64,000 nt of DNA, taken from contig CP002084.1 in the NCBI GenBank assembly GCA_000143165.1, forward strand, positions 1,178,001 through 1,242,000. Reading direction: 5' to 3'. A program made the position numbers and the translations under genes. Under the pieces are notes generated by a model. That model saw only the letters and a list, made by a program, of their open reading frames with translations, did no database searches and was not told the origin of the DNA. Of the stretch, positions 1-64,000 are shown one piece after another; positions within the stretch are counted from its first letter, which is position 1, and each line of letters begins with the position of its first letter. The DNA is from Dehalogenimonas lykanthroporepellens BL-DC-9. Its GTDB lineage: Bacteria; Chloroflexota; Dehalococcoidia; Dehalococcoidales; Dehalococcoidaceae.

Positions 1-1158
1 CAGCAACCCGGCACCGATTATATGACTCCACTGGCAGGACGCAGGCTTGGAGATCAATCCCATTTTACTGACCAGCCAGGTCAGGCCGATGATACCCAAT
101 GGTTTACCGATGAGCAGACCGGCGATGATACCCAGAGTGATGGGTTGAATCATCTCGATGTCACCGCTCATGGCAACCCCGGCATTGGCCAGAGCGAACA
201 CCGGCATGATGAAGAAAGCGCTGATCGGGTGCAGGGCGTGTTCCAACCGAAGCAGGGGATTCTGGACATGATCATAGGCGGTGCCGATATTTTCCAACGC
301 TTCCTGCTGTTCCGAGGTGAGCAGAACATTCTGTCGCTTGCTTTCAGCCCCGCCGATGGTGTCCAACTCCAGTTTACAGGTATCGACGAATTCCACCGGT
401 GATATCTTCTGACGCACCGGAATGGTCAGCGCCAGCAGGACGCCGGCGATGGTGGCGTGGATGCCGGACTGAAAAACGAACAACCACAGAATCACGCCCA
501 GGGCCAGATATGGCGTCAGCTTCTTGACCCCACCGGCGTTAAGCATGATGAGACCGGCCACCGTCAGACCGGCCATACCCAGGGCGCCCCAGTCGAGATT
601 GCTGGAGTAAGCCACGGCGATAATCAGGATGGCGCCGAGGTCATCGATGACAGCCAGGGATACCAGAAAAACCTTGAGTGCCAGCGGCACCCGCTTGCCC
701 AGAAGCATCAGAAAACCCAGAGCGAAGGCGATGTCGGTGGCCATGGGGATACCGAAGCCGTGAGCCTGACCGCCCTCGGCCATGTTGATGGCCAGGTAGA
801 TGCCGGCCGGTACCAGCATGCCGCCCAAAGCGCCGATGGCGGGGAAAGCGGCTTTAGCCGGAGACGACAGCTCACCTACCATCAGTTCCCGCTTGATTTC
901 CAAACCGACCATCAGGAAGAAGAGGGCCATCAAGCCGTCATTGATCCAGTGGGCCAGCGACATTTCCAAGTGAAAATCACCGACGCTGATGCCGGCTTCG
1001 ATATGCAGGAAATCAAAATATTGAGCCGCCAGCGGGGAATTGGCCAGTATCATCGCCAGAACCGCGGCGCCGAAAAGCAGGAAGCCGCCGGTAGATTCCT
1101 TGTGCAGGAAGTTTTCGATGGCGCTGACGAATTTAGGTTTGCTTGAACCGGAACTCAT
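1..1158 (-). CDS. nhaA: Na+/H+ antiporter NhaA (3' end outside the window)
   Basis: Inner-membrane antiporter that exchanges internal Na+ for external H+ and so controls pH and sodium. Read on the minus strand from ATG at 1158, the frame stays open for 386 codons to the window edge, so only a short C-terminal end is missing. The translation starts MSSGSSKPKFVSAIENFLHK and runs through successive hydrophobic segments. The NhaA hallmarks are present: PMATDIAFALGF (the Asp133 region) and AVIDDLGAIL, the paired aspartates equivalent to Asp163/Asp164 of the E. coli protein that bind the ion. The family is usually 390-440 residues. The gene is divergent from clpC and has its own promoter. No accessory nha gene is visible. 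Function is certain at family level; the exact C terminus cannot be seen. Confidence 0.95.
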   Translation of the reverse strand, partial: MSSGSSKPKFVSAIENFLHKESTGGFLLFGAAVLAMILANSPLAAQYFDFLHIEAGISVGDFHLEMSLAHWINDGLMALFFLMVGLEIKRELMVGELSSPAKAAFPAIGALGGMLVPAGIYLAINMAEGGQAHGFGIPMATDIAFALGFLMLLGKRVPLALKVFLVSLAVIDDLGAILIIAVAYSSNLDWGALGMAGLTVAGLIMLNAGGVKKLTPYLALGVILWLFVFQSGIHATIAGVLLALTIPVRQKISPVEFVDTCKLELDTIGGAESKRQNVLLTSEQQEALENIGTAYDHVQNPLLRLEHALHPISAFFIMPVFALANAGVAMSGDIEMIQPITLGIIAGLLIGKPLGIIGLTWLVSKMGLISKPASCQWSHIIGAGLL

Positions 1159-1191
1159 GAATCATAATTCTCCGAAAGAAACCAGGAATTG

Positions 1192-1220
1192 ATTTTACCA
1201 ATTTTTGTTGCCTTCTGCAA
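1192..1220 (-). promoter_or_regulatory. nhaA promoter
   Basis: On the minus strand TTGCAG (1220-1215) is followed by 17 bp and TAAAAT (1197-1192), about 33 bp before the nhaA ATG. A GGAG lies between the promoter and the start codon. Good sigma-70-type spacing; predicted only. Confidence 0.55.
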
Positions 1221-1288
1221 AACAGCATAAGAGTCAATTACAAGCAGGCCGGCAAGGCCCTTTCACATTTATTTCATAGCCGCTATCC

Positions 1289-1317
1289 TTTACGCATTTG
1301 CCTTTTTGACTTATAAT
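1289..1317 (+). promoter_or_regulatory. clpC promoter
   Basis: TTTACG (1289-1294), 17 bp, then a perfect TATAAT (1312-1317). It is followed by a short leader and a strong GGGAGGGG ribosome site before the clpC start at 1349. No CtsR-type or CIRCE operator was recognised beside it. Confidence 0.65.
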
Positions 1318-1348
1318 GGATTGGTATCCCAAGGGAGGGGATAGTTTT

Positions 1349-3880
1349 ATGGCAAGCCGTTTCGACAAGTTTTCAGAACGCGCCCGTCGCGTTTTAACCT
1401 ACGCCCAGGAAGAGGCGCAGAATCTGAACCATAATTACATCGGCACCGAGCATATCCTGCTGGGTATGGTGCGTGAAGAGGACGGCGTCGCCGCCCGGGT
1501 ACTGGCCAGCATGGATGTCAACCTGGCCAAGCTACGCTCCGCCGTCGAGTTCGTCATCGGCCGTGGCGAAAAGCCATCCAGCGGTGAAACCGGACTGACT
1601 TCGCGAGCCAAGAAGGTCATCGAACTGGCCATCGACGAAGCCCGGACGCTCAATCATAACTACATCGGCACCGAACACCTGCTCCTGGGCCTGCTCCGGG
1701 AAGGCGAGGGCGTCGCCGCCGGGGTGCTGGACAGCTTCGGCATCACCATTGACAAGACCAGGGCTGAAATCACCCGGGTGCTGTCTCAGGGCGCCATCAA
1801 CCGGGGCGCACCGCTCAAGGCCGGCGGCAGAAGCCAGAGCAAGACGCCCAACCTGGACGCCGTATCGCTGGACCTGACCGCCGCCGCCCGGGCCGGCAAG
1901 CTGGATCCGGTGGTCGGCCGACAGAAGGAAATAGACCGGGTTATCCAGATTCTGTCCCGGCGCACCAAGAACAACCCGGCGCTCATCGGTGAACCCGGTG
2001 TCGGCAAGACCGCCATCGTCGAAGGACTGGCACACCGCATCGTGGCCGCTGACGTACCGGAAACGCTGGAGAATAAGCGGCTGGTATCACTGGACATCGC
2101 TTCACTGGTGGCCGGCACCAAGTACCGCGGTGAATTCGAAGAAAGACTGAAGAAGATTCTGGAAGAACTCAGAGCTTCGGGCAACATTGTTGTTTTCATC
2201 GATGAGTTCCATACCATGGTCGGCGCCGGCGCCGCCGAGGGCGCAGTCGATGCCGCCAATATCATGAAACCCTCGCTGGCCAGAGGCGAAATTCAGATTA
2301 TCGGCGCCACCACGCTGGACGACTACCGTAAGCACGTCGAGCGCGACGCCGCCCTGGAACGGCGCTTCCAGCCGGTGCTGGTGGAAGAGCCGTCACTGGA
2401 AGACACCATCGAGATACTGCGCGGCATCCGCAGTCGTTATGAAGAACATCACCGGCTGGAGATAACCGACGATGCGCTGGAAGCGGCGGCCAGTATGGCC
2501 TCCCGCTATATCTCCGACCGCTTCATGCCGGACAAGGCCATCGATATCATCGACGAGGCTTCTTCCCGCGTGCGTATCCGTCACCGCACCAAGCCGATGC
2601 CGCTCAAGGACCTGAAGAAGGCTGAAGATTCCTACCGGCGCGACAAAGAGGCGGCGCTGGCTACCCAGCAATATGATTTCGCCGCCGAACTGCGCGAGCG
2701 GGAATATCAGATAGCCGAAAAACGGCGCAAGATGGAAGAAGAATGGCAGGAAGAACAGGGGCAGGCTTTGCCCAAGGTCAGCAAGGAAGACATCGCCGAC
2801 GTGGTCAGCATGTGGACCGGCGTACCTCTGCTTCAGCTGACCGGTGACGAAACCGAGCGCCTGCTTCACATGGAAGAGGTGCTTCACGAACGCATCATCG
2901 GTCAGGAAGAAGCCATCAATACCATCGCCAAAGCCGTTCGCCGGGCCAGAGCAGGCCTCAAGGACCCGAGCCGGCCTATCGGCAACTTCATTTTCCTGGG
3001 GCCGACCGGTGTCGGCAAGACCGAACTGGCCCGGGCGCTGGCTCAGTTCATGTTCGGTTCCGAGGACAGCATGGTTCGCATCGATATGAGTGAGTTCATG
3101 GAGAAGTTTGCCGTGTCCCGTCTGGTGGGGGCGCCTCCCGGATACGTCGGTTATGATGAAGGCGGCCAGTTGACCGAAGCGGTGCGCCGCAAGGGTTACT
3201 GCCTGATACTGCTGGATGAAATCGAAAAGGCCCACGCCGACGTCTTCAATATTCTGCTCCAGATTTTCGATGACGGACACCTGACCGACGCCAAAGGCCG
3301 GCGGGTGGATTTCCGCAACAGCATCGTCATCATGACGTCCAACATCGGCGCCGATCTCATCCGAAAAGGCTCCGGCACTATCGGTTTCTCCACCGTCGGC
3401 GACGAAAACAAGGCGGTCGAGGTCAATTACGAGAAGATGAAGGACAAGCTCCTGGGTGAGGTCAAGAAGAGCTTCCGGCCAGAGTTCCTGAACCGGGTGG
3501 ATTCGACGGTAGTCTTCCATTCGCTGACCCGCGACCAGATACGGGAGATAGTCGACCTGCAGTTGGTGTCCATCACCACCCAGCTCAAGGAGAAGAATAT
3601 CGGCATCGAGGTTACCGAATCGGCCAAGGATGTCCTGGGCCGCAAGGGTTACGACGAGGTTTACGGCGCCCGGCCGCTGAGGCGGGTCATCCAGAACCTG
3701 CTGGAAGACCGGCTGTCCGAAGACCTGCTTCGCGGTGATTACGGCCCCGGCGATACCGTGGTAGTCGACGCTTCCGGTGAAGGAGAAGAACTTACCTTCA
3801 CCATCCGCCACGCGCCGCCCCAGGAACTGAAAGTGGCCGAGGAACACCCGGCCCTGGTCGGCGGCGAAGACGGCGAATAA
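1349..3880 (+). CDS. clpC: ATP-dependent Clp protease ATP-binding subunit ClpC
   Basis: AAA+ unfoldase that feeds damaged or tagged proteins to ClpP. It has 843 residues from ATG at 1349. An upstream in-frame ATG at 1316 overlaps the -10 box, whereas 1349 has GGGAGGGG eight bases upstream, so 1349 is chosen. The order is a doubled Clp N-domain (two near-identical copies of [10 protein letters not shown]), the first AAA module with Walker A GEPGVGKT near residue 214, a UVR/M-domain stretch near residues 430-460 with [14 protein letters not shown], and the second AAA module with GPTGVGKT near residue 551. The UVR segment and doubled N-domain separate ClpC from ClpB and ClpA. It is a single-gene transcript closed by a strong terminator. 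clpP is not in the window. Confidence 0.97.
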
Positions 3881-3900
3881 CCCCGACAAAGTCAGATACG

Positions 3901-3936
3901 AACGGCACCGGTGTTAACACCGGTGCCGTTTTCTTT
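3901..3936 (+). terminator. Rho-independent terminator of clpC
   Basis: Perfect 13-bp stem, AACGGCACCGGTG and its complement around a TTAA loop, followed by TTTTCTTT, 20 bp after the clpC stop. The hairpin is symmetric, so it may also slow transcripts leaving purQ from the other side, but the T-rich tract is only on the plus-strand side. Confidence 0.9.
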
Positions 3937-4010
3937 ATGAACTATTCCTATAGTCTAATTCGAGGTTAACGGATTGGATGAGTTTCAGCCGTTGGCGTCA
4001 GGGCGTTATT

Positions 4011-4784
4011 TCAGCTCCGTCGGGCCTCTTCGACCCCGTTCCGGAAAATCCTGAGCCCGGCGCCGGGTTCATCGACGGCCTGCCGCGTCCAGAGGGGATG
4101 CTGGGAAGCCCGGATGTATCTTTCCGGATGGGGCATGAGGGAGAAGACCCGGCCGGTGGTATCGGTCAGGGCGGCGATGTTGTCCAGCGCCCCGTTGGGG
4201 TTGGCCGGATAGACGTCAGTAGGTTTGCCGTCGGCGTCGGCGTAACGGAAGACCGGCCTCAAACGAGCGACCATGCCCGGCGCCGCCGCCAGTTTACCCT
4301 CCCCGTGAGCTACCGGCACTTCCAGGCGGTCAATGCCGGCCGTCCAGACACAATTGTTGCCAGTGTCAGCGGTCAGGTTCACCCAGCGGCATTCGAAACG
4401 GCCGGAGTCGTTACCGGTCAGGGTGACGCGGGGCAGTTCGGGGCTGGGCGGCCCGGGCAGGATACCGGTCTTGATGAGTACCTGGAAACCGTTACAGACG
4501 CCGATTATCAGACCGGCACGTTCCATGAAGCCGGTCAGTTTTTCGAACAGCCGCAGACGCAGTTCGTTGGCCTGGACCTTGCCGGCCCCCAGGTCATCGC
4601 CGTAGGAAAAGCCGCCGGGCAGGCCCAGGATACGGTAATCGGCCAGGCTGACCGAACCGGAAAGCAGTTCATTGATATGAACGATGCGGGGCGAACCGCC
4701 GGCCAGTTCGAAAGCCTCGGCCATCTCCCGGTCACAGTTGGTGCCGGGGGCGCGCAGTACCAGAACCTTGACTTCGCTTACCAT
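4011..4784 (-). CDS. purQ: Phosphoribosylformylglycinamidine synthase, glutaminase subunit PurQ
   Basis: Class I glutamine amidotransferase that supplies ammonia to PurL in step four of purine synthesis. It has 257 residues. The nucleophile elbow GVCNGFQ carries the catalytic Cys, the oxyanion region is GLPGGFSYGDDLGAG, and the His/Glu of the triad lie in MPHPERY near the C terminus. At 257 residues it is somewhat longer than the 220-230 of most bacterial PurQ, closer to the larger archaeal-like forms. The ATG overlaps the last codons of purL by 7 bp (ATGGTAA), so the two are translationally coupled and made together. No separate purS is present, which fits the extra N-terminal domains of the adjacent PurL. 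Confidence 0.95.
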   Translation of the reverse strand: MVSEVKVLVLRAPGTNCDREMAEAFELAGGSPRIVHINELLSGSVSLADYRILGLPGGFSYGDDLGAGKVQANELRLRLFEKLTGFMERAGLIIGVCNGFQVLIKTGILPGPPSPELPRVTLTGNDSGRFECRWVNLTADTGNNCVWTAGIDRLEVPVAHGEGKLAAAPGMVARLRPVFRYADADGKPTDVYPANPNGALDNIAALTDTTGRVFSLMPHPERYIRASQHPLWTRQAVDEPGAGLRIFRNGVEEARRS

Positions 4785-7624
4785 TTCAGCGGCCTCTGCC
4801 AGGCATTCTTCAAATCAGCCAGGGACTGGTCGATGATGGCCACTCCGTCAAGTCCCTTTACCACCAGGCGGTCAGTGGCGGTCACCGTGCCGACCAGAGC
4901 GTGGCTACCGGGTCCCATCACCTGCTCGAAATCAGCCCGGTCCGCCGGGGCCACTTCGACCAGGAACCGCGAATTGGATTCGGAAAAGAGCAGAGTATCG
5001 TCACGGTCAATTTCAGCATCCCTCAGCACCCGCGACAGTTCGATTTCTGCGCCGAAGCCGCCGGCGAAAGCCATCTCAGCCAGAGCGACCCCCAGGCCAC
5101 CTTCGGACAGGTCATGGCAGGCCTTGACCAGACTTCGTCCGGTAGCCGCCGCCAGTCTTTCATAGAGGGCACGAGCGGCAGTCGGCTCGACGCCGGGCGC
5201 CCGATTGCCGATATAGCCCCGGGACGCGTAATAAGCCGAGCCGCCGAGTTCATCCCGGGTGGTTCCGACCACATAGACCAGGTTGCCAGGGGACTTGAAA
5301 TCCATGGTGACGGCTTTGGCGGTGTCGGCCATGACAGCGATGGCCGAAATCAACAGGGTATGGGGAATGGATACAATTTTATCCCCGACCCGGAACTGAT
5401 TGTTGAGCGAGTCCTTGCCGGAAATAAAAGGTGTTTCATAGACGAGCGACAGGTCGGCGCAGGCTTCAGCCGCCCGCGCCAGGGCGCCGAGAGCTGACTG
5501 GTCGGTGGCCGAACCCCAGCAGAAGTTATCCAGCAGAGCCAGCCTTTCCAGGGAACCGCCGACGGCGGTGACCTGGCGCACCGCTTCATCGACCGCCGAG
5601 GCGGCCATGTTGTAGGCATCGACATCGGCATAGGCCGGGTTGATACCGCAGGAGACGATGACGCCCCGATCGGAACCGGCGACCGGCTTGACGATGGCGG
5701 CGTCTCCCGGTCCGTCGGCTTCCCGCCCGACCAGCGGTTTCAGAACGCTGGAGCCCTGCACTTCGTGGTCGTACTGGCGGATGACCCATTCCTTGGAGCA
5801 GGTGTTCCAGCGTCCCAGCAGACGCAACAGGTCTTCATCCAGCCGGGCCGGACAGGGGAATTCCGGTTCGGGATGGGCCGTGGGACGGACGGTGGCCGTC
5901 AGCTCCAGCTGAGGCCGGCCTTCATGGATGAACTCCATGTCCAGGTCACAGACGCCGGTGCCGTCATAAGACAACCGAAGCCGATGGTCATCGGTAAAAC
6001 GACCGATGGCGGTGACTTCAACGCCTTCGCCGCGGCAAATCTCGGCCAGCCGGTCGAAATTATCCGGCGGTACGGCCAGTATCATCCGTTCCTGGGATTC
6101 GGATATCCAGATTTCGGTATAGGACAGGCCGGAATATTTGAGCGGCACCCGTTCGAGGTCAACCTCGACGCCGGTATCGGCGCCCATTTCGCCGACCGCC
6201 GATGACAGCCCGCCGCCACCGACATCGGTGATGCGGCTGAAGAGTTTTTCATCCCGGGCCTGCAAAATGGCTTCTATCATGCGTTTTTCCACGATGGGAT
6301 TGCCGATCTGAACCGAGGAAAAGGATTGCTCGTTGCTCTTATCGGACAGGGCTTCCGACGAAAAAGTCACGCCGTGAATGCCGTCGCGGCCGGTACGGCC
6401 GCCCATCAGCACCACCAGGTCACCCGGTGATTGTCTGCCGGGCTGTGCCGCCCACACCGGCATGATGCCGGCGGTGCCGCAATACACCAGGGGATTGCCG
6501 GTATAGCGCTCATCGAAAAGCACGGCACCGTTGACGGTGGGAATACCCAGGCGGTTGCCGTAATCGGCGACACCGGCGCGGACGCCCTTGAAGACGCGGC
6601 GCGGATGAAGCGCACCCGGCGGCAGTGATTCATAAGATATGTCCGGTTCGCCGAAACAGAAGACGTCGGTATTGAAAATCGGCCGGGCCGACAGACCGGT
6701 GCCCAGGACATCGCGAATGACACCGCCCAGACCGGTGGCGGCGCCGCCGTAAGGCTCGACCGCCGATGGATGGTTATGCGTTTCCACCTTGAAGCAGACG
6801 GCGTTTTCACCATCGAAATCGATGACGCCGGAGTTATCGACGAAGACGCTCAGACACCACGGCTTGTCGAGAAGCCGGGTCGCCCGGGCGATGGTGGATT
6901 TAAGCAGATTATCGATGACCCGGCCGTCCAGGTTGTATCTGGCCTTGAAGGTCTTGTGAACGCAATGCTCGCTCCAGGACTGAGCCAGTGTTTCCAGTTC
7001 GACGTCGGTGGGCCGGCGGCCCAGTTTGCGGAAATGCTCGGCGGCGGTTCTGACCTCATCCGCCGACAGGCAGAACTCACGACCGACAGCGCACAGCGCT
7101 GAGTCGTCATCCGGCAGTGCCACTTCCCGCCGCTCGAACCGGTAAACCGGGTTTTCGCCGAAAATGACCGAAGCCGGCGTGACAGCATGCTGAATGATGG
7201 GATTGAGCAGAAGCCGGTTGGTAATCAGATTCAGGGTATCGGCGTCAAAGTTGCCTGCCAGGATATAGAGCTTGCCGGTACGGGCACCGTCCAGCGTGAC
7301 GCCCAGGTCGGCGGCCCCCTTGATGATGGTTTCCTCGACCGGGTCGGCAACCCCGGGGTTGTGTATCACCAGCACCGGCCGACCGTCAGCCGACGCCTCG
7401 CCGGGACGGTCAACTACGGCTGTTTCGGTCACCGGGTCGGCCAGGAGTTCCCCGGCCAGCCTGACAGCGCCGGCATGGTCAATATCGCCTTTCAGCCAGT
7501 ACACATCCGATACCCTGACCGAGGTGATACCCTGTAAATTGAGGTCAGCGATATCCTTGAGCAGAGACGCGCCGCGGCGGTCGTTAAAACCGGGAGCCGG
7601 AGTGACATCGATACGGTAAATCAA
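4778..7624 (-). CDS. purL: Phosphoribosylformylglycinamidine synthase PurL with N-terminal PurS-like region
   Basis: ATP-dependent synthetase that turns FGAR into FGAM using ammonia from PurQ. It has 948 residues and starts at TTG (7624). Small PurL proteins have about 720-760 residues, so about 150-200 extra residues sit at the N terminus. They look like two PurS-like ferredoxin-fold units in tandem (residues ~1-72, beginning IYRIDVTPAPGF, and ~82-150, beginning PVLVIHNPGV). This would replace a PurS dimer within one chain, as in the large PurL class. Core motifs are present: ETHNHPSAVEPYGGAATG, DVGGGGLSSAVGEMGADTG and SESQERM. The glutaminase domain is not fused; it is the separate purQ. 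A TATAAT lies 8 nt before the start codon, suggesting a leaderless transcript. Confidence 0.93.
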   Translation of the reverse strand: MIYRIDVTPAPGFNDRRGASLLKDIADLNLQGITSVRVSDVYWLKGDIDHAGAVRLAGELLADPVTETAVVDRPGEASADGRPVLVIHNPGVADPVEETIIKGAADLGVTLDGARTGKLYILAGNFDADTLNLITNRLLLNPIIQHAVTPASVIFGENPVYRFERREVALPDDDSALCAVGREFCLSADEVRTAAEHFRKLGRRPTDVELETLAQSWSEHCVHKTFKARYNLDGRVIDNLLKSTIARATRLLDKPWCLSVFVDNSGVIDFDGENAVCFKVETHNHPSAVEPYGGAATGLGGVIRDVLGTGLSARPIFNTDVFCFGEPDISYESLPPGALHPRRVFKGVRAGVADYGNRLGIPTVNGAVLFDERYTGNPLVYCGTAGIMPVWAAQPGRQSPGDLVVLMGGRTGRDGIHGVTFSSEALSDKSNEQSFSSVQIGNPIVEKRMIEAILQARDEKLFSRITDVGGGGLSSAVGEMGADTGVEVDLERVPLKYSGLSYTEIWISESQERMILAVPPDNFDRLAEICRGEGVEVTAIGRFTDDHRLRLSYDGTGVCDLDMEFIHEGRPQLELTATVRPTAHPEPEFPCPARLDEDLLRLLGRWNTCSKEWVIRQYDHEVQGSSVLKPLVGREADGPGDAAIVKPVAGSDRGVIVSCGINPAYADVDAYNMAASAVDEAVRQVTAVGGSLERLALLDNFCWGSATDQSALGALARAAEACADLSLVYETPFISGKDSLNNQFRVGDKIVSIPHTLLISAIAVMADTAKAVTMDFKSPGNLVYVVGTTRDELGGSAYYASRGYIGNRAPGVEPTAARALYERLAAATGRSLVKACHDLSEGGLGVALAEMAFAGGFGAEIELSRVLRDAEIDRDDTLLFSESNSRFLVEVAPADRADFEQVMGPGSHALVGTVTATDRLVVKGLDGVAIIDQSLADLKNAWQRPLKW

Positions 7625-7632
7625 GATAGCCT

Positions 7633-7662
7633 ATTATAGCCAAAATCAGCCGGGCGGGCTAA
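7633..7662 (-). promoter_or_regulatory. purL promoter, probably leaderless
   Basis: On the minus strand TTAGCC (7662-7657), 18 bp, TATAAT (7638-7633), then 8 nt to the TTG start of purL. No Shine-Dalgarno sequence fits between them. It lies in the gap just after the methyltransferase stop. Confidence 0.5.
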
Positions 7663-8317
7663 TCGGATTCACCGGTTTTCGCAGGAGGGCCACATCCCTG
7701 GCCGGGATATGGCATTCCCAGCCCCAGCTGTCGGCCAGGTAACGGAAGGTGTCTTCCCGGTAGAAGACAACGTGGGTCGGGTCGCGTCGGTAATGCCATT
7801 CGGCAAAAGCGGCGTCCTCGGTCTGAAAGCAGGTCATGACCGCCAGCCAGCCGCCCGGCCGGAGCAGACAGCGCAGTCGGTCCAGCTCATCGGCCGGATG
7901 GTGAAAGTGCTCGAACACCTCGGTGCAGGTGATGAAATCATAGGTAGTGTCCAGTACCGATTTATCGGGATAAAACTGCGGGTCGTAGAGGCAGACCCGA
8001 TGCCCGGCCTCCCGAAAGATGGCGGCCAGCGCCGGACCGGGGCCGCACCCGTAGTCCAGCCCCTCCTGTTCCCTGTCATTGAACCTGGCCAGTAGCGGCG
8101 CGGCCAGACGTGACAGAAACCGGCGATAATCAGGGTCATCGGGATGATTGCGATGAAGCCGGTAGCGACGCCGTTCTTCTTCCAGCGGCAGACGCTGTGC
8201 CGGCAGGAGGAATACCGCCCGGCAGGACGGACAACGAAGATATTCGCTGGCGCCCACGGTGACAAAAGGTTTTATGTCCGGTTCCCGGCACACCGGGCAC
8301 AGGTTATCAGCCATCAT
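7646..8317 (-). CDS. Class I SAM-dependent methyltransferase with N-terminal zinc ribbon
   Basis: Predicted methyltransferase of unknown substrate, about 223 residues from the paired ATGs at 8317/8314. The frame is open further up to 8362, and no ribosome site decides between them. Residues ~6-40 form a four-Cys zinc ribbon (CPVC and CPSC). The Rossmann fold follows with motif I DYGCGPGPALAAIF, an acidic strand end (LYDPQFYP) and the post-core segment TCTEVFEHFHHP. This arrangement is common among 2-polyprenyl/UbiE-like methyltransferases acting on small molecules or sugars. It lies just upstream of purL on the same strand but is not known to be part of purine synthesis. The substrate cannot be inferred. 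Confidence 0.8.
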   Translation of the reverse strand: MMADNLCPVCREPDIKPFVTVGASEYLRCPSCRAVFLLPAQRLPLEEERRRYRLHRNHPDDPDYRRFLSRLAAPLLARFNDREQEGLDYGCGPGPALAAIFREAGHRVCLYDPQFYPDKSVLDTTYDFITCTEVFEHFHHPADELDRLRCLLRPGGWLAVMTCFQTEDAAFAEWHYRRDPTHVVFYREDTFRYLADSWGWECHIPARDVALLRKPVNPISPPG

Positions 8318-8361
8318 GGAAGGTATTTTACCAGTCCGTCGGCCGGTTTGCCCGTGTGCCA

Positions 8362-8390
8362 TTGACAGCGTTAATACTCCATGGTAGTAT
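8362..8390 (+). promoter_or_regulatory. csoR-copZ-copA promoter with overlapping palindromic operator
   Basis: Consensus -35 TTGACA (8362-8367), 17 bp, TAGTAT (8385-8390). The spacer and -10 box are covered by the inverted repeat ATACT (8374-8378) / AGTAT (8386-8390) around CCATGG. A repressor bound here would block RNA polymerase. CsoR, encoded directly downstream, is the obvious candidate. Confidence 0.75.
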
Positions 8391-8411
8391 GGTGTATCAA
8401 CGGAGGATCAA

Positions 8412-8723
8412 GTGGAGACAAAAGAAGCCGCGGCCGGGCACCATTACCGCTACGAAGCCGACACCGAAACCCTGCTGGCACGCGCCAGAAAGATGGAAGG
8501 CCAGGCCCGGGGCATTCAGAAGATGATAACCGACGGCCGCTACTGCCTGGATATCGTCCAGCAACTCAGCGCCCTGTCGGCGGCCGCCGATGAGCTTTCG
8601 TTGAAACTGCTGGAAAGCCATATCGAAGGCTGTGTCGCCGAGGCCATCCGCGCCGACGACGGCTCCGGTGAAGCCCATATCAAGGAATTGATGCGCACCA
8701 TCAGAAAATCCCTGAAACGTTGA
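8412..8723 (+). CDS. csoR: Copper-sensing transcriptional repressor CsoR
   Basis: Four-helix repressor of the DUF156/CsoR family that leaves DNA on binding Cu(I). It has 103 residues from GTG at 8412, with GGAGG five bases upstream. The Cu(I) ligand set has the exact CsoR spacing: Cys45 (in RYCLDIVQQ), His70 and Cys74 (in ESHIEGC). This separates it from the related RcnR and FrmR lineages, which use other ligands. It is first in an operon with copZ and copA, so it most likely represses its own operon through the palindrome at 8374-8390. Copper entry would then relieve repression. Confidence 0.93.
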   Translation: METKEAAAGHHYRYEADTETLLARARKMEGQARGIQKMITDGRYCLDIVQQLSALSAAADELSLKLLESHIEGCVAEAIRADDGSGEAHIKELMRTIRKSLKR

Positions 8724-8747
8724 AAACCGAACGAGGAGGAACCTGAA

Positions 8748-8966
8748 ATGACAATGACGACTCTGACCGTCAAGGGAATGAGCTGTGGCAACTGCGTCCG
8801 CCACGTCGAGGGCGCTCTCCGGAAACTGCCCGGCGTGGCCACCGTCACCGTAGACCTGGCCGCCGGTCAGGCAACGGTGGAGTACAATCCCGAAGAGGCT
8901 AACATCACCCTGCTGAAACAGGCGGTGGCCGACGCCGGCTATGAAGCCGCTGTCAACGGCGAATAA
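8748..8966 (+). CDS. copZ: Copper chaperone CopZ
   Basis: Small cytosolic metallochaperone (72 residues) that passes Cu(I) to CopA. It is a single heavy-metal-associated (HMA) ferredoxin-like domain with the binding loop GMSCGNCVRHVE (CxxC) near residues 10-21. It starts at ATG 8748 behind AGGAGGAA, 24 bp after csoR, and is followed 50 bp later by copA. Its binding loop closely resembles that of the first HMA domain of the adjacent CopA. Confidence 0.93.
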   Translation: MTMTTLTVKGMSCGNCVRHVEGALRKLPGVATVTVDLAAGQATVEYNPEEANITLLKQAVADAGYEAAVNGE

Positions 8967-9016
8967 CCAATAACAACCCGGCTCACTGACATACCCCCGC
9001 AGAAAGGAACCAGCCC

Positions 9017-11560
9017 ATGAGCACCGAAGCGCCCGGAATAACGCTCAATATGTTCATCGGCGGCATGACCTGTGCCGCCTGCGTCCGCCATGTGGAATCG
9101 GCGCTCCAGTCGGTTCCCGGTACTGCTGACGTCATCGTCAACCTGGCGCTGGGCAAGGCCACCCTGAATTTCGACCCGAAACAGGCGGCTCTGGCCGACC
9201 TCAAGCGGGCGGTGGAAGAGGGTGGCTATTCAGCGACTTTCGACACCGCCCGGCTGAGTTTGAGCGGGTTGACCTGCGCCGCCTGCGTCGCCGCGGTGGA
9301 GAGGGCGGTCGGCGCCCTGCCCGGAGTGGCCGGCATCACCGTCAACCTTTCGGCCGGCTCCGCTCAGCTGGAATACGCCCCGCCGCTGACATCCCTGAAG
9401 GAGGTCATTGCCGTCATCCGGGAACTGGGTTACGAGGCCGCCGAAAAAATAGAAGGTCAGGCGGCACTCGACCGGGAACAGCAGGCCCGCGAACGGGAGA
9501 TCAGCCGTCAGAAAAAGAATCTGATCATCTCCTGGACGCTGGGTATGCTGGTGATGGTAGGCATGTTCCAGCCCTACTGGATACTGCCCAACTTCGTCCC
9601 GGAATGGATGAACAACAAGGTGTTCCTGTTTTTCCTGACCACTCCCATCGTCTTCGGCCCCGGCAGACAGTTCTTCGTCAATTCCTGGCACGGGCTGAAA
9701 CGCGGCCTGACCGACATGAACCTGCTTTACGCCACCGGTATCGGCGCCGCGTACCTGATAGCCGTCATCAATACCTTTTTCCCGGAGGCCGGTTTCGGCG
9801 GACCGGAAGCCACCTTCTACGAAGCGGCGGCGTTGTTGACCGCCTTCATCATCCTGGGCCGATACCTGGAGGCGGTTACCCGCGGCCGAACCTCGGAGTC
9901 CATCCGTCGCCTGATGAAACTTCAGCCGCGGCTGGCGCGCGTCATCCGCAACGGACAGGAACAGGAGATACCGGTCGATGCGGTCGTGGCCGGCGATATC
10001 ATCGCGGTTCGTCCGGGTGAAGCCGTGCCGGTGGACGGTGTGGTGAGGGATGGTTACTCCGCGGTGGATCAGGCGATGATAACCGGGGAAAGCCTGCCGG
10101 TGGAAAAGCAGGTCGGCGACGAGGTCATCGGCGGCACCATCAATAAAACCGGCGCTTTCCGCTTCGAGGCCACCCGTGTTGGCGGCGATACCGCCCTGGC
10201 CCAGATTATAAAATTGGTGGAAGACGCCCAGACGACCCGGGCTCCGATACAGAAGCTGGCCGACCGGGTGGCCGGTCACTTCATCATGGGGGTTCACATC
10301 ATCGCCCTGCTGGTCTTCCTGTTCTGGTTCTTTTTCGGTTACGACATGTGGTTCACCCCGGAAACCAGACTGATACTGACGCCTTATACCCTGCACGACC
10401 TGGGCGTCTTCGGTTTCGCCCTGCTGACCTCGGTGACGGTGCTGGTGATTTCCTGCCCCTGCGCCCTGGGGCTGGCGACCCCGTCAGCGGTCATGGCCGG
10501 CAGTGGCAAGGGGGCCGAGTACGGCATTCTGTTCAAGGGCGCCGATGCCATGGAAAACACCGCCCGGCTGAACGCGGTAGTTCTGGACAAGACCGGAACG
10601 CTGACCCGCGGCGAGCCTTCGGTCACCGACGTGGTAGCCGCGGACGGCTTCGACCGGGATACGGTACTGAGCCTGGCGTCAGCAGTCGAGCGCCAATCCG
10701 AACACCCGCTGGGTGAAGCCATCGTCAAGGCCGCCTCACACCTGCCGGCCACGGCTGAAGCTGTCGAATTTCAGGCTGTCCCCGGACACGGGGTGGCGGC
10801 GACAGTCGCCGGACAGCGGGTACTGCTGGGCAACCGGAAGCTGATGCAAGAGCGAAATATCGATATCACCATGGTCGAACCTTCAGCTGAACGGCTGGAA
10901 ACCGAGGGCAAGACGGCCATGTTCGTGGCGGCCGACAACCGGACGGCCGGTGTCATCGCCGTGGCCGACACCCTCAAGGAGACCTCGGCCCGGGCGGTAG
11001 GCGAACTGAAAAAACTGGGCCTTCAGGTGATGATGATTACCGGGGACAACCGGCGCACCGCCGAAGCCATCGGCCGGCAGGCCGGTATTGACCGGATACT
11101 GGCGGAAGTCCTGCCCGAGGATAAGGCCGGCGAGGTCAGGAAACTGCAGACTGCCGGTTTCAAGGTAGCCATGGTCGGCGACGGCATCAACGACGCCCCC
11201 GCCCTGGCCCAGGCCGATGTCGGCATTGCCATCGGTTCCGGCACCGACGTAGCCAAGGAAACCGGGCATGTCATCCTGGTCAGGGACGATATCCTGGACG
11301 TCGCCGCCGCCCTTCAGGTGGGACGACGCACACTGGGACTCATCAAGCAGAACCTGTTCTGGGCTTTCGGTTACAACACGCTGGCCATACCCCTGGGCAT
11401 GGGACTGCTGTATCCCTTCACCGGGCAGATGGTATCGCCGGAACTGGCGGCGCTTTTGATGGCCACCAGTTCGCTGTCGGTGACCCTCAATACCCTCCGG
11501 ATGCGCGGTTTTGTCCCTGAAGTCCGCCGGACAGCAGACGAAAAAGGAGTTACCGCATGA
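9017..11560 (+). CDS. copA: Cu(I)-exporting P1B-type ATPase CopA
   Basis: Membrane pump that exports Cu(I) using ATP; 847 residues. Two N-terminal HMA domains carry GMTCAAC (residue ~15) and GLTCAAC (residue ~85). A set of membrane helices starts near residue 165. The transmembrane metal site is the CPC of [15 protein letters not shown] (~residue 481). The phosphorylation motif DKTGTLTRG lies near residue 524, the nucleotide-domain signature SEHPLGEAI near 560, and the hinge motif [16 protein letters not shown] near 720. The CPC pair makes it a P1B-1 (copper/silver) pump. Third gene of the csoR operon, overlapping the next small gene by 4 bp. Confidence 0.96.
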
Positions 11561-11751
11561 AAAAGATATTTACCATTCCGGTAATCTACACGCTGTTATC
11601 GGCTACCGGCGCGGCATTGTTTCTGCTGGCCACAGGCGGAGACGAATATACGGCGGTCGACCGGGTCGGCGGGGCACTGTGGGTGTTTCTGCTGTCGATG
11701 ATTATCCTGATGCCGGCGGTGGCCGCCTGGCGTAGCGGAAAGAAAGGCTGA
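11557..11751 (+). CDS. Small two-helix membrane protein of the copper operon
   Basis: A 64-residue protein of unknown role. Its ATG overlaps the copA stop (ATGA), so it is translationally coupled. It has two hydrophobic segments, residues ~5-25 ([20 protein letters not shown]) and ~39-58, separated by a short acidic loop ([10 protein letters not shown]), and a basic tail. It has no metal-binding Cys, His or Met cluster. Coupling to copA suggests it assists the pump or simply lies in the same membrane process. No family was recognised. Confidence 0.7.
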
Positions 11752-11763
11752 CCGGCTAAAAGC

Positions 11764-13164
11764 CTAGCGAGGCAGAGTGGCCAGATAGCGGTCGATATCG
11801 CCGGCCGCGGCTTTACCGGCGCCCATGGCCGAAATCACCGTAGCTGACCCGGTAACGACATCGCCGCCGGCCCAGACCCCCGATTTACGGGTCAGCCCGG
11901 TTGTCTCATCGGCAATGACATTGCCCCTGGCGGCGAATTCAAGGTCCGGCGTCGCCCGGGCTATCAACGGATTGGGACGGGTGCCCAGGGCTATAACGGC
12001 CATATCCAGTGGTAACTCGAACTCGGAGCCGGGTACCGGCACCGGACGGCGGCGGCCACTGGCGTCCGGCGCGCCCAGTTCCATTTTCTGACAAACCATG
12101 CCGGAAACCCAGCGGTGTTCGTTGACGTTGAATTGAATCGGGTTGGTTAAAAACAAAAAGGAGACGCCTTCTTCCTCAGCGTTTTCTATTTCTTCGGCCC
12201 GGGCGGGCATTTCATCGCTGCCCCGCCGGTAAACGACGGTGACACGCGCCCCCAGTCGGACGGCGCTCCGGGCGGCGTCCATGGCCACATTGCCGCCGCC
12301 GATGACGGCGACTTCCCGGCCGACCTTGAGCGGGGTATCGAACTCCGGAAAACGCCAGGCCTGCATCAGGTTCACCCGGGACAGGAACTCATTGGCGGAA
12401 TAAACGCCGGAGGCATTTTCACCTTCAATGTTCAAAAACAACGGCAATCCGGCGCCGGTGCCGACGAATACCGCCTGAAAACCCTCGGCGAACAGTTCGT
12501 CGATGCTCAGCGTCTTGCCGACAACGGCATTGAGTTCGAAGGTTACGCCCAGTGACGCAACATAGTCGACTTCAGCCTGGACGATACTCTTGGGCAGGCG
12601 AAACTCCGGAATGCCGTACATCAGGACGCCACCGGCAACATGAAGCGATTCGAAGACAGTGACCTGGTGCCCTTTACGGGCCAGTTCGGCGGCGGCAGTC
12701 AACCCGGAAGGGCCGGCGCCGACAACCGCCGCCCTTCGGCCTGATGGTTGAGTCTTTTCCGGGACAGAACGGTTCGGATGGCCCAGTTCCCAGTCCGCGA
12801 TATAGCGCTCCAACCGCCCGATGGCCACTGGGGAGCCCTTTTTGGCCAGGGTACAGACAGCCTCACACTGGCTTTCCTGGGGACAGACCCGGCCGCAAAC
12901 GCCGGGCAGAGCGTTGGTGCGTTTCAGAATACCGGCCGCTGACGGCAGGTCATCGGCCTTGAGCGCCCTGATGAAATCAGGAATATCGATGGCCACCGGG
13001 CAACCGGCGACACAATTGCGCGCCTTGCAGTCGATACAGCGGGAAGCTTCCTGGGCCGCTTCTTCGGCGGTATAACCCAGGGCGACTTCGTCGAAATTGA
13101 GCTTCCGTCGTTGGGCCGCCTGTTTGGGCATGGGGACCCGGTTTAGATTCAGTTTTTCAGCCAT
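11764..13164 (-). CDS. nfnB: NfnB-type FAD/Fe-S oxidoreductase (glutamate synthase small subunit-like)
   Basis: Large subunit of an NADH-dependent ferredoxin:NADP+ oxidoreductase; 466 residues. The N-terminal ~150 residues hold Cys-rich runs (ASRCIDCKARNCVAGCP and GVCGRVCPQESQCEAVC) that ligate two [4Fe-4S] clusters. Two dinucleotide folds follow, with GAGPSGLTAAAELARKG for FAD and GGGNVAMDAARSAVRLG for NAD(P). Alone it would be called the glutamate synthase small subunit or sulfide dehydrogenase beta subunit. The partner 15 bp upstream is the matching alpha subunit, and no glutamate synthase large subunit is near. NfnAB, which balances NADH, NADPH and ferredoxin by electron bifurcation, is the best reading; SudAB is the alternative. 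Confidence 0.85.
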   Translation of the reverse strand: MAEKLNLNRVPMPKQAAQRRKLNFDEVALGYTAEEAAQEASRCIDCKARNCVAGCPVAIDIPDFIRALKADDLPSAAGILKRTNALPGVCGRVCPQESQCEAVCTLAKKGSPVAIGRLERYIADWELGHPNRSVPEKTQPSGRRAAVVGAGPSGLTAAAELARKGHQVTVFESLHVAGGVLMYGIPEFRLPKSIVQAEVDYVASLGVTFELNAVVGKTLSIDELFAEGFQAVFVGTGAGLPLFLNIEGENASGVYSANEFLSRVNLMQAWRFPEFDTPLKVGREVAVIGGGNVAMDAARSAVRLGARVTVVYRRGSDEMPARAEEIENAEEEGVSFLFLTNPIQFNVNEHRWVSGMVCQKMELGAPDASGRRRPVPVPGSEFELPLDMAVIALGTRPNPLIARATPDLEFAARGNVIADETTGLTRKSGVWAGGDVVTGSATVISAMGAGKAAAGDIDRYLATLPR

Positions 13165-13179
13165 GACGGTATCCGTAAT

Positions 13180-14016
13180 TCACGCTCCGGCCTCCGGACA
13201 GCGGCAGACCTCGAGCGAGCGCTTTTCTTCTTCGATATAGGTTCGCTGACGCGCCATGAAGGAGTCCCAGTCAATGGCGTGTCCGTCGAACTCCGGCCCA
13301 TCCACACAGGCGAACCGGGTCTGTCCGTCAACCGATACCCGACAGCAACCGCACATACCGGTGCCGTCAATCATGATAGGGTTCATACTGACGATGGTCT
13401 TGACACCGAAAGGCCGGGTGGTCAGAGCGGAGAACTTCATCATGATGCTGGGACCGACGGCGATGACCCGGTCAATCGTTTCTCCCCGCTCCAGTTTTTC
13501 CTTTATCGGTTCGGTCACCACGCCCTTGCGTCCGGCCGAGCCGTCATCGGTAGTAATGATAAGTTCATCGGAAACCGCTGACAGCCGGTCCTGCCAGAAC
13601 AGAAGGTCTTTGTTGCGCGCGCCGACCACGGTAATCACCCGGTTGCCGGCGGCTTTCATGGCCCGGGCGATGGGCATGATGGTGGCGGTGGCGAAACCGC
13701 CGGCCATCAGGCAGACGGTGCCGAAGTTTTCTATCTCGGTCGGATTACCCAGGGGGCCGACAAAGTCGGCCAGGGCATCGCCGACGCCCAGACGTGCCAG
13801 CCGGGTGGTGGTGGTACCGACCTCCATGAACACTACCGAGACCGTGCCTTCAGTGGTATCCCAGTCGGCGATGGTCAGCGGAATGCGCTCGCCTTTTTCA
13901 TTCACTCTCAGAATCACGAACTGGCCGGCGGCCGCCTTACGGGCGACACGAGGGGCCTGAATGCGATAAACCCTTACGCGCGGTACCAGTTCTTCGGTGG
14001 AAATAATGGGGTACAA
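13180..14016 (-). CDS. nfnA: NfnA-type ferredoxin-NADP+ reductase subunit
   Basis: Small flavoprotein subunit paired with nfnB; 278 residues. The N-terminal FAD-binding barrel (residues ~1-95) resembles dihydroorotate dehydrogenase electron-transfer subunits. The NAD-binding domain carries LMAGGFATATIMPIARAM near residue 105. The C-terminal region has the [2Fe-2S] signature with three Cys (MCGCC, later FAC) preceded by an Asp-Gly-Thr-Gly. An Asp ligand at this place is characteristic of the bifurcating NfnA cluster. It is first in the two-gene operon, 15 bp ahead of nfnB. In an anaerobe it supplies NADPH from reduced ferredoxin and NADH. Confidence 0.85.
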   Translation of the reverse strand: MYPIISTEELVPRVRVYRIQAPRVARKAAAGQFVILRVNEKGERIPLTIADWDTTEGTVSVVFMEVGTTTTRLARLGVGDALADFVGPLGNPTEIENFGTVCLMAGGFATATIMPIARAMKAAGNRVITVVGARNKDLLFWQDRLSAVSDELIITTDDGSAGRKGVVTEPIKEKLERGETIDRVIAVGPSIMMKFSALTTRPFGVKTIVSMNPIMIDGTGMCGCCRVSVDGQTRFACVDGPEFDGHAIDWDSFMARQRTYIEEEKRSLEVCRCPEAGA

Positions 14017-14100
14017 CAGAACTCCTCAGTATTAAAACGGTATTAAGACCGGAGTATAATCTATCATTATACGACCGCCCGGTTCAAGCGGCCGGGGGGA

Positions 14101-14137
14101 AGAAAAGGAAGAGCGGGCAGAATTAATCTGCCCGCTC
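14101..14137 (-). terminator. Terminator of the NTF2-like gene
   Basis: Perfect 11-bp stem GAGCGGGCAGA / TCTGCCCGCTC (14111-14137) with a 5-nt loop. Read on the minus strand it is followed by TTCCTTTTCTT, so it ends transcription of the gene at 14159-14725 before nfnA. Confidence 0.8.
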
Positions 14138-14158
14138 TTGTATACGCCGTTATAAGGT

Positions 14159-14725
14159 TTAGTAGTAGTCGAAGAAAGACTGGTCGGCCGGGGGCTCGTC
14201 GGCCTTGAGTTCGGCTTCCCTTTTAGCTTCTTCTTCCTTGCGCTTGGCTTCTTCGGCGGCCTTGCGTTCAGCTTCGGCGGCTTCTTCGGCTTCTTTTTCC
14301 TCCGGAGTCGGTTCCGGCATCTTCACCTCTCCCGGCAGGGACAGGTGCATCTCGGAAAACTTCCAGGTGCCGTCGACCTTCTCCGCCACCGCGGTCAGGC
14401 GCATGTCGAGCACCAGTTCCCGGGTGCCCCTGGTCAGCGTCTCATAGATATGGCTGGAAACCCAGGCCACATCACCGTTGGCCTTGATGGTGGTATAGCC
14501 GAATTTGACGGCGATGTTGTCGGCCATGGCGAAATGCTTTTCGTAACGTTCCTTGAGCTGGCCGGGGCCGATGCTCATTTCGTCCTGGGCGGGACCGATA
14601 TTGAGCATGTTGGGGTCTTTGGTGGTTACATTAAGCAGGGCTTCGACGTTTCTGGCTTCAAGGGCATACTTGTATTCATCCAGCAAGGCGTTGATGGCAC
14701 TGCGTGTTTCGGAGTCCGCTCTCAT
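14159..14725 (-). CDS. SnoaL/NTF2-like protein with charged C-terminal tail
   Basis: A 188-residue protein from ATG at 14725, chosen because AAGGAGAG lies eight bases upstream; a longer frame reaches 14752 without one. Residues ~1-125 look like a SnoaL-like/DUF4440 cone fold (a short helical start AINALLDEYKYALEARN, then strands with AWVSSHIYETLTRGTRELVL and GTWKFSEMHLS). Residues ~130-180 are a Glu/Ala/Lys/Arg run (EEAAEAERKAAEEAKRKEEE) that should form a long charged helix. The C terminus is DQSFFDYY. It is cytosolic, with no signal peptide. The tail suggests a docking partner; no enzyme activity can be assigned. Confidence 0.75.
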   Translation of the reverse strand: MRADSETRSAINALLDEYKYALEARNVEALLNVTTKDPNMLNIGPAQDEMSIGPGQLKERYEKHFAMADNIAVKFGYTTIKANGDVAWVSSHIYETLTRGTRELVLDMRLTAVAEKVDGTWKFSEMHLSLPGEVKMPEPTPEEKEAEEAAEAERKAAEEAKRKEEEAKREAELKADEPPADQSFFDYY

Positions 14726-15003
14726 CGATAATACTCTCCTTTTTTCAGTCAATCAGGGTACTTTTATAGGCTAAACAGGGCATCAGTGTCAAGCCTGACC
14801 GCCCCCGGCTCTGTCTTGACGCCATAACGATGATAGGATTAACGAAGGGCAATGATTTCGGTCAGAAACTCGTTAATCCAGTCGATATTTTCTTTGGCAG
14901 TCCGGCGACCGGGCACCAAACGCAGGAGGCCTGAAATCCGGTGGGGCGGCGTAATTCGGATTACATAGGTAATGGAGCCCTCAGGGTTCAAAAAAGAAAC
15001 AGC

Positions 15004-15231
15004 CTAGAAATCATCCAGGCTGGAGAAGAATATTTCCGGGACTGATGGAGTGTTCTCATTGACCCACCGCTGGAGACAGGTAATGGAGCAGAAACCGTAC
15101 CGCTTGATGTCTTCCGGTCCCTGGAGGTGAGACAGGATAAACCAGCCCTGCAGGGCCAGACAGGGGAGCGCGGAGACTTCCACCCCCTGATTGCGGCCAC
15201 AACCGTAACAATGGCAGGTTCGTTCGCTCAA
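15004..15231 (-). CDS. Small FCS/TRASH-like zinc-finger protein
   Basis: A 75-residue protein starting at TTG (15231) with GGAGG about ten bases upstream. Cys pairs near the N terminus (CHCYGCG) and the segment YGFCSITCLQRWV near residues 45-57 match the treble-clef FCS/TRASH style of zinc site. The remainder is acidic, ending FFSSLDDF. The stop is TAG. The frame continues without a further stop for about 54 codons downstream (see findings). The family is not known to the reader beyond the fold guess. It stands alone on its strand between an NTF2-like gene and tRNA-Glu. Confidence 0.65.
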   Translation of the reverse strand: MSERTCHCYGCGRNQGVEVSALPCLALQGWFILSHLQGPEDIKRYGFCSITCLQRWVNENTPSVPEIFFSSLDDF

Positions 15232-15417
15232 CTACCGACAACCTCCGTCGGCGAATAATAAAATCCCATCAGAATCATTATCCTAGCGAACTGGAGTTGT
15301 GTCAAACCGGGAGGGGCGGCCAACCACATAATTCCATTGGCCGGTAAACAGGTGTTAATACGTAGAGCCCGAGACTATCAACCAGAAATCACCGGACGTC
15401 TCAGAGGAAAAAAGATA

Positions 15418-15490
15418 TGCCCCCAAGGGAATTCGAATCCCTGTTGACGGCTTGAAAGGCCGCTGTCCTAGGCCTCTAGACGATGGGGGC
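15418..15490 (-). tRNA. tRNA-Glu (anticodon TTC)
   Basis: The minus strand folds into a clean cloverleaf: acceptor GCCCCCA pairs with TGGGGGC, anticodon loop CTTTCAA between GCGGC and GCCGT, T-loop stem-loop CAGGGATTCGAATTCCCTT. The 3' CCA is not encoded, unlike the tRNA-Thr at 51.5 kb. Confidence 0.95.
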
Positions 15491-15526
15491 AAGGCAACCG
15501 GAGAATTATAGCAAAAAGACCGTTAG

Positions 15527-15555
15527 CTGACAAACGACCGGACTGTTGCTACAAT
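15527..15555 (+). promoter_or_regulatory. Promoter of the VTT-domain gene, probably leaderless
   Basis: CTGACA (15527-15532), 17 bp, TACAAT (15550-15555), then only 8 nt to the ATG at 15564 with no Shine-Dalgarno sequence. Confidence 0.5.
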
Positions 15556-15563
15556 ACCGCCAG

Positions 15564-16190
15564 ATGAGTGACTCTGATTTACCTGCCGGCGACCAACCGC
15601 CGGTTGACCATCACCTGGCCGAAAAAGGCTCCTGGGTTCAGCGGCGGCTGTTACCTATCTTGTCCATTGTTTTTGTCATCGTAGTCGTCGGCGGGGTTCT
15701 CTACATCTACCACAACAACCCCGACCTGACCGAACAGCTCAAGGGATACGGGTACCTGGGCGCTTTCATCATCAGCGCCCTGCTTAACGCCACTGTCATT
15801 CTACCAGCGGGTAATTTTCTGGTGCTGGCGGCGCTGGGCGCCGCCATGCCATCGCCGACCGTAGTCGGTCTGGCCGCCGCCGTGGGTGCGGCCATCGGTG
15901 AGATGACCGGCTACCTGGCCGGTTTTTCCGGCCGGGCGGTGTTGCCGCAACACCACAAGTGGTACCAGCGCGTTCACGACTGGCTGAACCGCTACGGAAT
16001 GTGGGCCATCTTCGGCCTGTCGGCGGCGCCTCTGGTATTCGACGTAGCCGGCATCACCGCCGGGGTGATGCGCTTTCCGGCCCGGAAATTCTTCATTGCC
16101 TGCTTCCTGGGTCGCAGTGTTCTTTACATACTGCTGGCCTGGGCCGGCGCGCTGGGCTGGCAACAGGTTATCGACTGGCTGGCGGCTTAA
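15564..16190 (+). CDS. VTT-domain (DedA/SNARE-associated) membrane protein
   Basis: Polytopic membrane protein of 208 residues in the VTT/DedA superfamily, whose members scramble or flip lipids or lipid carriers. The start at 15564 (MSDSDLPAG) is placed just after a -10 box; an in-frame upstream start at 15546 would precede the likely transcript. After a ~30-residue cytosolic N terminus come a membrane helix (LLPILSIVFVIVVVGGVLYI), the VTT core with LNATVILPAGNFLVLAALG, and the signature GEMTGYLAGFSGR near residue 115, then more helices to the C terminus. Its 3' end overlaps the convergent MFS gene by 23 bp. The substrate is unknown. Confidence 0.85.
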   Translation: MSDSDLPAGDQPPVDHHLAEKGSWVQRRLLPILSIVFVIVVVGGVLYIYHNNPDLTEQLKGYGYLGAFIISALLNATVILPAGNFLVLAALGAAMPSPTVVGLAAAVGAAIGEMTGYLAGFSGRAVLPQHHKWYQRVHDWLNRYGMWAIFGLSAAPLVFDVAGITAGVMRFPARKFFIACFLGRSVLYILLAWAGALGWQQVIDWLAA

Positions 16191-17424
16191 CCTTCAGAAT
16201 CAGCAAACCGCCGATAACAAAGTAAAGCAACGCCGCCGAGAGCATCACCTGGTAACCCAGGTTGACCGATACCCCGTTGAAATGGTCGATGACCGGCCCG
16301 ATCAGCCGGGCCGCGGCGGCGCCACCGGCGGTGGCCATGTTGACTATAGCCAGATAGCGGGCTTCCTGTCCGGGCACTACCAGGTCGGTCGCCAGCGCCC
16401 AGTTGACCACCACGAAGGTTCCGGTGGCGTAACCGGTAATAGCCGCGACGATATACACCGCCGTCAACGTCGGCCAGATAATCAGAATCATAATTCCAGC
16501 CGCCCCGATAAGCGCCGCCACCAGCGACAGCCGGCTCCGCCCGTAACGGTCGGCCAGGTACCCCGCCGGGAAAACCGAAGCCGCCATGCCGACCCCCGCC
16601 ACCACCATGAATCCGGCGGTCGCCCCGGCCGGGTCGGCCACGCCGATGACATCACGGACGTAATAAAGGGCAAACTGCTGTATGGTAGCCCCGGCCATCA
16701 GCACCAGGAGCCGGGAAGCCAGAAACCAGCCGAAACCGGGAACTTCCCTGAGGTTGAAGCGATAACTGAGCAGAGGATTCCGAAATTTCGGCAAAGGCGC
16801 GGTCACCGGGGGATCGTGAAGCCGTCGCCACAGATATAACAGAATGATGAGCAGAAGACCGGACAGGATTGCCAGAGCTATCCACAACCCTGTCTGCTGG
16901 TCGGCAGAATAACCCGACAGCAGACGCCCGACCACCAGCACCCCCACCGCCCCCCCGATTATTTCCATCAGGGATTTCACTGAAGAAGCCCGGCCGCGAT
17001 AATCCGGGGGCACCAGCTCCGGAATATAACCCTGATAAGGCCCCTGCGCCGTGTTACTGGCCAGTTGCATCAGGCAGTAAAAGACAAAAAGGGCGCCCAG
17101 AGACGGCGCCAGGCCGACACCGAGCAAGAACACCATCAGGGCGATGACGCCACCGATGACGAAAGGCTTACGCCGCCCCCAGCGGGTGGAGGTGGCGTCG
17201 GAGATGGCGCTGGCGACCGGTTGCCACAACATGGCGATGATCAATCCCAGGAAGGTGATAGTGCCCAGAGCGGTGTTTTTTTCGGCCTCGCCGACAAAAT
17301 CCAGCACCCGCAGAGGCAGGATGAGGCCATGGAAACTCTGGGACAGGGCGGTCAGCCCCAGGCCGAGGATGGTGATTTTCAGATAATCGCTTACCCCCAG
17401 CTTGGGGAACCTCAGCCTTTTCAT
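16168..17424 (-). CDS. MFS transporter
   Basis: Twelve-helix major facilitator of 418 residues. The loop 2-3 signature is ISDATSTRWGRRKP and the equivalent in the second half is YLADRYGRSRLSL near residue 290. Its N-terminal half (FHGLILPLRVLDFVGEA, DATSTRWGRRKPFVIGG) resembles the SLC45/glycoside-pentoside-hexuronide-like transporters, but the substrate cannot be fixed. It converges on the VTT gene and overlaps it by 23 bp. It has its own promoter directly before the start codon. No enzyme gene beside it hints at a substrate. Confidence 0.85.
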   Translation of the reverse strand: MKRLRFPKLGVSDYLKITILGLGLTALSQSFHGLILPLRVLDFVGEAEKNTALGTITFLGLIIAMLWQPVASAISDATSTRWGRRKPFVIGGVIALMVFLLGVGLAPSLGALFVFYCLMQLASNTAQGPYQGYIPELVPPDYRGRASSVKSLMEIIGGAVGVLVVGRLLSGYSADQQTGLWIALAILSGLLLIILLYLWRRLHDPPVTAPLPKFRNPLLSYRFNLREVPGFGWFLASRLLVLMAGATIQQFALYYVRDVIGVADPAGATAGFMVVAGVGMAASVFPAGYLADRYGRSRLSLVAALIGAAGIMILIIWPTLTAVYIVAAITGYATGTFVVVNWALATDLVVPGQEARYLAIVNMATAGGAAAARLIGPVIDHFNGVSVNLGYQVMLSAALLYFVIGGLLILKVKPPASR

Positions 17425-17430
17425 GCGGTC

Positions 17431-17459
17431 ACTTTAGCAGAGCCAGGGCCGTTTCACAA
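17431..17459 (-). promoter_or_regulatory. MFS gene promoter, probably leaderless
   Basis: On the minus strand TTGTGA (17459-17454), 17 bp, TAAAGT (17436-17431), then 6 nt to the ATG. No ribosome site is visible. Confidence 0.45.
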
Positions 17460-17506
17460 TTGCCTGTAAGAGCTTAAAATGTTTTTGAACTTTTCATCGC
17501 CCGGTT

Positions 17507-17536
17507 TTGCCCGTTAACCGACGGGCATGCTACACT
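17507..17536 (+). promoter_or_regulatory. Promoter of the dUTPase-family gene, probably leaderless
   Basis: TTGCCC (17507-17512), 18 bp, TACACT (17531-17536), then 7 nt to the ATG at 17544 with no Shine-Dalgarno sequence. Confidence 0.5.
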
Positions 17537-17543
17537 TCCGCCC

Positions 17544-18050
17544 ATGACCGCACTACCGAAAAAAGAACTGCTCCGCCTCATCCAGGGAGATACGCCGCTG
17601 GTATCGGGTTTTCTGGATCTGGACGCCCAGGTTCAGCCGAACGGCATTGACCTGACACTGAAAGAGGTGTTCACCCTGGAGGAAGAAGGCGTCATCGCCC
17701 GGGACAACGCTGACCGCCGTTTAACCCCCCTGTCCGAAATACCCTTCGACAAAGGCCGCCTGCACCTGGCGCCCGGCAGTTATCTCATCACCTATAACGA
17801 GATTGTCAACCTGCCCCGGGACGTCATGGCGCTGGGCAGAGCCCGCTCCAGCCTGCTCCGGTGCGGCGCCGCCATACATACCGCGGTCTGGGACGCCGGT
17901 TACAGCGGCCGTTCTCAATCACTGCTGGTGGTCTATCATCCGGCCGGCATCACCCTCGAAGCTGACGCCAGGCTGATGCAACTGGTCTTTTTCCGGCTGT
18001 CGGACACCACCGAAGCCTACAACGGCATCTATCAGAACGAAAATAAATGA
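17544..18050 (+). CDS. dUTPase / dCTP deaminase family protein
   Basis: Trimeric nucleotide hydrolase or deaminase of 168 residues that keeps dUTP low or makes dUMP for thymidylate. The family core is clear: PNGIDLTLKEVF near the N terminus, LGRARSSLLRCGAAIHTAVWDAGYSGR (residues ~99-125, here split: RARSSLLRCG then DAGYSGR) and RLMQLVFFRL near the end. The length fits the shorter archaeal-type dUTPases of this family better than the ~190-residue bacterial dCTP deaminases. The sequence alone does not settle dUTPase against dCTP deaminase. A dCMP deaminase is encoded at 34 kb, which gives another route to dUMP. Confidence 0.8.
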   Translation: MTALPKKELLRLIQGDTPLVSGFLDLDAQVQPNGIDLTLKEVFTLEEEGVIARDNADRRLTPLSEIPFDKGRLHLAPGSYLITYNEIVNLPRDVMALGRARSSLLRCGAAIHTAVWDAGYSGRSQSLLVVYHPAGITLEADARLMQLVFFRLSDTTEAYNGIYQNENK

Positions 18051-18063
18051 TGATAGACCGGGA

Positions 18064-18384
18064 TTACCGGTAGCTCAGGTCAACTTCAGTGACCCCCTCG
18101 CCGCCGTGCCACCGGTCAGCCGACCGGTATCCCAGTACCAGGGGATGGCCGGACAGGTAACGACCAACCTCCAGTTTCAAAACACCGGTACCCTTGCCGT
18201 GATTGACCCGGACACGGTAATGACCGGTCTGAAAAGAATCATGCAGAAATTCATCCAGCCGCGGCAGGGCCTCCACCACCGTCAAAGCGTGGAGGTCAAG
18301 TTCCGGGATTAATCCCGCCGCTGAAGAATTCGTATCAGGGAAATGGGAGGGCGGGCGGTTTTTTCGTTGTTTTCTGCGAACCAC
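18064..18384 (-). CDS. Smr domain protein
   Basis: A 106-residue protein that is essentially one Smr domain, as in the C terminus of MutS2, where it cuts or binds nucleic acid. It starts at GTG (18384). Hallmarks are LDLHALTVVEALPRLDEFL near residues 29-47 (the LDxH motif) and HGKGTGVLK near residue 62 (the HGxGxG motif). A basic N terminus (VRRKQRKNRPP) could bind nucleic acid. It converges on the dUTPase-family gene with 13 bp between stops. A TATAAT lies 5 nt upstream of the start codon, another possible leaderless start, though its -35 is weak. Confidence 0.85.
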   Translation of the reverse strand: MVRRKQRKNRPPSHFPDTNSSAAGLIPELDLHALTVVEALPRLDEFLHDSFQTGHYRVRVNHGKGTGVLKLEVGRYLSGHPLVLGYRSADRWHGGEGVTEVDLSYR

Positions 18385-18491
18385 GGCTGATTATAACATT
18401 CCAAGGGGCGGATACCGGAAAAATCAGGGAAACTACCTATTCCATTCGGCTTATTCCGTGGTTATAATGAAACCGGATGGAGGTGACAGCG

Positions 18492-18704
18492 ATGACACAG
18501 ACCAACGACAAGTCAGTGACTCTGCTCCTTTCCCCTCGCAACGCCCCGGCGGGGTTACTCTCCGGGCCGTCAGGCCGGATGGTGTTTTATGCCCTGCCTC
18601 TCAGCTATGGTTTTCAGATGCCCCTGCCGGAATCCGGCCGAGAACAGACAAAACAGGTGGAAGTCCCCGATCATGACTGGCACTGTTACCTGGGCAGTCG
18701 TTGA
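18492..18704 (+). CDS. Small hypothetical protein
   Basis: A 70-residue protein of unknown function. The ATG at 18492 is chosen because the near-perfect ribosome site GGAGGTGA lies just before it, and TATAAT lies about 30 bp upstream. It has no membrane segment, zinc motif or recognised domain; the middle is rich in Gly, Pro and Ser and the end reads DHDWHCYLGSR. The strong initiation signals support a real gene; the sequence itself gives no role. Confidence 0.55.
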   Translation: MTQTNDKSVTLLLSPRNAPAGLLSGPSGRMVFYALPLSYGFQMPLPESGREQTKQVEVPDHDWHCYLGSR

Positions 18705-18763
18705 CTCCCGGGGGCAACTAAACCCTCAAGGGCTGAAATGTCCTCTGATTACCCCGTAACCTA

Positions 18764-18792
18764 TTGACACCCCCCTGGCCGCCTTCTATACT
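18764..18792 (+). promoter_or_regulatory. Promoter of the coiled-coil repeat gene
   Basis: TTGACA (18764-18769), 17 bp, TATACT (18787-18792): one of the strongest promoters in the window. AGAGG precedes the ATG at 18831. Confidence 0.75.
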
Positions 18793-18830
18793 TCGACATG
18801 AACGAGGCTTCAGCCGCATGAGAGGTTTCC

Positions 18831-19892
18831 ATGGACGAACGGAGCATAGAAGAGCGCATCCGGAAAGAGGCTGAAAAACTGGCTGAGCAGAGAAAACGGC
18901 GTAGCGTCCGGGAAACTGCGGAGCCGACTAAACCGACCGCCGCACCCGATGAGCCCCGCCTGGAAAAGCCAACCAATGCGACAGGTCGTCTGTCAAAGGA
19001 ACAGATACAACAGGCAGTACGGGAAGAAAGCGGGATGGCCGAAATGTCAGATAAAGAAAAATCCCGGCAGGAAGCCGAAGAGCGCCGTCGCGCGGAGCAG
19101 ACAGCCAGGGAAAAGGCCGAAGCCGAGAAGAAAGCCCGGAAAGAAGCTGAGATTCAGGCCAGACTCGACAGACAGCGTCAGGAGCAGGAAGCCAAAGAAA
19201 AGGCCGAGGCCGAGAAGAAAGCTCAAAAAGAAGCCGAGATTCAGGCCAGACTCGAAAAACAGCGTCAGGAGCAGGAAGCTAAGGAACAGGCCGAAGCCGA
19301 GAAGAAGGCCCGGAAAGAAGCCGAACTCCAGGCCAGACTCGACAAACAGCGTCAGGAGCAGGAAGCTAAGGAACAGGCCGAAGCCGAGAAGAAGGCCCGG
19401 AAAGAAGCCGAACTCCAGGCCAGACTCGAAAAACAGCGTCAGGAGCAGGAAGCTAAGGAACAGGCCGAAGCCGAGAAGAAAGCCCGGAAAGAAGCTGAGA
19501 AGCTGGCCAAACTGGCCGCAGGCAATACCAAATCCGTCGTCGAACCCGAAACCGTTGAAACACCTCAAGCAGCGCCCGAATCACCGGCGCCCCCGCCCGA
19601 ACCGGACACCCTGCCCGCCGAAAGTGCCGATGATCTGCCGGCCGGCAGTTATGTTATGAAACTACGCAGTTTCAGCGCCCCGGAAGTCGGCGCCGTCAAG
19701 GAAATACTGCTGAATGCCGAAGGCTGTAAGCTGACCGCTTTATCCGGAAACGCCCAGGGTGTCGAGATGAAGGTATCTCTGCAAACTCCATTGCCGTTGC
19801 TGGCGTGGCTTCGGGCGGTGCCGGTAGTAAAGCACATCGACTACCATGACGGGGTCATTTTGCTGGATACCCTGCCGCCACCGGAAAAATAA
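18831..19892 (+). CDS. Coiled-coil protein with 29-residue tandem repeats
   Basis: A 353-residue protein of unknown role. Residues ~1-90 are charged and helical. Residues ~95-229 are four full copies and one partial copy of a 29-residue unit (AEAEKKARKEAEIQARL then ..RQRQEQEAKE) that should form one long helix or coiled coil. A Pro-rich linker (~240-270) leads to an ~80-residue C-terminal domain (YVMKLRSFSAPEVGAVKEIL ... HIDYHDGVILLD) that looks folded but matches no family known to the reader. There is no signal peptide or membrane helix. It may be a cytoplasmic scaffold or spacer. A very strong promoter and good ribosome site suggest abundant expression. Confidence 0.75.
   Translation: MDERSIEERIRKEAEKLAEQRKRRSVRETAEPTKPTAAPDEPRLEKPTNATGRLSKEQIQQAVREESGMAEMSDKEKSRQEAEERRRAEQTAREKAEAEKKARKEAEIQARLDRQRQEQEAKEKAEAEKKAQKEAEIQARLEKQRQEQEAKEQAEAEKKARKEAELQARLDKQRQEQEAKEQAEAEKKARKEAELQARLEKQRQEQEAKEQAEAEKKARKEAEKLAKLAAGNTKSVVEPETVETPQAAPESPAPPPEPDTLPAESADDLPAGSYVMKLRSFSAPEVGAVKEILLNAEGCKLTALSGNAQGVEMKVSLQTPLPLLAWLRAVPVVKHIDYHDGVILLDTLPPPEK
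19113..19508 (+). repeat. 87-bp tandem repeat inside the coiled-coil gene
   Basis: Units start at 19113, 19200, 19287, 19374 and a partial one at 19461. The third and fourth units differ by only a few bases, so they arose by recent duplication. The period is a multiple of three, so copy-number change would keep the reading frame. Confidence 0.9.
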
Positions 19893-19904
19893 ACCGGCTG
19901 GCGC

Positions 19905-20891
19905 TTACCGATAATCCCGGTACCAGTTACCGTTCGGTTCGATGACGCTCTCCGGCAATCCCCTGGCCGTCCAGGGCCGTCCCCAACGGCGCGTCACCTC
20001 AATCAATTCCAGTAAACGATTCACCGCGGTAGTTTCGAAAAAGGATTGTCTGGTATCCCGGTCGGTCATACCCACCGCTTCCTGCCAGATAGCCCGTCCG
20101 CCCAGAAAGCCGGAGGCCCCGGCCCGGCAGGCCAGTTCCACCTGTCGCCGGAACACTTCATAATCCGCCCCGGCCGACAGAATGACCCACGGCCTGGCCG
20201 AAGCAGTATCCAGAGCCCGGCAGGCATCCAGCAGGTCGACATCGTCGGTCACCAGTTTCATATCAGCCGGAAATTCCGCTTTGAGAACGTCTATCGGCAG
20301 GGCGGTCATCAGTTCCGCCGTGCGGACAACAATACTTGTTTTCACAGCGCCGAATGCCTCCGGGGTTTCCCCGTCAAGGGCGTAGCTTACCGGCTCGACC
20401 AGGAAAGGGATATCATGTTCCCGGCAATCCTCGGCAGTGCGGGCAACGGTATCGAGTTGAATCCGGGTAAGCTCCCCGGCATCAGGGCGGAAATAAACCA
20501 GCATCTTGACCGCCGAGGCCCCCATTTTCTTGATTTTATCCACTCCCCAGCCTTCCAGCAAACGGGTAACGCGGGCGGTCTTGCCGCCTTCATATCCGGT
20601 GGCTTCCACGCTGACCAGCAGGCCGGTATTGCCCGGCAGAGCGCCGGCCCTGATTGCCTGGGCGGCGCCGTAAATGGGGTCAAGCAGTACCGCCGACGAT
20701 TGAGGCGCCAGGGCGCGGCAGAGATCCAGCTTGAATTCCTTCATGGCCGTATAACAGTCGGTATCCGGACGGCGGCAAAGGCCCTTTTCCAGCGAGCCCC
20801 GATGATCCATGGCAGTCATGATAAACAGCCCCGAATCATCCGCCAGTTGCCTCAGACCCCGGATTTTACCGATGGTCAGTTCATATTCCAT
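19905..20891 (-). CDS. Class I aldolase of the tagatose-1,6-bisphosphate (LacD) family
   Basis: TIM-barrel aldolase of 328 residues. The family features are MTAMDHRGSLEKGL near residue 26, VSVEATGYEG near residue 94, and VDKIKKMGASAVKMLVYF near residues 117-134, which holds the Lys expected to form the Schiff base. PFLVEPVSY follows. Relatives cleave tagatose-1,6-bisphosphate or 6-deoxy-6-sulfo sugar phosphates. No lactose, tagatose or sulfosugar gene is near, so the true substrate is open; in a restricted anaerobe it may serve as a fructose-bisphosphate-type aldolase. It stands alone with its own promoter. Confidence 0.8.
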   Translation of the reverse strand: MEYELTIGKIRGLRQLADDSGLFIMTAMDHRGSLEKGLCRRPDTDCYTAMKEFKLDLCRALAPQSSAVLLDPIYGAAQAIRAGALPGNTGLLVSVEATGYEGGKTARVTRLLEGWGVDKIKKMGASAVKMLVYFRPDAGELTRIQLDTVARTAEDCREHDIPFLVEPVSYALDGETPEAFGAVKTSIVVRTAELMTALPIDVLKAEFPADMKLVTDDVDLLDACRALDTASARPWVILSAGADYEVFRRQVELACRAGASGFLGGRAIWQEAVGMTDRDTRQSFFETTAVNRLLELIEVTRRWGRPWTARGLPESVIEPNGNWYRDYR

Positions 20892-20897
20892 ACCATG

Positions 20898-20926
20898 ATT
20901 ATGCCCCGCCTGAGCCCTTAGCGCAA
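20898..20926 (-). promoter_or_regulatory. Aldolase gene promoter, probably leaderless
   Basis: On the minus strand TTGCGC (20926-20921), 17 bp, CATAAT (20903-20898), then 6 nt to the ATG at 20891. No ribosome site. Confidence 0.4.
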
Positions 20927-21055
20927 TCCCTGTCCGGCAAGAGCAAAACCAAAGTACGGCGAATAAGTGCTAATTGGGGTATTGTATATGACTCAGGGTT
21001 GATGTATAGTACTATTTGGTAAACTATTGTTAGTTAAAGAAAGGTTTGGAGAGAT

Positions 21056-21295
21056 ATGGGACAAGCTGTCAACCGGCCTAAGGTAACCCCGATGCTGACC
21101 TCCAGCGAGGTAGCCGTCATCCTGAACGTTCACATCAACACAGTCAGGCGGTGGAGCAACCAGGGAACGCTCAAATCCTACCAACTGGGACCGCGAGGCG
21201 ACCGGCGATTCCGGCGGGAGGACATCGATGCCTTCCTGGCCGGACAGCATCAACACAACGGCGCTACGCCCGAAGCCGAGGAAAAAGGAGAATAA
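21056..21295 (+). CDS. Excisionase/MerR-type helix-turn-helix protein
   Basis: A 79-residue DNA-binding protein. Residues ~14-62 form a winged helix of the excisionase/BldC class: LTSSEVAVILNVHINTVRRW, then a wing with GPRGDRRFRREDIDAFL. The tail is acidic. The ATG follows GGAGAG. It sits 5 bp before the LuxR-type regulator and 0.8 kb before pilB on the same strand, so it probably co-regulates the pilus locus. Chromosomal proteins of this type are often small architectural or developmental regulators rather than phage excisionases; no phage gene is nearby. Confidence 0.8.
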   Translation: MGQAVNRPKVTPMLTSSEVAVILNVHINTVRRWSNQGTLKSYQLGPRGDRRFRREDIDAFLAGQHQHNGATPEAEEKGE

Positions 21296-21300
21296 ATCCG

Positions 21301-21996
21301 ATGAACAAGACCAGAATCATGGTCTGCGATGAACAACCGTTCTTCCGTTCCGGTGTCGTCCACTCCCTGAACCAGAGCCGGGAATACGAGGTCATGGAAT
21401 GCGACCCGTCGGAAAACCCGCTGGAGACGATCGAAGCCGCCATGCCGGAGGTGGTTCTGCTGGGTTCCGACCTGACTTCTCAAAACGGCCTGGAGCTGGG
21501 CAGGAAAATAGTTCGTGTTTTTCCAAATATCCGGGTTATCATCCTGTCGCCGGATCCTAACGACGCCGAGCTTTTCGATGTCATCCGCACAGCAGCGGTA
21601 GCCTGCGTCAGGAAGTCGACCACCCCCGACCAGCTCAGGGAAACCATTCAACGGGCAACCCGTGGGGAATACCCCATCAACGAGAGCCTGCTGAATCCCA
21701 CCATCGCTCAGCGGGTTCTGCGCAATTTCCAGGAACTGGCCGAGGATGACGATGGGCTGGACGTGGTTACGCCGCTGACCCAGCGCGAACGGCAGATACT
21801 GATTCGGGTGACCGACGGTCTTACCAACAAACAGATTGCCACCGAACTCAAGATCAGCGAGCAGACGATTAAAAACCATATCTCGGCCATACTGCGCAAG
21901 CTCAACGCCAATGACCGGGCGCATGCCGCGGTGCTGGCCATCCGCCGGGGTTACATCCCGCTGGGACAAGACAAGCCGGAGAAAACCGCCGGCTAA
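21301..21996 (+). CDS. LuxR/NarL-family response regulator with atypical receiver
   Basis: A 231-residue regulator: receiver domain (residues 1-120) and LuxR helix-turn-helix (~165-225, TQRERQILIRVTDGLTNKQI ... SEQTIKNHISAILRKL). In the receiver, the acidic pair Asp10-Glu11, Ser83 and Lys105 are in place. The position of the phosphorylated Asp is Gly55 (EVVLLGSDL), so normal phosphorylation looks impossible. The start is ATG 21301; the frame is open upstream but overlaps the preceding gene. No histidine kinase is adjacent. It directly precedes pilB, which suggests control of the type IV pilus genes, possibly by ligand or partner binding rather than phosphotransfer. Confidence 0.88.
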   Translation: MNKTRIMVCDEQPFFRSGVVHSLNQSREYEVMECDPSENPLETIEAAMPEVVLLGSDLTSQNGLELGRKIVRVFPNIRVIILSPDPNDAELFDVIRTAAVACVRKSTTPDQLRETIQRATRGEYPINESLLNPTIAQRVLRNFQELAEDDDGLDVVTPLTQRERQILIRVTDGLTNKQIATELKISEQTIKNHISAILRKLNANDRAHAAVLAIRRGYIPLGQDKPEKTAG

Positions 21997-22072
21997 CCTT
22001 TGTTAATAATTGCATTTCCCGATTGCGCTAACGTAAATTGTATGTTTAACTTGATGAAAGAGGTTGTTACAG

Positions 22073-24532
22073 ATGCCGGTTTCCGCTACTGAAAAAAACA
22101 TAGCCGCCGGCCTTGGGAAGTATCTCAAAGGCCAGGGGTATGAGATAACCGAAAAAGCCGCCCTCAAAGGCAGGTCCGGTCTTCAGCATGAATTCGACGT
22201 CCTGGCCCGCCGCAATGACGGATTCACCCAGCGAACCATCGCCTTCGCCATACTTTCCGGCCTGCCGGACCAGGCGGCGGCAGAGTCAGCAATATTTACC
22301 TTCGCCAATAAGGCTTATGACGCCGGCATTAACGAAAGAGTGGTAATACTTCCTTCTCACCTGGTTCGCCAGTCCCAGGAATTCGCCGAGAGCCAGAAGG
22401 TACAGATATTCGATGAAGGCTCGCTGACCTCTCTGTTCAGTCAGGATGAAGCGCCGACGGTTGAAACCCCACCGCTCGACCAGCCACTCAAATTCGCTGA
22501 CCGGAAAGAACTGGTAGCAATCCTGAAAAAGACCGGTTACCAGGTAGAGGAACACGCTGTCCTTTCCGGCCGTTCCGGGGTGGAGCATACCTTCGACCTG
22601 CTGGCCCGCCAGAACGGTTCCCGGGAACACACCCTGGGAATAGATATTTTTGAAAACATCCCCATCGTCAACCTGGAGGAGATATCGGTTTTCGACACCA
22701 AGGCGTATGACACGCGGGTAGGCGCCAAGTTCATCGCGACTACGGCGCCTTTATCCACCGAAGCTTTGAAGTTCGCCGAAAGCCAGGATATCAAAATCAT
22801 CGAATTATCACCGGGTAAACCGACCGATAAAACAGAAGTAGGCAAACCGGCAGAGCCGACAATAACGACTCCACCGACCACCGCCGAAGCGGCTGATGGG
22901 CCAAAAGATACGGGCAAACCCATAGCTGACACTGTGGCAACCGCCAAACCGGATATCGAAGGGACAGATACCGGCAAACTCAAGAACGACGCACCGGCAC
23001 CTCCTAAAGCCGAAACGAAAGCCGGTAGCAAACTGGGGCAGGAACTTCGCCAGATGCCGACGGCAGACGCCCTGAAACTCATACCGGAGATTATGGCCCG
23101 CCGTTACAGCGCCATGCCGCTCCGGGTTTCCGGCAACACCCTGGAAGTGGCCATGTGCAATCCCTCGGACATCATGGCCATCGAAGCGCTTTCAGCCTAC
23201 TCCAAGCGTCGCGTCAAAGCAGTTCCCGCCGACGAGGCTGAACTGCGTGACGCCATGGACTTCAATTACAAGGGCTACGGCGAAGTCGACAAATTCCTGT
23301 CACGGGTGTCCATCTCCTCACAGGCAAGCGACGAATCAATGGAAGTGGACGCCGCCGTTGACGCGCCGCTGGCTCAGGCGCTCAACCTGATTATCGAGGA
23401 AGCCGTCAAGGCCCGCTCCTCCGACATCCACCTGGAGCCGGATGAGGAGCGGTTGCGCGTGCGCTTCCGTATTGACGGCAGTCTGCAGGAGATGATGAGC
23501 CTGCCCATCAGTGTTCAACGGGCCATTATCTCCCGTATCAAAATACTGTCATCACTCAATATCGCAGATCACCATCACCCCCAGGATGGCCAGTTCTCCA
23601 CCGTATCAGGTGGCCGCAATATTGATATCCGCGTCGCCACCGCCCCTACCGTGCATGGCGAAATGTCAGTGTTACGTATTCTGGACAAATCACGCGGTTT
23701 GCTTCAGTTGCCCCAGCTTGGTTTCGACGAAAACTCGTTGTCCAGATACGAGAGTATGCTGAGAGTGCCTTACGGCATGATTCTGGTTTCCGGCCCCACC
23801 GGCGCCGGCAAGACGACAACCCTGTACGCGTCACTCTCCACCATTGACACCAAGTCACGCAATGTGATTACCATCGAGGATCCGGCGGAATACCGCTTCA
23901 AGGATATCAACCAGATACAGGTCAATGTTCAGGCGGGAATTACCTTCGCCTCCGGTCTGCGTTCCATCCTGCGTCTGGACCCCGATGTCATCATGGTTGG
24001 TGAAATCCGCGACGCCGAAACCGCCAATATCGGTGTCCAGGCCGCGTTGACCGGCCACCTAATGCTGTCTTCCATCCACGCCAACGATTCTGTCGGAGTG
24101 CTGTTCCGGATGATCGACCTGGGCGTCGAACCTTTCCTGATCTCATCAGCCATTATCGGCGTAGTCGCCCAGCGTATGGTACGTAAAATCTGTCCGTATT
24201 GTAACCATGAAGTAGAAGCCCCCATAGTCGAACAGGTAGCCTACGAACGAGAGACCGGAGAGAAACGCACCAAGTTTACTTACGGCACCGGCTGTAAATC
24301 CTGTGCCTTCACAGGATATCTGGGTCGGGTGGGTGTTTTCGAAATCATGTATTTTTCAGAAACACTCAAACGGATGCTGTTGGAAGGCGCCAGTTCCGCT
24401 GATATCCGCCATCAATCCATCAGCGAAGGTATGATTACCATGATGAAAGACGGCATGCTCAAGGTCAAACGAGGCATAACGACCCCGTCCGAAGTATTGC
24501 GCAACGCCTACTCACCGGAGGAAGTATTCTAA
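22073..24532 (+). CDS. pilB: Type IV pilus assembly ATPase PilB with two N-terminal nuclease-fold-like domains
   Basis: Extension motor that powers pilus assembly; 819 residues. The start is ATG 22073, with AAAGAGG ten bases upstream. Residues ~5-125 and ~138-250 are two related copies of an unusual domain (KYLKGQGYEITEKAALKGRSG, then HEFDVLARR; and KKTGYQVEEHAVLSGRSG, then HTFDLLARQ) that resembles the Mrr/PD-(D/E)XK fold. Both copies lack a clear E-x-K. A Pro/Thr-rich linker (~255-320) leads to a MshEN/PilB N-domain (~325-420) and the secretion ATPase with Walker A GPTGAGKTTTLYA (~residue 573), LDPDVIMVGEIRD, and a zinc clasp (CPYC ... CKSC, ~706-745). First gene of the pilus operon. Confidence 0.93.
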   Translation: MPVSATEKNIAAGLGKYLKGQGYEITEKAALKGRSGLQHEFDVLARRNDGFTQRTIAFAILSGLPDQAAAESAIFTFANKAYDAGINERVVILPSHLVRQSQEFAESQKVQIFDEGSLTSLFSQDEAPTVETPPLDQPLKFADRKELVAILKKTGYQVEEHAVLSGRSGVEHTFDLLARQNGSREHTLGIDIFENIPIVNLEEISVFDTKAYDTRVGAKFIATTAPLSTEALKFAESQDIKIIELSPGKPTDKTEVGKPAEPTITTPPTTAEAADGPKDTGKPIADTVATAKPDIEGTDTGKLKNDAPAPPKAETKAGSKLGQELRQMPTADALKLIPEIMARRYSAMPLRVSGNTLEVAMCNPSDIMAIEALSAYSKRRVKAVPADEAELRDAMDFNYKGYGEVDKFLSRVSISSQASDESMEVDAAVDAPLAQALNLIIEEAVKARSSDIHLEPDEERLRVRFRIDGSLQEMMSLPISVQRAIISRIKILSSLNIADHHHPQDGQFSTVSGGRNIDIRVATAPTVHGEMSVLRILDKSRGLLQLPQLGFDENSLSRYESMLRVPYGMILVSGPTGAGKTTTLYASLSTIDTKSRNVITIEDPAEYRFKDINQIQVNVQAGITFASGLRSILRLDPDVIMVGEIRDAETANIGVQAALTGHLMLSSIHANDSVGVLFRMIDLGVEPFLISSAIIGVVAQRMVRKICPYCNHEVEAPIVEQVAYERETGEKRTKFTYGTGCKSCAFTGYLGRVGVFEIMYFSETLKRMLLEGASSADIRHQSISEGMITMMKDGMLKVKRGITTPSEVLRNAYSPEEVF

Positions 24533-24572
24533 AAATTTATTGATTTTTATCATATTAACTGGTCACCAGCGG

Positions 24573-24578
24573 TATAAT
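24573..24578 (+). promoter_or_regulatory. Possible internal promoter before pilC
   Basis: A perfect TATAAT (24573-24578) lies in the 125-bp gap between pilB and pilC, about 80 bp before the pilC ATG. The -35 region is poor. The gap also holds the palindrome GGTCACC just upstream (24561-24567). Confidence 0.3.
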
Positions 24579-24657
24579 GTGTACATAAGGGACGATACAG
24601 GGTTACTGGTACAGGAAACAACTAGCAAAAATAAAATTTGAACTGCGGGAAGATAAT

Positions 24658-25863
24658 ATGGATTTCAGTTATGTCGCCTACAATCAGGAACGCCGGCTGG
24701 TTCAAGGCAAAGTAGTAGCGACCGATAAGGAAGCCGCCGCCAAATTGCTGGCGCACAACGGGTTTCAGGTTCTGTCGCTGAAGTCCAAGTCAAAGCTGTT
24801 CTCCGCCGGCACCGCCAGCCTGTTCGCCGGTAAAGTGAAACTGGGGGAAATCATTCTGTTCTCCCGCCAGCTGGCTTTGCTGTTGGAATCAGGCACCGAC
24901 ATTGTTACCGCTCTTGAACTATTGCAGGAACAAACTACCAATAAGACCTTCCGGACAACTCTCGGCCACGTCGCCAATGACATCCGGGGAGGCTCATCCC
25001 TATCCGGCGCCATGAGCAAGCATCCCAAGGTATTCTCACCCTTGTTCCACCGCGTGCTTTCCGCAGGCGAACAAGGCGGCAACCTGGAAGTGGTACTCCG
25101 CAACATGGCCGATTTCCTCCAGCGGATGAATGAAACCCGCAAGAAAATCAAGAGTGCATTAACGTACCCCATCGTGGTCGCCGTAGTTGCTGTTATCGTG
25201 GTAGCAGTACTGATGATATTCGTACTACCCACCTTTACCGATCTGTACCGTCAACTTGGGACCGAACTACCCACCGCCACCAAGATTTTAATCTCAGTGA
25301 CGGATTTCTCTACCGCTTACGGTCTGTATATCCTACTCGGTTTAGCGGCTATTATTATCGGCTTGATCATCTGGGGCCGCACCACCGCCGGCAGATATAT
25401 GATAGATAAAGGTTTGCTTAAAATGCCGGTCATCGGGCGCATCATACAACTTTCCGAGCTTTCACGGGCATCCCAGACTATTGCTTTATTATTCAAAGCC
25501 GGCTTGCCGCTACCTGAAATTATAGTGCAGGCGAAAAACGCTACTTCCAACAAAATTGTAAGTGAGGCTTTGGAAGAAGTTCAAAAAGAACTTATTCGCG
25601 GTGAAGGCATCTCAGGACCTATGGCGCGCCGGAAAGTGTTTTTACCCATGATGGTACAGATGGTCGGCGTCGGCGAAGAAACCGGAAAACTGGATGACAC
25701 ACTATCCACCGTAGCTCATACCTATGACATGGAATCTGATGACCGCATCAAAGGTGCTATCGACCTCATCCAACCAGCAATGACCGTCATCATCGGCATC
25801 ATTGTCGCTTTTATTGCCGTGGCACTGGTATCTTCCATGTACTCCATGTACGGGCAGCTTTGA
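24658..25863 (+). CDS. pilC: Type IV pilus inner-membrane platform protein PilC
   Basis: Membrane platform that couples the PilB and PilT motors to pilin assembly; 401 residues. Residues ~1-55 form the small N-terminal region (YVAYNQERRLVQGKVVA). Two T2SS-F domains follow (~65-190, FSRQLALLLESGTDIVTALELL; ~268-390, LSRASQTIALLFKAGLPLPE), each ending in hydrophobic helices. The three membrane segments lie at about residues 175-197, 222-240 and 370-395. The length is normal for the family. It lies 125 bp after pilB and 19 bp before the first pseudopilin gene, in one operon. Confidence 0.94.
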   Translation: MDFSYVAYNQERRLVQGKVVATDKEAAAKLLAHNGFQVLSLKSKSKLFSAGTASLFAGKVKLGEIILFSRQLALLLESGTDIVTALELLQEQTTNKTFRTTLGHVANDIRGGSSLSGAMSKHPKVFSPLFHRVLSAGEQGGNLEVVLRNMADFLQRMNETRKKIKSALTYPIVVAVVAVIVVAVLMIFVLPTFTDLYRQLGTELPTATKILISVTDFSTAYGLYILLGLAAIIIGLIIWGRTTAGRYMIDKGLLKMPVIGRIIQLSELSRASQTIALLFKAGLPLPEIIVQAKNATSNKIVSEALEEVQKELIRGEGISGPMARRKVFLPMMVQMVGVGEETGKLDDTLSTVAHTYDMESDDRIKGAIDLIQPAMTVIIGIIVAFIAVALVSSMYSMYGQL

Positions 25864-25882
25864 ATTAGGAAAAGTATCTATT

Positions 25883-26302
25883 ATGACCAGTTTAGTGCAA
25901 ATAAAACCTAAGAAAAACGGCTTCAGCATGGTTGAAGTGCTGATCGCTCTCTTGTTGCTGGGGACTGTTGGGCTCGGTTTTCTGGCAGTACTGGCTAATT
26001 CCTCAAGTCATACCCTGAATGCCAATGTCCGAGCAACGGCTGAAAGTATCGCCCGCAGTCAAATGGAACAAGTTAAAGCTCAGCCCTATAACGGGTCAAA
26101 TCCACCCGTATACCCGGTAGACACTACAAAATTCGATGCCGCTATATGGCAGGTTACCATCACCGGGGAACGCCTGGATCCGCGGGGCGACGGTACCGGT
26201 AACGATGATGGACTGCAAAAAATAACCGTCACCGTGCAATACAATCGCAGTGGAACATGGACTGACGTGGTGGTTCTGGAAGGGTATAAATATACGGGAT
26301 GA
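25883..26302 (+). CDS. Pseudopilin, PilV-like
   Basis: Class III prepilin-like protein of 140 residues. The start is ATG 25883 with AGGAAA upstream; the frame is open further up inside pilC. A short basic leader (MTSLVQIKPKKNG) precedes the cleavage site G/FSMVE with the conserved Glu5, and a hydrophobic helix (VEVLIALLLLGTVGLGFLAVL) follows. The C-terminal part is a small beta-rich head (VWQVTITGERL-like strands). Annotated relatives are called PilV or type IV pilus modification proteins. It overlaps the next pseudopilin by 4 bp (ATGA). It is probably a minor pilin of the tip complex. Confidence 0.85.
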   Translation: MTSLVQIKPKKNGFSMVEVLIALLLLGTVGLGFLAVLANSSSHTLNANVRATAESIARSQMEQVKAQPYNGSNPPVYPVDTTKFDAAIWQVTITGERLDPRGDGTGNDDGLQKITVTVQYNRSGTWTDVVVLEGYKYTG

Positions 26303-26838
26303 ACGCGTTACGACAATTCCTGGTTAAGAAGCGGGGGTTCACCCTCGTTGAGGTATTGATCGCCCTGACGATCACAGGGTTGATAATGGGTGGAATCTCA
26401 GCGGGCATTATTCAACTTATGACCATATCCGAACGTAACACCAACGCAATCACCGCCCAACGCCAGTTGCAACAGGCCGGAGACGCCGTCAGTACAGATA
26501 TCGTTCAAGCGCGGCGGGTGTTTTACTCACAGGGGAATACCCCGGCAGGTACCGGCTTCAGCATCGTGTTGGAATGGACCAATCTAGCCGGTAATGAATT
26601 CACAATTACTTACCGGTTAACCAGTGACGGCATCCTGTACCGTGATCAATCAGTCAACGGCGGAACCGCCACCACCCGCAAAATTGCCGAGAATATCAGT
26701 ACCGCTTCAGCAGACACCCAATTTGCTCCCAAATCCGGATCACCAGGGACTTATACGTTAAAAATTACTGCTGTAATCGAGGGTCGGTACGCGGTAACCG
26801 AGACCAGATTCTATGAAGCCCGACAGAGGTCAAGCTGA
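26299..26838 (+). CDS. Pseudopilin, PilW/GspJ-like
   Basis: Prepilin-like protein of 179 residues: leader MNALRQFLVKKRG, cleavage site G/FTLVE with Glu5, and hydrophobic helix (VEVLIALTITGLIMGGISAGI). After the helix comes an amphipathic stretch (QRQLQQAGDAVSTDIVQARR), which is typical of PilW/GspJ minor pilins, then a beta-rich head. Its start overlaps the previous gene and its last base is the first base of the next start codon. The order PilV-, PilW-, PilX-like matches minor-pilin operons that prime pilus assembly. Confidence 0.85.
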   Translation: MNALRQFLVKKRGFTLVEVLIALTITGLIMGGISAGIIQLMTISERNTNAITAQRQLQQAGDAVSTDIVQARRVFYSQGNTPAGTGFSIVLEWTNLAGNEFTITYRLTSDGILYRDQSVNGGTATTRKIAENISTASADTQFAPKSGSPGTYTLKITAVIEGRYAVTETRFYEARQRSS

Positions 26839-29813
26839 TGGAAAAGTTCATTTCGATACTTAATAAACGCCAACGCGGTCAAGCTCTGATTTCAATGCTG
26901 GTGTTCATTGCCATCGGTGCCATTATCCTGGCTCCGGTGCTTAACTATATCGGCACCGGTTTGATAGTCGGTGAAGTATTTCAGGAAAAATCAGACGACT
27001 ACTACGCTGCAGATGCAGGTATCGTCGACGCGCAGTGGCAAATCAAATATGACCGTTTAAGCACCATTTTCCCTTCTCCTGAATATGACCAGTATAACTT
27101 TGAAGACCCTGTCTGGGGAGAGACCGTTGACGGTGACAAAGGTTGGTATTACCCAAGTGAAGTAGGAAATTACAACGGCAGTGCTAACGCTTCAATAAAT
27201 GACCGTGAAGTCGCTGTACAGATCAGAAATATCTGGTTGCCCTCGAATATTGATACGCCGGATGCGGCTACCGCAAAAAATATTGCAGAAACCTACACGC
27301 TAATTGTTACCGGAAGGGACACCGGCACCACAGATTCCTCCGGTCGTAAATATGAATTATCCATAACCTACTACCCTGATGGTTCAAATACGTTACTGGA
27401 AACCATCGGAGTTTGGTTGCCACCGGGTTTTGCCATCGTAACCGACGGTTCGCATGGACTGTATATCAACGGAGAAGAATATGAGTCTTTGACCAGTCAA
27501 TCCCAGACAGCCAATGCCAACGGCACTTCCATTGTCTGGGAACTTGATACAGCAACCGAATTCAGTGATATGCCTCAGGTGGCTTCGAATGACAATCCGA
27601 TACGCCTGACCGCCACCTTCTGGTATAAATACGAAGTCACCGGACTGGAAAACTCCAGGATTGCTCAGGCGGTCGGCTGGGCCACTACTGATAATGATGA
27701 CCTGTTTGCATGGGACGCTGACGTTCACGTCATCGCCCTGACTTCCAGAGCCACCAGTACCTATGTGGACGCTATTGTCATTAAACAGGAAACCCGGCAG
27801 TTGGGTGAATCGGTTAACGGCGACTATTTCGCCACCGGCAACTCCCTTCTTTCCCCGACCTCCAACCAGGCTTTTCGCGACCGTTTCTATAGTTCAAGTG
27901 GAACAGAAGTAGAGGCCAACGATATCCCATCCGGCGCTAAAATTGAGGCAGTTTACCTTTACTGGAGCGGCTGGATTGACTGGCATGGTTATAATCCTTA
28001 CGGCTCTTCGGATACGGTCATCAGCCCACCAGGCATCGAGACTGCTTCCAGTTTTTCCAGCTCCGATTGGCCGACCTGGTCTGACGGTAGCCGGTGGTCC
28101 ATATCTAGCGGCCAATTTCGGGCCAGAGGCGGCAACTACTCTGAAAGCCAGCTGACATTAACTTCAGGCGCAATTGATCTGAGCGCCTATTCGTCCGACA
28201 CTATTTATATCTTCTGGAACCAGGAAGAGTACGGATCTTTAGAAAGCTCCGACCGGTTATATTACGCCTTCAATGGTGGCTCCGGCTGGAGTTCATATTT
28301 CGAGGCTTTTAATAATGATAATCCGCCTTCCTCCTTTTCTGTCATTATTCCTTCAGAATATCTGACAGAAGATTTCCAGATTAAATTCTTCGCAGATATC
28401 AATTCAACCTCCGAATATATGTACTTGGATAATATTCAATTGATAATTCCTTCCATTTTCCTTGATACTTGCTCCAACTTATCTAGTTGGAATCAATCCG
28501 GTTCCACCTGGTCCGTATCCAGCAGTAGATTCCGCGGTGTCGGCGGTGGTACTTCCACCGCCAGTTATCTTGAACAAGTCGACAGCCTGAATCTTTCAAC
28601 ATACGCCGGTATAAGTCTGGCGACATCGTTCGACCTGGAATATGTTTCTCTTGGGTCCGGTGAGACTCTTATACTCAGTTTCTCAGGTGATGGAGGGAGT
28701 AACTGGGGCGGCGAAGTGGAAGTCGCCGATTCGTCTTCTTCCCCAGGTTTCGTCAGTGTTCTTATACCGGACGCCTTTAAAACCAACAATTTCAAGATGA
28801 GATTCAAGATAACCGCCGGGTCATCCATCAACGACTACGTGTATCTGGACAACATCGCTATTTCCGGGCCCACGTTGAAATACCCGACCAATGGTGACCC
28901 CAGCGCAGTCAGTCACCTGGTCGAAGAAACCGCCAAGGTCAATCGGGTCAACTTCGGCACGACCGGCGGCAATACACAGACGATTACTGCCGACACCTAC
29001 CAGGTCCTGCCTAACCAATACGGTATAGTAGACCCGGATTTCATCAGCACCTGGTCCTATATTGCCATGGCGGAAATAACCGATGAGGTAAATAACTGGA
29101 TTCTCGCCGGAGACACGGCATCGAACGGCGCCGCCACATACACCCTTGGCCATATCATTGCCACAAATGCCGAAGACCCATCGTATTCATTCAATTTCTA
29201 TGGCGGGGGCAGTACAGGATACCCGCTGGGAACACCGGCTCTTAATACAAGTGACTTGCCCTACCAATACAGTTATGCAGGGTGGTCCATGATTATTATC
29301 TATTCCAGTCCGGAAACTAAGAGCCGCCAATTATGGTTATACGATATCGCAACTCCAGGGTTCACCTTCTCTGAGGCTTGGGAACCGTCCGGTATCACAG
29401 ATCCTGACTTCGATGGCGACGGCAACGGAGGCGGTTCCATAAGTGGTTTCCTGGTACCTGAGGGGATTGAACTGGAAAATAATTCCTCCAAAATCACGGT
29501 ATTCGTTTTAGAGGGCGATAGCGGCATCACCGGTGACCAACTTATCGTGACCGGCCAGGATGGGAACAGCCAAAACCTATCGAACTCCGCTTCATCTTCA
29601 TCCAACGTCTGGAATTCCAATTCACCCGGGCTGGCGTATCCAGGAATTGATATCGATACATTCTATGTCAATTATCCGCTGATTGAACCCGGAGATACCT
29701 CGGCCACCATCAATCTGCCGACCCAAAGCGACGGTTTCCTTCTGGGGTATATCATAATTTCGTTCCGGAGCGACACCACTACAGGTGGTGCTATTTCATA
29801 TTTGATTCGTTGA
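26838..29813 (+). CDS. Very large PilX/GspK-like tip protein or adhesin
   Basis: A 991-residue exported protein with a pilin-like N terminus. KRQRGQALISMLVFIAIGAI has no Glu5, as in PilX/GspK tip pseudopilins, and YYAADAGIVDAQWQI follows, typical of PilX. PilX proteins are usually under 250 residues, so ~800 residues are extra. Residues ~400-530 and ~540-677 are two beta-sandwich repeats, each ending in a YLDNI motif like MAM or jelly-roll modules. A calcium-loop-like stretch DPDFDGDGNGGG lies near residue 856. Ser, Tyr, Asn and Gly are enriched and the DNA is richer in AT than the flanks. Most likely a pilus-tip adhesin; ligand unknown. Confidence 0.8.
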   Translation: MEKFISILNKRQRGQALISMLVFIAIGAIILAPVLNYIGTGLIVGEVFQEKSDDYYAADAGIVDAQWQIKYDRLSTIFPSPEYDQYNFEDPVWGETVDGDKGWYYPSEVGNYNGSANASINDREVAVQIRNIWLPSNIDTPDAATAKNIAETYTLIVTGRDTGTTDSSGRKYELSITYYPDGSNTLLETIGVWLPPGFAIVTDGSHGLYINGEEYESLTSQSQTANANGTSIVWELDTATEFSDMPQVASNDNPIRLTATFWYKYEVTGLENSRIAQAVGWATTDNDDLFAWDADVHVIALTSRATSTYVDAIVIKQETRQLGESVNGDYFATGNSLLSPTSNQAFRDRFYSSSGTEVEANDIPSGAKIEAVYLYWSGWIDWHGYNPYGSSDTVISPPGIETASSFSSSDWPTWSDGSRWSISSGQFRARGGNYSESQLTLTSGAIDLSAYSSDTIYIFWNQEEYGSLESSDRLYYAFNGGSGWSSYFEAFNNDNPPSSFSVIIPSEYLTEDFQIKFFADINSTSEYMYLDNIQLIIPSIFLDTCSNLSSWNQSGSTWSVSSSRFRGVGGGTSTASYLEQVDSLNLSTYAGISLATSFDLEYVSLGSGETLILSFSGDGGSNWGGEVEVADSSSSPGFVSVLIPDAFKTNNFKMRFKITAGSSINDYVYLDNIAISGPTLKYPTNGDPSAVSHLVEETAKVNRVNFGTTGGNTQTITADTYQVLPNQYGIVDPDFISTWSYIAMAEITDEVNNWILAGDTASNGAATYTLGHIIATNAEDPSYSFNFYGGGSTGYPLGTPALNTSDLPYQYSYAGWSMIIIYSSPETKSRQLWLYDIATPGFTFSEAWEPSGITDPDFDGDGNGGGSISGFLVPEGIELENNSSKITVFVLEGDSGITGDQLIVTGQDGNSQNLSNSASSSSNVWNSNSPGLAYPGIDIDTFYVNYPLIEPGDTSATINLPTQSDGFLLGYIIISFRSDTTTGGAISYLIR

Positions 29814-29860
29814 GAGGTCAATTTTCAGATGAACAAACCTACAAATAAAAGGAGCCTGGC

Positions 29861-30490
29861 ATGAAAATCGGTAAAGCAGTAATAGTCACCCTATTCCTCG
29901 GGATTATTGCCATCGGTGCCGGCATACTGTATATGCTCTGGCAGGATGAACGTGACCGGGAAGCCCAACTAAACGCCAGCCTGGATACGACTCAGGCATT
30001 GTTGCCTGTAGTTCAAAGTGGTGTGGAAAACGCCGAGGATGAACTGGGAGCGGCAGAGACAGAACTTACAGAAATACAGGCTCGCATGGAAGCTGCACAA
30101 GCCGCTCTGGAAGAATTCATTGCCAAGTTTCCACAGCCGATTCATCCGGCTGCCGTCCAAACCATAGATTATGGTACCAAGTTGTTTATCCGCGCCGCTA
30201 ATCACTCTCTGAACTTAGTGGAATTCAACGCTGAAGATTACAGCGTAGTTACTATAGACAAAATCAAGTATCAGAGCACTTCTTTTTCATTTCATGTGAT
30301 AGGAAAAATTGAAAACATCAATAATTTCATTGGCAGTCTGGAAACAGTCGCCATCGATGATCCATTTCTAACAATAACTCTTGACTCTATACAGATTGAG
30401 ATATTTCATGAGTTTGATCCTGAAATATCCGGGGTTCCTGACCCTGAAGCAACGATAACCATAACAGTGATGGCGCTGGAGGACGAATAA
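29861..30490 (+). CDS. PilO-like pilus alignment protein
   Basis: A 209-residue bitopic membrane protein: membrane helix at ~5-27 (VIVTLFLGIIAIGAGILYML), coiled coil at ~38-88 (NAEDELGAAETELTEIQARM), then a ferredoxin-like alpha/beta region (SFSFHVIGKIENINNFIGSL) ending in an acidic tail. This is the PilO layout, although sequence similarity to known PilO is weak to the eye. It precedes the PilM-PilN fusion by 1 bp. In classical clusters the order is pilM-pilN-pilO, so here the PilO-like gene has moved upstream. It would bridge the cytoplasmic PilM ring to the cell surface. Confidence 0.75.
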   Translation: MKIGKAVIVTLFLGIIAIGAGILYMLWQDERDREAQLNASLDTTQALLPVVQSGVENAEDELGAAETELTEIQARMEAAQAALEEFIAKFPQPIHPAAVQTIDYGTKLFIRAANHSLNLVEFNAEDYSVVTIDKIKYQSTSFSFHVIGKIENINNFIGSLETVAIDDPFLTITLDSIQIEIFHEFDPEISGVPDPEATITITVMALEDE

Positions 30491-30491
30491 G

Positions 30492-31973
30492 ATGTCTAAG
30501 CAAGTTTCTTTATTCATCGAGGACAGCGAGGCCAAAGTCCTGGTTACCAACGGAAGGGTAGTAGAAAAATGGGCCTCACTGATGCTCGACTCCGGTATAG
30601 TGACCGACGGCGTTATACAGCAGGAAGATTCTCTGGCCGAGAGCCTCAAGACCTTTATGGCAGAACAAGAACTGGGGGGGACAACCATTGTAGCTTCCCT
30701 AACCGGTTTGAACTCCATCTTCCGTATTATTTCCCTGCCGACCGATTTACCGAAAAATATTCTGGATGATGCCATCCAGAATGAAGCCAACCGGGTTATT
30801 CCGGTGCCTATGGATCAGGTTTACCTATCCCGCCAGATGTTCAGTACCGAAGCCAGCGAGAACCGTTTCTTCTTGGTGGCCTATCCTAAAAATGCCACCG
30901 AAGCACTGGTCAGAACAATCGAAAAGGCCGGCCTTAAGACTAAAGTCATGGAGATCGCTCCGCTGGCTTTGGCCCGACTGGCGAATGTCAACCGAGCGAT
31001 CCTGGTCAACACCTGGCTATCAAATATCGATATCATTATACTGGTTGACCGGATACCGGAAGTTATCCGTTCGTTCCCACTACCGTTAGACACGATGACC
31101 GAAGCCGAACGCATCGTCAATATAGCGGAGGAAATCTCTCGTACGATTACCTATTATAATTCTTCACATACGGAAAACCCGCTGAACGCCGAAGTTCCGG
31201 TACTGGTTTCGGGAGACCTGGCGGCGAATAAGGATGCCTGGCCGACACTGGGAGGCAGTGAAGGTCACCCGGTAGAAGCGCTCAAGGTACCGTTTGACAT
31301 TCCCGAAGGCTTCGACGCCAGCCAGTTCATCGTCAATTTGGGCATGGCTCCCCTCCCCAAGGAAGACGCCGCCTTCGGCAGTATGATAAATATCAATGTG
31401 TTGCCGGCAGAGTATCTGCCCAAGGGATTGAACTGGTTTAATATACTGGCTCCGGTAGCCGGAGTGCTTCTCATCGGCGGATTAGTTTACGGCTGGTATC
31501 TGATAGATGACTTCAAAAAACAGAACGATGCAATCCAACTCCAGATAGACGCCGCGCAGACTAAGGTGACTCTGGCTCAAGCTGATATTGCCCGGATTCA
31601 GGCGGAAAAGGCAGGGGTCGATTCCCATATCTCCAGCATTGATAACGCAATTACACCCATAACCACTAAAACGAATTCTTTACAAATACAGTATCAGTAC
31701 CTGCGCGATCAGCGGGAAAAAGCCTCGGGTGACGTACGTAACGCCTGGATACAAATACCTTCTACCAAAATTACGGTAGATACCATTGACTGGAACGACA
31801 ACATTCTGAGCGTAACAGGTATAGCAACTGAGAGTGAAACAAACGTATTTGATTATGCTGCGGCACTCAGGGATACTCACAGGTTCGACAATGTCATTGT
31901 TGCCGATATCGTGAAAGAGCTGACAGAAGATACTTTGGTGTATGAGTACCATTTCACTTTAATCCTCTATTGA
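30492..31973 (+). CDS. PilM-PilN fusion protein
   Basis: A 493-residue protein that joins two normally separate pilus subunits. Residues ~1-300 are an actin-like PilM domain (SLFIEDSEAKVLVTNGR start; PKNATEALVRTIEKAGLKTK; LVSGDLAANKDAWPTLG). Residues ~301-312 contain ININVLPAEYLP, matching the cytoplasmic INLLP-type PilN tail that normally docks into PilM. A membrane helix (~316-340, LAPVAGVLLIGGLVYGWYLI) follows, then a coiled coil (~345-390) and a PilN-like fold to the end. The fusion makes the PilM-PilN contact covalent. It starts at ATG 30492, 1 bp after the PilO-like gene. Confidence 0.85.
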   Translation: MSKQVSLFIEDSEAKVLVTNGRVVEKWASLMLDSGIVTDGVIQQEDSLAESLKTFMAEQELGGTTIVASLTGLNSIFRIISLPTDLPKNILDDAIQNEANRVIPVPMDQVYLSRQMFSTEASENRFFLVAYPKNATEALVRTIEKAGLKTKVMEIAPLALARLANVNRAILVNTWLSNIDIIILVDRIPEVIRSFPLPLDTMTEAERIVNIAEEISRTITYYNSSHTENPLNAEVPVLVSGDLAANKDAWPTLGGSEGHPVEALKVPFDIPEGFDASQFIVNLGMAPLPKEDAAFGSMININVLPAEYLPKGLNWFNILAPVAGVLLIGGLVYGWYLIDDFKKQNDAIQLQIDAAQTKVTLAQADIARIQAEKAGVDSHISSIDNAITPITTKTNSLQIQYQYLRDQREKASGDVRNAWIQIPSTKITVDTIDWNDNILSVTGIATESETNVFDYAAALRDTHRFDNVIVADIVKELTEDTLVYEYHFTLILY

Positions 31974-32012
31974 TCTGATTGTTATCATTTTCAACAAAAA
32001 GAAAGAAATATC

Positions 32013-33137
32013 ATGATAGATGTGTTCGCCTTGATAACCGAAGCCAGAGACCGTGACGGATCCGACCTTCATATGGTGGTGGACTCACCGCCACTGGTCA
32101 GAGTGCGTGGTTCTTTGGAACATCTCAACGCCTTCCCTTTGGTGCCCAGGGATACCGAAGACGCGCTGGCGCAACTGGCCACACAGGAAGAGGTAGAGCT
32201 TTTCCAGCGGGAAAAGGAACTGGATTTCGGTTTCACCATGCCCGGAGTGGGGCGTCTGCGTTGTAATGCGGCCAGACAGAGGGGCGCTGTTTCTCTGGCG
32301 GTACGGCTGTTACCCCCGGCTATTCCCACTATCGATGAGCTGGAACTGCCGGAAATCTGCAAGGATCTGATTACCGTACCACGAGGTTTGGTGGTGGTCA
32401 CCGGCCCGACCGGAAGCGGCAAGTCAACGACACTGGCGGCCATGATGCAGCACCTGAACCATACCGAAGCCAAGCATGTGGTGACCATAGAAGACCCGAT
32501 AGAATACATACATCCATCAGTCCGATGTGCCATCACCCAGCGTCAACTGGGCAGTGACACACTGTCGTTCGGTCATGCCCTCAAACATGTCCTGCGCCAG
32601 AACCCCGACGTTATCATGGTAGGCGAAATGCGGGATCTGGATACCGCCGCCGCGGTACTTAACGTGGCTGAAACCGGCCATCTGGTGCTGTCAACCAGCC
32701 ACGCGCCCAGCACCTATCAGGCGCTGGAACGCATAATAGACCTTTTTCCACCCCATGAACGGCACCTGGCTCAAACTCGTTTGGCGTCGTTGATGGTGGG
32801 CGTGCTTTGCCAGTCCCTGGTGCCGCGCATGAGCGGTTCCGGTCGCATTGCCGCGGTGGAAGTGCTTCTGGCTAACGGCGCCGTCAGGAATCTGATTCGG
32901 GAAGGTAAGATTTATCAGTTGCCGAACGTGATTCGTACCAGCCGGGATGAAGGTATGATAACGCTGGATGAGTCACTGGTGGATCTGTATCGAAAACAGA
33001 AAATCGACAAGGATACCGTCTTCGACTACTGCAATGAATCCGATGAAGTAGAGCGACTGATGGGCAGTAAGAGCATGAAATCCGGCAACGGAAGGCGGAA
33101 GACGAAGAGTACTACGTTGTCATCGCTGATATTTTAG
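32013..33137 (+). CDS. pilT: Type IV pilus retraction ATPase PilT
   Basis: Hexameric motor that retracts pili and gives twitching motility; 374 residues. The N-terminal PAS-like region (residues ~1-100) has SDLHMVVDSPPLVRVRG. The RecA-like core has Walker A GPTGSGKSTTLAAMM (~residue 133), the Asp box ITIEDPIEY-like VVTIEDPIEYIH, Walker B NPDVIMVGEMRD, and the His box region STSHAPST. In most PilT this last motif is STLHTNSA, so it is slightly altered here. The C-terminal helix bundle (AAVEVLLANGAVRNLIREGK) is typical. It ends the locus and is followed by a hairpin terminator. Confidence 0.94.
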   Translation: MIDVFALITEARDRDGSDLHMVVDSPPLVRVRGSLEHLNAFPLVPRDTEDALAQLATQEEVELFQREKELDFGFTMPGVGRLRCNAARQRGAVSLAVRLLPPAIPTIDELELPEICKDLITVPRGLVVVTGPTGSGKSTTLAAMMQHLNHTEAKHVVTIEDPIEYIHPSVRCAITQRQLGSDTLSFGHALKHVLRQNPDVIMVGEMRDLDTAAAVLNVAETGHLVLSTSHAPSTYQALERIIDLFPPHERHLAQTRLASLMVGVLCQSLVPRMSGSGRIAAVEVLLANGAVRNLIREGKIYQLPNVIRTSRDEGMITLDESLVDLYRKQKIDKDTVFDYCNESDEVERLMGSKSMKSGNGRRKTKSTTLSSLIF

Positions 33138-33170
33138 CTGACAGCTATCAGCATTCAGCCGTCAGCTTTT
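33136..33170 (+). terminator. Terminator of the pilus operon
   Basis: Stem AGCTGAC (33136-33142) / GTCAGCT (33161-33167) with a TTTTATTAT tract. It overlaps the pilT stop codon. The loop carries CAGCTATCAGCATTCAG, a word also found in the repeat-rich region near 34.95 kb. Confidence 0.6.
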
Positions 33171-33494
33171 ATTATAATCCGAACGGGCGAGGCATAACTC
33201 GCCACTGCATTGTCACTACCCTCTCCACTATGTCATTACCGCGAAAGCGGTAATCCATCGACTTACACTCAACCAAAGACTGACCTTAATCGTGGATCTC
33301 CGGCTTCCGCCGAATATGACAATATAGAGGAGCCGAAGATGACGGGCGCCCGCCTTCGGCGGGAAATTCCAGGCATCAGGATACAAACAACAAACAAAAT
33401 CCAAAAACCAAATTACACTATTATTAACCTGATTCACCGGACTGAAACTCGCCCAGGTTAATTCCTAATCCGGAGAATTATTCCGGTCCCTTGT
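33138..33494. other. Intergenic region with degenerate repeats
   Basis: No convincing gene. It holds the pilT terminator, a 20-bp palindrome (33235-33254), GC-rich inverted words (GCCCGCCTTCGGCGGG near 33349) and AC-rich low-complexity sequence (33384-33420). The open frames across it have no ribosome site and translate to repeat-like sequence. Confidence 0.6.
33235..33254. repeat. dRS3-like palindrome
   Basis: ATTACCGCGAAAGCGGTAAT: perfect 8-bp arms with a GAAA loop. It resembles the widely scattered ATTCCC...GGGAAT palindromes (dRS3/REP type) of other bacteria. Probably a dispersed non-coding repeat. Confidence 0.6.
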
Positions 33495-33524
33495 TTGTGC
33501 CTGAAGGCCGCTTCCGCCTATAAT
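33495..33524 (+). promoter_or_regulatory. Promoter of the kinase-like gene, probably leaderless
   Basis: TTGTGC (33495-33500), 18 bp, TATAAT (33519-33524), then 7 nt to ATG 33532. An alternative ATG at 33523 overlaps the -10 box itself, which argues for 33532. Confidence 0.5.
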
Positions 33525-33531
33525 GGGCGGC

Positions 33532-34086
33532 ATGAAATCACCCGCTATTATAGCCATGGTCGGTATGGCCGGCGCCGGTAAAACCGAGGTATCACGCTTT
33601 TTCGAAAACGCCGGTTACAGCCGTATCCGCTTCGGCGACGTCACCGATGAAGAAGTCAAGAAACGCGGACTGCCTCTTTCCGAAGCCAATGAACGTACCG
33701 TCAGAGAACAGCTTCGGCAGGAATTGGGCATGGCCGCCTACGCCAAACTCAATCTGCCACGCATAGACGCCGCGGTGAAAGAGGGGCCGGTAGTCATCGA
33801 CGGGCTTTATTCCTGGGAAGAGTACATCTTCCTGAAGGACTACTATAAGGACAACCTGGCAGTGGCCGCAGTCTGGGCTTCACCGGGCACCCGCGCCCGA
33901 AGGCTGTCAACCCGGGGAGTCAGGCCGCTGACCCGGGAAGAAACTTTCTCACGAGATCGTGCCGAGGTCGAAAAGGTTTCCAAGGCCGGGCCGATTGCCG
34001 TGGCCGATTATATGATAACCAATGAAGGCAGTTTCGAGGAATTGAAGGCCAAAACCGAAACGCTTATCAAGGAAATAAAGGGCTGA
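33532..34086 (+). CDS. P-loop NMP-kinase-like protein (UPF0200/dephospho-CoA-kinase-like)
   Basis: Nucleotide-binding protein of 184 residues. Walker A is GMAGAGKTEVSRFF near residues 11-24. A lid-like region has RARRLSTRGVRPLTREE (~residue 122). FGDVTDEEVKKRGLPLSEAN and VVIDGLYSWEEYIFLKD follow the pattern of archaeal UPF0200 proteins and dephospho-CoA kinase-related enzymes. The substrate is unknown. It is directly followed by dCMP deaminase (ATG touching its TGA), so a role in deoxynucleotide metabolism is plausible, but that is inferred from position alone. Confidence 0.8.
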   Translation: MKSPAIIAMVGMAGAGKTEVSRFFENAGYSRIRFGDVTDEEVKKRGLPLSEANERTVREQLRQELGMAAYAKLNLPRIDAAVKEGPVVIDGLYSWEEYIFLKDYYKDNLAVAAVWASPGTRARRLSTRGVRPLTREETFSRDRAEVEKVSKAGPIAVADYMITNEGSFEELKAKTETLIKEIKG

Positions 34087-34563
34087 ATGATGAACCGGCC
34101 GCATACCGACGACTATTTTCTGAAAATTGCCGCGGTGGTAGCCGAAAGGTCCACCTGCAGAAGGCGTCACGTCGGGGCGGTGGCGGTCAAGAACAAGCAT
34201 ATTTTGACGACCGGATATAACGGCGCGCCGGCCGGCGTACCCGACTGCCTGGAACTGGGTTGTTTGCGGGATGAGAACAACATCCCGTCCGGCACCCGGC
34301 ACGAGATTTGCCGGGCGGTTCATGCCGAACAGAACGTTATTATCCAGGCGGCACAGCATGGCGTCAACCTGGAGGGTTCCACCGTCTATTGCACTCATAC
34401 ACCCTGTATCCTGTGCGCCAAGATGCTGGCCAACGCCCGGATAAAGAAGTTTGTCAGTTTCGGTCAGTATGCCGACGACGCTTTCATCGAACTGTTCAGG
34501 CAGGTGGGCGTCGAGGTTGAGATTCGGCAAAAGCCCACCGGTCAGATCTTTTTCATGGAATAA
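34087..34563 (+). CDS. dCMP deaminase (ComEB-type zinc deaminase)
   Basis: Zinc enzyme of 158 residues that converts dCMP to dUMP for thymidylate synthesis. The zinc site is complete: HAEQNVI (His ligand and catalytic Glu, ~residue 79) and TPCILCAKML (two Cys ligands, ~residue 101). TCRRRHVGAVAVKNKHILTTGYNG is the usual N-terminal motif, and Cys58 and nearby residues match the second structural zinc seen in some family members. The start codon abuts the stop of the kinase-like gene, so the two are co-translated. Confidence 0.92.
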   Translation: MMNRPHTDDYFLKIAAVVAERSTCRRRHVGAVAVKNKHILTTGYNGAPAGVPDCLELGCLRDENNIPSGTRHEICRAVHAEQNVIIQAAQHGVNLEGSTVYCTHTPCILCAKMLANARIKKFVSFGQYADDAFIELFRQVGVEVEIRQKPTGQIFFME

Positions 34564-34683
34564 GCTCTGTCTTCCGGTTGTTCCCGCCTAATTCTTCTGA
34601 AATATCACCTTATTCTATTGTTAAGGTACCTGCCATTATTGTGGCGAATGAGGGATATAATCTGTAAATTATTCGCTTCCGAT

Positions 34684-34707
34684 ATAAAAAACGAAGGAAA
34701 CGAATCC
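34684..34707. repeat. 24-bp shared intergenic element, copy 1
   Basis: Identical over 24 bp (core AACGAAGGAAACGAATCC) to 43235-43258. Both copies are followed by a T-run. The last 10 bp also occur inverted at 34794-34803, which could give a long-range stem. Confidence 0.75.
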
Positions 34708-34949
34708 TCTTTTTAGGTTTGAGTGGAAACGCCCCGGGCAGGGTGGCGGTGATGAAACAATTCCTGACAATTACCTCCGGACGGAGATGATCCGGATTCG
34801 TTTTTCCTGAAATCGATGAGAAAGCCGGTTATCGGTATATTTCGGGGTATGCGATTACGTGTTCTTGTTATTAGGTTGGATTATAGGTAACGCGTGAACG
34901 GATTGTCAATGGGTAAATGGCACACTCAGCCGGAGGCTGAGAATATATT

Positions 34950-34974
34950 AGCTTTCAGCTATCAGCTATCAGCT
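34950..34974. repeat. CAGCTATCAGCT-type low-complexity repeat
   Basis: AGCT-TTC-AGCT-ATC-AGCT-ATC-AGCT, a 7-bp tandem repeat. Related words occur in the pilT terminator loop (33140-33160) and near 35269-35295 (CAGCTGTTAGTTTTCAGTG). Confidence 0.6.
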
Positions 34975-35179
34975 TATTAGTATTCAGTTCACAGTAAACA
35001 GTTTTGCCGTTCATGGTTCGACTAGCTCACCACGAACGGGGCAATACGGGGCGGGTCAGCCATGGCCGGCCCCTTATTCCAAGTACCAAATCACAAATCG
35101 CAAATATCAGACAATATCGAATGACCGAAACGGGGACGGGCGGGGAGTTGTCAGTAACAGTCTTTAGTAATCAGTATAA

Positions 35180-35350
35180 GCACCGAGATTGCTTCGGCGG
35201 AGCCTCGCAAGGACGCTCGGAAATGGATCCCTCGCTTGCGCGTAGGATGACACGAGGAAAAGTTTTTCAGCTGTTAGTTTTCAGTGATCAGTGAAAAGTA
35301 CCGAGATTGCCACAGCCGCCTGCCGGCGGCTTCGCAATGGCGAGGGGGGA
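35180..35350. repeat. Two degenerate copies of a GAGATTGC...CGCAA element
   Basis: CACCGAGATTGCTTCGGCGG with CCTCGCAAGGACGC (35180-35218) and TACCGAGATTGCCACAGC with CTTCGCAATGGCGAGG (35297-35346). The two copies have the same outer words in the same order and orientation, with diverged centres. Probably remnants of one dispersed non-coding element. Confidence 0.55.
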
Positions 35351-35430
35351 GAAAAATGCCCTGCCGGGTAACGTTATCGACCGGTTTTTCAGCCTTTCCC
35401 AAAATTTTTTTGAAATTTCAAAAATAATTG

Positions 35431-35482
35431 TTGACATTGGGTATTTTGACCCATAAAATGGGAAAACGTGGTGAATTGTGGT
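35431..35482 (+). promoter_or_regulatory. mraZ promoter with MraZ-binding repeats
   Basis: TTGACA (35431-35436), 17 bp, TAAAAT (35454-35459). Three direct TGGG/TGGT boxes start at 35459, 35469 and 35479, an exact 10-bp period, and a fourth TGGG lies at 35438. MraZ is known to bind TGGG-type repeats spaced one helical turn apart upstream of its own gene, so this is the autoregulatory operator. ACAGGAGTA gives the ribosome site. Confidence 0.85.
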
Positions 35483-35505
35483 GAACCACAGGAGTATTAT
35501 TTTAG

Positions 35506-35934
35506 ATGCATTTCTTCGGAGAATTTAGTTACAAGCTGGATGAAAAGGGCCGGATTCCGGTACCTCCTCGCTTCCGCGCGCTCCTCAAAGACGGCATGAT
35601 TCTGTCGCCGGGGCCGGAGAAGTTCATCGCCGCCTATTCTATCAGAGAATGGCAGAGATTGTCCGAGCAGATCGATAACTCGGTAGCCAGCCCGTCCAAA
35701 CTGCGTAAACTGAAACGGTCGGTCTTCGGCCAGGCCTTCACCGCCGGCATGGACGGCCAAGGCCGCATCAGCCTGCCGGAAAAACAGCGGGAATACGCCG
35801 GCATCGTCACCGGCGCGGTGGTGGTCGGCGTATCCAACCACCTGGAAATCTGGTCCGAAGAAGCCTGGGAAGCTGAGAAGAACGACGACCTGGCGCAAGC
35901 CTGGGAAATCATAGAGACGCTGGAGAGCAGATAA
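35506..35934 (+). CDS. mraZ: Transcriptional regulator MraZ
   Basis: DNA-binding repressor of the division cluster; 142 residues, the usual length. Two AbrB-like SpoVT halves are visible: FGEFSYKLDEKGRIPVPPRF (residues ~4-23) and FTAGMDGQGRISLPEKQREY (~78-97), each with the D-x-(K/Q)-GRI core. It is first in mraZ-rsmH-ftsA-ftsZ and lies just behind its own binding repeats, so it should control the whole cluster. It ends 1 bp before the rsmH start codon. Confidence 0.95.
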   Translation: MHFFGEFSYKLDEKGRIPVPPRFRALLKDGMILSPGPEKFIAAYSIREWQRLSEQIDNSVASPSKLRKLKRSVFGQAFTAGMDGQGRISLPEKQREYAGIVTGAVVVGVSNHLEIWSEEAWEAEKNDDLAQAWEIIETLESR

Positions 35935-35935
35935 C

Positions 35936-37006
<1,071 letters not shown>

Positions 37007-37062
37007 AAAGAGCCCTGAAAAAATAAACAGATAAAACTGCACCATTATTAAGGAGGAGGAAA

Positions 37063-38265
37063 ATGAAACGCAGGATTGTCACGGCGATAGATGTGGGCAC
37101 CACCAAGATCTGCACATCCATCGCCGAAATCACCGAAAACGGCAGTGCCCAGGTTATCGGCGTCGGCATCAACCCGTCACACGGGTTGCATAAAGGCCTG
37201 GTGGTCAACATCGCCGATGCCGCCCAGTCCATCAAGGCATCCATCAACAAGGCCGAACAGGCCGCCAATTACAAGGTGGAGAGCGCCTACGTCGGCGTTA
37301 CCGGCCGGCATGTCAGCTCGGTCAACAACAAGGGCGTGGTAGCCATCACCCGAGGCGACCGGCTGGTGCGCTCCGACGACCTCAAACGGGTGCTGTCCAG
37401 CGCCCAGTCCATCAAGGTGCCCAATGACCGTAAACTGCTCCACGTCATCCCCCGCAACTACGCGGTGGACGGCCAGGTGGGCGTCCGCAACCCGGTGGGC
37501 ATGCACGGCTTCCGCCTGGACGTGGAAACCCACGTCATCACCGCCGCGGCCGCCTCGGTTCAGAACCTGATCAAATGCATCCGCTCGCTGGGCGTGGAAA
37601 TCGACGACCTGGTACTGGAGCCCCTGGCTTCCTCGGAAGCAGTGCTGACCGAAGATGAGAAGCAGGTCGGCGTGGTTCTGGCCGACATCGGCGGCGGCAC
37701 CACCGACATCTGCATCTTCAAGGACGGCGCCATCTGGCATACCGCCATTCTGCCGGTGGCCGGTTACCAGCTCACCCGCGATGTAGCCATCGGCCTGGGT
37801 CTGCCCTTCGATGTGGCCGAAGAAATGAAGAAGCGCTACGGCTCGGTCATGCCGGTCTATGAAAGCCGGATGGAAGCCAACCCCATCTCCGAAGACGGGC
37901 ACGGCATCAGCTACCAGGACCTTTGCGACATCCTGCGGGCCCGCATCGAGGAAATCACCCGGCTCATCCTGCTGGAACTGCCCCGCTCCGATTACGAATC
38001 CGTGGTCCCGGCGGGCATCGTCTTCACCGGCGGTTCATCCAATATCGCCGGGCTGGAGACGCTGGGCCGCGACATTACCCAGTTACCGATTCGCGTCGGC
38101 ACCCCGTCCAACATCTACGGTATCACCGACGCGCTCCGCGACCCGGCCTTCGCCACCGGCGTCGGCCTCCTGCTCTGGGGCGCCAAGAATCAGCCCAAGT
38201 CCCGCTGGGGTAAATTGGGCTTCTTCAACCGCGTCAAGGGCATGCTGTCCAAGTTCTTCAATTAG
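37063..38265 (+). CDS. ftsA: Cell division protein FtsA
   Basis: Actin-like protein that anchors FtsZ to the membrane; 400 residues. The N-terminal phosphate loop is [31 protein letters not shown] and the 1C (SHS2) subdomain follow. The second phosphate motif is [16 protein letters not shown] (~residue 205) and the adenosine motif is [15 protein letters not shown] (~residue 319). The C terminus ([15 protein letters not shown]) is an amphipathic membrane-targeting helix. AAGGAGGAGGAAA precedes the ATG. In most bacteria mur genes and ftsQ lie between rsmH and ftsA; here only 56 bp separate them. Confidence 0.96.
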
Positions 38266-38306
38266 ACCAGAAATAACTAAATAGATATAAGCGAGGAGAA
38301 AAAAAC

Positions 38307-39431
38307 ATGGCTAAGACAAGTTTCGTACCCAACCCGGCAAAAATCAAGGTTTTCGGTTGCGGCGGCGGTGGCTGTAACGCCGTCACCCGCATGGTGCGGG
38401 AAGAAATCCAGGGTGTTGAGTTCATCGCCCTCAACACCGACGCCCAGGCGCTGGCCATCACCGAAGCCCCGTTGCGCGTCCAGCTGGGTGAAAAGGTCAC
38501 CCGCGGCCTCGGCGCCGGCGGCGACCACACCATGGGCCAGAAAGCGGCTGAAGAGAGCAGAGACGAGATTCGCGAGATGGTTTCCGGCTCTGACATGGTC
38601 TTCGTGACCGCCGGCATGGGCGGCGGCACCGGCACCGGCTCCGCCCCGGTGATAGCCGAAGAGGCCAAGAAAAGCGGCGCGCTGACCATCGCCGTGGTCA
38701 CCAAGCCCTTCGGCTTCGAAGGCGCCCACCGCACCAAGACCGCCAAGGAAGGCATCAGCAAACTGATGGGCAAGGTCGATACCCTCATCATCATCCCCAA
38801 CGACCGCCTGCTGGAACTCTGCGACCAGAAGACCGGCATCGACGCCGCCTTCAAGCTGGCTGACGATGTCCTGCACCACGGCGTTCAGGCCATCTCCGAG
38901 GTCATCACCGTACCCGGCACCATCAACCTGGACTTCGCCGATGTCAAAGCCGTCATGAAGGACGCCGGCCCGGCCTGGATGTCCATCGGCCGCGGCTCCG
39001 GCAAGAACCGTGCCATCGACGCCGCCAGGGAAGCCCTGGCCTCTCCCCTGCTGGACGTTCAGGTCACCGGTTCCCGCGGCGTGCTGTTCAATATCGTCGG
39101 TGGCCCCGACCTGTCACTGTTCGAGGTAAACGAAGCCGCCGAGGTCATCCGCAAAGCGGTGGACCCGGAAGCCAACATCATTTTCGGCGTCGGTTGCAAC
39201 CCGAACATGGGCAATGACGTCCGCATTACCCTCATTGCCACCGGCTTCCACGCCAACGGCGATGATGTCGAGGACAATGACGAGGTGACCGAACTGCTCA
39301 GAGGCATCAAGAGTGAGGATGAACTGGATGTACCGTCCTTCCTGCGCAAACCGCTCTTTTCCCGCCAACAGCAGGGAAACAACGACACCGCCAGGACCCG
39401 CCAGGGCGCCCGTGCTCCCTGGGGCCGATAA
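38307..39431 (+). CDS. ftsZ: Cell division protein FtsZ
   Basis: Tubulin-like GTPase that forms the division ring; 374 residues. Motifs are [14 protein letters not shown] near the N terminus, the tubulin signature [14 protein letters not shown] (~residue 108) and [11 protein letters not shown] (~residue 210) with the catalytic Asp of the T7 loop. The C-terminal peptide [12 protein letters not shown], which binds FtsA, is followed by about 27 further residues rich in Gln, Arg and Gly. GAGGAGAAA precedes the ATG. It ends the cluster and is followed by a strong terminator. Confidence 0.97.
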
Positions 39432-39450
39432 ACAGAATATAGCTTGACGG

Positions 39451-39486
39451 AAGGGGCGTTCCTTTGAGGAACGCCCCTTCTTTTAA
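39451..39486 (+). terminator. Terminator of the division cluster
   Basis: Perfect 13-bp stem AAGGGGCGTTCCT / AGGAACGCCCCTT (39451-39479) with a 3-nt loop, then CTTTTAA, 19 bp after the ftsZ stop. Confidence 0.9.
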
Positions 39487-39525
39487 TGACTGCCCTTGAC
39501 TGCCCGGAGGGCACCACAAAAGCAA

Positions 39526-39560
39526 AGGGCGGGGCGTGTAAAACGCCCCGCCCTGTTTTT
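39526..39560. terminator. Bidirectional terminator between ftsZ and pheT
   Basis: Stem AGGGCGGGGCGT / ACGCCCCGCCCT (39526-39554) with a short loop. GTTTTT follows on the plus strand and TTGCTTTTG follows on the minus strand, so it can end pheST as well as read-through from ftsZ. Confidence 0.85.
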
Positions 39561-39581
39561 GCGTAGTTGACTACCCGGCTA

Positions 39582-42020
39582 TCAGCCGCGAAGCTTGGCG
39601 CCCAGCTCCGAACCCAGGGTAGAGATGATTTCAGCCATGACCGCATCTACCTTTTCGTCGGTCAGGGTTTCCTCGGCCGACTGGAAGGTCAGGCGATAAG
39701 CCAGCGACTTGCGGCCTTCGCCCAGTTGTTGACCCTCGTAGACATCGAAGAGGGATACGTCCCGGAGCAGAGAGAAGGCTGACAGCACGTCCAGCACCTG
39801 CTGGTGAGAAACGGCCGACTCCAGGACCAGGGCGATATCCCGCATGACCGCCGGATAGCGCGGCAGGGGTTCGTAGGCGCGGCCGGGGCGAACCTTCTGC
39901 ATCAGCACCGCCAGGTCAATCTCAAAGAGATAGAGCGTTTCGGTGACGTCGAAATTGGCGGCCACCCGCGGGTGAACCTCGCCAATGACGCCGAAGGGAA
40001 CACCGTCGATGGAAAACTCCGCCTGAACGCCGGGCCGCAGTCCCGGGTCCTGGGAAACGGCAATCTTGTAATTGACCTGCATCCGGCCGAGGATGGTTTC
40101 CACCAGACCTTTGATATCGTAGAAATCGAAGCCGCGCTTGCCCTGTTGCCAGCCGGCCGGTTCGGCCTCACCGGCGATGACGCCGCAGACCATTTCAGTT
40201 TCGGTAGGCAGTTGGGTGTTGCCGGCGGTATAAACCCGACCGACCTCGAAGAGCCGCATACCGCCCGTCTCATAGCGCCGATTGGCAGAAACGGCGGCCA
40301 ACAGCGAAGACCGGAGGGTGGTGCGCATGATTTCCTGTTCGGAGGACAGCGGGTTGAGCAGGCGCACCGGGCGACCGCCCAGTTCCCCGTCGGTGCGGGC
40401 ACGGCGCATGGCGTCCTCGGACGTCAGCGACAGTGACTGCATTTCCTGGAACCCGTAACCGACCAGGGCCATGCGGAACAGCTTCTTGAAACCCAGGATG
40501 GCTGGCCCTACCCGCTTGGGAATGGGGCCGGACAGCTGACGGGTGGGCAGTTTGTCATAGCCCAGGATACGGGCGACTTCTTCGATGACGTCTTCGGCAA
40601 TATTGATGTCGGTGCGCCACCACGGCTGATAGACCCGCAGAAGCTGGGTGCCGGACGGCATGCCGAAGTCTTCCTCGTCATTGTTTTCCACATACCAGGT
40701 GATACCCAGTGATTTGAGCGCCCGGGTAATGGGGCCGAAATCATGGCGGGTGCCTAGAATCTTGTTGATATGGTCGAAAGCGACCAGAATCCCGACAGCG
40801 TACTTCTTGCCCGGATAAACATCGATGATGCCGGCATCGGCCTGGCCGCCGGCGATTTCGGTCAGAAGCTGGGTAGCCCGCTTGAGGGCATGAGGCGGCA
40901 TTTCCGGGTTGAGATTGCGCTCGAACCGGGTGGAAGCCTCTGAGACCAGCTTGAGCCGGTGGGAGGTGTAATGAACCGAGGAGGCCTTGAAATTGGCCGA
41001 TTCCAGCACGATATCGACGGTGTCGTCGGCCACTTCGCTGTTGGCGCCGCCCATGACGCCGGCCACGGCGATGGAGCGTTCGGCATCGGCAATCATCAGG
41101 GTATCCCTGGTCAGGGTGCGTTCAACGTCATCCAGGGTGGTGAACTTTTCGCCGTCTTCAGCGCGACGGACGATGATCTTACTGCCGCGAATGTTCTTCA
41201 GGTCAAAGGCGTGGAGCGGTTGACCGTACTCCAGCATGACGTAGTTGGTAATATCGACGATGTTGTTGATGGGACGCTGGCCCATGTCCGTCAGGCGTTT
41301 CTGAAGCCAGTCCGGGGACGGGCCGACCCTGACGCCACGGACGACAGTAGCGGTGTAGCGCGGACACAGGTCGGGGGCCTGGATTTCCACCGTCAGGCTG
41401 TCGGTCACCGGGGTTTCGCTTTCCGGATAGGTGACCTCCGGCAGACGAATGCCGTTCTGACCGGTGACAGCGGCCACTTCGCGGGCGATGCCGGTGATAC
41501 ACAGGCAGTCCGAGCGGTTGGGGGTGACATCTATTTCCAGCACCTGGTCGCCCAGGACATTGGCCAGCGGCGTACCGACGGCAACGGCCGAATCCAGCAC
41601 CAGAATGCCTTCGTGGTCATCGGACAGGCCGAGTTCCTTCTCCGACAGTACCATGCCGCGGGATTCGACACCGCGGATAACAGCCGGCTTGAGCTCGGTT
41701 TCCTTGCCGCTATGGCCGTCCACCAGACGGACACCGACACCGGCAAAGGCCACCTTCTGACCCACCGCCACATTTGGCGCGCCGCAGACTACCTTCGGCT
41801 GTTCCTCGGCGCCGGTATTAACCGTCACCAGGCGAAGCCGGTCGGCGTTGGGATGGCTTTCCACGGCGGTTACTTCGGCAACAACGATACCGGACCAGTC
41901 CGGTACGGAAGAAGTAACCGAGGAAACTTCGTTACCGGCCAGGGTCAGCTTTTCAGCGACCTCCTTGACCGGAATGGTGATGTCAACGTAATCTTTCAGC
42001 CAGGAAATTGGCACTCTCAT
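39582..42020 (-). CDS. pheT: Phenylalanyl-tRNA synthetase beta chain PheT
   Basis: Large subunit of the (alpha-beta)2 enzyme that charges tRNA-Phe; 812 residues, normal length. The N-terminal tRNA-binding OB fold is VVAEVTAVESHPNADRLRLV (~residues 45-65). The B3/B4 editing domain carries RYTATVVRGV, and the B5 domain begins near residue 400. The core region has PRYPAVMRDIALVL near the C terminus as the start of the FDX-ACB anticodon-binding domain. Its ATG overlaps the last base of the pheS stop codon, so the subunits are translationally coupled. Confidence 0.97.
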   Translation of the reverse strand: MRVPISWLKDYVDITIPVKEVAEKLTLAGNEVSSVTSSVPDWSGIVVAEVTAVESHPNADRLRLVTVNTGAEEQPKVVCGAPNVAVGQKVAFAGVGVRLVDGHSGKETELKPAVIRGVESRGMVLSEKELGLSDDHEGILVLDSAVAVGTPLANVLGDQVLEIDVTPNRSDCLCITGIAREVAAVTGQNGIRLPEVTYPESETPVTDSLTVEIQAPDLCPRYTATVVRGVRVGPSPDWLQKRLTDMGQRPINNIVDITNYVMLEYGQPLHAFDLKNIRGSKIIVRRAEDGEKFTTLDDVERTLTRDTLMIADAERSIAVAGVMGGANSEVADDTVDIVLESANFKASSVHYTSHRLKLVSEASTRFERNLNPEMPPHALKRATQLLTEIAGGQADAGIIDVYPGKKYAVGILVAFDHINKILGTRHDFGPITRALKSLGITWYVENNDEEDFGMPSGTQLLRVYQPWWRTDINIAEDVIEEVARILGYDKLPTRQLSGPIPKRVGPAILGFKKLFRMALVGYGFQEMQSLSLTSEDAMRRARTDGELGGRPVRLLNPLSSEQEIMRTTLRSSLLAAVSANRRYETGGMRLFEVGRVYTAGNTQLPTETEMVCGVIAGEAEPAGWQQGKRGFDFYDIKGLVETILGRMQVNYKIAVSQDPGLRPGVQAEFSIDGVPFGVIGEVHPRVAANFDVTETLYLFEIDLAVLMQKVRPGRAYEPLPRYPAVMRDIALVLESAVSHQQVLDVLSAFSLLRDVSLFDVYEGQQLGEGRKSLAYRLTFQSAEETLTDEKVDAVMAEIISTLGSELGAKLRG

Positions 42021-43054
42021 TAAAACTGCCTCAGGAATCTTAAATCGTTGGAGTAAAACAGCCGGATATCGTCCACACCGTAGCGGAGCATCGGCAGGCG
42101 TTCCACGCCGATGCCGAAGGCGAAACCGGAATAAACTTCAGGGTCGATACCCACGCCCTTCAGGACGTTGGGGTGCACCATGCCGGCACCCAGTATCTCC
42201 AGCCAGCCGGAGTTGCCGCAGACCCGGCAACCGGCGCCGTGACAGGAAGCGCATTCCACCGCCATCTCCACGCCGGGTTCGACGAAGGGGAAGAAGTCAC
42301 AGCGGAAACGGACGCGGCGGTTGGGGCCGAAGAAGCGACGGGCAAACTCATAGAGCGCCCCTTTAAGGTCGGCAAAGGAGACGTCCTTATCCACCATCAG
42401 CCCTTCCACCTGGTTGAACATGGGCAGGTGAGAAGCGTCGGTGGCCTCGTAGCGGTATACCCGGCCGGGGACGATGATGCGGAAGGGCGGCTCCTTGTAT
42501 TTTTCCATGAAGCGCACCTGCATCGGCGAGGTATGGGTACGCAGAAGGACATGGCGGTCATCCTTCTCCGCGCCGTCATCGACCCAGAAGGTCTGCATGG
42601 TATCCCGCGCCGGATGCTCCGGGGGGATGTTCAGAGCGTCGAAGTTGTAGCGGTCCAGCTCCACCTCCGGGCCTTCGACGACAGAGAAGCCCAGCGAGGA
42701 GAAGATGTCGGTGATTTCATTGACGACACGGGTCACCGGATGCAGTCGGCCGGCCAGCCAGGGGCGGCCCGGCAGGGTGATGTCGATGTTGCCGGCGGAA
42801 TCCATGCGGGCGCCGGCCAGCTCGTTTTCCCGGGCTTCCAGCGCAGATTCCAGTTCTTCCCGCACCAGGTTGGCCTGGGCGCCGACGGCCTTGCGGTCTT
42901 CCACCGGCAGAGCGCCCAGCCCGCGCAGAACCGCGGTCAGTTCACTTTTCTTGCCCAGGTAGTTGACGCGCCAGGTCTCCAGCGCTTCGGTGGTCTCCAC
43001 CGCCCGGAGTTCGGTCAGGGCTTGTTGTTTCAGGTTGTCTAATGATGTAGTCAT
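42020..43054 (-). CDS. pheS: Phenylalanyl-tRNA synthetase alpha chain PheS
   Basis: Catalytic subunit; 344 residues from ATG at 43054. A TTG at 43069 is in frame but would leave almost no leader after the promoter at 43077-43106. An N-terminal coiled coil (~1-85) binds tRNA. The class II core has [19 protein letters not shown] (~residue 98; motif region), [30 protein letters not shown] (motif 2) and [20 protein letters not shown] (motif 3). The segment [19 protein letters not shown] has an unusual Cys cluster (CxxC...CxxC) between motifs 2 and 3. This is shared with other PheS of the Cys-rich type and may bind zinc. Confidence 0.97.
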
Positions 43055-43076
43055 ATTTTCAGCTTTCAAGTTTAGA

Positions 43077-43106
43077 ATTATAGCTATTAGCCGGCTGACC
43101 GGTCAA
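43077..43106 (-). promoter_or_regulatory. pheST promoter
   Basis: On the minus strand TTGACC (43106-43101), 18 bp, TATAAT (43082-43077), about 23 bp before the pheS ATG. A second, extended -10 (TGCTATAAT) lies further up at 43384-43392 and could give a longer leader. Confidence 0.6.
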
Positions 43107-43522
43107 GCTGAAACGGCTTTCGGCGTAATATTCACCGGGGAAAAATTCCCGGACAAGACCGGCGTCATGTATTCTATATAAGTCCCGCCGGACTCAGCAA
43201 CAGGGCGCTTTTTTCTTCCGGAATGGTATTTCTCATAAAAAACGAAGGAAACGAATCCCTTTTTTCCCGATTGAAAACCGCCCCGACGGCGTCTTTCAAC
43301 CTGACGATTCAATTAGAAACAATCCCCCCGGCAACGCCGATAACCCGGTAGCCGGAAAGATATGGCTGGGATAACCAGACTACATTATAGCACATTTTTT
43401 CCTGTATTTTCGGCGCAAATGGCACCACCGGGAAAATATTTTCCAGCGTCGGTACCTGCCGGCGTTAGCGTAAGTCAGCTTTTTGTATTATCCTGTATAG
43501 GTACACACAAGGAGTTTTTGTC
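43107..43522. other. Intergenic region between pheS and the CTP protease gene
   Basis: Divergent intergenic DNA of about 0.4 kb. It holds the second copy of the 24-bp element (43235-43258), a possible upstream minus-strand extended -10 (43384-43392), and the ctpA ribosome site AAGGAG. No T-box motif, Phe-rich leader peptide or credible gene was found. Confidence 0.6.
43235..43258. repeat. 24-bp shared intergenic element, copy 2
   Basis: Same 24 bases, same orientation, as 34684-34707, followed by CTTTTTT. It lies about 180 bp upstream of the pheS start codon. Confidence 0.75.
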
Positions 43523-44656
43523 ATGTCTTCACGCTTGAAATACACGCTGGGCAGTCTGCTGGCGGTGGTAGCCCTCATTTTCAGCTTCGGTCTGGGTTAC
43601 TTCGCCGCGCTCCTGGCGCCGCCGGACGGCGACGAACTGGACCGGGTCATCGAGGCCTGGGCCACCCTGACCGGGGAATATGTGGAACCGGGCAGTATCG
43701 ACAAGAACGCCCTGGCCGAAGCGGCCATCAACGGCATGATGGACTACCTGGGCGACCCCTACTCCGCCTATCTGGATTCGGCCGCCTACCGGGCGACAAT
43801 TGATGACTTTGCCGGCACCTATACCGGCATCGGCGCCGAAATGGCCATCCGGGAAGAAACGCTGGTGGTGCTGACCGTCTATCCGGACACGCCGGCCGAT
43901 GGCGCCGGGCTGACGCCGGGCGACATCATCACCGGAGTGGACGGTACGGCGACCGCCGGCTTGAACATGACCGAGCTGGGTCTGCTGGTGCGCGGCGACG
44001 CCGGGACGCCGGTGACCCTGACCGTCAACCGGGATGAAAACACCCTGTCCCTGACCATGACGCGCGCCGTCATCACGCCGCCTTCGGTCAGATTCGAGAT
44101 GAGGGGCGACATCGCCTATGTGTCCATATCCTCCTTCAACGAGCATACCGACGAGGAGATGGGGCCGGTAATCCGGGACATCAACTCCAGCGGTGCCGTC
44201 GGCATCATCCTGGACCTGCGCTACAATCCCGGCGGACTGGTGACCACGGTGGTCAATACTGCCAGCCATTTCCTGCCGGCCGGGGAAGTGCTTTTCACCG
44301 TGCGCGATAACGACGGCAAGGAGGTGGTTCATAAAACGGTAGCCCGGTCGGCCACCACCGACCTGCCGATGGTGGTGCTGGTCAACCAGTATTCCGCCTC
44401 CGGCTCCGAGGTGCTCTCCGGCGCCCTTCAGGATCATGAACGCGCCGTGGTAGCCGGACACCAGACCTTCGGCAAAGGTTCGGTCAACCAGCTGTTCCAG
44501 CTTTCCGGCGGCACCGGCATCTACCTGACCATCGCCCGCTGGTACACGCCCGACGGCCACCTCATCGAGGGCGTGGGCATCACCCCGGACTATGTCCTGA
44601 CACTTCAGGGCAACGACCTGGTAGACTGGGCGGTGGATTACCTGAAAAGTGCCTGA
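43523..44656 (+). CDS. ctpA: S41 family carboxy-terminal processing protease (CtpA)
   Basis: Membrane-anchored serine protease facing outward; 377 residues. An N-terminal signal anchor (~8-32, LLAVVALIFSFGLGYFAALL) is followed by a short helical region, a PDZ domain (~105-180, with YTGIGAEMAIREETLVVLTV and GLTPGDIITGVDG), and the S41 catalytic core. The nucleophile serine lies in NQYSASGSEVLSGAL (~residue 293) and the general-base lysine in HQTFGKGSVNQLF (~residue 319). The final part has GIGITPDYVL-type sequence (GVGITPDYVLTLQ). AAGGAG precedes the ATG. In wall-less cells the role is likely protein maturation or quality control at the envelope. Confidence 0.94.
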   Translation: MSSRLKYTLGSLLAVVALIFSFGLGYFAALLAPPDGDELDRVIEAWATLTGEYVEPGSIDKNALAEAAINGMMDYLGDPYSAYLDSAAYRATIDDFAGTYTGIGAEMAIREETLVVLTVYPDTPADGAGLTPGDIITGVDGTATAGLNMTELGLLVRGDAGTPVTLTVNRDENTLSLTMTRAVITPPSVRFEMRGDIAYVSISSFNEHTDEEMGPVIRDINSSGAVGIILDLRYNPGGLVTTVVNTASHFLPAGEVLFTVRDNDGKEVVHKTVARSATTDLPMVVLVNQYSASGSEVLSGALQDHERAVVAGHQTFGKGSVNQLFQLSGGTGIYLTIARWYTPDGHLIEGVGITPDYVLTLQGNDLVDWAVDYLKSA

Positions 44657-44725
44657 GCCGTTTTGGCCAGACCGTCCCCCGTAGTATAATGAAACTAGGC
44701 AATACATCAGAAGAAGGAGTTAACC

Positions 44726-44881
44726 ATGAAACTGATTACCCTGTGCGCCCAAGGCAGTTGCTGTCCGGTGGTCAAGGTTTATGACGACCGGGTGGAAATC
44801 GGCGAAGAGGGCAACCTCTGCACCCTGACCACGGAACAGTGGACTACCCTGAAAGCCAAAATCCAGTCCGACGAAGCCTAA
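44726..44881 (+). CDS. Small conserved-looking protein
   Basis: A 51-residue protein starting MKLITLCAQGSCCPVVKVYD, with strong ribosome site AAGGAGTTAACC and a TATAAT-like box (GTATAATG) about 40 bp upstream. The N-terminal Cys trio (C-x4-CC) could bind a metal. The rest reads like a tiny beta-hairpin and helix (EEGNLCTLTTEQWTTLKAKI). It ends in a hairpin terminator. The initiation and termination signals make a real gene likely. Function is unknown. Confidence 0.65.
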   Translation: MKLITLCAQGSCCPVVKVYDDRVEIGEEGNLCTLTTEQWTTLKAKIQSDEA

Positions 44882-44901
44882 AGCGTCAATCGGAAACTAT
44901 C

Positions 44902-44932
44902 GAAAGGGGGAATAAAATCCCCCTTTCGGTTT
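44902..44932 (+). terminator. Terminator after the 51-residue gene
   Basis: GAAAGGGGG / CCCCCTTTC stem (44902-44926) with a short AT-rich loop, then GGTTTTC. It separates the small gene from the DUF5661-like gene. Confidence 0.7.
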
Positions 44933-44956
44933 TCAATCCACGGGGAGGAAGAAGCT

Positions 44957-45385
44957 ATGAAACTGCCGGAATACATCAGCAGGAAAGAAGTTACCCGCGT
45001 CTGCCGGGAAATGGGCATCCGTGACTGGTCAGCGATGGAAAAGCCGATAGTCAGCCGGGAAGAGGCCGACATCATCCTTCGGCTGGTCAATACCGGGGGC
45101 ATGGCCGTGCGGCTGGAGGATTTCCAGCGCGGGCTGGAGGTGGAGCTGGAACACGGCACCGCTTACCCCGACGCCAACGTAACCAACAACCACCCGGTAC
45201 TGACCGGGCTCATCGTCATGGCCCATTTCAAGGAAACGCTGGACTATTACCAGCGGCTGGAAGTGGCCGAGCTGGAAGGCGATATGCGCAAGGCATACGC
45301 CGCCGGCGACACCGCCAAACTGGCTGACAAATACGGCAAGTTGCTGAAGGCCCGGCTGGAACTGGCCGAAGCCGAACGATATTAG
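44957..45385 (+). CDS. DUF5661-like protein
   Basis: A 142-residue soluble protein. The middle matches the DUF5661 pattern: FQRGLEVELEHGTAYPDANV (~residues 56-75) followed by NHPVLTGLIVMAHFKETLDYYQRLE (~78-102, here in two parts: TGLIVMAHFKE and DYYQRLE). The HG and HF positions may bind a metal. GGGGAGGAAG precedes the ATG at 44957. The family is found widely in bacteria and archaea, without a known activity. It converges on a small minus-strand gene with 1 bp between them. Confidence 0.75.
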   Translation: MKLPEYISRKEVTRVCREMGIRDWSAMEKPIVSREEADIILRLVNTGGMAVRLEDFQRGLEVELEHGTAYPDANVTNNHPVLTGLIVMAHFKETLDYYQRLEVAELEGDMRKAYAAGDTAKLADKYGKLLKARLELAEAERY

Positions 45386-45386
45386 G

Positions 45387-45590
45387 TCAACGCCGGGATT
45401 TAACGGCAGACCGGCGCTGTCGCCGGAGGTTTCGGCGTCTCAGTTCCCGGAGAAATTCCGCCTGGGGACAGCGGCCGCGTTCCTGAAGTTCACAGATGGC
45501 GGCGTAGCCGGGAAGGTTTTCGATTACCTGAAGGTGCCTGGCCTGGCCGCACCCATGACAACAATCGTAACCTTCCCGATATAATCTCAA
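45387..45590 (-). CDS. Small Cys-rich, Arg-rich protein
   Basis: A 67-residue protein starting at TTG (45590), 11 bp after degV on the same strand. CCHGCG near residues 10-15 and Cys33/Cys41 may form a zinc site. The C-terminal third is very basic (RELRRRNLRRQRRSAVKSRR), suggesting nucleic acid contact. No good ribosome site is seen, so translation would depend on coupling to degV. It could also be a chance frame; confidence is moderate. Confidence 0.45.
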   Translation of the reverse strand: MRLYREGYDCCHGCGQARHLQVIENLPGYAAICELQERGRCPQAEFLRELRRRNLRRQRRSAVKSRR

Positions 45591-45601
45591 CCTGGTAGCT
45601 G

Positions 45602-46441
45602 CTACATGTCCCCCAGTACACTTACCGCCAGCACATGAGGGCCGACATGAGCCCCTACCACGGGGCTCACCTTGGTGCGATAGATACGCTCCCGGGGAAA
45701 TTTTTCACTCAGTCGCTCTACCAACAGCTCCGCTTCGTCCGGTGTGGTAGCGTCCTCTACCGCCATCTCTTCGATGTGAGAATAGCTCATGGCAAAATCA
45801 CACAAATGGTCTATCGCCTTGGCTCTTGAATGGGTTCTGGTAACCGCCTCCGTGTAGCCATCTTTTATGGTAAGGATGGGATTTACCTTCAATACGGATC
45901 CTAAAAATGCCTGCGCAGTGCCAATGCGTCCCCCCCTCTTGAGATACTCCAACGTGTCAAAAGCCATGCGCACATCCACCCGTTGCATATTGTTCCGGGT
46001 TAGCTCCAGCACCTCATCGAGGCTGGCCCCACTGTCAGCTTTCCTGGCGGCCGTAGCCACTATCAAGCCCTGGGCCATAATAGCCGACAGGGTATCAACC
46101 ACTTCTACGCGGCACTTCTTCTTCATATGGTCTATAGCTCGCACCGCCACGTCATATGTAGCGCTGAACTTATGAGAAAGGGTGATGACCAGAATTTCGT
46201 CCGTCTCCTCCGCCAACTTGTCATAGGCCTTGACAAAGCTTCCCAGCGACGGCGTCGAAGTAGTCGGCAAGGTCTCAGACTGCACCAGTTTTTGGTAGAA
46301 GTCATCAGTACTCAGATCAATGCCGTCCCGATAAGTCTCAGTCCCGAAGTGAACGAACAAAGGCACCACGGTAACCCCCAGATTGCCGGCCATCACCGGT
46401 GTCAGGTCTGAGACGCTATCGGTTACAATCTTTACTGCCAT
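45602..46441 (-). CDS. DegV family fatty-acid-binding protein
   Basis: A 279-residue protein from ATG at 46441, chosen because AAAGGAGAG lies upstream; the frame runs further to 46486. DegV proteins bind a fatty acid; in many bacteria they act as FakB with the kinase FakA, which is not encoded here. Motifs are VKIVTDSVSDLTPVMAGNLG at the start, TTSTPSLGSFVKAYDKLA (~residue 60), LVITLSHKFSATYDVA and DTLEYLKRGGRIG (~residue 158). It has a clear promoter and stands alone apart from the tiny downstream frame. Confidence 0.92.
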   Translation of the reverse strand: MAVKIVTDSVSDLTPVMAGNLGVTVVPLFVHFGTETYRDGIDLSTDDFYQKLVQSETLPTTSTPSLGSFVKAYDKLAEETDEILVITLSHKFSATYDVAVRAIDHMKKKCRVEVVDTLSAIMAQGLIVATAARKADSGASLDEVLELTRNNMQRVDVRMAFDTLEYLKRGGRIGTAQAFLGSVLKVNPILTIKDGYTEAVTRTHSRAKAIDHLCDFAMSYSHIEEMAVEDATTPDEAELLVERLSEKFPRERIYRTKVSPVVGAHVGPHVLAVSVLGDM

Positions 46442-46522
46442 GACTACTCTCCTTTTAAGATTATTCGGTGTAAGAGTCCGGTACATGGTGGACTTTTACG
46501 GGTCAGTGATGAATTTATCCGG

Positions 46523-46552
46523 ATAATAGCGTATTGGGGGGTATTTTGCCAA
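46523..46552 (-). promoter_or_regulatory. degV promoter
   Basis: On the minus strand TTGGCA (46552-46547), 18 bp, TATTAT (46528-46523), about 80 bp before the ATG. Confidence 0.5.
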
Positions 46553-46696
46553 TATCCGGGTGGTTTTTTCGGTATTGTACCAAATCAGGCACTCCATAAG
46601 CGGTCGGTTAAAATCAGCCGGCTCATCCATGCCGTCGGTATGGTAGACAAACTAAGCATGCCACATCTGTCAATCTTCGGCCCCGAACGACCGGCA

Positions 46697-47488
46697 TCAC
46701 AAACCGGAAGCAACCCCGTCATGAGGCCGCCCCCGATGCGGCATCAGCGAATGCGGTTTTTCCTGGCCGTGAGCCCGCATCAGCGCTTCATCTCCCATTA
46801 TCTCCCGGGGATGACCGTCAGCCGCGATACCCTGATTATCGATGATAATTACCCGGTCACAGACCTCCAGAATAAATTCCAGGTCATGGGAGGAAACCAG
46901 AATGGTCTGGGCGGAAGCCTTGAGCAGGTTGATAAGCTGACGCCGCGAACGGATATCGAGACTGGCGGAGGGTTCGTCATACAGCATCAAGGCCGGACGC
47001 ATGGCCAGGACGGCGGCGATGGCGGCCATGCGTTTCTCCCCGCCTGACAGGTGGTGAGGCGGCCGGTCGGCCATAACCGCGACCCCGGTGACCGCCAGGG
47101 CCTCATCCACCCGGGCAGTAACTTCTTCCGCAGTCAGTTTCATGTTTTCAGGCCCGAAGGCCACGTCATCACGCACCGAAGGACAGAATAACTGGTCATC
47201 CGGATTCTGAAAAACCAGACCGATATCCGGGCTGAACCGCCCCTCGACCACCGGTCGGCCCATGACCTTTATCTCCCCGGCCGACGGTGCCAGCGCGCCG
47301 CAGATCATCAGGAACAAGGTAGTCTTGCCGGAGCCGTTGGGGCCGATAACACCCACCCGCTCACCGGACATGACGGTTATATCGATATGCCGCAGTACCT
47401 CCGGTTTATCCGGATAGGAAAAAGACAAACCGTTAACCGAAAGCGCCGGTGCGTCGGTTTCGTCAGTGGTTACAGCATCGGGCGACAT
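46697..47488 (-). CDS. cbiO: Cobalt/nickel ECF transporter ATPase CbiO
   Basis: Energising ATPase of the metal uptake complex; 263 residues. Walker A is GPNGSGKTTLFL (~residue 50), the Q-loop is LVFQNPDDQLF, the ABC signature is HLSGGEKRMAAIA, and Walker B is ALMLYDEPSASLD. The FQNPDDQ Q-loop is typical of ECF-type ATPases. The C-terminal tail has several His (HGQEKPHSLMPHRGRPHDG), which may sense or bind metal. Last of the operon, 8 bp after cbiQ. The ATG at 47488 is used; a TTG two codons earlier is also possible. Confidence 0.95.
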   Translation of the reverse strand: MSPDAVTTDETDAPALSVNGLSFSYPDKPEVLRHIDITVMSGERVGVIGPNGSGKTTLFLMICGALAPSAGEIKVMGRPVVEGRFSPDIGLVFQNPDDQLFCPSVRDDVAFGPENMKLTAEEVTARVDEALAVTGVAVMADRPPHHLSGGEKRMAAIAAVLAMRPALMLYDEPSASLDIRSRRQLINLLKASAQTILVSSHDLEFILEVCDRVIIIDNQGIAADGHPREIMGDEALMRAHGQEKPHSLMPHRGRPHDGVASGL

Positions 47489-47496
47489 GTTCAAAG

Positions 47497-48294
47497 CTAT
47501 TGTAACAACCCCGCCGAATCGTGTCCAAGGGTGATATTGGCGGCGGTCAGCGCCGCGGCCAGGGAAAATGCCAGCACCAGCAACATGATATCCCGGGCCT
47601 GAACCGCGGGCCCGTCCTGCCGGCCGCGGGTGTCATAGCCGTAACCGCGCAGTCTCATGGCCCGGTACACCGCTTCGGAGCGCTCATAACTGCGCACGAT
47701 CAGACTGCCGCTCAGCCAGGCGGGCACCCGCCATTCACCGACAGCGAAGGGGCGCAGACGGAAACCCCGCAGACCGGCCGATAACTGCATTCTTTCCAGA
47801 TCACTGCCGATCTGGTGCAGATAGCGAAAGGTCAGCAGTATCATGTCGACCATGATTGCCGGCAGGCCCAGCCGCCGCATGGCCTTGATGGTATCCATGA
47901 AAGGCGCCGTGCCGAACAAAACAATGCCCATCACCAGAATGGACAGGAAACGAACACCGATGACCACCGCCGAGGCCAGTCCCTCTTCCTTGAGTTCCAG
48001 CGGCCCCAAAGCCACCATGACCGTCTGTCCGGAGGTAAAGGGAATGATGATCAGCAGTACCAGCAGGAAAAACGACGGGTAACGCAGACGTCGCCGCAGG
48101 AAGGAAAGCGGCAGACCGGAAAGAGCGTAAACCATCAGGCTCAAGCCGGCGATGACCGCCAGCATTACCGGCTCATCGACAAACGAAAAAACGAATATCA
48201 GCGCCAGAAAGCCGATAAGCTTGGTTCTGAGTTCCCAGCGGTGAAACGGAGAATCCAGATGAGAGTATTCGTCTATTACCGTATCCAGCTTCAT
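47497..48294 (-). CDS. cbiQ: Cobalt/nickel ECF transporter transmembrane protein CbiQ
   Basis: Scaffold membrane subunit (T component) that links CbiM to CbiO; 265 residues. Several hydrophobic helices are visible. The CbiQ coupling motifs are AMRRLGLP (~residue 139) and AMRLRGYGYDTRGRQ (~residue 214), the two Ala-Arg-Gly-type sites that contact the ATPase. The first residues (DEYSHLDSPFHRWELRTKL) are characteristic. It overlaps cbiM by 4 bp. Confidence 0.95.
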   Translation of the reverse strand: MKLDTVIDEYSHLDSPFHRWELRTKLIGFLALIFVFSFVDEPVMLAVIAGLSLMVYALSGLPLSFLRRRLRYPSFFLLVLLIIIPFTSGQTVMVALGPLELKEEGLASAVVIGVRFLSILVMGIVLFGTAPFMDTIKAMRRLGLPAIMVDMILLTFRYLHQIGSDLERMQLSAGLRGFRLRPFAVGEWRVPAWLSGSLIVRSYERSEAVYRAMRLRGYGYDTRGRQDGPAVQARDIMLLVLAFSLAAALTAANITLGHDSAGLLQ

Positions 48295-48935
48295 ACGCCG
48301 TCCAACAGCCGGGGGCGGACCCTCAGCAGAAAGACCGCCAGCGCCGCCGTAACCACCCCCTCGACCGCCAACAGCGGCACATGGGACAGAGCCAGGGTGA
48401 TGATGGCCGCCCGCTCGGTACCGGCGTTGATGTCAGCGGGGATGTTGGTAATCAGGATAACGACGAACAGAGCCACCGATAAGGCGATAGCCACGCTCCC
48501 GGCGACAAAACCGGCTACTGCGGTTTTCACCCGGCCCGGGCTGTTTTTACCCAGCTGACGGAGCCGGAAAATGCCGAAGGCCGCCAGCGCCGGCAGTCCC
48601 ATGATGAGGGCATTCACCCCCAGCGTGGTCAGCCCGCCGTGCTGGAACATGACGGCCTGAAAGAACAAACCGATGACGATAGCCGGAAAGGCGAACCAGC
48701 CCAGCATGGCCCCCATCATGCCGCTGAGCACCAGGTGGACACTGGCCGGCGGCACCGGGATATGGATCCAGGAGGCGACGAAAAAAGCCGCCGTAAGTAG
48801 CGAAGCCTTAGGCACCTCGGCCTGGGGATTGGGTTTGCGGTTTATTTTTCGGACGGAATACCAGGTTATGGCGGCGGTGGCCGCGTAACCGGCGGCGGTC
48901 ACCGGAACTGGCAGGATACCGTCAGGAATATGCAT
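48291..48935 (-). CDS. cbiM: Cobalt/nickel ECF transporter substrate-binding membrane protein CbiM
   Basis: The S component that binds the metal ion; 214 residues. It begins MHIPDGILP, whose N terminus and His2 form part of the metal site, and has SVHLVLSGMMGAMLGWFAFP (~residue 66) and MFQHGGLTTLGVNALIMGLP (~residue 93) with further metal-binding His. CbiM and NikM cannot be separated with certainty from sequence alone, so cobalt or nickel is the substrate. In organohalide-respiring Dehalococcoidia, cobalt for corrinoid cofactors would be the natural need. It starts on the last base of the CbiL-like gene stop. Confidence 0.94.
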   Translation of the reverse strand: MHIPDGILPVPVTAAGYAATAAITWYSVRKINRKPNPQAEVPKASLLTAAFFVASWIHIPVPPASVHLVLSGMMGAMLGWFAFPAIVIGLFFQAVMFQHGGLTTLGVNALIMGLPALAAFGIFRLRQLGKNSPGRVKTAVAGFVAGSVAIALSVALFVVILITNIPADINAGTERAAIITLALSHVPLLAVEGVVTAALAVFLLRVRPRLLDGV

Positions 48936-49417
48936 CAGGCTTTCTTCCTGGCGAAAAACAACGCGGTGCCGACAAAGCCCCAGATGACACTGGCGGACAT
49001 GATGATAATCTGAAGCGTGGTAAAACCACCGCCATTGTCGCCGGCAGTGGCGTCATCCCCTACCGGTATATGGACAATGTCACCATGACCGGCCTGGCGC
49101 ACCTGCACCGCCCAACTGCCGGGTATGGCGGCGTCCGGGGTGAAAGTGAACCGCCCTTGGTCATCACAGATACCGGAAAGCCAGGGAACCGACGGCTCAT
49201 CAGGCGCGTAAACCGTGACCTGAGCCCCGGCCATGGGCTCGCCGGAGTCATAAACAGCCGTTATCCGGATTTCCTGACCGACGAACTGGTACTCAATATT
49301 CGACCCATGAGCCTGAACCGGCAGAGGCGCCGCTATCAGGCCGAACCCGATACAGAGCGCCGCGCCGAGGCGTATCAGCCGTCCGGGACGAAACAAACGT
49401 TTAGACGTCAAGCTCAT
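48935..49417 (-). CDS. CbiL/NikL-like accessory protein of the metal transporter
   Basis: A 160-residue membrane-anchored protein: signal peptide (~12-36, LIRLGAALCIGFGLIAAPLP, then QAHG), an extracellular beta-sandwich of the carboxypeptidase-regulatory type (YDSGEPMAGAQVTVYAPDEP ... DDQGRFTFTPD), and a C-terminal membrane helix (~128-152, LQIIIMSASVIWGFVGTALF). The mature N terminus starts with His. This is the CbiL/NikL accessory subunit that often sits before cbiM/nikM. The start could be ATG 49417 or ATG 49429; 49417 gives the cleaner signal peptide. Confidence 0.8.
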   Translation of the reverse strand: MSLTSKRLFRPGRLIRLGAALCIGFGLIAAPLPVQAHGSNIEYQFVGQEIRITAVYDSGEPMAGAQVTVYAPDEPSVPWLSGICDDQGRFTFTPDAAIPGSWAVQVRQAGHGDIVHIPVGDDATAGDNGGGFTTLQIIIMSASVIWGFVGTALFFARKKA

Positions 49418-49419
49418 GT

Positions 49420-50187
49420 TTAGCCACATTCAGTATGACAATGTCCTTCACCGACATGCCCCAGATGCACCTCAGCCATATCGATGGCCACCGGGGTGCC
49501 GTCAGCATAATTCAAAAAGAATTCGAAGCCGGGGGCGCCGATGTTCAGCTCATCATCCGCCGCCAGTTCGGCATCGCCGAAGAGATGGTCGAAGTGAAAG
49601 GTCATCTCCAGATCGGCGGTGCCGCCGGCACTCAGAATACCCTTGCGGACATCGCCGACGAACTCACCTCCGCTGTACCGGCATTCGGCGTCGATATTAA
49701 TGGTAAATTCCACCGTCTGTCCATCTTTTTCGGCAGTGCCGATCATGACCACCGAATACCCGTCAGCCGGACCGCCATCCGCCTTAGCCAGCTTCCAGGA
49801 CAGGGCGTTATAGGCGCCGGCCGGCGCGCCGGTTAGTTTACCGACCAAAATGGGGTCGGCATCGGCACCGCCTTCGGCCAGATCCACGGTATAGGTTTGA
49901 GACAACGAACGCGTGACCTTAGCGGAGATGGCGTTGCCGTCATGAGCATCATAAGGCGGGTCGGTCTGATAGGCGGTGATGTCGGCCAGCGTCACATAGA
50001 CGTGATCGAAAGAGATAGCCCAGCCGTCCCTGGAGACGAAACCTTCCCGGACGAAAGCCTCACCGTTGGCGTAAAATTCCAGCGTGCCGGTTTGTTCCGT
50101 ATCAGGTTCATTGCCGTTACAGCCGGCCAGTGCCAGCCCGGTGAGAGCCAGTACACTGAGCAGAGTCAATAGAAAACGCCTTTTCAA
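49420..50187 (-). CDS. Lipoprotein of the cobalt/nickel uptake operon
   Basis: Exported lipoprotein of 255 residues, starting at TTG 50187 (MKRRFLLTLLSVLALTGLAL) with AGAGGTTGG upstream. The frame extends upstream to 50283 but that part covers the promoter. The lipobox is LALAGC. The body is beta-rich (FDHVYVTLADITAYQTDPPY, NALSWKLAKADG) and resembles MbnP/DUF4382-type domains. The C terminus HLGHVGEGHCHTECG is rich in His and Cys and may bind metal. First gene of the operon, so it probably captures Co2+ or Ni2+ outside the membrane for CbiM. No closer family is recognised. Confidence 0.75.
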   Translation of the reverse strand: MKRRFLLTLLSVLALTGLALAGCNGNEPDTEQTGTLEFYANGEAFVREGFVSRDGWAISFDHVYVTLADITAYQTDPPYDAHDGNAISAKVTRSLSQTYTVDLAEGGADADPILVGKLTGAPAGAYNALSWKLAKADGGPADGYSVVMIGTAEKDGQTVEFTINIDAECRYSGGEFVGDVRKGILSAGGTADLEMTFHFDHLFGDAELAADDELNIGAPGFEFFLNYADGTPVAIDMAEVHLGHVGEGHCHTECG

Positions 50188-50213
50188 AATCCAACCTCTA
50201 TCCTGGTATATAG

Positions 50214-50276
50214 TTATTGCGACTATTCGCAATAACGAATGTTCGCTATTATAAACAAGGCGGTTGGTGGTGTCAA
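50214..50276 (-). promoter_or_regulatory. Promoter and tandem palindromic operators of the metal uptake operon
   Basis: On the minus strand TTGACA (50276-50271), 17 bp, TATAAT (50253-50248): a full consensus promoter. Just downstream lie two linked palindromes. One is TTATTGCGA-CTAT-TCGCAATAA (50214-50235, perfect 9-bp arms). The other is the near-palindrome AATAACGA-ATGT-TCGCTATT (50231-50250), which overlaps the -10 box. They share the core ATAxCGA-N4-TCGxTAT, so one repressor probably binds both. The regulator gene is not adjacent. Confidence 0.8.
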
Positions 50277-50321
50277 GACTCAAATCGGCCTCAAAAAGAA
50301 GTTGCCATAGCCATCCGAAAA

Positions 50322-50337
50322 GGTTACAATTGTAACC
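50322..50337. promoter_or_regulatory. Palindromic operator of the MNT-HEPN pair
   Basis: Perfect 16-bp palindrome GGTTACAATTGTAACC ending 3 bp before the ATG at 50341. It contains TACAAT, a possible -10, so a bound regulator would block initiation. The winged-helix domain of the gene right behind it is the likely binder. Confidence 0.65.
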
Positions 50338-50340
50338 ATA

Positions 50341-50955
50341 ATGACAGCAATAAAGGGTAAAAAAGACCTGCCCGTTCTACTCTTCGGCGCATCAACGCGT
50401 CGGGCTATCCTGGCGCTTCTTTTCGGACATACCGAAGAATCTTACTACCTGCGGCAGATTGCCAGAATTACCGGTTATGGCCTGGGGCCGGTACAGAGAG
50501 AACTCCGACAATTGGCTGATGCCGGCCTTATCCGGCGTTTCGACAGCGGCCACCAGGTCTATTTTCAGGCCAATCCCGATTCCCCGGTGTTCAAGGAACT
50601 GAAAGGGCTGATTACCAAGACCATCGGTGTAGCCGACACCCTGCGCAGTGCCCTGACCGCTTTGTCCGATAGCATCAGCCTGGCCTTCATCTATGGTTCG
50701 GTAGCCCGGGGTCAAGAGCAATCCGGGAGCGATATAGATTTAATGATTGTAGGAGAGACTACCCTGCTGGAAGTGGTTAAAACACTACGGGGGGCACAGG
50801 ATGCTCTAGGCCGGGAGATTAACCCGACGATTTATTCAATTGAAGAATTCCGTTCCAGGGTGAACGACAGGCACTATTTCATTCAGGACGTCCTTGCCGG
50901 TGAGAAGATATTTATAAAGGGAAACGAGAATGAGCTTAAACGAATGGCTGGCTGA
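50341..50955 (+). CDS. MNT-type nucleotidyltransferase antitoxin with N-terminal winged helix
   Basis: A 204-residue fusion. Residues ~8-85 are a winged helix (STRRAILALLFGHTEESYYL, QIARITGYGLGPVQRELRQL). Residues ~110-190 are a minimal nucleotidyltransferase with GS at 119-120 and D131/D133 (IYGSVARGQEQSGSDIDLMI). MNT proteins of this kind neutralise HEPN toxins by adding AMP to them. Its start has no ribosome site and sits directly behind a palindrome, suggesting leaderless, self-regulated expression. Its 3' end overlaps the HEPN gene by 26 bp, so the pair is coupled. Confidence 0.88.
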   Translation: MTAIKGKKDLPVLLFGASTRRAILALLFGHTEESYYLRQIARITGYGLGPVQRELRQLADAGLIRRFDSGHQVYFQANPDSPVFKELKGLITKTIGVADTLRSALTALSDSISLAFIYGSVARGQEQSGSDIDLMIVGETTLLEVVKTLRGAQDALGREINPTIYSIEEFRSRVNDRHYFIQDVLAGEKIFIKGNENELKRMAG

Positions 50956-51370
50956 AGGCTGGCTGACCAGACACCGGCCTGATAAACGCGAAATATCGGA
51001 GTTGCTGGGTATCGCCGACCGGGCAATTACCGATGCCGGGATTAAAGAAATCAGCCCTGACGCCCGGTTGAGCATCGCCCATAACGCCGCATTACAACTG
51101 GCAACCGCCGCTTTGGCCGCGACCGGTTACCGGGCGGGACACGAAGCTTACCACTTTCGGACCCTTCGGTCGCTGACCTTCACCATCGAGGCGGAAACGG
51201 ACATCATAGACCAGCTCGATGTGTTTCGCAAAAAACGAAACATCAGCGATTATGAAAGAGCCGGGGCTATTTCAAACCGGGAAGCAGAAGAAACGCTTGC
51301 CCTGGCAAAAACCCTGCGTGAAGCGGTTATATCGTGGTTGAAAAGCCACCATCCCCAACTGTTGCCGTAA
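50930..51370 (+). CDS. HEPN domain toxin
   Basis: A 146-residue all-helical HEPN protein. The catalytic-type motif is FRKKRNISDYE with Arg103-Asn104 and Tyr108, the R-N-x3-Y variant of the HEPN Rx4-6H RNase site. LSIAHNAALQLATAALAATG (~47-66) and the C-terminal helix SNREAEETLALAKTLREAVI are typical of the MNT-linked class. AAAGGGAAACGAGA precedes the ATG. As the toxin of a type VII toxin-antitoxin pair it would cut RNA unless AMPylated by the upstream MNT protein. Whether the altered motif is active cannot be judged. Confidence 0.88.
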   Translation: MSLNEWLAEGWLTRHRPDKREISELLGIADRAITDAGIKEISPDARLSIAHNAALQLATAALAATGYRAGHEAYHFRTLRSLTFTIEAETDIIDQLDVFRKKRNISDYERAGAISNREAEETLALAKTLREAVISWLKSHHPQLLP

Positions 51371-51464
51371 GTTTGCAGAACCCACATTCAATTACGCTAT
51401 ACATCATTCAGCCGCGTCTTCAGGCTTAACAAAAGACCGTCGTTTCTCATATAATAGGCTTTGC

Positions 51465-51540
51465 GCCAGCGTAGCTCAGTTGGTAGAGCAGCGGTTTCGT
51501 AAACCGCAGGTCTGGGGTTCGAGTCCCCACGCTGGCTCCA
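51465..51540 (+). tRNA. tRNA-Thr (anticodon CGT)
   Basis: Complete cloverleaf: acceptor GCCAGCG / CGCTGGC, anticodon loop TTCGTAA between GCGGT and ACCGC, T-arm GGGGTTCGAGTCCCC. The CCA end is encoded (51538-51540). Only 3 bp separate it from the end of the convergent WYL gene. Its 3' end is a natural integration site for an island extending to the right. Confidence 0.97.
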
Positions 51541-51543
51541 GAA

Positions 51544-52524
51544 TCACCCGTACTTCGCCGCTACGGCCTCGGCTTTCTTTTTAATAAGACGGCGCAATGA
51601 CGGCGGCTCCAGCACCTCCACGTGGTCGCCCCAGCCCAGTATCCAGCCGATAAAGTCCGGCGTGTCAGCCAGCCGCAGGTTCACCATGACCGAGCCGTCA
51701 TCCTGCCGGGCCACCGTCTGCGAATGATGATATTGGCCTTCCTCCATATACCGGGCCACTTCCGGGGCGAACTTCAACGTGACGTTCCTGACCGACTGGC
51801 CGGCCGGCGGTGTGAAGATGGACCAGGCGTTGCTCAGGTACTTGTCGATACTGAAGCTGTCGGGAATAGTGTAAGTTTCATCCAGCAGAACGCTCCGCCG
51901 GATACGGTCCAGCTTGAACGTCCTGACCTGGCCGGCCTTGTCGCACCGGCCGATGACGTAGTTGGCGTGTTCCTGGGCCACCGGCTCGATGAAATACGGG
52001 GCAATGACCCGCTCCGCCGGCGCCGGGTCGCCCATCGTCCAGTAGGTGATGCGGCATTTGCGCCCTTCCAGCATGGCCTGGCAGAGGTCACGCAGGACAC
52101 GGGAATACCGGGTGTCCGGGTGACGGTGCGATATTCGGTCCAGGGTGGAGTTCACCTGCTTCTGAAAACCGGCCGGCAGGACGGAGTTGAGCTTGGTGAA
52201 GGTGTCCAGCATCTCCTGGTTACAGTCACGGTCCAGGCGCTGGTAAAGCCGGATGGCCAGCAGAATAGTGAGCGCCTCCATGGAAGAAAAGCGCACCGGC
52301 GGCAGATAACTATCGGAATCTACCCCCCAGCGGGGGCCGGCCTGCCATATCGGCACCTTCATGCCTTCTTCCAGAGCTCTGAGGTCGCGCCGCGTGGTGC
52401 GGGTGCAGACTTCGCACTTTTCGGCCAGTTCCCTGACGGTCAGCCCCTGCGGGTTCTGACACAGGATATGCTCCAACCGCCCCAGGCGAGCCTGCCGGTC
52501 ATAGCGGCCTTCCTTCTGTCCCAT
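51544..52524 (-). CDS. WYL-domain HTH transcriptional regulator
   Basis: A 326-residue regulator from ATG at 52524, chosen for the GGAGGTGACAGGT ribosome site. The N-terminal winged helix is GLTVRELAEKCEVCTRTTRR (residues ~27-46) with DLRALEEG. The WYL domain (~140-225) has RKCRITYWTMGDPAPAERVI, the canonical region NYVIGRCDKAGQVRTFKLDR and the following IRRSVLLDE. The WYL triplet itself is changed to NYV. A C-terminal WCX extension follows. WYL proteins of this layout regulate defence islands. It is divergent from the AAA+ gene, with the shared palindrome (52624-52663) between them. Confidence 0.9.
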   Translation of the reverse strand: MGQKEGRYDRQARLGRLEHILCQNPQGLTVRELAEKCEVCTRTTRRDLRALEEGMKVPIWQAGPRWGVDSDSYLPPVRFSSMEALTILLAIRLYQRLDRDCNQEMLDTFTKLNSVLPAGFQKQVNSTLDRISHRHPDTRYSRVLRDLCQAMLEGRKCRITYWTMGDPAPAERVIAPYFIEPVAQEHANYVIGRCDKAGQVRTFKLDRIRRSVLLDETYTIPDSFSIDKYLSNAWSIFTPPAGQSVRNVTLKFAPEVARYMEEGQYHHSQTVARQDDGSVMVNLRLADTPDFIGWILGWGDHVEVLEPPSLRRLIKKKAEAVAAKYG

Positions 52525-52623
52525 ACCTGTCACCTCCGAAATACAGGGTAATAACCCATTATACTACGCGCTTCAAGAGCGCCCGGGTCAGCGCAAAAAT
52601 AATTTCCGCCAGGCTCAAAAAAA

Positions 52624-52663
52624 GTGACACTCAAGCTGTCACAGCCCGGTGCTAGAGTGACAC
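52624..52663. promoter_or_regulatory. Palindromic operator between the WYL regulator and AAA+ gene
   Basis: GTGACA (52624-52629), 7 bp, TGTCAC (52637-52642), plus a third half-site GTGACAC at 52657-52663. The same palindrome recurs at 55766-55783. It lies 24 bp before the AAA+ start codon at its near edge and 100 bp from the WYL start. Confidence 0.75.
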
Positions 52664-52686
52664 TGTAGAAAGGAGGCAGACTGCCA

Positions 52687-54036
52687 TTGGTAGATATAAC
52701 TGAAAACGACCCGCTGAAACAGGAGGTGGCAATAGACCCTGATTATGACGACGCCGACGAGCAGACCGACCGGGAACGCCGGTCTTTTGTCGAACGCACC
52801 CTGACCGACACCCTGGGCGAGGGGGAACGCAAAACGGCCGTGGTCATCCAGCCGGTATTTTACGCCGACCTGGTAGCCTGGGCGCTGAAAACCTGGCTGG
52901 AGCGTGAAGGCTGGCGCGTCCTGAAAGCCACCGGCAACGAAGGCCAGTCTATGCCGCACCACGAGACGGTGGAATACGCCCCCGACTGCCAGGCGGAGTT
53001 CATGATGAACGGCATCCTCACCGTCGCCCGGCAGGATACCCGGCTGACCCTCATCGTCCGTATCAAACCGCGCTGTCAGCCCCAGATACAGATAACCGGC
53101 CGCGTCGAAGACGCCTCGGCGGTGACCGCCATGGCCGAAGGGCTGTCAGCGCTTATTAAAAATGAAAACTTCTATCGCCACGCCTGTGTGCGGATGAACG
53201 CTTACTACCCGGCCCTCATCACGCCCGAGTCCCGCTCCTGGAACTCCATCATCCTGGACGAGGATACGCTCCGTGACATCCGGCAGAACACCATCGGCTT
53301 TTTCCGGAAATCCCGCCAGCTGGCGCGGATGGGCGTCCCCCGCAAGCGCGGCCTTATCCTGTCCGGCCACCCCGGCACCGGCAAGACGCTCATCTGCAAG
53401 GCCATTATGAAACAGACCGCCGGCAAATACACCTGCATCACCACCGACCCCGGCCTGATGGACGAGCCGAACTACATCCGCGCCGTGTACGCGCTGGCCG
53501 GCGAACTGGCGCCGTCCTTCGTCTTCATCGAAGACCTGGACCAGATAGGCCAGTCCCGCTCCCTGTTTCCCTTCCATAACGGTTCGCCGCTCAACACCCT
53601 GCTGGAGGTGATGGACGGGGCCGAGGCCTGCGACGGCATCATTACCATCGCCACCACCAATTCCCTGGACAGCCTGGACTCCGCGCTGATACGCCGGCCG
53701 TCCCGGTTCGACCGCATCATCGAACTGCCCCACCCGGACGAGGACAAGCGGCGGAGCATCATCGACACCCTGAGTCGCCGCATCCGGCTGGACGCCGACA
53801 TCAAGGCCTACATAACTCGAAGCACCCGGCACTTCACCCCGGCCCAGCTTCAGGAAGTTATCTACACCCTGGCCATCGACCGCGCCGGCCGGGAACGCCG
53901 CTTCCGCACCACCGCGCCGCTGGCGGTGACCCGTGAGGACGTGGACCGCGCCATCCGGCGCGTCAATTCCTTCCGGCAGACCGGCAGTCTGGGCTTCCGC
54001 CCGTCGGATTGCGGCCCGGGGGACGGCGTAGCCTGA
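52687..54036 (+). CDS. AAA+ ATPase of the defence region
   Basis: A 449-residue ATPase starting at TTG 52687, with AAAGGAGG ten bases upstream. Residues ~1-50 are acidic. Residues ~50-165 form an unrecognised domain (FYADLVAWALKTWLEREGWR ...). The AAA+ module has Walker A LSGHPGTGKTLICKAI (~residue 226), Walker B SFVFIEDLDQIGQ (~residue 278), sensor 1 ITIATTNSLDSLD and the arginine finger region IRRPSRFDRIIELP. It resembles the p97/FtsH/Vps4 classic clade rather than replication clamp loaders. It is followed 109 bp later by the DUF2779 nuclease. A partner nuclease or unfolding target is likely. Confidence 0.85.
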   Translation: MVDITENDPLKQEVAIDPDYDDADEQTDRERRSFVERTLTDTLGEGERKTAVVIQPVFYADLVAWALKTWLEREGWRVLKATGNEGQSMPHHETVEYAPDCQAEFMMNGILTVARQDTRLTLIVRIKPRCQPQIQITGRVEDASAVTAMAEGLSALIKNENFYRHACVRMNAYYPALITPESRSWNSIILDEDTLRDIRQNTIGFFRKSRQLARMGVPRKRGLILSGHPGTGKTLICKAIMKQTAGKYTCITTDPGLMDEPNYIRAVYALAGELAPSFVFIEDLDQIGQSRSLFPFHNGSPLNTLLEVMDGAEACDGIITIATTNSLDSLDSALIRRPSRFDRIIELPHPDEDKRRSIIDTLSRRIRLDADIKAYITRSTRHFTPAQLQEVIYTLAIDRAGRERRFRTTAPLAVTREDVDRAIRRVNSFRQTGSLGFRPSDCGPGDGVA

Positions 54037-54145
54037 TGGCACTGCTGATTTCAGCGCGCATCGCCACCGTCATCCTGGCCTGGCCGGGGCGCTTCAGAAA
54101 AAACTCTTTCAACCCGGCCCAATACCGGGTAAGATAGGAAAAACA

Positions 54146-55630
54146 ATGTACAAAGGAAAAACCGGCAACCTCTCCAAATCAAAATACCTGAAGTCTCTCC
54201 AGTGCCCCCGCCTGCTGTGGGTGGATGCCAACCAGCGGGAGCGCATCGTGATTGACGAAAGCACCCAGCACATCTTCGCGCAGGGGCATGAAGTGGGCCT
54301 TCTGGCCCAGTCGCTCTTTCCCGACGGCGTGGACGCCGGCACCGGGCCCAGCGCCGAAAACCTGGCCATCACCGCTGAACTGCTCCCTCAGCGCGTGCCC
54401 ATCTACGAAGCCGGGCTGTCAGCCGGGCGGTTGTACTGCCGGGCGGACATCCTGGAACCGGCCCCGGGCGACGCCTGGGACATCATCGAGGTGAAAAGCG
54501 CCAATTCGGTCAAGCCGGAAAACCTGGACGACGTGGCCTTCCAGCGCTACTGCGCCACCATGAGCGGACTGACCATCCGGCGCTGTTTCCTGATGCACCT
54601 GAACCCTGATTATGTAAAACAGGGTGACATCGACCCGGAAGCGCTGTTCGTCACCGAGGACGTGACCGACCAACTGGACCCGCACACCGACGGCATCGAA
54701 GGGCGCATCGCCGAGGCCCTGCAGGTAATGGATGCCGATGAGTGCCCCGGCCCGGACATCGGCGCCCGGTGTTCCAGCCCCTACGCCTGCGCGCTGACCG
54801 GCGAATGCTGGGACGGCCTGGCCGACCATCACCCGCTGACGCTGTATTACGGCAAGGCGCTGGGCGAGCGACTGCTGAAACAGGGCATCAACACCATTGC
54901 CGACATCCCGCCCCACGTCAAACTGAACGGCAAGCAACGCATCCAGATGGAATGCGTCCTGAACAACCGGCCTTACATTGACCACGCCGCACTGGGTGAC
55001 TTCCTGGGCGGGCTGGAATATCCGCTGTATTTCATGGACTTCGAAACCTTCCAGACGGCCATACCGCTCTACGACGGCACCAGACCCTACCAGCAGATAC
55101 CGTTCCAGTTTTCGGTTCATGTAGTGGACCGTCCCGGCGCCGAACCCCGTCATCATTCCTTCCTGGCCGATTCCCCGGCCGACCCCCGGGCGGACTTCAT
55201 CCGGGAACTGACGGCGTGCATGGGTGAGAGAGGCAGTGTCATCGTCTATTACCAGACCTTCGAGACGGGACGCCTGGCGGAACTGGCCCAGGCCTTCCCG
55301 GAGTACCGGGAGCGCATCGCCAACATCGTCGGCCGGATGGCCGACCTCATCGTGCCCTTCCGCAACTTCGCCTACTACCACCCCGACCAGCGCGGCCGGG
55401 CCTCACTGAAGTACACCATGCCCGCCCTGACCGGCCTGGGCTATTCGGATCTGGTCATCAAGGAAGGCGGCATGGCCTCCCTGCGCTACTTCCAGTCCGT
55501 CTTCGGCAACCTGCCGGAGGCCGAGGTAGCCGCCATCCGCCGTGACCTGGAAACCTACTGCGGCCAGGATACGTTCGGTATGATCGGGATGGTGGAGGAG
55601 TTGCGGGGGTTGGTTACCCGGAAGATATGA
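54146..55630 (+). CDS. DUF2779-type fusion nuclease (Cas4-like plus DEDD)
   Basis: A 494-residue protein with two nuclease-like halves. The N-terminal half looks like Cas4/RecB: Cys20 (SLQCPRLLW), the PD-(D/E)XK residues in CRADILEP and WDIIEVKSAN (~residues 93-117), and a later Cys set CSSPYACALTGEC (~209-221). Together with Cys20 these could hold a 4Fe-4S cluster as in Cas4. The C-terminal half is RNase-H-like: YFMDFETFQTAIP (~residue 295) supplies the DxE, and CGQDTFGMIGM near the end supplies another Asp, as in DEDD exonucleases. AGGAAA precedes the ATG. No cas1 or CRISPR is present. Confidence 0.82.
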   Translation: MYKGKTGNLSKSKYLKSLQCPRLLWVDANQRERIVIDESTQHIFAQGHEVGLLAQSLFPDGVDAGTGPSAENLAITAELLPQRVPIYEAGLSAGRLYCRADILEPAPGDAWDIIEVKSANSVKPENLDDVAFQRYCATMSGLTIRRCFLMHLNPDYVKQGDIDPEALFVTEDVTDQLDPHTDGIEGRIAEALQVMDADECPGPDIGARCSSPYACALTGECWDGLADHHPLTLYYGKALGERLLKQGINTIADIPPHVKLNGKQRIQMECVLNNRPYIDHAALGDFLGGLEYPLYFMDFETFQTAIPLYDGTRPYQQIPFQFSVHVVDRPGAEPRHHSFLADSPADPRADFIRELTACMGERGSVIVYYQTFETGRLAELAQAFPEYRERIANIVGRMADLIVPFRNFAYYHPDQRGRASLKYTMPALTGLGYSDLVIKEGGMASLRYFQSVFGNLPEAEVAAIRRDLETYCGQDTFGMIGMVEELRGLVTRKI

Positions 55631-55730
55631 AAAAACGCTTATACATCTCAAAAAACTATTATAATTCGGCCTGTTTTTCAAAAAACACTTATTTTGAGGC
55701 CTTATTTTCAGAAAACAGTTACACATTCCC
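55629..55730. repeat. 30-bp degenerate tandem repeat
   Basis: Units begin at 55629 (short), 55649, 55679 and 55709, each starting CAAAAAAC or similar; the two complete units end in GGCCT(G/T)(T/A)TTTT. The period is exactly 30 bp across the middle units. It lies between the DUF2779 stop and the helicase promoter. Confidence 0.7.
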
Positions 55731-55765
55731 AATCCAGCGTCATTTTCCCCCACTCACGCAAAAAC

Positions 55766-55783
55766 GTGACACACTGCTGTCAC
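55766..55783. promoter_or_regulatory. Palindromic operator before the helicase-methyltransferase block
   Basis: GTGACA (55766-55771), 6 bp, TGTCAC (55778-55783), the same arms as at 52624-52642. It lies about 40 bp upstream of the -35 box at 55821. Confidence 0.75.
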
Positions 55784-55820
55784 TGCCGGGCGGTATCATG
55801 CCGGTAATGAAGCGTTTTGC

Positions 55821-55864
55821 TTCACAAGCCCCGGTTGACTGCGTATAATGGGTCAACGCAGTCA
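55821..55864 (+). promoter_or_regulatory. Promoter with a second inverted repeat, PLD-helicase operon
   Basis: TTCACA (55821-55826), 17 bp, TATAAT (55844-55849). The -10 box is flanked by perfect 8-bp arms TGACTGCG (55836-55843) and CGCAGTCA (55857-55864). This is a likely repressor site, different from the GTGACA palindrome upstream. Confidence 0.7.
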
Positions 55865-55891
55865 GGTAAAAGTAAACAGGCGGAAGGTATT

Positions 55892-58800
55892 TTGTCACCA
55901 AACAGCCGTTTTATTACCAACGACAAAACCACAAAGCTCATCGACCGGCTGAACCAGCTTATCAAGCATAGTTCAGAGCTTAAGTTCCTGGTCGGCTTCT
56001 TCTACTTCTCCGGCCTGCAGGAGATCTATCAGGCGCTCAAGGCCAACCCTGATGCCGTTATCAAAATACTGGTCGGCCTTAATGTAGATAAACACAACTA
56101 CGGCATCATCGAATACGGCGACAACCGGAAGCTGGACGGGCGGGAACACTGGAAAAACTTCGAATACTCACTGCTTAACGCTTTCGATAACGATGAGTTC
56201 GATACGCCCGAATTCCATGAACAGGTCAATTTTTTCATCGAGGCCATCATCAACGACCGGCTCCGGATACGAAAAACCCGCGAACCCAACCATGCCAAAT
56301 TGTATCTCTTCGGTATCCGCCCCGCGGACCAAAGCCTCCTGAAATCCACCTTCATTACCGGTTCCAGCAATCTGACCGGGGCCGGATTGTCCCAGCAGAA
56401 CGAATTCAACGTTGAAATCAAAGACTACGGTTACGATGAAGCTGAAGGTTTTTTCAACGAACTTTGGGACAAGGCGGTAAAGATAACCGAGGACGACCTT
56501 AACAAGACCCTCCTGATCAAGCTGATTACCGAAAAAACCCAGGTGGCGCAGGTCACCCCCTACGAGGCCTACGTTTTCCTGCTCAAGATGTATCTGGAAA
56601 CCCAGGAGCAGAAAACTCTCGATGGCTATCTGCTTAAACTGCTCGAAAATGCCGGCTACAAGACTTACAGCTACCAGACCGACGCTGTCGCCCAGGCGCT
56701 CCAGATCATCGAAAACCAGCAGGGTGTCATCATTTCCGACGTGGTCGGCCTGGGCAAGAGTATCATCGCCGGACTGACTGCGGTAGGACTCCAGAGTAGA
56801 AGAGGGCTTATCATCTGCCCGCCCGGGCTTATCGGCGGTTACGACAAACACGGCAACTACTCAGGCTGGGCTAAGTATAAAAAAGACTTCGGACTGCATT
56901 CCTGGGAAATCTGCTCCTCCGGAGACTTGGAAAAAACCTTCAATCTGGTACAAAAGCATGACGACTTCGACACGGTTATCATTGACGAAGCCCACCGCTT
57001 CCGGAACGAAGACACCCAGAATTATGAACACCTGGCCAATATCTGTCGCGGCCGCCGGGTGATACTGCTCTCCGCCACCCCTTTCAACAATACCCCTAAC
57101 GACATTTTTGCCTTACTGAAGCTGTTCGTGGTGCCGGGTAAATCCACCCTGAGCATCGACGGCAACCTGACCGGCGAGTTCCGCAGTTTTCACGCCCAGT
57201 TCAAGAAGCTCTCAGACATCAAGAAGAACCATAAATCACCATCGGCGCAGAAAAGGCTGAAGGCCAGGGCACTATATGAAGAGCTTTTCGGCGCCGGCGA
57301 TATCGACCTGGCCAGAGTGGACGACCGTACCCGGGAACTGTCCCTCCGGATTAAAAATATCATCGCCCCGGTGACCATCAGGCGAAACCGCATCGACCTG
57401 AAAAATGACCCGGAATATTCCAAGGAGATGATAGACCTGCCGGAAGTCCAGGACCCGCGGGAATGCTTCTTCGAACTGACACCGGAACAATCCGAATTTT
57501 ACGACCGCATAATCGATGTTTATTTCGGTGAAAACGGCCGTTTCAGCGGCGCTATCTACCGGCCATACATCTATGAAGTTGGCCTGGATGCCGACCCGGA
57601 CAAACTGGGGGAAGAAGGCAACCGGCAAGCCCAGGCCCAGACTAACCTGTATGATTTCATGCGCCGGTTACTGGTCAAACGCTTCGAAAGCTCTTTCGGC
57701 GCCTTCCGTGACAGTATTCGTAACTTTCACAGCGTCTCCACCAAAGCCCGGCAATTCATCCGGAATAACGGCAAGTTCATCCTTGACCGTAAACTGCTCA
57801 ACCGTATCTATGACCTGGACGGCGACCTGGTGGCTGGAGCCCTGGCGGACTTCGAGGCCCAAATCGGCGAGGAAAAGATCAATCCCAAGCTGGATAAAAT
57901 CTATACCATCGACGAATTCGTTGACCGCGAACGTTTTCTGGAAGACATCGACAACGACATCAGTCTTCTGGAACTTGTCCTGGATGAACTGGCTGAACTG
58001 AAACTGACCGAAAACGACCCCAAGATAGCCCGGCTGGCTGAAGACATTGCGTGTATCACCGCCATGAAAGACAACGCTAAAGAGCCGGTGCGCAAAGTGG
58101 TCATCTTTTCAGAATATATCGATACAGTGGCCTATGTGGAAAAGTACCTCCGCCCTATCTACGGCGACCGGCTGATTGCCGTCAAGGGGGACTACGGCCA
58201 AAGCAAAGCCACCGAAATCCTGGCCAACTTCGACACCACGTATTCCGGCAAACCGCGTGACGACATCCAGATACTGCTGACCACCGATAAAATGTCCGAA
58301 GGCTTCAACCTCAACCGCGCCGGTGCGGTCATCAACTACGATATCCCCTGGAACCCCACCCGGGTCATTCAGCGGGTAGGCAGAATCAACCGCATCAGCC
58401 GGAAGGTCTTCGACAAGCTCTATATCTATAATTTCTTCCCGACGGTTCAGGGAGCCACGGTAGTAAAAAGCCGTCTCATTGCCACCCAGAAGATGTTCCT
58501 GATTCACAACGCCCTGGGCGAAGACGCCAAGATCTTCGAGCCTGAAGAGGAACCCACCCCTTCAGAACTGTTCCACCGCATCCAGCTCAACCCCGAATCC
58601 AGCGAAAAGGAAAGCTTCAACACCACCGTCCGCCGTCTTTACAAAGATGTAGATGACGCTGTTAAAGCCAAGGTCAAAGACTTCCCCCTGCGCCTCAAGG
58701 TCACCAAACAAAATGACCAATTCAGTCAGACAGCCTTCTTCAGCCGTGGTAATGGCCTTTTCGTAAGGCAACTGGCTACCGGCGATGAAAAACCCCGGCA

Positions 58801-59287
58801 AATCTCTTTCCAGGAAGCCCTGCCCTTCGTAGAATGCGGGCCGGAAGAACCGGCATTGCCTGTTGTCACCTTCGACTGGGATACATATCGCGCCCTCAAG
58901 GAATACCGGGAGAAAACCACCGGCGGCGGCGCCATGAAGTCCTTCGAGCAGAAAGCTTTCAACAACCTGAAATCCATTCTGGCGGACAAGTCCGGGGACT
59001 ATGATGGCCTGCTGACCTTCATCACCAACCTGGTGGAAGACATCGCCGATTACCGCACCCTGCCGGACTTCACCCTGCGGGAACTGGCTTCGCTGGATGT
59101 AACTTCAGCCTCCAAACGGAAGAAGACGATAGACAGGCTTTATGAACTGCGCTACAAACTGGGCGAGAAATACCTGGATGAAATCAAAAGACGCGCCAGC
59201 CTGACCGACAAGACGGTTATTGTGGCAGTACAGAACACACCGGAGAATATGGTACATGAGCAAGGAATCCCTGCAAAAGGTAATTGA
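55892..59287 (+). CDS. PLD nuclease-SNF2 helicase fusion
   Basis: A 1131-residue protein starting at TTG 55892, with GGAAGG four bases upstream; the frame is open to 55817 but that covers the promoter. Residues ~1-190 are a PLD-type nuclease domain with the HxK motif NHAKLYLFG (~134) and FITGSSNLTGAGLSQQNEF (~153-171). The HKD Asp is replaced by Gly, as in several defence PLDs. The SNF2-like motor has motif I DVVGLGKSIIAGL (~284), DEAH (IDEAHRF, ~365), motif III LLSATPFNN, and motif VI IQRVGRINRI (~827). It overlaps the methyltransferase gene by 32 bp. It is probably the translocase/nuclease of a restriction-type system. Confidence 0.88.
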   Translation: MSPNSRFITNDKTTKLIDRLNQLIKHSSELKFLVGFFYFSGLQEIYQALKANPDAVIKILVGLNVDKHNYGIIEYGDNRKLDGREHWKNFEYSLLNAFDNDEFDTPEFHEQVNFFIEAIINDRLRIRKTREPNHAKLYLFGIRPADQSLLKSTFITGSSNLTGAGLSQQNEFNVEIKDYGYDEAEGFFNELWDKAVKITEDDLNKTLLIKLITEKTQVAQVTPYEAYVFLLKMYLETQEQKTLDGYLLKLLENAGYKTYSYQTDAVAQALQIIENQQGVIISDVVGLGKSIIAGLTAVGLQSRRGLIICPPGLIGGYDKHGNYSGWAKYKKDFGLHSWEICSSGDLEKTFNLVQKHDDFDTVIIDEAHRFRNEDTQNYEHLANICRGRRVILLSATPFNNTPNDIFALLKLFVVPGKSTLSIDGNLTGEFRSFHAQFKKLSDIKKNHKSPSAQKRLKARALYEELFGAGDIDLARVDDRTRELSLRIKNIIAPVTIRRNRIDLKNDPEYSKEMIDLPEVQDPRECFFELTPEQSEFYDRIIDVYFGENGRFSGAIYRPYIYEVGLDADPDKLGEEGNRQAQAQTNLYDFMRRLLVKRFESSFGAFRDSIRNFHSVSTKARQFIRNNGKFILDRKLLNRIYDLDGDLVAGALADFEAQIGEEKINPKLDKIYTIDEFVDRERFLEDIDNDISLLELVLDELAELKLTENDPKIARLAEDIACITAMKDNAKEPVRKVVIFSEYIDTVAYVEKYLRPIYGDRLIAVKGDYGQSKATEILANFDTTYSGKPRDDIQILLTTDKMSEGFNLNRAGAVINYDIPWNPTRVIQRVGRINRISRKVFDKLYIYNFFPTVQGATVVKSRLIATQKMFLIHNALGEDAKIFEPEEEPTPSELFHRIQLNPESSEKESFNTTVRRLYKDVDDAVKAKVKDFPLRLKVTKQNDQFSQTAFFSRGNGLFVRQLATGDEKPRQISFQEALPFVECGPEEPALPVVTFDWDTYRALKEYREKTTGGGAMKSFEQKAFNNLKSILADKSGDYDGLLTFITNLVEDIADYRTLPDFTLRELASLDVTSASKRKKTIDRLYELRYKLGEKYLDEIKRRASLTDKTVIVAVQNTPENMVHEQGIPAKGN

Positions 59288-62200
59288 CAGTGGCGCCGCC
59301 GATGAGCCGCTGAATGATTTTTTCCATGAAGTCAGCGATGGCTATCGTGAAGTCGACGAACCGCTGGAAACCAGTCATGACCGGTTTATCAATGCTCGGC
59401 TATTGGGTGAAATCACCTTCAGCCCCGTAGATAAGCTGGCTATTGTCACCGCCGATGTAACTACCGACCTGACCGAACGCTCCGGCAAGAAAGCCCAGTA
59501 CGAGTTCGCCCGGAAACTGCTTCGCGACTGGAAAACCTATGACGGCGGCATCTTCATCTTCAAAGGTAATAAGAAGCAATTCCGCTTCAGTCTGGTTTAT
59601 ACCCAGTACCAGGGACCTAAGCGGGACTTCAGCAACTTCCGCCGCTTTACTTATTACGTCGATCCCGAACAAACCAACAAGACCTTCAGGGAACGGATTG
59701 GCCAGGGTGATTATTCCAGCCTGGAGAAGATTAAAGAAGCCTTTTCGGTGGAGAAGGTAACCAAAGCTTTTTACACCGATATAGCCAACTGGTATTTCTG
59801 GGCGGTACAGAGTTCCCGCTTTCCCAATGACGCGGAAAACGAGCCGGGTGGCAGAAATGTAGCCGTGATCCGTTTGATTACCAGAATGATTTTCATTTGG
59901 TTCATGAAAGAACGGGAGCTGGTTCCGCTGAAATTATTCAAGAAAGACCAGGCTCAAAAGCTACTGGTTAGCCTGGAGCCGGAAGAAACCACATATTATA
60001 AAGCGATCCTTCAAAACCTCTTCTTTGCCACCCTCAATACCAAGCAGAAAGATAGAAAATTCCGCTTCACTCATGAATTCCAGGGCAAGAACAACAGCTA
60101 CATGGACCATAGCGTCTATCGTTATGAAAACTTGTTCCGGAACCGCGAGGATATGCTGATCATCTTCAAGGATATTCCTTTCCTCAACGGCGGATTGTTC
60201 GACTGCCTTGACTGGCCGGCCAAAACGTCCGGAACCGAGGTGCGCTTCGACGGCTTCACCGACAAAGACGTTGGCTTAAGTGTCCCCAACCACCTTTTCA
60301 TCAGTGATGTTATTTCCGTAAATCTGAACACCGAATACGGAACCAAAGGGAAGAAGTACACAACGCAGGGTTTACTGAATATCCTTTCCTCTTACAATTT
60401 TACAATCGACGAGAACGATCCGAATGACCAGGAAGTAGCCCTTGACCCCGAAATGCTCGGCAAGATATTCGAAAATCTATTGGCCAGCTTCAACCCGGAA
60501 ACGGCCACCACCGCCCGTAAAGCAACCGGGAGCTATTACACCCCGCGGGAAATCGTGGATTATATGGTCACTCAATCTCTCAAACAATACTACCAAACCC
60601 ATTTGAGCAACGGCGACGCCCTTAGCGAGAACCTGGATATACTACTGGCCCCACTAACCGACGACGTTGTGAATCCATTCGATGAAGAAACTTCAAAGGA
60701 AATAGTGAGATTAACGGAGCAACTGCGGATTGTAGACCCGGCAGTCGGTTCAGGGGCTTTCCCCATGGGTATATTGAATAAGCTGGTTACTGTGCTGGCT
60801 AAAGTCGACCCGAATAATAAGCTCTGGAAACAAAAACAACTCGAAGCCGCGAAAAACTTGACCGACCCAATATCCCGAAAAAGATTGGAAGAACAGATCG
60901 AAGAGCAATTCTCTACGAAGAATTCCAACTATGGCAGGAAACTATATTTAATACAGAAATGTATTTACGGCGTTGATATCCAGCAAATTGCCATCGAAAT
61001 TGCCAAACTGCGTTTCTTCATTTCCCTACTGGTGGATGAAAATATCGATAAAACCAAGGACAATTGGGGCATAGAGCCTTTACCTAACCTGGATTTCAAG
61101 CTGATGCAGGGCAATAGCCTGGTTTCTAATTTCATGGATATTGATCTGGATGCCGACGACGGCCCAAACGTAAAACTCATGAAAGATGAGGCAGAAGAAC
61201 TCGCCGACCAATTTCAGCAAAGGAAAAGCGAGTACCAATACGAGACTGACAGGCTCAAGAAGACCAGGTTAAAAGAAGAAATTGACACACTCATAATAAA
61301 GATATTCGAAACCCGCATCAAAACCCAGAAAGCGATATATTTTAACGGATTAACCCAGATACACAAGTTGTTAGAGCCCTGGGATGAGGGTGAGAAAAAA
61401 AGAGAACAGCTCAAGAAAGAGATAGAGCTACTGAACCAGAAAAGTGGGTTCGACCTGGAATTGGCGGAAAAACGTTTAAAGGAATTTACTTCCGGGCAGA
61501 AAATCAAGCCCTTCTTTGCCTGGAAACTCTACTTTGCCGAAGTATTCCGGGAAAAAGGTGGTTTCGACATAGCTATCGCGAATCCGCCGTATATAGGTGA
61601 AAAGAAAAATAAATCACTTTTCGAGCCCATCAAGCAAAGCTCTTTAAGACCTTACTATCAAGGTAAGATGGACGTTTTCTATTTCTTTTTCCATTTGGCT
61701 CTTAATATTTGCCGCAATAACGGAATAATCACGTTTATCACAACCAATTACTACTTAACAGCAACAGCAGCATCTAAATTACGTTGTGATTTCAAATCCC
61801 GGGCTACGATAACACGCCTAGTGAATTTCAATGTGTTAAAAATATTTGAAGCAGCACCGGGACAACACAACTTAATAACATTTCTGACTAAAACTTCTGA
61901 TCCTGAATACATCGCTGATACCTGTATAACCAATAGAGTAGGTTACGGCAACTCCACCGTAATAAACCAAATATTGAGCTGGCAAGATAATCGGACAGAT
62001 TATTTTAAATTGTCTCAGGATATTATTTATGACGGCAAAGACTGTTACATCCGCATGTGCCGTAATTCATGTGACCCTGTATCTGAAATACTTGATAAAA
62101 TTAAATCAGAAGGTGTAAATCTAGGTGATTTATGCAATATTAATCAGGGGATTGTGACTGGCGCAGATAAATTAACAAATCGTCATATCGCTAAATATAA

Positions 62201-62981
62201 TATAAATGGCGTTATAGGGGATGGGATATTTATTTATCCTATCGGCGAATTAATACAATTAGGATTAAGTTCTGATTTGGTAAAACCTTGGTACAAAAAT
62301 AGTGATATAAAACGTTTTTACTCTAATATTTATAATAGTTATGAACTATGTCTTACTAATTTTATAGCGGATTTGTCACAATATCCGCTATTCCAACAAT
62401 ATTTATCTAATTATAAGTCTATTTTGACTAATCGTAGCCAAATAGAGCATTGCTTGGATTGGTGGGACCTTCATCAAATCAGAATGAAAGACAAGAACAA
62501 AACCGGTTATGTAAAAAAAATGATATTTGATGGCCCCAAAATCGTTTCTCCTCAAAGAAGTAATGCGAACACTTTTGCTTATAACGAAGTTCCCTGGTAC
62601 GCTAGCGCCGATGTGTATTTTATTACCCAGAAGGATAAGTCCATCAATCTAAAATATGTGCTTGCATTACTCAATTCAAGGTTATATTTCCTCTGGCTTT
62701 ATCATCGTGGGAAGCGAAAGGGTGAAATGCTAGAACTCTACCAGGTACCTCTTTCCGAGATTCCCATAAAAAGGCTCAATACTGTTGAACAACGGCCGTT
62801 TATTTTGGAAGTTGACAGAATACTGGATATCACCAAAGATGGCGATTATCAAACCAACCCGGAGAAACAAGCACAAGTTAAGGATATCGAGAAAAAGATA
62901 GACCAAATGGTGTACGACCTATACGGTTTAAATGGCGAAGAAATCACTGTGGTGGAAGAGAAAGCTAATCCAAATGGCTAA
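59256..62981 (+). CDS. Eco57I-class N6-adenine DNA methyltransferase (large, with TaqI_C-like specificity region)
   Basis: A 1241-residue protein from ATG 59256, with CGGAGAAT before it. Residues ~1-480 form a long N-terminal region of unknown activity (YEFARKLLRDWKTYDGGIFI; no clear PD-ExK). SAM motif I is VDPAVGSGAFPMGIL (~residue 493) and the catalytic NPPY is IANPPYIGE (~776). Residues ~790-1200 hold the target-recognition part, including LNSRLYFLWLYHRGKRKGEM near the C terminus as in TaqI-type specificity domains. The DNA turns markedly AT-rich after ~61.7 kb. It resembles DISARM/BREX-type and type IIG methyltransferases, but the usual partner genes of those systems are absent. It should methylate adenine to mark self DNA. 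Confidence 0.88.
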   Translation: MSKESLQKVIDSGAADEPLNDFFHEVSDGYREVDEPLETSHDRFINARLLGEITFSPVDKLAIVTADVTTDLTERSGKKAQYEFARKLLRDWKTYDGGIFIFKGNKKQFRFSLVYTQYQGPKRDFSNFRRFTYYVDPEQTNKTFRERIGQGDYSSLEKIKEAFSVEKVTKAFYTDIANWYFWAVQSSRFPNDAENEPGGRNVAVIRLITRMIFIWFMKERELVPLKLFKKDQAQKLLVSLEPEETTYYKAILQNLFFATLNTKQKDRKFRFTHEFQGKNNSYMDHSVYRYENLFRNREDMLIIFKDIPFLNGGLFDCLDWPAKTSGTEVRFDGFTDKDVGLSVPNHLFISDVISVNLNTEYGTKGKKYTTQGLLNILSSYNFTIDENDPNDQEVALDPEMLGKIFENLLASFNPETATTARKATGSYYTPREIVDYMVTQSLKQYYQTHLSNGDALSENLDILLAPLTDDVVNPFDEETSKEIVRLTEQLRIVDPAVGSGAFPMGILNKLVTVLAKVDPNNKLWKQKQLEAAKNLTDPISRKRLEEQIEEQFSTKNSNYGRKLYLIQKCIYGVDIQQIAIEIAKLRFFISLLVDENIDKTKDNWGIEPLPNLDFKLMQGNSLVSNFMDIDLDADDGPNVKLMKDEAEELADQFQQRKSEYQYETDRLKKTRLKEEIDTLIIKIFETRIKTQKAIYFNGLTQIHKLLEPWDEGEKKREQLKKEIELLNQKSGFDLELAEKRLKEFTSGQKIKPFFAWKLYFAEVFREKGGFDIAIANPPYIGEKKNKSLFEPIKQSSLRPYYQGKMDVFYFFFHLALNICRNNGIITFITTNYYLTATAASKLRCDFKSRATITRLVNFNVLKIFEAAPGQHNLITFLTKTSDPEYIADTCITNRVGYGNSTVINQILSWQDNRTDYFKLSQDIIYDGKDCYIRMCRNSCDPVSEILDKIKSEGVNLGDLCNINQGIVTGADKLTNRHIAKYNINGVIGDGIFIYPIGELIQLGLSSDLVKPWYKNSDIKRFYSNIYNSYELCLTNFIADLSQYPLFQQYLSNYKSILTNRSQIEHCLDWWDLHQIRMKDKNKTGYVKKMIFDGPKIVSPQRSNANTFAYNEVPWYASADVYFITQKDKSINLKYVLALLNSRLYFLWLYHRGKRKGEMLELYQVPLSEIPIKRLNTVEQRPFILEVDRILDITKDGDYQTNPEKQAQVKDIEKKIDQMVYDLYGLNGEEITVVEEKANPNG

Positions 62982-63363
62982 TCCTCTTTATAAAGATACC
63001 GTAACAGGGACCATCGGTGAACTCCTGGTACAACTTCGTTTATTGGAATACGGCGTACAAGCCGCCCCACCAATCAAAGACTCGGGAAATGATCTTGTCG
63101 GCATCAGGGACAGGACAGTGAGATTTATCCAAGTTAAAACTACTGCAAAATCAACTATGAGTATAACTCAAAAGTTAAAGGCTAAAATATTTGATCTGTT
63201 AGTCATCGTTCAGTTCAGCTCAACTACATCCCCATTAAATCTTGATCAGTCTAATATCATAATTTTGAAGAAAGATGACATTATGGACCTAAATAGCGTT
63301 AAAGTGAGTAAGTATGTTCGCTTTAGAATTTGCGAAGAAGTAATTGACCAACTCTGGCCATAA
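62974..63363 (+). CDS. Small PD-(D/E)XK-like nuclease
   Basis: A 129-residue protein whose ATG overlaps the methyltransferase stop by 8 bp. It has the fold signature of PD-(D/E)XK enzymes: GTIGELLVQLRLLEYG (Glu in helix 1), DSGNDLVGIRD (Asp) and VRFIQVKTT (Q-x-K in place of E-x-K), then strands LLVIVQFS and NIIILKKDDI. Similar small proteins are annotated as DUF4365-like or group I intron endonuclease-like. The pattern predicts a metal-dependent DNA nuclease. Coupling to the methyltransferase suggests it is part of the same system, perhaps the cutting subunit. Confidence 0.75.
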   Translation: MANPLYKDTVTGTIGELLVQLRLLEYGVQAAPPIKDSGNDLVGIRDRTVRFIQVKTTAKSTMSITQKLKAKIFDLLVIVQFSSTTSPLNLDQSNIIILKKDDIMDLNSVKVSKYVRFRICEEVIDQLWP

Positions 63364-63425
63364 CCCAACTGAATATATTATTTTAATAACGAGCATTCAA
63401 TTCATGATAATGAACGAGGTGCAAA

Positions 63426-63779
63426 ATGATATCAAATGAAGGTCTTGAAAAAGCGCTTGAAGATATCGAGGAACTGAAAAAGACAGTTAATTCTCTCACT
63501 GAAGACTTATTGGTGGATACATCAGAATTGAAAGCCCAGATTTTAGAGTTATCCCGTGAAGTTGCTGGCCTGAGATTAAATGAGCAACACTCTTACCTCA
63601 ACGGTATTCTAACATTCAATAAAGCTCCAAGAGCACTGTTGAATCAAGCCAGTACCGATGCAACAAGGCTTTCAGAAGAAATCAAGCATTCAAATAACCC
63701 TAACGAATGCGTCACAGAATTTATTTCTACATGGCGAGATAAGCTGGATAAGCACAATTATAACTATACCGCTCAATGA
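63426..63779 (+). CDS. Small coiled-coil protein of the defence region
   Basis: A 117-residue protein with an N-terminal coiled coil (residues ~5-50, LEKALEDIEELKKTVNSLTE then DTSELKAQILELSREVAGLR). A C-terminal helical part (LLNQASTDATRLSEEIKHSN) ends TWRDKLDKHNYNYTAQ. ACGAGGTGCAAA precedes the ATG. It lies 62 bp after the PD-(D/E)XK-like gene and 72 bp before the DUF262 gene, all on one strand, so it is probably in the same operon. No family is recognised. It may be a dimerising or bridging subunit. Confidence 0.65.
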   Translation: MISNEGLEKALEDIEELKKTVNSLTEDLLVDTSELKAQILELSREVAGLRLNEQHSYLNGILTFNKAPRALLNQASTDATRLSEEIKHSNNPNECVTEFISTWRDKLDKHNYNYTAQ

Positions 63780-63851
63780 ATCACGGTAGAGTTGAACAGT
63801 GTTTCAATATATTGATTTAGTTTTGAGCAAAATATTAGGAGGAACTCAACA

Positions 63852-64000
63852 TTGATCAACGCAACAAAAGATAAATTACAGTCTTACTTCTGGGGTGATG
63901 TGCAATATCTCGTTCCATATTTTCAGAGGCCATATGTATGGGATGATGATAATTGGGTAAATTTCTGGGAAAACATTAAGGAAATATACAAGGATTCACA
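63852..64000 (+). CDS. DUF262 (GmrSD-like) protein, 3' end outside the window
   Basis: Only the first ~49 codons are visible, starting at TTG 63852 with AGGAGGAA upstream. The sequence has YFWGDVQYLVPYFQRPYVWD followed by DDNWVNFWENIKEIYKD. The VPxFQRPYxW motif is the N-terminal signature of DUF262, the GmrS-type NTPase/sensor domain of type IV modification-dependent restriction enzymes. Whether a DUF1524 (HNH, GmrD-type) half follows cannot be seen. It extends the defence region beyond the window. Confidence 0.85.
   Translation, partial: MINATKDKLQSYFWGDVQYLVPYFQRPYVWDDDNWVNFWENIKEIYKDS

Follow-up and report, generated by a model that had tools for sequence, protein, structure and literature searches.

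A -10-phased palindrome beside a WYL regulator gene in a defence island of Dehalogenimonas lykanthroporepellens: a candidate site of a PafBC/DriD-like activator

Genes and palindromes of the island

The window analyzed here is a stretch of 64,000 nucleotides from Dehalogenimonas lykanthroporepellens BL-DC-9 (contig CP002084.1, positions 1,178,001 to 1,242,000). It carries a WYL regulator gene and a divergent AAA+ ATPase gene, followed by a DUF2779 gene and by a block encoding a PLD-helicase and a methyltransferase (Table 1); functions of neighboring genes were assigned from domain matches. The DUF2779 protein appears to consist of a PD-(D/E)XK-like N-terminal and a DEDD-exonuclease-like C-terminal part, and its motif residues are kept in orthologues at 51% identity. 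The helicase start is placed at TTG 55892 on account of a Shine-Dalgarno-like GGAAGG.

Table 1. Genes, palindromes and predicted promoter elements of the island. Positions are those of the window unless a contig is named.
Feature	Position	Strand	Remarks
WYL regulator gene (wHTH-WYL-WCX)	51544-52524	-	326 aa from ATG 52524 (GTG 52533 possible too); Pfam WYL 5e-15, WCX 2e-21, HTH_DeoR 9e-5
Palindrome 1, GTGACA-N7-TGTCAC (GTGACACTCAAGCTGTCAC)	52624-52642	+	oriented toward AAA+ gene; kept in orthologous AAA+/WYL intergenic regions
Predicted extended -10 box TGC-TAGAGT	52653-52658	+	10 nt after TGTCAC of palindrome 1
Lone half-site GTGACA	52657-52662	+	overlaps final two bases of the predicted -10 box (52653-52658)
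AAA+ ATPase gene	52687-54036	+	conserved divergent partner of WYL gene; Pfam AAA 6e-24
DUF2779 gene	54146-55630	+	Pfam DUF2779 3e-43
Palindrome 2, GTGACA-N6-TGTCAC (GTGACACACTGCTGTCAC)	55766-55783	+	oriented toward helicase operon
Predicted -10 box TATCAT	55794-55799	+	10 nt after TGTCAC of palindrome 2
Second, independent sigma-70-type promoter of helicase operon, TTCACA-17-TATAAT	55821-55849	+	11/12 consensus positions; consensus match only
PLD + SNF2 helicase gene	55892-59287	+	Pfam PLDc_2 2e-8, SNF2 4e-12, Helicase_C 8e-18
Eco57I-type N6-adenine methyltransferase gene with TaqI-like specificity domain	59256-62981	+	Pfam Eco57I 3e-29, TaqI_C 8e-13
Third palindrome (GTGACACACCGCTGTCAC)	G000:C1:1248231-1248248		6.2 kb beyond window edge, before ARPP-1 gene

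Both palindromes of the window and the extra half-site lie where a preliminary description of this DNA had placed them. Shuffling gives 0.01 expected motif matches within the 64-kb window. In the complete genome of 1,686,510 bp the exact motif GTGACA-N5..8-TGTCAC occurs at three places, all of which fall inside one 17.6-kb stretch, with no match for the reversed control; the palindrome motif is specific to the island. The looser form TGACA-N5..7-TGTCAC adds one place, at 955160. Elsewhere in the genome, N6 sites with one or two mismatches are near background (33 vs 23 in the control), and the corresponding N7 sites are in excess (70 vs 29). The lone half-site has no counterpart among orthologous promoters and is probably incidental or strain-specific.

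The gene behind the third palindrome belongs to the ARPP-1 family (PF20208, E 8e-76). Its start codon is out of frame with the conserved body (L004:7293-8145), which suggests a frameshift unless the sequence is in error. A GmrSD-type gene and two transposase loci (L004:852-5910) separate this gene from the methyltransferase block. Next to the WYL gene, a pair of genes at 50341-51370 (204 and 146 aa) matches the PADLOC candidate PDC-M05A/B and looks like a nucleotidyltransferase/HEPN pair; a similar pair also adjoins the WYL gene in genome G001 (50% and 42% identity). An origin of the island as a tRNA-integrated element was considered and is unsupported, as a search with 15-mers from the 3' end of tRNA-Thr gave no downstream copy. 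Upstream of palindrome 2 there are four A-tract repeats (AAAAAAC-like, then TTAT-like) at 55630, 55650, 55680 and 55710, spaced by 20, 30 and 30 nt, and the region 55630-55720 may represent bent DNA or sites for another protein.

Promoter architecture and occurrence in the Dehalococcoidia

It had been proposed that the palindromes precede the gene blocks, which is true but incomplete, since they sit at a fixed distance of 10 nt from a -10 box. The sites upstream of AAA+ genes were picked by their half-sites alone, with the -10 box not considered (n=13), and in all 13 promoters TANNNT starts exactly 10 nt past TGTCAC, other offsets being found in 0-2 of the 13. The extended -10 element TGN precedes TANNNT in 10 of them, and no -35 box was found in any, the best TTGACA match 15-19 nt upstream reaching at most 3/6 positions. 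Extended -10 promoters can function without a -35 box. The +10 rule also holds for palindromes 2 and 3 of the source genome and for the second site of G001, a genome in which both exact palindrome copies lie in the WYL/AAA+ intergenic region. Spacers of N5, N6 and N7 are all present among the orthologous promoters, and only the left half-site shifts. It is thus not necessary to assume that the 6- and 7-bp spacers are bound by different proteins, as had been considered, because the spacers interchange among orthologous promoters. In the source genome the -10 box faces the AAA+ gene; a separate TATAAT, roughly 60 bp away from palindrome 1, belongs to the WYL gene. The second, near-consensus promoter of the helicase operon is situated between palindrome 2 and the helicase gene.

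A scan marks both window sites on the minus strand as terminators, and an A/T tract is common before the left half-site (83% A+T at -5 to -1 vs 49% in the loci), features that would suit minus-strand intrinsic terminators with 6-bp stems and T runs instead of operators. This explanation is hardly credible, given that the stems contain just three G-C pairs, that the -10 spacing persists in TTGACA variants and mismatched sites, where the stem is disrupted, and that a terminator has no need for TANNNT at +10.

A profile of the AAA+ protein detected orthologues in 17 of the 393 Dehalococcoidia genomes, and none of this family was found outside the class among 400 genomes sampled from the phylum. 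A divergent WYL gene adjoins the AAA+ gene at 13 of the 18 AAA+ loci, and at 12 of these 13 the palindrome lies between the two genes (within two mismatches); in G350 no site can be recognized at the AAA+ promoter despite the adjacent WYL gene. Where the AAA+ gene lacks such a neighbor, the palindrome is present at one of five loci, the contig of which ends just beyond. The divergent pair with its intergenic palindrome is met in families throughout the class. A search for the full pattern TGACA-N5..7-TGTCAC-N10-TANNNT gave 42 places in 33 of the 393 genomes of the class and 3 in the reversed control; it has the -10 rule built in and so is no test of it, and in draft genomes the number of motifs counted is affected by where the contigs end. 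The pattern is tied to genomes with the AAA+ gene, being present in 11 of 17 with it vs 22 of 376 without it (P = 2e-9).

In genomes that lack the AAA+ gene, the full pattern adjoins a WYL gene of the same family at L106, L110, L118 and L120 and a WYL gene of a more distant clade at L099, L101, L116 and L121. These loci bear on the possibility that some other regulator, with its gene elsewhere, binds the palindrome and controls the island genes by chance. The source genome indeed contains two further WYL-domain frames, but from genome to genome the motif goes with the adjacent WYL gene, even at loci without the AAA+ gene, and the closest other frame (L026:9660-10232), a paralogue fragment, is 46% identical to the C-terminal half only and is devoid of the HTH part. 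We consider such a regulator improbable. A contig search with the WYL protein returned a single distant locus. The earlier proposal that the WYL protein regulates both blocks is likely to be correct, as the motif is island-specific and tracks the adjacent WYL family across the class.

Exact palindromes were also encountered in G003, G005, G006 and G007. They are without the -10 spacing and were treated as unrelated; around the ones that were inspected, the stretches read contained no WYL gene. In G007 (L018-L021) there are four copies of a GTGACA-N8-TGTCAC palindrome, 249 bp apart and equally without the -10 spacing.

The WYL protein and the sign of control

Paired arginines of the WYL domain (R..R) in PafBC bind ssDNA. 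In the beta4/beta5 loop of the WYL family studied here R201 is nearly invariant, and the second position is K204 in this protein and K or R in relatives. The family profile matches PafBC (E 1e-35, positions 5-322 of 325) and DriD (E 4e-25, positions 7-316) over nearly the full length, while matches to BrxR (E 2e-9, positions 141-211) and CapW (E to 3e-4) are confined to the WYL domain. With the single sequence, DriD was the closest PDB match (E 2e-12) and BrxR gave no match. As far as sequence can tell, the protein is far closer to the activators PafBC and DriD than to the repressors BrxR and CapW. It has the wHTH, WYL and WCX domains and the full-length similarity expected of the PafBC/DriD/SiwR type, and its presumed sites show the corresponding geometry, i.e., a fixed distance to the -10 box, overlap with the -35 region and absence of a -35 consensus, in 13 of 13 promoters. 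PafBC proper needs two adjacent WYL genes, and there is one per locus here; full-length similarity to the BrxR family is lacking.

Several characterized systems are informative in this respect. The PafBC promoter motif tTGTCRgtg-8 nt-TannnT (RecA-NDp, -26) places TGTC 12 nt before TANNNT (PMC5656591), exactly as observed here, and PafBC, which is activated by ssDNA, inserts between DNA and sigma domain 4 (PMC11804915). Mycobacterial PafBC further resembles the present case in being a WYL/WCX protein, in the dispensable -35 box and in helix arginines four residues apart (R42/R46 here, R44/R48 in PafB; PMC6789036), but it acts as a heterodimer, its site is not palindromic and its targets are DNA repair genes, in contrast to the single gene, palindromic site and defence/nuclease targets found here. 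SiwR of Mycobacterium smegmatis is a homodimer that recognizes a 19-bp palindrome between -35 and -10 (PMC10693628). It is likewise a WYL activator with an adjacent target operon, an imperfect palindrome and dependence on the -26 region (PMC10693628), although it targets DinB-like genes in one operon and not several defence modules. DriD of Caulobacter crescentus, a homodimeric wHTH-3HB-WYL-WCX activator, has a site that overlaps -35 at a constant distance to the -10 box and turns on a divergent operon, not its own gene (PMC12340889, preprint). It shares with our locus the phased site and the divergent target operon, and differs in its target sequence and in controlling DNA-damage genes.

We thus consider it probable (about 0.7) that a PafBC/DriD/SiwR-like WYL activator switches on several separate defence or nuclease modules through the palindrome as its binding site. 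The island's own WYL protein would bind as a dimer, via its N-terminal winged helices, to [G/T]TGACA-N5..7-TGTCAC between about -41 and -23. The TGTC of the right half-site has its centre near -26, and this half-site keeps a constant 10 nt to a weak TANNNT downstream of it, usually extended by TGN and without a -35 box. The bound protein would replace the -35 contact, either by sigma adaptation (as PafBC) or by anchoring at the -35 region (as DriD), and would recruit the housekeeping RNA polymerase. Three units would be switched on together, namely AAA+/DUF2779, the PLD-helicase/methyltransferase block (with a promoter of its own in addition) and ARPP-1. Binding and activation are deduced, and ssDNA or a similar nucleic acid would be the signal for the WYL domain.

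The opposite sign of control deserves consideration. A BrxR/CapW-like repressor could cover the -35 region and spacer of extended -10 promoters that are self-sufficient, until an infection signal releases it. With the palindrome over the -35 region, such a bound protein would keep RNA polymerase out, the extended TGN is present in 10 of 13 AAA+ promoters, and defence islands often carry WYL repressors of the BrxR family (PMC9122601). BrxR and CapW are also WYL regulators of such islands that bind inverted repeats, and the preliminary description had drawn the analogy with BrxR. This analogy is not supported: the sequence is PafBC/DriD-like and the site geometry matches that of activating WYL proteins. 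BrxR, by contrast, acts as a repressor from sites that lie beyond its own promoter, on the downstream side, and have 11-bp arms (PMC9122601). Moreover, occlusion would not demand that the site keep its distance to the -10 box to the exact base in promoters of unrelated genes, the -10 hexamers are weak (TAGAGT, TATCCT, TAGGTT), and palindrome 2 lies upstream of a near-consensus promoter, where it would block poorly. Activation is favored because of the PafBC-type geometry, the similarity to PafBC and DriD, and the DriD-like layout of divergent genes; repression is unlikely, though it keeps some weight because extended -10 promoters can work alone. Several observations count against the activator explanation, namely that the second promoter of the helicase operon looks stronger, that K204 replaces the second arginine of the ssDNA-binding pair of PafBC, that the AAA+ promoter in G350 lacks a recognizable site, and that the helicase is linked to the palindrome in the source genome only, with no site near the partial helicase gene of G360.

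Separate modules and a possible regulon

The view that the two blocks form one system rather than mere neighbors was not borne out, since the helicase and the AAA+/DUF2779 blocks each occur without the other, and co-occurrence of both blocks with both sites was not found in other genomes. Homologues of the PLD-helicase with 54-57% identity are present in G170, G256 and G208, in which no AAA+ orthologue was found and no motif lies upstream of the helicase homologues. Conversely, G001 and G002 have WYL, AAA+ and DUF2779 but no such helicase was detected in them, and G360, which has WYL and AAA+, carries a partial helicase gene without a site within reach. The link of the helicase to the palindrome is seen in the source genome only, because four of the five closest helicase homologues are in genomes without a detected AAA+ orthologue. 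The helicase/methyltransferase and AAA+/DUF2779 blocks are separate modules that here probably share one regulator. As the helicase operon has its own near-consensus promoter, the WYL site may add induction to basal expression.

Other, unrelated genes are found directly downstream of the full pattern. They include ARPP-1 in G350 (and in G054 with one mismatch), RNase_H_2 exonucleases at L052, L055, L104, L107, L109 and L110, and PD-(D/E)XK nucleases at L058 and L059. No site was found at the ARPP-1 homologues of five genomes without a detected AAA+ orthologue. In G380 (L106:3078-7039) the full promoter motif comes after a WYL gene and before a type I-E-like cas3, and CRISPR in this genome may thus be under the same promoter type as the island genes. 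It is conceivable, although we hold this only tentatively and at somewhat less than even odds, that a positive defence regulon extends across the class, in which the WYL protein senses phage- or damage-derived nucleic acid and turns on the AAA+/nuclease module along with captured immune genes. The latter would comprise ARPP-1, helicase/methyltransferase, RNase H-type and PD-(D/E)XK nucleases, and cas3.

If this is true, islands grow by capture of one -35-less promoter grammar. To our knowledge, defence islands have mostly been described as sets of neighbors, and the WYL regulators studied in them (BrxR, CapW) are repressors. A precise promoter signature would predict which island genes obey one positive regulator, and would do so in organohalide-respiring bacteria and their uncultured relatives, where genetics is hard. 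The signature offers a searchable rule for regulon assignment and points to an unnamed AAA+/nuclease module; searches of openly licensed papers for DUF2779 and for WYL with defence islands did not turn up this module. The sign and the signal of control become directly testable in vitro.

A separate observation concerns the more distant WYL clade. CTGACA variants of the promoter pattern adjoin WYL genes of this clade, and at L116:1627-3071 the next gene is glyoxalase-like, recalling SiwR neighborhoods.
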